In this document: piece by piece, positions 1 through 25,868 of the stretch
How positions within the stretch are numbered: the stretch's first letter is position 1
How the letters are laid out: each line of letters opens with the position of its first letter
From: a virus
Length of the DNA: 25,868 bases
Virus record (IMG/VR): IMGVR_UViG_3300008055_001374
Span: 1-25,868 of that record
Direction: 5' to 3' (one strand)
Position numbers and translations under genes: made by a program
Notes under the pieces: generated by a model
What the model was told of the DNA's origin: nothing
Seen by the model: the letters and a program-made list of their open reading frames with translations, nothing else
Databases searched by the model: none

Positions 1-647
1 ATACAGTCAAAGTATGCGTGGATCTCACGTGATCCATCAAACGCAGCAGTACGCACGTGATCTGGTTTGTAAGAAAGGTGAGGATATGCTTCTTTGTACA
101 CGTCAAATGTCTTGCGACGAATCATCATAAAGCCGGTACCAAGCTCCATAACCTCAACTGGTTGATTGATTGGGATTTCTTTTGCGCCACCTTTAGGGTT
201 GAACACATAGTCACCAACAAACTTTTCAAGGTTGTTAGGATCCTCATCAGCAAAGCCTTTATCAACAGCAATCTTGATCTTTTCCCAGCTAATGCACTTT
301 TTAGGATATGGACCACCAATAATGTCGTATTCACTCTCATCTGTCTGCAAAGCAAGCAATGCAATAACATCTTGCGGGTTAAAACCAATATCGCTATCAA
401 TAAACATCAAATGAGTTGCATCGCTACGTAAGAACTCATCAACGCAATAGTTACGCGCACGAGTAATCAAAGACTCGTTAAACAAGTAATAGAGCTGAAG
501 AGGAATCTCATACTTGGCACAAATAGCAGCTAAATCTGCAATAGAACGCGCGTACATGCCTGCACAAGCGCCACCATACATTGGTGTTGCTACAAATAGT
601 TTTTTCTTTTGTAAATCGCCAACGGGTACTTTAATTTCAAATGACAT
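1..647 (-). CDS. Glycosyltransferase-like protein, 3' end cut by window edge
   Basis: An open frame starts at ATG 647 and runs off the left edge with no stop, giving 215 codons. After a short N-terminus comes a GT-A-like fold pattern: a strand LFVATPMYGG near residue 17, then MFIDSDIGF with a DSD metal-binding-type motif, then IIGGPYPKK and a block ending in LGTGFMMIRRKTF. I recognise this set from proteins annotated as glycosyltransferases in T4-like aquatic phages. Family knowledge suggests transfer of a sugar from a nucleotide sugar; the acceptor (DNA base, glycan or protein) cannot be read from the sequence. It follows the dCTP deaminase/dUTPase-like gene by 22 bases. The ribosome-binding site is weak (AAAGAAAG). 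It may be part of the modification operon or simply its neighbour. Confidence 0.7.
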   Translation of the reverse strand, partial: MSFEIKVPVGDLQKKKLFVATPMYGGACAGMYARSIADLAAICAKYEIPLQLYYLFNESLITRARNYCVDEFLRSDATHLMFIDSDIGFNPQDVIALLALQTDESEYDIIGGPYPKKCISWEKIKIAVDKGFADEDPNNLEKFVGDYVFNPKGGAKEIPINQPVEVMELGTGFMMIRRKTFDVYKEAYPHLSYKPDHVRTAAFDGSREIHAYFDC

Positions 648-669
648 ATGTTTCTTTCTTTAGGGTTAA

Positions 670-1290
670 TTATTTTTTTGTAGTCCCAAATGGACGACCT
701 GGTTTACGTTTAACTGGCTCTGGTGGTTTCTCTACTTTGAGTGTTGGGTCAACTTCAATGCCAAGAGCTTTCAGGTCCTGTTGAGCATTGTATGCTTCTG
801 TTTGGTATTTGATATCGTGCTGTTTACCACGACCATAGCTACCTTCGTACTTGTGCAATGCTTCAGCGTTGAAACTAAGGTATTGACCAATACGGGTACC
901 CTTTTGAATACGCATAGGACCACACGTGACATGCATCACACCCGCCATTACACCATCGTAACCAGAATCATATAGCCCCGATGTAAGGAATACGCCGTTA
1001 CGGTTCAATGTTGATCGAGTAATCACCCAACCGGCTTCATTGTCACCAACTACTATCATGTTTTCCATTACTACTTCATAATGGCCTTCAGGTAAATTGT
1101 AATAGCCAAGCGGATCCGGTTTCATCTCATACGAACCGCGATGTACTTTTTGCTTCTCATCAATTATAAATGTCGACTGTGACATTTTAAAGACTTTGCC
1201 TAGTCTAAGATCAACCGCATTAGGTTGAACATCACCCTCCTGAACATTAGATAGCGTCGATCTACTTTCAGGCCCCATAATATGCTTCAT
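670..1290 (-). CDS. dCTP deaminase/dUTPase superfamily protein
   Basis: A 206-residue protein of the Dcd/Dut trimeric beta fold. Seen near the N-terminus is VQPNAVDLRLG, the Dcd-type opening motif; in the middle TRSTLNRNGVFLTSG, then LYDSGYDG, and RIGQYLSF towards the C-terminal side. The tail is Lys/Pro-rich (KRKPGRP). Members deaminate dCTP and/or hydrolyse dUTP, keeping uracil out of DNA. The Asp of YDSGY corresponds to the substrate-binding Asp of both families, but the Glu that dCTP deaminases use for catalysis (E138 in the E. coli enzyme) falls on Val in my hand alignment, which favours dUTPase-like or altered activity. I chose ATG 1290 because it overlaps the kinase stop as ATGA and has AAGGAG five bases upstream; an in-frame GTG at 1296 has no room for that site. 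Confidence 0.75.
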   Translation of the reverse strand: MKHIMGPESRSTLSNVQEGDVQPNAVDLRLGKVFKMSQSTFIIDEKQKVHRGSYEMKPDPLGYYNLPEGHYEVVMENMIVVGDNEAGWVITRSTLNRNGVFLTSGLYDSGYDGVMAGVMHVTCGPMRIQKGTRIGQYLSFNAEALHKYEGSYGRGKQHDIKYQTEAYNAQQDLKALGIEVDPTLKVEKPPEPVKRKPGRPFGTTKK

Positions 1291-1877
1291 GCCCACTCCT
1301 TCATAATATTATCCATAACACTATTCACTCTTGTTTTAAGATAAGCTAAGTCTCCATCATTTAATACCTGATAGTCAACAAGGTTATCATTGAATCCGCG
1401 CTCTGTAATATGTCCATCGTACTCATAGTTAGGACGTTTGATGTTAATAATCTTAGCACCTAAGTTCTTCATTGCAAGATATTCATTGTCAAAACGTAGA
1501 TCAGTTACAACCCAAACATCGTTAGGTTGATACCGAATCTCTCCAATAACATAATTGGTAAACTGCTTTTCATCATACTTACGCATCAGCATACCAATCC
1601 CACGAACAAGATGTCTGCCTTCTACACGATACTGTTGCATGTCTCTTGTTACTTGCTTAGGCAAACAAAATTCAACAGTCGTTCGTTTAAAGTCATCATA
1701 CTCTTGCATTGTCTCAAAGACAAACAAATCTCTTACAACTGTCTTTATAGGATCAGCAAACGCAATTGTATGTGTTTTGAATACAGGCGCTGTATTAAAG
1801 TATTGTTTGATTAGAGCACCAACTGTATCTTTACCAGACCCCTTAGGTCCGGTAAGTGCAATCACTTTTAAGTTCAT
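1287..1877 (-). CDS. 1: Deoxynucleoside monophosphate kinase (T4 gp1-like)
   Basis: A 196-residue P-loop kinase. The Walker A motif GPKGSGKDT lies at about residues 10-18 after a hydrophobic strand, in the pattern of T4 gene 1 dNMP kinase (241 residues). TDLRFDNEY in the C-terminal half is a second conserved kinase region. The enzyme phosphorylates dNMPs, in T4 including the modified dCMP, to supply dNTPs for phage DNA. It sits between dpdA and the dCTP deaminase/dUTPase-like gene in a nucleotide and DNA-modification operon. ATG 1877 is preferred; an in-frame TTG at 1889 would add four residues and overlap dpdA, but the P-loop spacing fits the ATG and neither start has a strong ribosome-binding site. 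Confidence 0.8.
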   Translation of the reverse strand: MNLKVIALTGPKGSGKDTVGALIKQYFNTAPVFKTHTIAFADPIKTVVRDLFVFETMQEYDDFKRTTVEFCLPKQVTRDMQQYRVEGRHLVRGIGMLMRKYDEKQFTNYVIGEIRYQPNDVWVVTDLRFDNEYLAMKNLGAKIINIKRPNYEYDGHITERGFNDNLVDYQVLNDGDLAYLKTRVNSVMDNIMKEWA

Positions 1878-1879
1878 GT

Positions 1880-2725
1880 TTAGTTGCAAAGAGAATTAAT
1901 GTATTTAATGTTATCATAAACAGCCAACGTATTATGCTCACCTTCGTAAGAAAAATCAACCTCTTTTTCAAACTTACCATTCATCAGCCCAGTCGGTGAG
2001 TTATCAAAGCGGATACCGTTAATACCAGCCCATACAGCAGCACTCGAATCCCATGTAAAGATAAAGTCATGGTACTCACGCAACAGGTCAATCTCTTTTG
2101 GTCCATCAACCATACCAAGACAATGGAAACGTTTTCTTGCGTTGTTGTTAAGCAAGTTACGTTTCTCTAGTTCACGGAATACAGCAAGACGGGACAGGTA
2201 GCGTTGCATTTTATACGCATCGTTACGTTTACCACCCTCAAACGTTGTCTCATCAACACCACAAGCAATTGGCGCTCCAAGAATAGACAATCCGATCAGA
2301 TCAACTTCTGGTGTATTCAGTGCCCACTCAACAGCGTTAATGTAATCGGTCATGTCACCGAGCTCACTCTGCGGTACAAAAAACGTACCAAATCCAGCAG
2401 CCCTAAACTCAGGAATCAACTTCTTTGCAGCATCAACTGTAACACGTGACTGTTGCTTTGGATAGTCAGAAAGGACGATGCAGTTTGCTTTGCATTGCTT
2501 GCCCATCTCAATCAGCTTACTTGACTCATACATTGGCAGACCGAGCTTAAACATCTCAAAAGCACTGTTGTCCATAATCTTATACTTGCCATCATCAAGG
2601 TTGGCATAGTAATCGCGATACTCTGGATCCTCTTCAACCAAATGAGCAAGTATCAGATGTGCACCATTTTTACGAGTATACTTTTCAAGATACTTGGTAG
2701 GGCTAATATGACAAAAATTAATCAT
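1880..2725 (-). CDS. dpdA: DpdA-type guanine transglycosylase (TGT-like, acts on DNA)
   Basis: A 281-residue TIM-barrel-like protein resembling tRNA-guanine transglycosylase, but shorter and without its C-terminal CxCxxC..H zinc site. Residues in order: MDNSAFEM (TGT substrate-binding Asp region), VLSDYPKQ, IGLSILG (compare the TGT GLAxGG loop), FHCLGM (compare HxLG) and FTWDSSAAV, whose Asp is my candidate nucleophile. Known phage DpdA proteins exchange guanine in DNA for 7-deazaguanine bases. The neighbouring FolE, QueD and QueE genes would supply the base, which strongly supports this role over a tRNA one. ATG 2725 is chosen because it follows the upstream stop directly; the longer frame to 2782 would overlap the T-fold gene. 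The alternative is an uncharacterised TGT paralogue acting on tRNA. Confidence 0.8.
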   Translation of the reverse strand: MINFCHISPTKYLEKYTRKNGAHLILAHLVEEDPEYRDYYANLDDGKYKIMDNSAFEMFKLGLPMYESSKLIEMGKQCKANCIVLSDYPKQQSRVTVDAAKKLIPEFRAAGFGTFFVPQSELGDMTDYINAVEWALNTPEVDLIGLSILGAPIACGVDETTFEGGKRNDAYKMQRYLSRLAVFRELEKRNLLNNNARKRFHCLGMVDGPKEIDLLREYHDFIFTWDSSAAVWAGINGIRFDNSPTGLMNGKFEKEVDFSYEGEHNTLAVYDNIKYINSLCN

Positions 2726-2726
2726 T

Positions 2727-3119
2727 TTATACTTTCGGAAAATACATACGGCAACCATTCTCACCGTCTTCTGATACTTCAATCACATAGTCTCTATCTG
2801 GCCACATGTTAATACATTTTGCATAAAGATCTCTTGCCATCATCTCACAGGACTTGTAGTCGAGCTGCAAAATACTATCTGCGTACCAGCGTTCCATAAT
2901 ACGCTTTGCTTGGATAAACTCAATATCACGATCGTCAAAAAATACTTCCATCTCTACACGAAAGTGAAAGATGTGACGATGTGGGGTACCCAAAAAACTA
3001 ACATCAAGCCAGTCTCCTGTTGCTAGTTTTGGATCTGTAGCAGCTTGAGGGTACTTGTGAATGCCCTCTTTCTGAAACGTCACCCAAATAAAACTTTTTT
3101 GCATTACAAAATCACTCAC
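2727..3119 (-). CDS. QueD-like T-fold protein without the catalytic Cys
   Basis: A 130-residue protein of a family I know only as unknown phage protein, but it can be aligned by hand to QueD. H21 (GIHKYP) matches the first zinc His; H47 and H49 (PHRHIFHFRVEMEV) match the HxH pair; DRDIEF matches the conserved DF turn; SCEMMARDLY matches the TSENLA helix; and E117 (VSED) matches the C-terminal Glu. The QueD catalytic Cys, four residues before the second His, is Leu43. So a zinc T-fold is likely but 6-carboxytetrahydropterin synthesis is not. Position next to dpdA suggests processing of a deazaguanine; the predicted CDG decarboxylase DpdL is one candidate identity. GTG 3119 is chosen because AAAGGA lies about six bases upstream; ATG 3104 is the alternative. 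Confidence 0.6.
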   Translation of the reverse strand: MSDFVMQKSFIWVTFQKEGIHKYPQAATDPKLATGDWLDVSFLGTPHRHIFHFRVEMEVFFDDRDIEFIQAKRIMERWYADSILQLDYKSCEMMARDLYAKCINMWPDRDYVIEVSEDGENGCRMYFPKV

Positions 3120-3120
3120 T

Positions 3121-3720
3121 TTAGTTCCTTTCAATAACAGCCTGACCATGGCGCGTTATATTAATTTGTATTTCTTTACCAAAAGATTCGCATATAAAAT
3201 CTACGGCGCGCTTTGGTCGTAAAAGATGATCATCCGTTGCCATTTTATTTGCATAATCATCAACGACAATTATACCACTCTTTTTGATTAAAAGCAACGA
3301 TAATGTTAGATCAACGAGTGTGTCTCTCTGGGTGTGTGATCCATCCAAGTAAATAAAATCAACAGTTTGATAATATGATGGTAATAAATTAGATAAATGT
3401 ACTTCCGATAAACCATTATAAACAGTGATTTGGTCTTTGTAGGGATGCTGATCAATATTGTTGCTAAAATTTTCCTTAACAATTTTCATGTCAAAAGGTA
3501 AATTGGTACGCTCAATTTCTTCACCACCCTCCCATGAATCAATACATATTAATTCTGAATCGGAGTTATTTTTAAGATAGTCGGCAAACCAAACTGTTGA
3601 TCTACCCTCAAAACAACCAATCTCCATTATTACAAATGGTTTAGTAGATACTACTCCATCTAATAAAAAACTCCATATGGACCTATGAACAGTTGACCAA
3701 TCACGGTAATTAAACTGCAT
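3121..3720 (-). CDS. Class I SAM-dependent methyltransferase
   Basis: A 199-residue Rossmann-fold methyltransferase. Motif I is IMEIGCFEGRSTVW at about residues 31-44. An acidic strand end, ICIDSWEGG, would bind the ribose of SAM. YLDGSHTQRDTLVDL followed by GIIVVDDY matches the Methyltransf_24/CmcI-like group, which uses metal- and SAM-dependent O-methylation on small molecules or sugars. The target is not visible from sequence: it could be a glycan, given the glycosyltransferase and sugar-dehydrogenase-like neighbours, or a modified base, given dpdA two genes away. It lies one base upstream of the T-fold gene, with GAAG just ahead of its ATG. The fold assignment is firm, the substrate open. 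Confidence 0.75.
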   Translation of the reverse strand: MQFNYRDWSTVHRSIWSFLLDGVVSTKPFVIMEIGCFEGRSTVWFADYLKNNSDSELICIDSWEGGEEIERTNLPFDMKIVKENFSNNIDQHPYKDQITVYNGLSEVHLSNLLPSYYQTVDFIYLDGSHTQRDTLVDLTLSLLLIKKSGIIVVDDYANKMATDDHLLRPKRAVDFICESFGKEIQINITRHGQAVIERN

Positions 3721-3725
3721 ATCTT

Positions 3726-4196
3726 CTAATTAACTTTTCTTTTTGTAATAAAAGGAAGTTTATGTCGTGCAGTTATTTCAAGCAATCCTGCCCGGAGATA
3801 GCTATTATCACGTAACCATTTAATCATATCTTGACGTGAATACCATGCAATCCATTTTGTTTCAAGACAAACATGACATATACGATCGCTGATTTTTTTA
3901 GGAGAGCGTAACCAACCGTCAGGGGTAGTTTCAACATAGAAGTTTCCATACTTGTCCATGTTTGCTTTAACATCCACAGAGTAGTAATTCCTCCACGTCG
4001 GAGCTTTAATTTCTATATCAATACCTCTTACTTGATGGTATTTGCTTTCTTCACGATCAATTACATCATAGCCCCATCCAATATTAGCATTTATTACAAG
4101 CAATTCAGCTTCACGAGCTCGTACAATACTAGGTTTATTACCGAAAGCTTTCATAAGTGTAGGTGTCCATTCTTTTGTTAAACGACTATTGGTCAT
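3726..4196 (-). CDS. Unknown phage protein with a PD-(D/E)XK-like motif
   Basis: A 156-residue protein related in my memory to unknown proteins of T4-like aquatic phages. What can be seen is a possible nuclease core: an early Glu in RAREAELLV, then GIDIEIKA with a strand-borne Asp, then YSVDVKANMDKYG, whose DVK fits the (D/E)xK element, then a strand NFYVETT. This order and spacing fit the PD-(D/E)XK nuclease fold, but this is inference from a pattern. The later segment KWIAWYSRQDMIKWL looks like an amphipathic helix. Its start overlaps the folE stop as ATGA, placing it in the deazaguanine operon, where a modification-sensitive nuclease would make sense. It may equally be a non-catalytic relative. 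Confidence 0.5.
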   Translation of the reverse strand: MTNSRLTKEWTPTLMKAFGNKPSIVRAREAELLVINANIGWGYDVIDREESKYHQVRGIDIEIKAPTWRNYYSVDVKANMDKYGNFYVETTPDGWLRSPKKISDRICHVCLETKWIAWYSRQDMIKWLRDNSYLRAGLLEITARHKLPFITKRKVN

Positions 4197-4867
4197 TTCA
4201 TTCTCGCTGAGTTTAAGAATTCGCGGCGCAGTTCTGAATTAGCTTCAGCAAATGCACCACGTGTTGCTAACGTCATGGTCGATGACGTTACGTCCTGAAT
4301 ACCACGTGACTTTACGCAGTAATGAACACCTTCAATATAAACAGCTACATCGGGAGATCCTGTAATGTAGGAAATTGTTTCAGCAATTTGCTCTGTCAAA
4401 CGTTCTTGCACTTGAGGACGTTTAGAGAAGAACTGAACAATTCTGTTTAGTTTTGACAAACCAAGTATGGTTTTCTTCGGAATGTATGCAACGGTTGCTT
4501 TACCGTCAATAACAACGAAATGGTGCTCACAGTTAGACTGAACATTAATATTACGTTCCAACACAAAGCTGTTCGTCTCTCCCATCTTATTTTCAATTCT
4601 TGTGCACTTGGGGAAATTTTCATAATTTAATCCTGTAAAGATTTCACGCACATACATCTTTGCAACACGATTTGGTGTATCTGTCAAGGAGTCATCTGTC
4701 AAATCAAGACCAAGTTCTTCCATGATTGCAGTAAAGTGTTTTGCAATTACCTTAATTTTCTTTTCATCTTTTACCTGAACTTGTTCATAGTTCATTGGTG
4801 TCTCTAACCCAACACTAACTAAATGTTCATGTACCTTAGCACCCAGTGCTGCGTCTGTCTTTTCCAT
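4193..4867 (-). CDS. folE: GTP cyclohydrolase I (FolE), first step to deazaguanine
   Basis: A 224-residue protein, the usual FolE-I length. The zinc ligands are intact: C113 and H116 in SNCEHHF and C184 in HYCVKSRGIQ, with the same spacing as C110/H113/C181 of the E. coli enzyme. ILGLSKLNRIV and RPQVQERLT are the conserved core, and GIQDVTSSTMT is close to the family signature. It converts GTP to 7,8-dihydroneopterin triphosphate, the substrate of QueD. With queD and queE upstream and dpdA downstream it belongs to deazaguanine synthesis rather than folate supply. GGAG lies about five bases before ATG 4867, supporting this start. Confidence 0.93.
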   Translation of the reverse strand: MEKTDAALGAKVHEHLVSVGLETPMNYEQVQVKDEKKIKVIAKHFTAIMEELGLDLTDDSLTDTPNRVAKMYVREIFTGLNYENFPKCTRIENKMGETNSFVLERNINVQSNCEHHFVVIDGKATVAYIPKKTILGLSKLNRIVQFFSKRPQVQERLTEQIAETISYITGSPDVAVYIEGVHYCVKSRGIQDVTSSTMTLATRGAFAEANSELRREFLNSARMK

Positions 4868-4874
4868 ATAACTC

Positions 4875-5096
4875 CTACTTCTTTGGTGGTTTAGGAGGCA
4901 CGTCCGGAAACGTACCCCATGGTTGCTTCAATTCAGATTGTACATGATCTGGTGGTCCAATGTCAACCCAGTTTCTTGAAAGAATAGTTTGACCTTTTAC
5001 ACATCCATCTTTTACAACATACCGAACTTGGTTCTCAATATGATCGTAGACACCATCAGGTACCCACGCAAATTGTTTGAATCCCGTACTAGCCAT
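4875..5096 (-). CDS. Small hypothetical protein between folE and queD
   Basis: A 73-residue protein I do not recognise. It has no signal peptide, membrane segment or clear metal motif; it holds several Trp and Tyr residues (FAWVPDGVYDH, NWVDIGPPDH) and ends in a Pro/Lys-rich tail (DVPPKPPKK). Its ATG overlaps the queD stop (TAATG), and its own stop is seven bases before folE, so the operon position supports it being real even though the ribosome-binding site is weak. A function in the deazaguanine pathway is possible only by association. Confidence 0.55.
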   Translation of the reverse strand: MASTGFKQFAWVPDGVYDHIENQVRYVVKDGCVKGQTILSRNWVDIGPPDHVQSELKQPWGTFPDVPPKPPKK

Positions 5097-5626
5097 TAAC
5101 GAACATCTTCAAACAGATCCTCATTCCATTCACGGTGTCCTTCGCGGAATGCCATATTCGCTTGTGTTTCACGTACTTCTACGCGGTAGCACCACAAGCG
5201 ATCTGCCTCTCCCTGTCCCCAGTAATCAGGAATGTAAACGCCGTTCACAAACTTATACAGTTGGTCAGCTAATCCTTCACAACCTAACTTGGGAAGAATT
5301 GTTAGCTTAGCAAGGTTGCGTTTCTCCATCTCTTTATAGAAATCAAGCTCAGGATCATCCTCGGCAACGAGCAACGTATGATCAAATTGATCTTCAAGAA
5401 TTTTTTTCAACTCTTTGAGACCACCATAATCAGCACACCAGTTGCGTGCATCAAGATTGTTTGTTCCAAAATAGAACTTCATGTTAAAACTATAACCATG
5501 AATTAGATTGCAATGGCTATCTGCTCTCCATTGACGATACGCACAAGGAAAGGAGTCATGATATTCCTTTGTTGAAACGTACTTGTATTGAATTGGTCTA
5601 TTGCCAAATGATGTTTGATCCCACAT
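5096..5626 (-). CDS. queD: 6-carboxy-tetrahydropterin synthase family (QueD)
   Basis: A 176-residue T-fold enzyme. C39 in SHCNLIHG is the catalytic Cys, four residues before H43, and FDHTLLVAEDDPEL carries the catalytic Asp-His region. VEVRET near the C-terminus holds the conserved Glu. QueD turns dihydroneopterin triphosphate from FolE into 6-carboxytetrahydropterin for QueE. Oddly, two usual zinc histidines are Tyr here: Y30 in PCAYRQW (for AAHR) and Y45 in HGYSF (for HGH). I recall the same RQW...HGY pattern from a proteobacterial QueD-like subgroup, so this is probably a subfamily trait. ATG 5626 directly follows the queE TAA; the longer frame to 5773 runs inside queE and is not used. Confidence 0.85.
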   Translation of the reverse strand: MWDQTSFGNRPIQYKYVSTKEYHDSFPCAYRQWRADSHCNLIHGYSFNMKFYFGTNNLDARNWCADYGGLKELKKILEDQFDHTLLVAEDDPELDFYKEMEKRNLAKLTILPKLGCEGLADQLYKFVNGVYIPDYWGQGEADRLWCYRVEVRETQANMAFREGHREWNEDLFEDVR

Positions 5627-5627
5627 A

Positions 5628-6545
5628 TTATGTTCCCATTGTGTTTCCCCAGATATGCACATGCACTCTTGAGGAATAGTTGTAACCACGCTTAAATGCC
5701 TCTTCAGCAATTTTAGCTTCTCCGATGTAACCAGCTTCGGTTCCCTTCTGAGCTTCAAGTGTTGCTCCAACACCCATAATCCAGACCGGATATGTCACGC
5801 CTACTTCCCTGAACTTCTCGATTGTTGCTTCGAGCTCATCCCAAGACTCCTGCTTACCACTAACAACAAACTTCAGTTGCCCATGTGGTGATAAATTTTG
5901 ATAACTTTTTACTATATCAGGACAGATAGCATCTTCTGCTTTCTCGCCCGATGTTGTAAACAGTTTTGGTGATACAGAGAAGAATACCTCTCCAGGATAT
6001 GCTTCACCAAAATATGAAGAAAATTCCGACGTCAACGGTTGAGTACCGTTCGTCTCCCATGTCATAAACAACGGGAAGTCACCTTCCGTAGCAAAGTGGT
6101 CAATGATAGCAATTGATGCGTGTTGTGCATGCTTCATCAAAGGCTCGCCACCTGTAAAGCACATATGCTGCATTGTACCGTTAATCTTATTAAACTTACC
6201 TTCAGGATTAGAAGGATGATACATTGACTGACGAATACGGTTACAAACCTCTTCTGCAGTATGTTTATGCTGTAAATGTTTAAACTTTGCAGACCACGAA
6301 TATGATGAATCACACCCATACTTCCATACAGGAAGATCTTCTAGCTTTTTAATGCTAGAGATATCTATTTGCTGATAAGGAAGTATATAGGTAGATGGAT
6401 CTGTGGGATCCTTCTGGCCGAAACCATCACACTGAAGGTTGCACAGAAAAAATCTTAGCCAGGCTGTTGGCCGGCCCGTATAATGACCCTCACCCTGAAT
6501 TGAGTGAAAGATCTCACTATATGCAATTGGTTTACTTGTATTCAT
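5628..6545 (-). CDS. queE: 7-carboxy-7-deazaguanine synthase, radical SAM (QueE)
   Basis: A 305-residue radical SAM enzyme that turns 6-carboxytetrahydropterin into 7-carboxy-7-deazaguanine (CDG). Seen: SIQGEGHYTGRPTAWLRF, the QueE opening, then C35 and C39 (FLCNLQC) and GCDSSYSW with C78. The GGEP motif (FTGGEPL) and WETNGT follow and match the family. Canonical QueE has a compact Cys cluster; here 38 residues separate the second and third Cys, so the enzyme belongs to a divergent, longer subgroup. The start overlaps the end of the dehydrogenase-like gene by 14 bases, and queD follows after one base. This gene and queD define the CDG branch of the operon. Confidence 0.88.
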   Translation of the reverse strand: MNTSKPIAYSEIFHSIQGEGHYTGRPTAWLRFFLCNLQCDGFGQKDPTDPSTYILPYQQIDISSIKKLEDLPVWKYGCDSSYSWSAKFKHLQHKHTAEEVCNRIRQSMYHPSNPEGKFNKINGTMQHMCFTGGEPLMKHAQHASIAIIDHFATEGDFPLFMTWETNGTQPLTSEFSSYFGEAYPGEVFFSVSPKLFTTSGEKAEDAICPDIVKSYQNLSPHGQLKFVVSGKQESWDELEATIEKFREVGVTYPVWIMGVGATLEAQKGTEAGYIGEAKIAEEAFKRGYNYSSRVHVHIWGNTMGT

Positions 6546-7296
6546 TGTAAGCTCTCATCTGATCATTTGTTTCAATTACCGCATTCCAAAAACCATGGTG
6601 AGGAAATGTTGCATTAAGACATCTTATATCTTTTGGAAGACAATGTCCACCAAAACCGAACCCATGCTCACCAGGTACTTGTGTATGTGCAGGACCAACT
6701 CTTACATCTGCGATAGCACCTAAACGAACAGTTTCAAAATCAGCACCATACTGTTTACATGCTCTGTACATCATGTTTGCATATGTAACTTTCAATGCAA
6801 GGCCAGCATTTTGATGGAGTTTAATTAAAGCGCTTTCAACTAATGTACAGTAATGTAATTGTTCTTTTGTACCATAATTGTGTTGTGTTAACCAGTTGCC
6901 AAGACGTTCTGTGTGTTCACGTTTACCACCAAGAACAACAATCCACGGCTGATCCAAATACTCCCCATCTCCTTGTTTCATAAACTCTGGAAAATGAACA
7001 ATTTTAAGATCAGTGTAAATATGTTCCCAATTGTTTATAAAAGAAGGATGTAAGGTACAACGAATAGCGACAATACCTGAAAAATTACTTTTGTGAAGTC
7101 TTTCTAAGCAATCTTCTATTGCTATGTGATCGTATGGACCCTGCACGAGGGAGCTTACACATATAAAAGCAATATTGTATTTGCTAAAATCTTCAACAAC
7201 ATATCCTTTTTGTGGATCGTGAAAATCAGCTTCTGTTCCTAGCGTAAGGTCTGTTGCCATGCCAACCTTACCTTTACCAAATATAACTATACTCAT
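6532..7296 (-). CDS. UDP-glucose/GDP-mannose dehydrogenase-like, short form
   Basis: A 254-residue protein with the nucleotide-sugar 6-dehydrogenase pattern. An N-terminal NAD site is seen as IFGKGKVG (GxGxxG). E154, K159, N163, K169 and N174 in the ESALIKLHQNAGLALK region match the conserved central helix. The catalytic Cys is C219 in GFGFGGHCLPKD. Typical enzymes have 390-450 residues, with a C-terminal sugar-nucleotide-binding domain after the Cys; here only about 35 residues follow it, so that domain is missing. It either acts on a different substrate or needs a partner. The start overlaps the deformylase stop as ATGA, and queE overlaps its end, so it is co-transcribed with the deazaguanine genes. 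Confidence 0.75.
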   Translation of the reverse strand: MSIVIFGKGKVGMATDLTLGTEADFHDPQKGYVVEDFSKYNIAFICVSSLVQGPYDHIAIEDCLERLHKSNFSGIVAIRCTLHPSFINNWEHIYTDLKIVHFPEFMKQGDGEYLDQPWIVVLGGKREHTERLGNWLTQHNYGTKEQLHYCTLVESALIKLHQNAGLALKVTYANMMYRACKQYGADFETVRLGAIADVRVGPAHTQVPGEHGFGFGGHCLPKDIRCLNATFPHHGFWNAVIETNDQMRAYNEYK

Positions 7297-7805
7297 AATA
7301 AATTATTTGCCTTTGCTTGTCTTAAAGTTTGTGTTTGTTTACGTAAAGCTCTATCCAAATGAAACTTGTTTGTTTTATTAGTATACAATATTCCATCTAA
7401 ATGGTCAAGCTCATGTAAAAAATAACGAGCTGTCATCCCATCAAACGTTGCCGTTTTAATAATACTGTTTGGTTCAGCATACCTAACTTTTATTCTCTTT
7501 GGACGCTTGATAGGAAGCGTAAGTGCGGGGAAGGATAAACACACTTCATCCAATAAGACTGTCTCTGCTGATACATCAACAATACGTGGATTAAAACATA
7601 CAATTCCTGGTTGTGTACGGAGAGCAAAAGCCCTATATGGCAATCCAGCTTGTGGTGCTGATAGTCCAACGTAGTTGGAAGACATCAACGTCTCATACAG
7701 ATTGATAGATAATTCTGTTGGGTCTATTGGTGGGTTACCAAAGTCGAATAAATCAATCTTTTGTTTAAGTATTGGGTTGTCGTTTTTAATAAGTTCAAGA
7801 ATCAT
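7293..7805 (-). CDS. def: Peptide deformylase
   Basis: A 170-residue metalloenzyme with all three deformylase motifs: GLSAPQAG (motif I, residues 47-54), EVCLSFP with metal ligand C89 (motif II, normally EGCLS; Gly is Val here), and HELDH (H131-H135, motif III). It removes the formyl group from nascent proteins. Phage deformylases are known from aquatic T4-like phages and are thought to assist translation or turnover of specific proteins during infection. It overlaps gene 46 as ATGA upstream and the dehydrogenase-like gene as ATGA downstream. The C-terminus is short and basic, with no long host-type tail. Confidence 0.9.
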   Translation of the reverse strand: MILELIKNDNPILKQKIDLFDFGNPPIDPTELSINLYETLMSSNYVGLSAPQAGLPYRAFALRTQPGIVCFNPRIVDVSAETVLLDEVCLSFPALTLPIKRPKRIKVRYAEPNSIIKTATFDGMTARYFLHELDHLDGILYTNKTNKFHLDRALRKQTQTLRQAKANNLL

Positions 7806-9517
7806 AATTCAATCATTGTACTAAAGTTTTTTTGCTTTTCAAATTTTAACACTCGGTTAAACTTGTCAAGATACGCATCTGTCTTATGGGATATAACGAA
7901 CACATTATTACCATCTGATAACGTATCAAGTATCTTTAACAATTCCTCATTGCCTTGTGCATCCAAAGAGCCATCAAACACCTCATCAAGTATCAACAAA
8001 TTGGTGCTTGTGCTATTGCGTAGCCGTGAGATGGATCTCCATGTAAAAAGTAATGCTAAATCAAGTCTTGATTTTTCTCCTTCAGAGAAAGATGCGTAGC
8101 TAAACTCGTCACGGAACCTCGATTTAATCTTTTCTTCAAAATTCTCATCAAGCTCGAAATTAACAAAAAAATCCATCGAAGCTAGGTACTTATTAATCAA
8201 TTTGTTAATTACAGGGATGTATTGACGAATAATTTTTGTTTTTATTCCACTATCCTTCAACAAAACAGCAGCCATCTCTAAAGTAGCTTTTTGCTTGCCT
8301 AATGCTTCACGTTCAGTAATTTTTTCTTTTAGCTGCACTCTAAGATCAGCTAGCCTATTAGTATTGTCTTCTATATGAGGTGTGTTTTCTAATTGATTAA
8401 TGTCAGCTTGCATTTCATCAATCAGTCTTTGCCAAAAAGCTATATCTCTTTGCCTATCATTAATATTTGCTGTCCAAACAGCTCTTTCCAAAATTAATGT
8501 TTCAACATTTTGAAGCGCTGTTGAAACACCAGCAATTTTTGAATTTAGTTCTTCTATTGCTTGTATCAATTCTTGTTTTTTCTTTTTCTTTTCTTCAACC
8601 GTGCTGTCTTTAAACACATGATCTATTCCTTGCTGACATACAGGGCAATCATCATGGGTTGAAAAGAACAAAATATCTTTATCGATCTCTTGTGACTTTG
8701 TACATAGTTGGTGATATAACGTGTTTAATTTTGTCTGCTTTTTAAGCTGTAAGGATTGAATAGCATCTAAATCTTGGTAAATAGTATGCTGTTCCATATA
8801 TGCTAATATTTCACTATCTGATTCTTGTATACTACCTTTATACTCATTTATTTTTAAACGTTTAGCAGCTATTTGTTCATTATTGTTTGATTGCAATACT
8901 AATAAATGTTTCTTTTCTATTTCAATCTTATCAGCTATTCCTTGCATTGCATAATCAGCATCGGTAATAGAACTTTTGTTCAAAGCAATCTTATCTTTAA
9001 GCAATGTGTTCATTGTTGTAAAGATTTGGATATCTAACAAGTCTTCAATTACTTCTCTACGATGTGCTGCAGCCATTTGCATAAATGGAACAAAAGAAGC
9101 ACTGCCCAGTACCACTATCTGCGAAAAAGTTTTATGGTTAATTTTTAGGATTTGTTTGTCTAGCATCTCCTGATAGTCACCAGCGCTTGCATCATTGTTG
9201 ATTAGCGTGCCATCCTGATACACATTAAATACATTGGGCTTTGCGCCACGCTGCACCAGATAGTTTTTATTGCCTATAGTAAATTCAACCTCAACCATTA
9301 ACCCTTTATTGTTAATTGTGTTGATTAGTTGTCCTTTGTTTACTTTTCGAAAAGGTTTGCCAAACAGACCAAACGAAAGAGCATCAAGAATAGTTGATTT
9401 ACCAGCTCCATTATCTCCAACTATTAAGGTTGTGTTATGAGAATGTAGGTTTATTTCGGTAAACACGTTACCTGTGCTAAGGAGGTTTCTATATCTTAGC
9501 GTTTTAAAGAATATCAA
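7802..9517 (-). CDS. 46: Recombination nuclease ATPase subunit gp46 (Rad50/SbcC-like)
   Basis: A 571-residue SMC-type ATPase. Walker A is GDNGAGKST (residues 34-42); LFGKPFRKVNKGQLINT closely matches T4 gp46. A coiled coil follows with the zinc-hook CPVC at C291-C294, then a second coiled-coil half, the ABC signature SFSEGEKSRLDLAL (about 476-489) and Walker B NLLILDEVFDGSLD. With gp47 it resects DNA ends for recombination-dependent replication and degrades host DNA. The start is TTG 9517: the sequence lines up with the T4 N-terminus from there and GGAG lies about six bases upstream; I see no suitable ATG. It follows gene 47 by three bases. Confidence 0.95.
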   Translation of the reverse strand: MIFFKTLRYRNLLSTGNVFTEINLHSHNTTLIVGDNGAGKSTILDALSFGLFGKPFRKVNKGQLINTINNKGLMVEVEFTIGNKNYLVQRGAKPNVFNVYQDGTLINNDASAGDYQEMLDKQILKINHKTFSQIVVLGSASFVPFMQMAAAHRREVIEDLLDIQIFTTMNTLLKDKIALNKSSITDADYAMQGIADKIEIEKKHLLVLQSNNNEQIAAKRLKINEYKGSIQESDSEILAYMEQHTIYQDLDAIQSLQLKKQTKLNTLYHQLCTKSQEIDKDILFFSTHDDCPVCQQGIDHVFKDSTVEEKKKKKQELIQAIEELNSKIAGVSTALQNVETLILERAVWTANINDRQRDIAFWQRLIDEMQADINQLENTPHIEDNTNRLADLRVQLKEKITEREALGKQKATLEMAAVLLKDSGIKTKIIRQYIPVINKLINKYLASMDFFVNFELDENFEEKIKSRFRDEFSYASFSEGEKSRLDLALLFTWRSISRLRNSTSTNLLILDEVFDGSLDAQGNEELLKILDTLSDGNNVFVISHKTDAYLDKFNRVLKFEKQKNFSTMIEL

Positions 9518-9520
9518 ATA

Positions 9521-10582
9521 CTACTCCACACTTAGTGCTTCTTGATAGAGTTCTCTCATAAGATTGTCAAGAGGTTGTTTATCAACACTATCATCCAACT
9601 GATTTACATACTTGCTAAGGATTGTTAATGTGTCTTCTGCTTCACTAACAATGTCATCTTCATTCTCAATATCCATATGAAAATGGTCATCAACAACTTG
9701 AACATTATACACGCCAGCTTTTTCTAACTTATCAACAAACATATCAAAGCAGTAAGGGTTAGTTTTATTGCGAACAATCAACTTGACAAACGTCTCACTA
9801 TACACACTAAAATCAATGTTGACAACTTCGCTTATTTGTTTATCCGTATCATCATAATGAAGTTTGTGGAAAATCACATTGGGATTGGGGACAAATGTTA
9901 GGCTACGATCTTCTGTATTATATACATGAAACCCCTTTTGGTCACCATAGTCGGACCATGTCATCTCGTATGGTGTACCAAGATAATGAATGTTATGACT
10001 ATGTGACTTGTGATGAAAGTGACCAGACAAAACCATCTCAAGATCGGCAAATGTCTTATGCGTCATTCCACCTTCATGGATTGCGCCTTTGTACATCTCA
10101 AAACCATCAATCTCAAAGTGTCCAACCACAACGTTTGCACGAGTTTTGCCTAGGGCACTGATGCACTGATTTTCGTTCTCAGGACTAATCCAAGGCATCA
10201 AAAGGAAGTTAACATCACCATCAAATTGAATATCGGTAGGACTGTTAACTTTTGCAATATTGTGATAACCATCAAGCAATAGTTCAAGTGAATTCACCTC
10301 ATTGGTATTCTTAAAATATGTATCGTGGTTACCGACTAACATCCATGTGGTGTATTCGTTGTTCAAACGGTCGAACAAATACCCACGAGCTTGCTTTAAT
10401 GAGTTGAAGTTAATGTACTTGCGTCTATCAAACACATCACCAAGTTGTATTACATGGAGAATGTTTTCTCTTTCGAGATACGGAAAGAACACCTCATTAT
10501 AAAATTTAGCAAAAAACTTGTGAAAAGCGGGACTGTCGTTTCTTGCGCCTATGTGTGTGTCGCCAAGCAACGCGATTAACAT
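9521..10582 (-). CDS. 47: Recombination nuclease subunit gp47 (Mre11/SbcD-like)
   Basis: A 353-residue calcineurin-type phosphoesterase. Metal ligands are visible in order: GDTHIG (D8, H10), LGDVFDRR (D49), GNHDTYF (N85, H86), a His in VVVGHFE and SGHFHHKS. This is the exonuclease partner of gp46, producing 3' single-stranded DNA for strand invasion. Length is close to T4 gp47 (339 residues). AAGGA lies about six bases upstream of ATG 10582, in the 31-base gap after the cupin gene. It is followed closely by gene 46, as in T4. Confidence 0.95.
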   Translation of the reverse strand: MLIALLGDTHIGARNDSPAFHKFFAKFYNEVFFPYLERENILHVIQLGDVFDRRKYINFNSLKQARGYLFDRLNNEYTTWMLVGNHDTYFKNTNEVNSLELLLDGYHNIAKVNSPTDIQFDGDVNFLLMPWISPENENQCISALGKTRANVVVGHFEIDGFEMYKGAIHEGGMTHKTFADLEMVLSGHFHHKSHSHNIHYLGTPYEMTWSDYGDQKGFHVYNTEDRSLTFVPNPNVIFHKLHYDDTDKQISEVVNIDFSVYSETFVKLIVRNKTNPYCFDMFVDKLEKAGVYNVQVVDDHFHMDIENEDDIVSEAEDTLTILSKYVNQLDDSVDKQPLDNLMRELYQEALSVE

Positions 10583-10613
10583 TTGTTTTCCTTGATGTAA
10601 TTTATCAGCTTAT

Positions 10614-11090
10614 TCATATTAAAATATCAGCATTTCCTGGTTTTAATGTTCCTTCTTCTTCGGCTCTAAGAATACACTTTAATCTTTCTTCAGGTGTCAT
10701 ATCAAACGCCAGTCCCCTTTGGGTTTTTACTTTATTTTTATCAACATGAGAAGGAGTTCCAATAATTTCACCCCCCTCTTCTCTTACAGCATGAACACAA
10801 CAAACAATTGTATTATCCTCTAAAGCTGTTATTTCATGTTCGCGATAGCTACGAGTAACAAACATTGATGTTCCGGCATATTCCTTTATCTCCTCAGGCA
10901 AATCACCTTCAGGGACAGAACTAAATTTTACACTTATTTTACCAGCTGCTACCAACGTAACATGATCATATTCATGGTGATGTCCACAATACACCATTCC
11001 CTTTTCTTTGAAAATCATTTTCTTTACAAAAACATTATGCTGAAAGAAATGTTCCATTTCAATTTGTTTATTGATATGGTGCTTATTCAT
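10614..11090 (-). CDS. Cupin-fold protein of unknown function
   Basis: A 158-residue protein with a single small beta-barrel of cupin type. Motif 1 is HHHEYDHVTLVAAGKISVKF, with closely spaced His residues and an acid as possible metal ligands; motif 2 is SYREHEITALEDNTIVCC. A C-terminal segment (TPEERLKCILRAEEE) is probably helical. Cupins range from dioxygenases and isomerases to binding proteins, so no reaction can be named. It lies between genes 55 and 47. GGAGGT sits just ahead of two adjacent ATGs; the second (11090) has better spacing and overlaps the gp55 stop, while the first is at 11093. Confidence 0.6.
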   Translation of the reverse strand: MNKHHINKQIEMEHFFQHNVFVKKMIFKEKGMVYCGHHHEYDHVTLVAAGKISVKFSSVPEGDLPEEIKEYAGTSMFVTRSYREHEITALEDNTIVCCVHAVREEGGEIIGTPSHVDKNKVKTQRGLAFDMTPEERLKCILRAEEEGTLKPGNADILI

Positions 11091-11647
11091 CATACCTCCA
11101 AAGGATTTATAACTGTATCCTCTTCAATAAAATTATCAAGTCCCTTTTTGCGCTTAATTTTCTTTTTGTCTATACCTATTTCAAACGCTTTTACAAAATC
11201 AGAAACGTTTTCTGCATCAAAATCTTGAGGGTTAAAAATTATTTCACCATCTTCGCCTTGCTCAAATAATTCATTAAACAACATACTATTTTCTGCCGTC
11301 TTATGTTTAATGTAAGTTTGCTTCTTTTCTTTTTGAATCCTACGTAAGAAAGCAAAATATATAATTTGAGTAAAATATGCAAAAGGATTATCAGATTTTG
11401 CTGGATCAAAATTATCAAAATAACTAATGCAATTTTCTATACCATCACTAATCATTTCATCACGATAAGAGTAATTTACAAAGTTAGGTTTAGTTGACAA
11501 TCTCTTTGCAATTAAAAGAATGCATTCCCCAACATAATTGGGAATCATTGGTTTAGGTTTGCCAGCAGCTTTTGCTTCTGCTACCGCTGCTTTGTATTCA
11601 ATAATTACAGCAAAAAGGTTTTTGTTATCTACATAATGTGTTGCCAT
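11090..11647 (-). CDS. 55: Late-promoter sigma factor gp55
   Basis: A 185-residue protein, the same length as T4 gp55. It keeps the minimal sigma-70 region 2 core: SYRDEMISDGIENCISYFDN followed by NFDPAKSDNPFAYFTQI and AFLRRIQKEKKQ, which line up with T4 residues for RNA polymerase binding and -10 recognition. The C-terminal GLDNFIEE resembles the T4 SLDFLYE tail that binds the sliding clamp gp45. gp55 directs host RNA polymerase to TATAAATA promoters, and such octamers stand before genes 18, 20, 22 and 23 in this window. It starts one base after the preceding gene ends. Confidence 0.9.
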   Translation of the reverse strand: MATHYVDNKNLFAVIIEYKAAVAEAKAAGKPKPMIPNYVGECILLIAKRLSTKPNFVNYSYRDEMISDGIENCISYFDNFDPAKSDNPFAYFTQIIYFAFLRRIQKEKKQTYIKHKTAENSMLFNELFEQGEDGEIIFNPQDFDAENVSDFVKAFEIGIDKKKIKRKKGLDNFIEEDTVINPLEV

Positions 11648-11648
11648 A

Positions 11649-12032
11649 CTAATTTACCGTTGCACCTTCCACTGACATTGATTCGAGTATACTCTCATGA
11701 AATCCTTTTTCAGAAGGAGATACAGTTATACTAACTAATTCTTTATCTATCACTTTTTCAAGATCTCCATAATATTGATCAACAACATTTGCATAGTAAG
11801 AAGCAAAAGATTCCCTTGCACTCACTACATTCATAATGTCCTGTGTACTAAAACTAATAGAATCGGACTGAGCAAACATAATATACCTAACAAATGATAC
11901 GGAAGGTATAGAGCCTTGGAAATATCTATAGTTAATCTGTAACGGTTTGTTAACTACAACAGTGTAATCGTTTTCTACTTCTATTGTTCCTACAACTTCT
12001 AACCCATTACTAAGTTTTAGAATGCTTGTCAT
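11649..12032 (-). CDS. Small beta-rich hypothetical protein between uvsW and 55
   Basis: A 127-residue protein I cannot name. The N-terminal 60 residues look like a small barrel (KLSNGLEVVGTI, YTVVVNKPLQI, SFVRYIMFA), reminiscent of Sm/SH3-like folds; this is inference from strand pattern only. The second half is helical and acidic, with DIMNVVSARESFASYY. I recall similar proteins in the same place in other T4-like aquatic phages. The start overlaps the uvsW stop as ATGA and has AAGGAT upstream, so it is translated with the recombination genes. Confidence 0.6.
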   Translation of the reverse strand: MTSILKLSNGLEVVGTIEVENDYTVVVNKPLQINYRYFQGSIPSVSFVRYIMFAQSDSISFSTQDIMNVVSARESFASYYANVVDQYYGDLEKVIDKELVSITVSPSEKGFHESILESMSVEGATVN

Positions 12033-13495
12033 GTTGATCCTTTTAACTTAATTGTGTAAATTTTATAATCGAACTTTTCTTGATTGTACAGTTGTATACG
12101 TTCTGCAAAATGTCCAATTGTATGATTTTTAAAAGACTTCCATGATAAATCATCAGCAACATCATAAAGCACCGCGTCTAGTTTAAATTCATTAGTTCTC
12201 AAACCCCTACCTATTGATTGCAATACTCTTATTCGAGACTTGCTAGGCGAACCAAACACAACGTTGTGTAAATTCTGTATGTTGACCCCTGTTGAGAATG
12301 TTTTATATGAAGCAATAACAATTACACCGTTATGTTCTTCAACATATTTTCTTACTGCTTCACGTTCTTCACCTTCAACTAATCCATATACAAGAAACAC
12401 ATCCTTATCTGGATTTTGTTCTTTGATATACTTCTCCAACATCTTACCATGATCAACAAAATTAAACAACAGTAATGTGTTGTTTTTTAAAGAACTTACA
12501 AGATTTACTATGAATTTATTACGTGCATTGTTGGTGGTTATGTATGTAATCTCATCTTGATATTTAGGTTTTGCTTTAGCAAAGAATGATCTCATATCAT
12601 CATCATAGCTAAGGACTAGTGCTTTAATTTTTAAGTCAGCTACAGTCTTATTTTCCATTAATTTGGATGTAGTTGTTACTTGTCTAACAGCACCAAACAA
12701 TCCCTCTAATACGAGCTTGTTAGTCAGTGTACCATCCAATGTACCTGTAAAACCAAAACGATATTTACAGTTAACCAACTTTTCCATAATATCTACTAAA
12801 CTCTTTGCTTTAAACTGATGTGCTTCATCACCAATAACCACGCCAAATTGATCAAACCATTTTTTAGGTAGCTCATAGACACTCTGCCATGTTGTTACAA
12901 CGAAGTTTGCATCCGTATCTTTGCTCTGTCCAGCATATATTTTATGTATTAAATTGTCTGGACACCCATAGCTTACAAAGTCGGACGCCATTTGATGAAC
13001 TAACCCTAATGTAGGAACAACAATTAACACTTTCTTTCTAGCAAAAATAGCAGACAGCAAAAAGATAATTAATGATTTACCTGATGCTGTTGGTGATAAA
13101 AGTAGTGTTCTTCTCTTCCTTACAGCATGTACAAATGCTTCTAATTGATAATCTCTTATTGTATGAGGTAAATTGAGAGATTTTATAAACGTCTCAGCTT
13201 CTGCTACTGAGAATTCTGTTTCTGCAAAGTCGTTAGGATTATCATACTCAACGTGATATCCTCTTTCTTTTGCAAACTTATGTACACTATCCATTAGACC
13301 CATATACAAAGTTTGACGCATTAAGTGGAACAAACGAATCTTACCATCCCACATTTTATTTTTATATGCAGGAGAGAACTTAGCACCAGGTACGCTGAAT
13401 GTAAAGTATTCGCTTATTTCTTGTGCTACACCACTATCGCAATGTAGCTTAATGTGTACATCGTTAAACTTTGTTACACGGATAATTTCTGTCAT
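12029..13495 (-). CDS. uvsW: UvsW recombination DNA helicase
   Basis: A 488-residue SF2 helicase. An N-terminal domain (residues 1-100, SPAYKNKMWDGKIRLF) matches the UvsW DNA-binding region. Motif I is SPTASGKS (134-141), motif II GDEAHQF (222-228), motif III GFTGT, and motif VI QSIGRGLR in the second RecA domain. In T4 it unwinds R-loops and branched DNA, helping the switch from origin- to recombination-dependent replication. Length is close to T4 UvsW (503). It overlaps uvsY as ATGA. Confidence 0.93.
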   Translation of the reverse strand: MTEIIRVTKFNDVHIKLHCDSGVAQEISEYFTFSVPGAKFSPAYKNKMWDGKIRLFHLMRQTLYMGLMDSVHKFAKERGYHVEYDNPNDFAETEFSVAEAETFIKSLNLPHTIRDYQLEAFVHAVRKRRTLLLSPTASGKSLIIFLLSAIFARKKVLIVVPTLGLVHQMASDFVSYGCPDNLIHKIYAGQSKDTDANFVVTTWQSVYELPKKWFDQFGVVIGDEAHQFKAKSLVDIMEKLVNCKYRFGFTGTLDGTLTNKLVLEGLFGAVRQVTTTSKLMENKTVADLKIKALVLSYDDDMRSFFAKAKPKYQDEITYITTNNARNKFIVNLVSSLKNNTLLLFNFVDHGKMLEKYIKEQNPDKDVFLVYGLVEGEEREAVRKYVEEHNGVIVIASYKTFSTGVNIQNLHNVVFGSPSKSRIRVLQSIGRGLRTNEFKLDAVLYDVADDLSWKSFKNHTIGHFAERIQLYNQEKFDYKIYTIKLKGST

Positions 13496-13926
13496 GCACC
13501 ACTCTTAAATCTCTCCCAATCAATAGCATTCTTAATTAAGAAACCACGGTTGACAATCGTCTTGATAGCAGACTCGAGGAAGGATACTTTCTGCTTTTGT
13601 ATATCTATCTTTGTTTGAATCAGCTGAATATCAGAATCACTTTCCATATACACATGCATGTCCTGTCTAAGTATTTTTAATGGATTAGGTTCCCAACCAC
13701 GCTCTTCGAGCGTAGCTTTGTCAAGCACACCTGTATAATATTCATGTTTTAATTTGTATAAAGACTTGTACTCCTGCTCATATTTTCTATGTGTAAGTGC
13801 TTCTTGTACATACAGCTTGTAGTATTTGTGGTGTAGTAGGGGTATCTTTAGACTCTCTGCACTAAGTTCAGTCATGTCCATATGACTGTCTGCTTCCCAG
13901 AGGTTCCAAATGTCATCTAGTTTCAT
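13492..13926 (-). CDS. uvsY: UvsY recombination mediator
   Basis: A 144-residue, charged and mainly helical protein (T4 UvsY 137). The C-terminal part, IVNRGFLIKNAIDWERFKSG, lines up with SRGFAIKHIQDMRAFEAG of T4; the middle LKHEYYTGVLDK matches LDYYSGRGD. UvsY loads the UvsX recombinase on gp32-coated single strands. Its position before uvsW matches the T4 order. The upstream gap of 16 bases contains only a weak ribosome-binding site. Confidence 0.85.
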   Translation of the reverse strand: MKLDDIWNLWEADSHMDMTELSAESLKIPLLHHKYYKLYVQEALTHRKYEQEYKSLYKLKHEYYTGVLDKATLEERGWEPNPLKILRQDMHVYMESDSDIQLIQTKIDIQKQKVSFLESAIKTIVNRGFLIKNAIDWERFKSGA

Positions 13927-13942
13927 AATATAGGTTTGTTGT

Positions 13943-14467
13943 TTATACCAAATTTTTTACGTCAAATCTTCTATTGGCAAAAGAGACAGTAGCAGTTAAA
14001 TAATCAACGTCAGCAGACGTACTATCAAACGTTATCTCGGAAAGGTCAACAGGGAAGCAATCAAAAAATGTAAATTCGATATTGGGATTCATAGCGCTCG
14101 AAAGAACAATTAATGTAATATCAGAAAACACTCCCTCACCTGAAGTAATAGACCGACCAGCAATGTTATTGTATTGTGCAAAGTTGTCAGGAAAACCAAC
14201 ATCTCTCAACCACGAATATATTTCATTGTAGTTCACCATGTTTTCATCAACTTTAAAAGTGACTTCAAGATTACCAAATGTCAACTTTGTTCCTGGAAAT
14301 GGTACTTTAGTAAACGGGCTATCAATATCAGCTGTACCAAGCGTTACGCTAGGAATATTTACTTTTTGAACAAAGTAATTTACATGGGGTGTTTTTTTTA
14401 TTTGAAGTTTAAACCCAAGAGGGGATAAGAAACTTTGATCTAGTGGTTGATTGTCTAGTACGCTCAT
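13943..14467 (-). CDS. Second tail-tube-like protein (T4 gp19 family)
   Basis: A 174-residue, beta-rich protein. PFPGTKLTFGNLEVTFKVDE followed by NYNEIYSWLRDVGFP is the pattern of T4-type tail tube proteins, similar in layout to the GDRTFGDWSVTVINDEDF region of gp19 in this window; the C-terminus is again a strand-rich block. It is thus a paralogue of gene 19. It stands where T4 has the vertex gene 24, after 23. Possible roles are tail tube terminator/completion (gp3-like) or a tube or baseplate component. It has its own 7/8 late promoter and a strong AAAAGGAG site, and follows the gene 23 terminator. Confidence 0.7.
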   Translation of the reverse strand: MSVLDNQPLDQSFLSPLGFKLQIKKTPHVNYFVQKVNIPSVTLGTADIDSPFTKVPFPGTKLTFGNLEVTFKVDENMVNYNEIYSWLRDVGFPDNFAQYNNIAGRSITSGEGVFSDITLIVLSSAMNPNIEFTFFDCFPVDLSEITFDSTSADVDYLTATVSFANRRFDVKNLV

Positions 14468-14483
14468 AATAACTCCTTTTGAC

Positions 14484-14491
14484 TATTTATC
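14484..14491 (-). promoter_or_regulatory. Late promoter -10, near consensus (GATAAATA)
   Basis: Minus strand reads GATAAATA, 7 of 8 to the T4 late octamer TATAAATA. It lies 17 bases ahead of the ATG at 14467, between that gene and the gene 23 terminator, with AGTCAAAAGGAG immediately downstream. The short spacing would give a very short leader, so it is weaker evidence than the exact copies. Confidence 0.5.
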
Positions 14492-14494
14492 CAT

Positions 14495-14522
14495 AAAAAA
14501 AAGCCCTCCGAAGAGGGCTTTT
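14495..14522 (-). terminator. Rho-independent terminator after gene 23, TTCG loop
   Basis: On the minus strand a perfect 10-bp stem AAAAGCCCTC / GAGGGCTTTT closes a TTCG tetraloop, followed by a run of eight T in total. C(TTCG)G-closed loops are unusually stable. It lies 25 bases after the gene 23 stop and before the tail-tube-like gene, so it should end or reduce gene 23 transcripts. Confidence 0.92.
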
Positions 14523-14535
14523 CAAAACTACTGTC

Positions 14536-14550
14536 TTATTATTATTATTA
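14536..14550 (-). repeat. Five tandem in-frame TAA stop codons ending gene 23
   Basis: After the last Leu codon of gene 23 the minus strand reads (TAA)5 in frame. It is either a triplet microsatellite or selected stop redundancy in the most highly expressed gene. Confidence 0.85.
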
Positions 14551-15903
14551 CAGCAGGTTGGTAACGATAGTACGGCGATAGTACACGTTGCTATCTTTAA
14601 CCAGGGCGCCAGCGCCACGTGTCAGACCTTGTGCAAATGGATTTGCAACCATGCCATAACGTGTCTTGAAGCCAATCTTTGGTGCGAAGCTGTCTTGATC
14701 AACAGCACGAACCATTTGCAGAGGAACGTATGGGCAGTAGAACAGACCAGCGTCAAATGCACTCGAACCTTTGTAACCAACAACCATGTAGTTGCCAGTT
14801 GTGTATGGATCGATGTAAACCTTCATACGACCATTCAGGACACCAGCGAAAGTGTTACCTGTATCGTCAACTTGCAGGTTGTTGCTATTCAGAGCAGGAG
14901 TGTAATCCAGAACACCAGCCATTTGCAATGCAGACGCTACGTCCGATGAGCAGACGATGATGTTGCCTTTACCACGACGTGTGTCTTTTGCAATTTGGTT
15001 AGCTTCACGTTCGATTTGGAACATTAGACCCTTGAATTTCTCAACAGACCAACGACCGTTTGCGTCAACGTCAAGGTCGAACACACCAGCTGTTGTAGTA
15101 CCTGCATCACAACCTTGCTTAGCTGTTACGTTGATTGTACGAACAACTTCACGGTTGATCTCAGCAAGAATCTCACCAGTCAGAATGTTAGACAATTCTG
15201 TTTCAGCGTCAAGACCATGAATTGCTTTCAAGTCTTGTGCCAGTTCCATTGTGTATTCAGCTTTCAAAGCACGTGATTGAGCAGTTACAGTAACTTTCTC
15301 AATTGTGAAACCCATTTGTGGGAATGCTGTGTTGCTTGTTGTGCCCAATGCTTCCGCTTGTGCTGTCGACATCGCTTGTGCATAGTTGTATGTGTTGGTA
15401 GAAGCCAAGTTAATGGTTTGGCTAGATGTACCAGGGATGGTACCAACTTGACCTTGACCAAGAACAGATGAGTTACCAGTTACAACTGTACCGAATGCTG
15501 TGTTAACTTCGTTGTAGAAGGTTTCAGCAACGTTTGCAGAAGTAGTGTTACCGTATTGTGAACGCATCGCGAAGATCAGTCCGGTAGGACCAGTCATTGG
15601 CTGCACGCCGCAAATGTCATATGCAATCAGGTTAGGCATTGCACGACGAACCAAGCTGATAAGCACTGGATCGAAAGTTGCAATATTGCCAGCACCGCCG
15701 GATACACCAGCATTGATAGGAACTGGAGATTCCATCAGGTTTTGGCTACCATAAGCCTGGCTGCTAGCTTCCATCAAAGATTTCTCTGTGTTTTCTAACA
15801 GAGTAGCGATAACGCTACGCTTGTGCGTATCTTTAATAGGACTTAGGTCTTCGTGATTTAACACTGGAGCCCATTTTGTTTGAATTTCTTCGTTAAGGTA
15901 CAT
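14548..15903 (-). CDS. 23: Major capsid protein gp23
   Basis: A 451-residue T4-family major capsid protein (T4 521). Core landmarks are FDPVLISLVRRAMPNLIAYD and GVQPMTGPTGLIFAMRSQYG near residues 75-115, and the C-terminal MVANPFAQGLTRGAG block. The N-terminal ~58 residues are charged, with LME at 43-45 and 56-58, fitting the LxE sites cut by the gp21 protease. An exact late promoter stands about 42 bases upstream and AAGGGGAT is the ribosome-binding site. The gene ends in five TAA codons and a strong terminator. GC-rich codons are more frequent than in neighbouring genes, as expected for high expression. Confidence 0.97.
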   Translation of the reverse strand: MYLNEEIQTKWAPVLNHEDLSPIKDTHKRSVIATLLENTEKSLMEASSQAYGSQNLMESPVPINAGVSGGAGNIATFDPVLISLVRRAMPNLIAYDICGVQPMTGPTGLIFAMRSQYGNTTSANVAETFYNEVNTAFGTVVTGNSSVLGQGQVGTIPGTSSQTINLASTNTYNYAQAMSTAQAEALGTTSNTAFPQMGFTIEKVTVTAQSRALKAEYTMELAQDLKAIHGLDAETELSNILTGEILAEINREVVRTINVTAKQGCDAGTTTAGVFDLDVDANGRWSVEKFKGLMFQIEREANQIAKDTRRGKGNIIVCSSDVASALQMAGVLDYTPALNSNNLQVDDTGNTFAGVLNGRMKVYIDPYTTGNYMVVGYKGSSAFDAGLFYCPYVPLQMVRAVDQDSFAPKIGFKTRYGMVANPFAQGLTRGAGALVKDSNVYYRRTIVTNLL

Positions 15904-15944
15904 TTTCTCTATCCCCTTCTTGGTTTAGTTAGTTGGTAATGATT

Positions 15945-15952
15945 TATTTATA
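15945..15952 (-). promoter_or_regulatory. T4-type late promoter for gene 23 (TATAAATA)
   Basis: Exact TATAAATA on the minus strand, about 42 bases before the gene 23 ATG and between the gene 22 stop and gene 23. gp55 is encoded in this window and would recognise it. Confidence 0.88.
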
Positions 15953-15956
15953 AGAG

Positions 15957-16955
15957 TTATTTTTTAGCGGTTCTGGAAATAGCTTGTGCATAGAAAGACA
16001 CTGGGCTATCAATAACAGCTGCTTTTGGCTTCTCTGCATTATCTTCATCAATTTCTTCAAGAAGATTTTGCTTTCCAGAAGTTTTTTCCGCAGGGAAATA
16101 ATTTTCCTTGACGATTTCTAGCTTCTTGCGATACTGCTCGGCAGAGTCAAACTCAACACCTTCAGCAAGAGCAACTAGCTTCTCCGCTTGTGTAGCTGCG
16201 AGACCTTCGGTAACGCTAGCAAGAATTTGTGCACGTGTAGATTCGCTTAGTTCACCTTTAAGAGCCATGTTTTCTTCCATGACTTTGTCAAGACGAGCTT
16301 GTACATCTGTTACTTCACTTTGAAGAGCTTCAACAACATCGAACTTTTCTTCTGGGATCGAGATGTGACTTTCTTCAAACAGACCCTTCAACTTGGAGAT
16401 GAAGTTTTCTGTGATTTCATTTTTCAAAGAATGTTCAATAGCAACTTTGTTTTCTTCCATCCATTGCTCAACCACATATTCCATGTATTGATCAATCTTA
16501 GCACTCAAGTCTTCTGCAATCGTTGCAACTTCTTCTTCAAGAGCTGCGTTGTATTGTTCTTCAAGATCAGCTGTAACCTCATTGATACGAGCTGTAACAG
16601 CTGCTTCAAAAATTACAGTAGCCTTTTCTTTAAAATCTTCAGAAAGATCTTCACCATTTAACATAGCAGCAACATCTTCTTTCATTGAAGAAGAGGCAGC
16701 ACTAGGTTTCATACCAACGGAAGATTTATTACTTCCTGCAGTATCTTTGGTTGTCTTAACATTGTTCTCTGTGCTGGTTTCTTCTTCACCTTGACCTGGT
16801 GTATTGTGATCGAGTTTATTCATCGATTCACCATTACCCAGGTGCGAAGCTGGAAGTGTAGCATTTTTTGCCACAGGGTCAGCTGTATGAGAAACACCAG
16901 TAGCGCCGCCACCAGTTTGGATTTTTTCATCCAGTTGTTTTTCTTTTACTGTCAT
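15957..16955 (-). CDS. 22: Prohead core scaffold gp22
   Basis: A 332-residue, acidic, largely helical protein (T4 gp22 269). The first ~90 residues are low-complexity and rich in Gly, Asn, Thr and Ser; from about residue 100 long helices follow, with LSEDFKEKATVIFEAAVTAR and the QYMEYVVEQWMEENKVAIE block typical of the family. It forms the inner scaffold around which gp23 assembles and is degraded by gp21. An exact late promoter and CAAAAGGAG precede it. The C-terminal PVSFYAQAISRTAKK resembles the conserved end of other gp22 proteins. Confidence 0.9.
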   Translation of the reverse strand: MTVKEKQLDEKIQTGGGATGVSHTADPVAKNATLPASHLGNGESMNKLDHNTPGQGEEETSTENNVKTTKDTAGSNKSSVGMKPSAASSSMKEDVAAMLNGEDLSEDFKEKATVIFEAAVTARINEVTADLEEQYNAALEEEVATIAEDLSAKIDQYMEYVVEQWMEENKVAIEHSLKNEITENFISKLKGLFEESHISIPEEKFDVVEALQSEVTDVQARLDKVMEENMALKGELSESTRAQILASVTEGLAATQAEKLVALAEGVEFDSAEQYRKKLEIVKENYFPAEKTSGKQNLLEEIDEDNAEKPKAAVIDSPVSFYAQAISRTAKK

Positions 16956-16984
16956 TTAAAGGCTCCTTTTGACTTTTATGTAAT

Positions 16985-16992
16985 TATTTATA
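16985..16992 (-). promoter_or_regulatory. T4-type late promoter for gene 22 (TATAAATA)
   Basis: Exact TATAAATA on the minus strand in the gap between the gene 21 stop and gene 22, 30 bases before the gene 22 ATG, with the same AGTCAAAAGGAG leader seen before the tail-tube-like gene. Confidence 0.88.
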
Positions 16993-16995
16993 AAA

Positions 16996-17655
16996 TTATC
17001 TTTTCGAAAGATCTTGAAAAAACTGATTAAATACTTTAATTGCAGTTTGTTCGGATATTTTTTGACGTGCACCGCGGTTAATTTCTTCTTTATATTGCTC
17101 AATCTTTTGAGCTTTTAAAAGACCGTTGTCCCATATCCACTCAACACCTTCCATAATACCACGCACAAAAGCGTCTGGTGCAGAAGGATCAGCAACAATG
17201 TCGCCAGCTGTTGCTAAATGGAAGTCGTCCTGTACTTCCATAATGCCACGTTTGTTTTCTTTAATGCTTCCCATACCACGAGAAGAGATCCCCAATGAAG
17301 CACCTTCAGAGATTAGACTCTTAACAATGTTACCCATTGGTGTATCCATAATCTTTGCACGACCAACAAAGTCGTTACCTTCACGGCGAAGATTTTTAAA
17401 CATATGTGATGCGCGCTCAAGATTTAGCGTTGGACCAGCTGGGTGTCCTAATTCACCATATGCACGACCTTTAGATACATACTGTTCGTTGTAACGATTA
17501 ACTTCCTTTTCAAGCACGTTGCTTGGATACATGCGACCATTACGGTTGACGATATCGCCCTGCATAATAATACCTTCAATAAAGTAATTTTTTTTACCTT
17601 CTTTTTCTTCTACGAGGTATTTGACTTCTTCATTTAATTCGGTAATTAATTTCAT
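16996..17655 (-). CDS. 21: Prohead maturation protease gp21
   Basis: A 219-residue serine protease (T4 212). The catalytic His is in YGELGHPAGP, the Ser in SLGISSRGMGS, as in the T4/herpesvirus-like fold. GDIVNRNGRMYP near the N-terminus is a family hallmark. It processes gp22, the core proteins and the gp23 N-terminus at (L/I/A)xE sites during head maturation. AAGGAC lies seven bases ahead of ATG 17655. The C-terminal ~50 residues are basic and helical, probably removed on activation as in T4. Confidence 0.95.
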   Translation of the reverse strand: MKLITELNEEVKYLVEEKEGKKNYFIEGIIMQGDIVNRNGRMYPSNVLEKEVNRYNEQYVSKGRAYGELGHPAGPTLNLERASHMFKNLRREGNDFVGRAKIMDTPMGNIVKSLISEGASLGISSRGMGSIKENKRGIMEVQDDFHLATAGDIVADPSAPDAFVRGIMEGVEWIWDNGLLKAQKIEQYKEEINRGARQKISEQTAIKVFNQFFQDLSKR

Positions 17656-17664
17656 TTGATGTCC

Positions 17665-17955
17665 TTAACTGTATGCGATTGATACAGCTCTTGTCACAAC
17701 AGTACCGTTAGCTGTATTAGCTACGATTGTGTCGGTGGATAGCTTAACTAAATTCAGTGTTGAGAAGCCTGTACCGTCATGTCCCAAAGTGAAAGTGCCT
17801 TTTGTTACACCATTTGCATATGCAAGTGTTATAAGAACATCATTAGGACTATCGGCAGTGTTAACAATACGAATCAGTGTACCAGTACTAACATTGTTTG
17901 GTACTGTGTTGCTAAGTGCAATTTCCGTACCAATAACTTTAATTGAATCAGCCAT
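17665..17955 (-). CDS. Small beta-rich probable structural protein
   Basis: A 96-residue protein with alternating strands (IKVIGTEIALS, TLIRIVNTADSP, VLITLAYANG, GTFTLGHDG, VTRAVSIAYS), rich in Thr, Val and Asn and nearly without Lys or helices. I know similar small proteins in head-gene clusters of aquatic T4-like phages, usually annotated as unknown or structural. It is inserted between the 68-like gene and gene 21. ATG 17955 has AAGGAG upstream at good spacing and overlaps the preceding gene by eight bases; a longer frame to 17997 lacks such a site. A head decoration or core role is inference. Confidence 0.6.
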   Translation of the reverse strand: MADSIKVIGTEIALSNTVPNNVSTGTLIRIVNTADSPNDVLITLAYANGVTKGTFTLGHDGTGFSTLNLVKLSTDTIVANTANGTVVTRAVSIAYS

Positions 17956-18790
17956 TGATGATCTCCTTAACGATTTCGACAACAGCGTCATACTCACCAG
18001 TTTCGATCATCTCGATCATTACTTGTTGATTTGTATCATCGAGTGACTCAAATACTGTCTGCACATCTTGTTGTAGTTCTTCCGCAAACACATCAAACAA
18101 TTCCAGACTTTCTTTCATCTTAATTGGCTGTGGTGGCTTTGCATACTCACCTGTTTGGAGAAGGCTATCATGTATGTCTTGAAGCTGACGGTGAATATGT
18201 TTAATGTCACTAACATGGCCCCAATGAGCTTGACCGCCGCCGTAATTCTTTTTATGGGTTACGTTGTCGTAATGCTTTGAAAGACCGGTGTGAATGTGCT
18301 TCAGCAGTTTAGCTGTTTCGTCATGATACTTTTGAAATTGAGCTTGTGCTTCTTCACTTTCAACTAAGTGATTAACATCTTCCTTCATTGCTTTTGAAGT
18401 TGCGATGGCCATTTTCTTTGACATTGCCATACCAGGATTGCTTTTTTCGATGCCTCGAGCAATATCCTCGCGCTTTTTCATCTCTGCAGGTGTCATGTGA
18501 CGCTCACCAATAATTGCTGAAAGGGTCTTTGACTCGTATACTTTCTGATCTTCACCAGTGTTATATCCATGATGGGTGGCAGAACGATCATATGCCTTAA
18601 TGTTTGTTGCTCTAAAATGATCATCACCGTTACCATTACGGTCCTCTGTCTTCTTCACAACGTGCTTATCCATGAAGCGCTTCTCGTCTTTTGTTTTTGG
18701 AACGTAAGACGTTATAGAAGTCGGCTCAACAGGAGCAGACAATTGAGGTAAATCAGCTTTTTTTTCAAGCAATTGTTTCAGTGTCTTCAT
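17948..18790 (-). CDS. Prohead core/virion protein, gp68-like position
   Basis: A 280-residue protein, twice the length of T4 gp68 (141) and placed where 68 is expected, between the 67-like gene and 21. It begins MKTLKQLLEKKADLPQL, typical of core proteins of aquatic T4-like phages. A middle segment is His/Lys-rich (HIHTGLSKHYDNVTHKKNYG, then HWGHVSDIKHIHRQLQDIHD); the C-terminus is acidic and helical (VMIEMIETGEYDAVVEIV). ATG 18790 has GAGGA about eight bases upstream; the frame extends to 18856 but that would lie inside the upstream gene. Homology to T4 gp68 is by position only. Confidence 0.6.
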   Translation of the reverse strand: MKTLKQLLEKKADLPQLSAPVEPTSITSYVPKTKDEKRFMDKHVVKKTEDRNGNGDDHFRATNIKAYDRSATHHGYNTGEDQKVYESKTLSAIIGERHMTPAEMKKREDIARGIEKSNPGMAMSKKMAIATSKAMKEDVNHLVESEEAQAQFQKYHDETAKLLKHIHTGLSKHYDNVTHKKNYGGGQAHWGHVSDIKHIHRQLQDIHDSLLQTGEYAKPPQPIKMKESLELFDVFAEELQQDVQTVFESLDDTNQQVMIEMIETGEYDAVVEIVKEIING

Positions 18791-18992
18791 TTGGTTCTTC
18801 CTCTTGTTCAGCTGAGATTTCTTCAGCGTCTTCGTAATTAAAGTAATTTTTTGCAATTTCTATTTTTTTTGCCTCAATAGCATCGGCAATTTTATCTAAT
18901 ACGACAGAAGCAAATGCAGATTGGAAGTCACTAGGACTATCATTATGTGCTGCATTAACCATGTCATCAATTGTAAATTCTTTTTCACTCAT
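18765..18992 (-). CDS. 67: Small acidic prohead core protein, gp67-like
   Basis: A 75-residue protein, close to T4 gp67 (80). It starts MSEKEFTIDDMVNAAHND, has a central helix KIADAIEAKKIEIAKNYF, common in small core proteins of this group, and ends in a strongly acidic tail (EEISAEQEEEPNEDTET). It lies between portal gene 20 and the 68-like gene, as in T4. ATG 18992 has GGAG seven bases upstream; an ATG at 19004 lies too close to that site. The tail overlaps the next gene by 26 bases. Confidence 0.65.
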   Translation of the reverse strand: MSEKEFTIDDMVNAAHNDSPSDFQSAFASVVLDKIADAIEAKKIEIAKNYFNYEDAEEISAEQEEEPNEDTETIA

Positions 18993-19008
18993 AATTTTCT
19001 CCATCTAT

Positions 19009-20628
19009 TTAGTTAGCTTGTTCTGTCGGGGCTGTACCACCAAAACCACCACCTGCAGCACCTTGTGGTATCGATGTTCCAGGAGGTGCGTTTCCACCTG
19101 CTACAGGATTACTACTCTCATCAACTGCTGATTGGTATAAAGGATTTTCTTGCTCGGCCACATTTTGTTCATCCATCTCTTCAATCTCTTCTTCAGATTG
19201 TAGGAGAATATGTTTACGTACCCATTCATGAGAGTAGTATTTACCAATGTATGGTGACATCTGTGTTACGAGATTTATTCTATCTGTCATAACTGAGCTC
19301 TGTTTTTGTTGTTCAAAAAAGTTATCCTGAGCATAATCAAATTTAACATGAGTTTCAATTAATTGCCAGTCATCTTCAGTAATAACATTTTTAAGAATTA
19401 ATTGTTTCTTTAATGACTCAAGGAACACGTGATTGAACCGCATACGCAAGCGATCAATAAATTTTGAAAACTTAATTTCATCACGTGAAATTTCTTGGCC
19501 CTGACCAAAGATAAATGTACCATCTTGTTGCAAACGAGTTGTTGGAACGTTCAAGGATTCGTACAGTTTCTTTTGGAAGTATTCAACATCCTCTAACTTA
19601 CCTAAATTTTGGCCTGCAGGTAATGTTGTAATTTCCGTGCCACGTGAGCCATCCCTACGTGGTAACCAGTAATCCTCTAACATTGTCATAAACTTTCTAT
19701 CGTCACGTACCTCACCTGTAGAGGCATCATATACAACTTTATTTTTATGACGAGTCATCATATCACGTAGATACTGTTCTGCCTTCATCTTTGGCAAATT
19801 ACCCACATCAATATAAAATATACGACGTTCAGGAGCACGAGATATACGATAGATAACCGTTGCATCCTCTAAAGCTCTTAATTGATTCAATGGCTTAATT
19901 GCTTTATGTAAATGACTTAAAACGACCGAATTCATTGGGTCAAGAACCCCTGAAGTAATATGCACAATACTATCAGGAGTAATTTTTAAACCTTGTACAG
20001 CTGTAGCAGTTCCTACTTCGCCAGCTTTGTTTTGAAAGCCTTTTTCATTGTAAATGAAGTATTCCTGTACAGTTTGCGTTTGTGTAACTTGTGACTTACT
20101 ATCACGCTTACGCTTTACTTCGCGAATCTTACGAAGTTTACGTGGATCAATGTAACGTAATTCTTTAATACCATCGCCTGGCTTTGTAACATCAATAATT
20201 ACGTGGTAATACATTCTACCATCAACATACCAACGTCTAAAAACATCAAAAGCTGATTTATTAAAATCTAATAAAGAAAGAATATTTTCAAACTCTTCAG
20301 TTATTTTTTTTCTAATGTTTGTTGAAAGTTTTGTATCGTCAAGATTAATTTGTACAATTTTTTCTTTTTCTTGAACAATAATTGCTTCATTAATAATATC
20401 ATCCACAGCTGTCTCAACCTCTGGATGCATAGACATTTCACGATACTTAGTTATAAGTTCAGCCTCTGTACGTGCTGCACCTTGTAAATCAATATATGTA
20501 CCGTATGCTCCACCTGCTGCAACAACAACCGCACCATCATCTTTAACTTCTGGTGCGAATGCTGGTTGTTTATTTTGTTCTTCTACAGGATCCGCTACTC
20601 TACGGAGTTCAAAGCCAAATAAATTCAT
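19009..20628 (-). CDS. 20: Portal vertex protein gp20
   Basis: A 539-residue portal protein (T4 524). Landmarks: YREMSMHPEVETAVDDIINE near residues 60-80, FRRWYVDGRMYYHV, LRYIDPRKLRKIR, DFEY-type LEDYWLPRRDGSRGTEI and FIFGQGQEISRDEIKFSKFI, all conserved in gp20. The dodecameric portal starts head assembly and carries DNA in and out. The C-terminus is a Gly/Pro-rich tail (VAGGNAPPGTSIPQG). It is transcribed from a TATAAATA located within the upstream endonuclease gene, and its ATG overlaps that gene's TGA. Confidence 0.97.
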   Translation of the reverse strand: MNLFGFELRRVADPVEEQNKQPAFAPEVKDDGAVVVAAGGAYGTYIDLQGAARTEAELITKYREMSMHPEVETAVDDIINEAIIVQEKEKIVQINLDDTKLSTNIRKKITEEFENILSLLDFNKSAFDVFRRWYVDGRMYYHVIIDVTKPGDGIKELRYIDPRKLRKIREVKRKRDSKSQVTQTQTVQEYFIYNEKGFQNKAGEVGTATAVQGLKITPDSIVHITSGVLDPMNSVVLSHLHKAIKPLNQLRALEDATVIYRISRAPERRIFYIDVGNLPKMKAEQYLRDMMTRHKNKVVYDASTGEVRDDRKFMTMLEDYWLPRRDGSRGTEITTLPAGQNLGKLEDVEYFQKKLYESLNVPTTRLQQDGTFIFGQGQEISRDEIKFSKFIDRLRMRFNHVFLESLKKQLILKNVITEDDWQLIETHVKFDYAQDNFFEQQKQSSVMTDRINLVTQMSPYIGKYYSHEWVRKHILLQSEEEIEEMDEQNVAEQENPLYQSAVDESSNPVAGGNAPPGTSIPQGAAGGGFGGTAPTEQAN

Positions 20629-21233
20629 ACTTCAATTCTTTCATAATTAACATTGTGTATGTTATTTATACGGTTTTTTATTGTAGTCAAATGTACTTTT
20701 TTAGGTTCAGCTAACGCTGCTTCTTTTAATGAGGGAAACATACCATACGGTGTTTTTACAAAACCCTTAAAATTGTTATTGTTGAAACCTGATCGATCAA
20801 CACCGTTCCATCTTTCTTTAGCTGCTATACTCATTGAATGTTTTGCTAATGCAGTTTTTGGTTTACGCATCTTTTGTTTTGTTTTTTCTGTGTGGCCTTT
20901 TCCAAATAAGGGATGATCCTTACCTACATGGCACGACAATTCAATAGGTATTGCTTTACCGTTAGCTACATTTAAAAAATCTAATCGGCCAGCACAATTC
21001 AATCGCCTTAATACCTTTTCTTCAAACAACCGTGCTTCAACACCCGAATTAAATGTTTTTCTTATTTGAATAATATCAGGTTGACCATATTGTTGTGTGA
21101 ACTTTTTGACACGATTAGAGGAAGTAAAATATGTTACCCATAAATCGCTGGGAGTACAGGACACAGAATATCTCACACCGTAATAAAACGTACGGTGCTG
21201 AGACCATCCAATGAGATATGTGTACGGCTGCAT
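20625..21233 (-). CDS. GIY-YIG/NUMOD3-type homing endonuclease
   Basis: A 202-residue protein. The N-terminus YTYLIGWSQHRTFYYGVRY is a variant GIY-YIG pattern (Y6, Y18-G19), and VEARLFEEKVL holds the likely metal-binding Glu. HPLFGKGHTEKTKQKM is a NUMOD3-type DNA-contact repeat, followed by FPSLKEAALAEPKK, which resembles a NUMOD1-like helix-turn-helix. Free-standing endonucleases of this type cut related phages lacking the insertion and spread by repair. It sits between 19 and 20, not within a gene, and its end overlaps gene 20 as ATGA. It follows a strong hairpin. Activity is not proven by sequence. Confidence 0.82.
   Translation of the reverse strand: MQPYTYLIGWSQHRTFYYGVRYSVSCTPSDLWVTYFTSSNRVKKFTQQYGQPDIIQIRKTFNSGVEARLFEEKVLRRLNCAGRLDFLNVANGKAIPIELSCHVGKDHPLFGKGHTEKTKQKMRKPKTALAKHSMSIAAKERWNGVDRSGFNNNNFKGFVKTPYGMFPSLKEAALAEPKKVHLTTIKNRINNIHNVNYERIEV
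20663..20670 (-). promoter_or_regulatory. T4-type late promoter for gene 20, inside the endonuclease gene
   Basis: Exact TATAAATA on the minus strand, 35 bases before the gene 20 ATG. It is read as codons for Arg-Ile-Asn-Asn near the C-terminus of the endonuclease, so the sequence serves both functions. Confidence 0.85.
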
Positions 21234-21242
21234 AATTCCGTT

Positions 21243-21272
21243 AAAGAAGAGCGCCTAGGCGCCCGTTCTTTT
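21243..21272 (-). terminator. Strong hairpin after gene 19, probable terminator
   Basis: The 12-base perfect palindrome GCGCCTAGGCGC is extended on the minus strand by a G-U and a G-C pair and, after one bulged C, by AAGAAA/TTCTT-type pairing, ending in TTCTTT. It begins directly after the gene 19 stop (21274) and precedes the endonuclease. The T tract is interrupted, so it may be a partial terminator or an RNA-processing/stability element. Confidence 0.6.
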
Positions 21273-21273
21273 G

Positions 21274-21825
21274 TTACTGGGTTCCACCTTGACCAGTGAT
21301 GCCACCACTGACATCCCACCAATCGTATTGGAAGGTCACTTGGAATTCCTCAATCGAATCTGTATCACCCCAGTTAAGGTCGATGTTAGCAATAGTCGAT
21401 GGGAAAATTCCATTAAATCTATACGTACGGATTGGTACGCCAGTTTTAGAAAACTGAGTTACTTCAGCCGTTGACTTATATAGTAAGGGAGCTGCAGAGC
21501 CAAATGAGCGCAAGTTGGTTAGATTGTGATTAATATTACTCGACCATTCTTCCATCGCATTGCGAATTAGAAAGTCTTCGTCATTAATAACCGTCACTGA
21601 CCAGTCACCAAACGTACGATCTCCTGCCATCTTTACCTTACGGCCAAAGTATGGAACTTCAATTGTACCAAGTGTTGACTCAGGAATCGAAGTAGATCTA
21701 ACTAAGAATGGTATCTTAATATCTGCAACAGAGTTAGCTGGATTAGTAAAAGTCACTTGGAAAAGGGATCCACGAGCCCCCCCTAGTGTTAATTGACTTC
21801 TAATATCATTTACATTGAATGCCAT
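21274..21825 (-). CDS. 19: Tail tube protein gp19
   Basis: A 183-residue protein (T4 163). VKMAGDRTFGDWSVTVINDE matches the T4 IN(V)AGDRTFDDWTVTVMNDE core, and the end FQVTFQYDWWD matches FEVTLALDYWE; ANIDLNWGDTDSIEEF matches the strand before it. It forms the inner tube through which DNA passes. AAAGGAG precedes ATG 21825, together with a 7/8 late promoter. A short Gly-rich extension (GGITGQGGTQ) follows the T4 end. Confidence 0.96.
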   Translation of the reverse strand: MAFNVNDIRSQLTLGGARGSLFQVTFTNPANSVADIKIPFLVRSTSIPESTLGTIEVPYFGRKVKMAGDRTFGDWSVTVINDEDFLIRNAMEEWSSNINHNLTNLRSFGSAAPLLYKSTAEVTQFSKTGVPIRTYRFNGIFPSTIANIDLNWGDTDSIEEFQVTFQYDWWDVSGGITGQGGTQ

Positions 21826-21843
21826 TGTTTTTCTCCTTTGTTC

Positions 21844-21851
21844 TATTTATT
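21844..21851 (-). promoter_or_regulatory. Late promoter -10, near consensus (AATAAATA), for gene 19
   Basis: Minus strand AATAAATA, 7 of 8 to TATAAATA, 19 bases before the gene 19 ATG and just before the gene 18 stop. The leader would be short but would include the AAAGGAG site. Confidence 0.5.
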
Positions 21852-21852
21852 C

Positions 21853-23952
21853 TTAAAATTGACCGACAATTTCGGAGAACTCAACACCTGTTCTAACAGC
21901 AACAAAATTCAATTGAATGAAGTTAATGCTCTTAGCTGGCTTAATGTAAATGTCACCAACAAACCTATTACCGTCGATTACTTCACCAGTATTGTTAGTT
22001 GTGTCACAAACAACCTTGAAGTCATATAAACCACGGCGACCTTGAACGTCGCGTAGGAACGGTTCAACTAGATTACGGAATTGAGCACGTGTGAAATCAT
22101 CATTGAATTCAAACAAAGTGAATTTCGTAGCAGTTGCAATTGCTTTTTCAAGAACAATAAACAAGCGGCGAACGTTAATACGATCAAATGCGCTTGGTTT
22201 AGCAAGCAACGTCTTGTCACCATACAACACAGTACCTTGGCCTGGGAATGTAACCACAGGATTAATGTTTGCTTTGTATAGTTGATCGCGATCGGCCTGA
22301 CGTGGATTGAAAGCTAGCTTAACAATGTTCTTAATCTGACCACGGTTAAAACCAGCTGGTGACCACCATGAATCACGTGTATCGTCAGTACGCACACATA
22401 GACCAGCAATATCACCGTTCATTGGAATGTAACGGTAGATATCGTTGTACTTGTCATATTGGTATTTGTAACCAGAATCCATAACGGCATATGATGTACT
22501 ACGTAGCGCGTTGCGGAACGTAATCATATCTGTTGTTTCATCACCAGCATTATTTACAACAGTTGCTTTTGGTGGTGAGCAGAACACAACGCAATCTTTG
22601 CGTCTTTCAGCAATATTGTCAATTAGGTAATTGGCTTTTTGTTCACCAACTGATCCACCACTTGCAACACCTTGAAGAATCAATGATACATCTACATCTT
22701 CCGCTGATCCAAACAAATCATATGCAGCAAGAGTTGTACCTAGTGCGGCGTTGTTTTCATCAAGACCGTCTGTACCGCCCTGGAATGTCAATGTTTGAGG
22801 AGCAGTTGTTGTTGGATTAATTAAAGCAGATGCAAGCCCTGAAGCAGCACCACTACGATCTCTTACCCACCAGATATACTGTGAACCATCATTGATAACA
22901 GTCTTGTAATAGTTCGTTGCCCCATCTTCTGTTTTTGCATCTGTTGCACGAGACATATGTGCTAGAACTTCAAGTACTGTACCAGGAATTCCTGTAAACA
23001 AACCATTAACATCAGAAACAACAACGTGTAACTCATCAGTAGCAGACGAGTTACCAAAACTGCTTTGATATTTTGAAACACCAGGAGCTGCATCTACAGT
23101 GTTCCAGTATTCCCACTTACGTGTCAGTGTGCTGCTACTATGAGCTGTTGCTAAACCATATGTATCAGCTGTTGTAACAGTAAAGGTGGCAACAGTAGAT
23201 GTGTTTGACACGCCTCCAACAGAAGCAACTTTTAAATACTGTAATCCAATTGTTGAATTACCAGCCTGAATATAATCACCCACTGTAACAGTTGCAGCCA
23301 AAGTTGTTGCATATGATACAGCGTTTGAAATTGTACCGTTACCAACAGCAACAGAAACAACAACATTTGATGAACCAACACTGATTCCAACATTTGCAAG
23401 AGACACATTAGAGCTTAAACTGCCGCCGCCATTATCAACATTAGCCGATGAACTGAAAGCAGCACTCGAGTCGCAAACAGAAACTCTCAATGAATCGCCC
23501 ATTGCACCAGGATACTTTGCAATATATGCAATATCGGAGTCACCAGCTTGAATTGTTGCTAATCTGTTTTCATAATCATCACCGTTTTTTACAACGTAGA
23601 GCGCAGCATCTGCACCATCATTACCAAAATTACTCAGTGCTGCTGTGTTAGCAATTGAGTTACGAACAAGAATACTTGTGTTGGTTGATGTGGTATTTGC
23701 TGCACGTGCTACATATAATTTATTGCCATAAGACAAAAAGTTTGCAGCTGTGAAGAATGTTTCTGGATTGTGATTGGTAGGTTTACCGAATCTTGCGGCT
23801 AAGTATGATTCAGAATCAATAAGAACACGCTCGCCAACTGGACCCCAACGAAACATGCCAGCTAAGGCACCTTCAGTTGTTGATACAGCGGGAACTACGG
23901 TTGTCAGATCAATTTCAGATACATTTACGCCAGGACTAACTTGGAATGGCAT
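21853..23952 (-). CDS. 18: Contractile tail sheath protein gp18
   Basis: A 699-residue sheath protein (T4 659). N-terminus: PGVNVSEIDLTTVVPAVSTT and GMFRWGPVGERVLIDSESY, typical of gp18. C-terminal block: INPVVTFPGQGTVLYGDKTL and FDRINVRRLFIVLEKAI, the most conserved sheath region, then GDIYIKPAKSINFIQLNFVA. A stretch at about residues 165-278 is rich in Ser, Thr, Val, Ala and Asn and looks like an inserted surface domain. It forms the contractile outer tail. It has GGGGAG ahead of its ATG and an exact late promoter 55 bases upstream. Confidence 0.97.
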   Translation of the reverse strand: MPFQVSPGVNVSEIDLTTVVPAVSTTEGALAGMFRWGPVGERVLIDSESYLAARFGKPTNHNPETFFTAANFLSYGNKLYVARAANTTSTNTSILVRNSIANTAALSNFGNDGADAALYVVKNGDDYENRLATIQAGDSDIAYIAKYPGAMGDSLRVSVCDSSAAFSSSANVDNGGGSLSSNVSLANVGISVGSSNVVVSVAVGNGTISNAVSYATTLAATVTVGDYIQAGNSTIGLQYLKVASVGGVSNTSTVATFTVTTADTYGLATAHSSSTLTRKWEYWNTVDAAPGVSKYQSSFGNSSATDELHVVVSDVNGLFTGIPGTVLEVLAHMSRATDAKTEDGATNYYKTVINDGSQYIWWVRDRSGAASGLASALINPTTTAPQTLTFQGGTDGLDENNAALGTTLAAYDLFGSAEDVDVSLILQGVASGGSVGEQKANYLIDNIAERRKDCVVFCSPPKATVVNNAGDETTDMITFRNALRSTSYAVMDSGYKYQYDKYNDIYRYIPMNGDIAGLCVRTDDTRDSWWSPAGFNRGQIKNIVKLAFNPRQADRDQLYKANINPVVTFPGQGTVLYGDKTLLAKPSAFDRINVRRLFIVLEKAIATATKFTLFEFNDDFTRAQFRNLVEPFLRDVQGRRGLYDFKVVCDTTNNTGEVIDGNRFVGDIYIKPAKSINFIQLNFVAVRTGVEFSEIVGQF

Positions 23953-24006
23953 GCTTATCTCCCCTCTGAGGTTTTATTTGTGTAGAAAACGAAGTTTGTT
24001 TGATAG

Positions 24007-24014
24007 TATTTATA
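24007..24014 (-). promoter_or_regulatory. T4-type late promoter for gene 18 (TATAAATA)
   Basis: Exact TATAAATA on the minus strand between the gene 17 stop (24026) and gene 18 (ATG 23952). Confidence 0.87.
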
Positions 24015-24025
24015 ATTCCACGGTT

Positions 24026-25705
24026 TCAATGCGCCCAACCATAGGACCCATTTTTTTCTAACATAGATTCATCAAACTCCTGATCACCAACAAATAACCA
24101 TGAGTCGTCACCACGTTTAGCCGCTATCATTGTAGTATGTGCGGCCTCCCCTCTGTTAACAATACCAAAAGGAAGCATATTTTCATCCAACGCATCTTCA
24201 TTTTCTTGTTCTAAACGCTGACGCAAATCTACACTTGTCAGCTCTTTCATATATGATTGTTCCATTGCCCACGCAAAGAGAACACAACACATAACTAGGT
24301 CATCGTGACCTTCTTCTGCTTCGTAACTATCACCTATATTTACAAAACGAAATAATTCGTACAATATACGTTCGTCGTTAATTATTAATTTATCACTTTC
24401 AACTTGGGTTTTTAAACCCATACAACCAATGCGCTTAACTTGTTTGGTTGTTTTTACACCCATTCTTGTTGCTTGCCCAAAACCCGGTGAAATAACTTGG
24501 CCACTTCTACCGTTGTTTACGGTAGTTAAAACATTCTCATATTCAAGATCGTGATGAAGGATGTTTGCAATCTGCTCACCTATGTCGTTTGTTTCAACGA
24601 GGGTGTATGCTCTATTGTAGTGCTTGCTTAGTTGATAAACTATGTTTGGATACAGCAAAGGCGAAATCATATTGTTACGATATGATGCAACGACTCTATA
24701 AGGAAGCTCTGAAACATCAAACACAACAAACGCAGAATAATCACCCTGAACACCTCTAGCCGTATCTACAATTGTAACATACTGCCTTCCTTCAATTGGC
24801 TGCTTAAAAATCCGTGTATCAGGATTACTTGCTTCTGGTGGTGTTGATCTCAATAATCTTAGCTTGGTTGCGCTAATAAGAGTATGCGAAGAACCAATGA
24901 ATTCACACTCAAATTCAACGCGGAATTGTTCTTCACTTGTGTTGCGGATCGTCTCTAATCGCCATTCTTCATCACGTCCCGGTACTTCGCTCCAATGAAC
25001 ATCAATACGTTTGTATGCATTCTTACCTTCTTCACTATCAGTCCATATCTTGTAAAACATATTCAAACCGTTAGGTGTTGAAGTAATTAATACTTTTGTT
25101 GTTTGACCAGAAGAAATTGTTGGGTAAACAGAAGCAAAGAATGCCTCTTGCATATTGTTTTCAACGAACGCAAACTCGTCCAAGTAAACAAGATTAAAAG
25201 ATCCACCACGAATTGCACTTGAAGATGTCGCAGAAGCTAATATTTTTGATCCGTTTTCTAATTCAATATTACCTTTGTTCCATTCAACGATACCCTGTTG
25301 TAACCATTTTGGTAAATGTTCGTATGCTAATTGGATACGTGAAAGAATTTCACGAGCTTGGGCTAGTTTATGAGCAAGGATAGCTACACTGTATGTTTCA
25401 TGGAACAAAACATACCACAGCATAATACCAACCAGTGTTGTTGTCTTTCCACACTGACGAGGCATTTTACATATGACAAAACGCTCATCTACAGAAAGTT
25501 TTACAATATCTTTTTGGTAATCATATAAATTAAAATTTACAAGACCCCTATCAACGTTAACAATCTTAATGTAAGTTTCAATAAAGTATTCAGGATCTTG
25601 CGCACACTTCATCCATTCCTGAACCTGTTGTGGTGTCCACGAATGCTTTACATTGGATCTTTTTAGATTCTGGTTACCAAGATATGATTCGTTAACGCGA
25701 CTCAT
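24026..25705 (-). CDS. 17: Large terminase subunit gp17
   Basis: A 559-residue packaging motor (T4 610). ATPase: Walker A PRQCGKTT (82-89), Walker B VYLDEF (173-178) and the coupling motif ITSTPNG. Nuclease (RNase H-like): D314 in TIVDTARGVQGDYSAF, E371 in LVETNDIGEQ, and the Asp pair in GHDDLVM. It drives DNA into the prohead using ATP and cuts concatemers (headful). It overlaps the end of gene 16 by 14 bases; the ribosome-binding site is weak, which suggests coupled translation. Confidence 0.97.
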   Translation of the reverse strand: MSRVNESYLGNQNLKRSNVKHSWTPQQVQEWMKCAQDPEYFIETYIKIVNVDRGLVNFNLYDYQKDIVKLSVDERFVICKMPRQCGKTTTLVGIMLWYVLFHETYSVAILAHKLAQAREILSRIQLAYEHLPKWLQQGIVEWNKGNIELENGSKILASATSSSAIRGGSFNLVYLDEFAFVENNMQEAFFASVYPTISSGQTTKVLITSTPNGLNMFYKIWTDSEEGKNAYKRIDVHWSEVPGRDEEWRLETIRNTSEEQFRVEFECEFIGSSHTLISATKLRLLRSTPPEASNPDTRIFKQPIEGRQYVTIVDTARGVQGDYSAFVVFDVSELPYRVVASYRNNMISPLLYPNIVYQLSKHYNRAYTLVETNDIGEQIANILHHDLEYENVLTTVNNGRSGQVISPGFGQATRMGVKTTKQVKRIGCMGLKTQVESDKLIINDERILYELFRFVNIGDSYEAEEGHDDLVMCCVLFAWAMEQSYMKELTSVDLRQRLEQENEDALDENMLPFGIVNRGEAAHTTMIAAKRGDDSWLFVGDQEFDESMLEKNGSYGWAH

Positions 25706-25868
25706 TCTGTTTCTTTATAAGTTGTTGTAATTCTGCAGTACTTCCAACAAACAAGTTATTGTTGACAGTTGTCGGATTTGGACCTACCCCTGTTAAATCT
25801 TTTTTGCGTTTTTGCAATTCAAGCAAATCTTTATTAGCATCAGCCAATGTTTTAACAAGTGTGGCTGC
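25692..25868 (-). CDS. 16: Small terminase subunit gp16, 5' end outside the window
   Basis: The last 58 codons of a minus-strand frame enter from the right edge and stop at TAA 25692-25694. The visible protein has a helix (AATLVKTLADANKDLLELQK), then VGPNPTTVNNNLFVGSTAEL and QQLIKKQNESR. The NNNLFVGSTAELQ end is characteristic of gp16 in T4-like phages, and the position directly before gene 17 agrees. gp16 forms rings that regulate gp17 and recognise DNA for packaging. Confidence 0.85.
   Translation of the reverse strand, partial: AATLVKTLADANKDLLELQKRKKDLTGVGPNPTTVNNNLFVGSTAELQQLIKKQNESR

Follow-up and report, generated by a model that had tools for sequence, protein, structure and literature searches.

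Which enzyme acts after QueE in phages that have no QueC? The product of QueE is 7-carboxy-7-deazaguanine (CDG), and the next enzyme of the pathway is QueC (PMC6884629). The question is raised by a stretch of viral DNA of 25,868 nucleotides (the window; IMG/VR record IMGVR_UViG_3300008055_001374) in which FolE, QueD, QueE and DpdA are all encoded on the minus strand, and in which a sequence-only reading had proposed a second T-fold protein as a candidate CDG-processing enzyme. Phages without QueC represent a gap in the 7-deazaguanine scheme, and the family of this protein is a single candidate gene for that gap. We propose a candidate zinc-dependent T-fold enzyme that acts on CDG in phages without QueC, most likely decarboxylating it, and give this reading a probability of about 0.5. 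As far as we know, the family's size and spread, its T-fold model, the pattern of QueC replacement, the three modules in which the gene occurs and its nearly exclusive glycosyltransferase partner are new.

The T-fold gene, its neighbours and its spread

The T-fold open reading frame (Table 1) begins with a GTG at 3119, preceded by an AAAGGA ribosome site, and reaches its stop at 2727 after 130 codons; on the plus strand, stops break the same interval and leave no open frame. A single base separates the methyltransferase stop from this GTG, and again a single base separates the T-fold stop from the ATG of dpdA, so that the three genes look translationally coupled. The immediate proximity to dpdA, already noticed from the sequence, concerns a protein whose model resembles archaeal-type TGT (arcTGT 1iq8, Z 17.0) and DpdA (7ui4, Z 16.1) and thus has the TGT/DpdA fold. 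In phage records, all four that have this small type of DpdA also have the T-fold gene. In most relatives the methyltransferase gene does not recur next to the T-fold gene.

Table 1. Genes of the window considered here
Gene	Position	Strand	Properties
GT-A-like gene, truncated at window end	3-647	(-)	relatives: phrog_1574
dCTP deaminase/dUTPase-like	670-1296	(-)	PF22769; recurs downstream of dpdA in small-DpdA module
deoxynucleoside monophosphate kinase-like	1287..1889	(-)	after dpdA; frequent neighbour in small-DpdA module (17 loci)
dpdA, small type, 281 aa	1880..2725	(-)	DNA-guanine transglycosylase-like; AF2 model pLDDT 87
T-fold gene, phrog_17812 family	2727..3119	(-)	130 aa; zinc triad, E117, Leu43
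methyltransferase	3121..3720	(-)	PF13578, E 7e-22; directly upstream of T-fold gene
folE (GTP cyclohydrolase I)	4193..4867	(-)	NF006824 and TIGR00063 above cut-off
queD (first T-fold protein)	5096..5629	(-)	PF01242, E 4.9e-14; phrog_2389
queE (CDG synthase, radical SAM)	5628..6545	(-)	phrog_2076, E 2e-51
UDP-glucose/GDP-mannose dehydrogenase-like	6532-7296	(-)	PF00984; directly upstream of queE

Translation of queD probably begins at an internal ATG (5629), as the longer frame (5096-5773) overlaps queE. The name of the kinase-like gene is taken from its similarity to an annotated dpdA neighbour in Vibrio phage D479. The GT-A-like gene was considered as a pathway member and set aside: it is found in 27 T-fold loci, but its relatives in 63 phage records lie mostly in phages without the T-fold gene, and it is therefore probably outside the pathway.

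Neither Pfam nor NCBIfam yielded a family match for the 130-aa protein, which matches phrog_17812, a family without functional annotation, over most of its length (E 7e-29). Relatives are encoded in 26 phage records and in at least 598 stretches of viral contigs, and the cultured phages among the carriers include phiST, PA5oct/Paride, ACP17 and Phosso. Among prokaryote genomes (one per species, 84,980 species) they occur on eight MAG contigs only, which are probably phage DNA, and a search of plasmids found none. A viral scan queried with the phiST homologue gave no matches, which suggests that the distant Bacteroidota branch of the family is thinly sampled. In a few cases the domain forms the C-terminal part of a larger protein, as in Vibrio phage Bakedbeans (383 aa; L085, 7230-8381) and Chryseobacterium phage MA9V-3 (293 aa; L091, 7431-8312). 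The viral structure library likewise contains long proteins with this domain, annotated as alcohol dehydrogenase and as AAA domain.

Fold and active-site residues

Run against the sequences of the PDB, the family profile returned chance matches only, and the T-fold assignment therefore rests on a structure model, based on a 38-member alignment of the family. The model has a mean pLDDT of 94.4 and the element order beta-beta-alpha-(short beta)-alpha-beta-beta. All of its top 18 Foldseek matches are QueD or PTPS. A second structure aligner gives Z 12.6 for PTPS (2dj6) and Z 12.0 for E. coli QueD (4ntk; 2.2 Å over 110 residues), and FolB, QueF-L (Z 9.5), urate oxidase and FolE rank below these. 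As modelled, the protein is confirmed as a second T-fold protein with the fold of QueD, in agreement with what had been proposed. QueF and QueF-L are also T-fold enzymes that act on a 7-deazaguanine (preQ0), but the similarity to them is lower than to QueD, and their substrate is not made without QueC. QueF acts on the nitrile through a nucleophilic Cys; one Cys, C91, is invariant in the present family.

Correspondences between individual residues were taken from alignments. Profile-profile alignment places H47 and H49 on the zinc ligands His31 and His33 of E. coli QueD, E117 on the base-binding Glu110 and E92 on Glu86. H21 was paired by eye with His16 through the match of EGIHKYP with EAAHRLP. 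The position of Cys27 is occupied by Leu43, and the catalytic Asp70 and His71 align with A80 and D81 in a variable stretch, so that both are lost. The earlier hand alignment, which had paired H21, H47, H49 and E117 with QueD and had put Leu43 in place of the Cys, is thereby upheld. L43, H47, H49, V59, R64, E67, S90, C91, E92 and E117 are invariant in all 106 homologues compared; H21 and D118 are kept in 105, R48 in 104 and H61 in 102. This degree of invariance is far beyond chance. The window copy itself departs from the family in having Phe61 (codon TTT, 2937-2939, minus strand) at the near-invariant His position, which calls for caution in any claim on this copy alone.

With Leu at the Cys27 position and Asp70 and His71 lost, the protein is not a QueD. 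What it shares with QueD and PTPS (PF01242) is the fold (Z 12), the zinc His triad, the substrate-binding Glu and a (T/S)xE before the second helix. The differences include, besides the three missing catalytic residues and the lack of a Pfam match, an HRH in place of HGH between the zinc ligands and an invariant set of its own (R64, E67 and S90-C91, with D118 in 105 of 106). Judged from the aligned residues, the family keeps zinc and base binding, has lost the QueD chemistry and has acquired a set of invariant polar residues of its own.

The T-fold gene in the place of QueC

No QueC is encoded within the window, as had been noted; as the record covers a fragment of just 25.9 kb, this absence alone shows little. 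The complete genomes are more telling. Eleven distinct complete phages with the T-fold gene encode FolE (11/11), QueE (11/11) and QueD (10/11), and ten of them lack QueC. The exception is Vibrio phage D479, which encodes, besides the T-fold protein, a divergent protein that resembles QueC and has a Cys cluster of the QueC type (L125, 708-1514, minus strand). A weak QueC match in Xanthomonas phage X1 was discarded, being an NAD synthetase by its sequence as read by eye. None of 50 viral contigs reaches the QueC cut-off. Conversely, QueC or a QueC-bearing fusion is present in all eight pathway phages examined that lack the T-fold gene (R5C, Pan1, pf16, IME-SM1, phi38:2, immuto, PhiXhv-12 and 9g), and a T-fold profile search of these eight gave no match. 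Phage 9g has its QueC as Gat-QueC (PMC6884629). For the 11 carriers against the eight controls, which were picked by relatedness of their pathway genes and not randomly, the presence and absence of QueC and the T-fold gene give a Fisher p of 1.2e-4.

Related phages show the exchange within one locus. The closest known relative of the genus Menderavirus, which includes Stenotrophomonas phage IME-SM1, is Acidovorax phage ACP17 (PMC9025141). In the segment that the RecA-like recombinase and primase-helicase genes enclose, IME-SM1 has the order FolE, ino1, small ORF, QueC, DpdA2, QueE, and ACP17 the order QueD, FolE, small ORF, DpdA2, glycosyltransferase, T-fold gene, QueE. The IME-SM1 gene at 9524-10735 is called DpdA2 from its position and from DpdA2 matches in 16 Stenotrophomonas records. 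The presence of the T-fold gene in place of QueC points to a branch at CDG. A similar contrast is seen in Cellulophaga phages, where the phiST group has a T-fold homologue and no QueC, whereas phi38:2 has QueC and QueF. The gene between folE and queC in IME-SM1 encodes an inositol-3-phosphate synthase (L124, 7037-8293).

In many phages, then, the T-fold protein takes the place of QueC. It shares with QueC (PF06508) the branch point of the pathway and, in related phages, the locus, but it has a different fold and no ATP-pyrophosphatase motif, and the two are mutually exclusive in ten of the 11 carriers. The presence/absence pattern and the locus swap lend the proposed role in CDG processing much stronger support than could be drawn from one fragment.

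Three modules and the candidate reactions

The enzyme reading draws on the fold, the retained zinc and base-binding residues, the loss of QueD catalysis, the linkage to FolE, QueE, QueD and DpdA, and the replacement of QueC. The substrate would probably be CDG. The reaction, for which the odds are about even, would be its decarboxylation to 7-deazaguanine (DG). In such a mechanism, the base of CDG would be held by E117 in a QueD-like pocket, and a zinc ion on H21, H47 and H49 would polarise the substrate. The family-specific Arg48/Arg64, His61 and Cys91, whose individual roles are inferred, would replace the Cys-Asp-His chemistry of QueD by holding the carboxylate and supplying a proton to C7. 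DpdA, the product of the neighbouring gene, would then swap guanine in DNA for DG.

Decarboxylation is the simplest reaction, and it matches the dDG and dCDG that have been reported in phage DNA. It would also agree with a phage CDG decarboxylase that Cui and colleagues reportedly predicted in 2023 and named DpdL. DpdL would be expected after QueE in phages without QueC. In the window, a fragment, the T-fold gene is encoded with FolE, QueD, QueE and DpdA and without QueC, and the phiST-group Cellulophaga phages, which also lack QueC, carry the family. By this analogy of context it is plausible that the T-fold protein is DpdL. None of the papers available to a literature search dealt with DpdL as a CDG decarboxylase, with dCDG or with glycosylated deazaguanine; we know of no proof of the predicted activity, and of no T-fold decarboxylase. 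Against the decarboxylase reading stand the missing His61 of the window copy, Vibrio phage D479, where the T-fold gene coexists with a QueC-like protein, and the possibility that the host supplies QueC.

The wider family complicates a plain decarboxylase ending, as it is large, serves three types of transglycosylase and has a glycosyltransferase beside two of them, none of which the sequence-only reading had foreseen. About 102 T-fold loci include three module types without overlap among them. In module (i), to which the window belongs, the T-fold gene lies directly before small DpdA (37 loci); in module (ii) it lies directly after DpdA2 (37 loci); in module (iii) it accompanies a 500-aa, weakly TGT-like protein (22 loci). 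Adjacency within 150 nt is seen for dpdA in 29 of the 37 loci of module (i), and the DpdA2 gene is adjacent in 36 of 37. The third type of transglycosylase has no sequence match in the PDB; it is taken for a TGT on the strength of a single weak match, to a phage protein annotated as TGT.

A GT-B glycosyltransferase, often accompanied by a nucleotide-sugar epimerase, occurs in 36/37 loci of module (ii), 20/22 of module (iii) and 0/37 of module (i) (Fisher p 4e-21, a descriptive value since the loci are related). Among 50,697 phage records, the main glycosyltransferase matches only ACP17, X1 and BUCT-ZZ01, all of them T-fold carriers, which points to a glycosylated 7-deazaguanine. The PA5oct glycosyltransferase has matches in its own group and in Phosso, ACP17 and X1, with weaker ones in PhiXhv and Ep032 phages. 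It is possible, though we hold it only tentatively, that many phages use a QueC-independent branch in which DpdA2 or the third type inserts the 7-deazaguanine base and the accompanying GT-B adds a sugar. If true, the glycosylated base might serve the phage in evading restriction by its host.

The glycosyltransferase in two of three module types is a difficulty for DG, which offers no hydroxyl or carboxyl acceptor. There are three ways out: the glycosyltransferase has another target, the sugar is attached to C7 as a C-glycoside, or the T-fold enzyme yields something other than DG. Were CDG decarboxylated, C-glycosylation would have to take place at the freed C7, and we know of no phage DNA modification of this kind. 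The last of these options leads to the strongest competitor of the decarboxylase, a T-fold enzyme that converts CDG to a derivative with a sugar acceptor, which DpdA inserts and the glycosyltransferase modifies in some phages. Examples would be an oxidative decarboxylation, imaginable from urate oxidase, which has a T-fold and is among the fold matches, or an activation of the carboxylate. The frequency of the glycosyltransferase in the DpdA2 and third-type loci and the restriction of the main one to T-fold carriers speak for such a product. In a tree, T-fold proteins from module (i), without glycosyltransferase, and from module (ii), with it, intermix, and the nearest relatives of the window protein are of both kinds, so the enzyme probably does the same step, with the same product, in both. 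However, the T-fold gene has no redox or ATP partner that stays next to it in all modules, and the modules without glycosyltransferase, those of the window and phiST included, manage without glycosylation. The glycosyltransferase may not even need this product, given that a related one adjoins Gat-QueC in PhiXhv phages. On balance we consider a sugar-acceptor product rather unlikely.

The protein might, instead of catalysing anything, hold CDG in the old pterin pocket and pass it unchanged to DpdA, which would yield dCDG. The catalytic Cys, Asp and His of QueD are all gone and the zinc and base-binding residues kept, as would befit an escort, and the translational coupling to dpdA fits equally well. 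However, the new invariant polar residues (R64, E67, S90, C91, E92 and D118) are too many for a mere binder, and the one protein is shared by three divergent types of transglycosylase, which makes this role improbable.

It is more improbable still that the T-fold protein is a partner subunit of QueD, bringing zinc to a shared site in which QueD provides Cys, Asp and His. The attraction lies in an exact complement: the QueD of the window keeps Cys27, His31, Asp70-His71 and Glu110, whereas Tyr replaces two of its three zinc-binding His residues (His16 and His33), and most QueDs of T-fold carriers are alike in this respect. However, the same QueD type occurs in phages that have QueC and lack the T-fold gene (R5C, IME-SM1, Pan1, phi38:2 and immuto), for which reason a heteromeric site is unlikely, and in the carriers PA5oct, Bakedbeans, Ahp1 and L097 the zinc His residues of QueD are the canonical ones. 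QueD of the type with an altered zinc site is widespread in phages both with and without QueC. Finally, conversion of CDG to preQ0 by a functional substitute for QueC would suit a gene in the QueC slot, but turning a carboxylate into a nitrile needs ATP activation and ammonia, and a 130-aa T-fold protein with no recognisable nucleotide site is hardly a credible catalyst for it.

In Xanthomonas phage PhiXhv-12 (L138, 5735-8969), QueC lies in a 521-codon frame annotated as glutamine amidotransferase, which is likely a Gat-QueC fusion. It is followed by a gene annotated as a PIG-L-type deacetylase and by a glycosyltransferase akin to the one that accompanies the T-fold gene; a sugar-bearing archaeosine-type modification is possible for this cluster. 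In some third-type modules (L068, 4550-5458; L073, 6554-7453), the T-fold gene is preceded by a Gfo/Idh/MocA-type oxidoreductase and by a protein whose N-terminal domain is that of an alcohol dehydrogenase.
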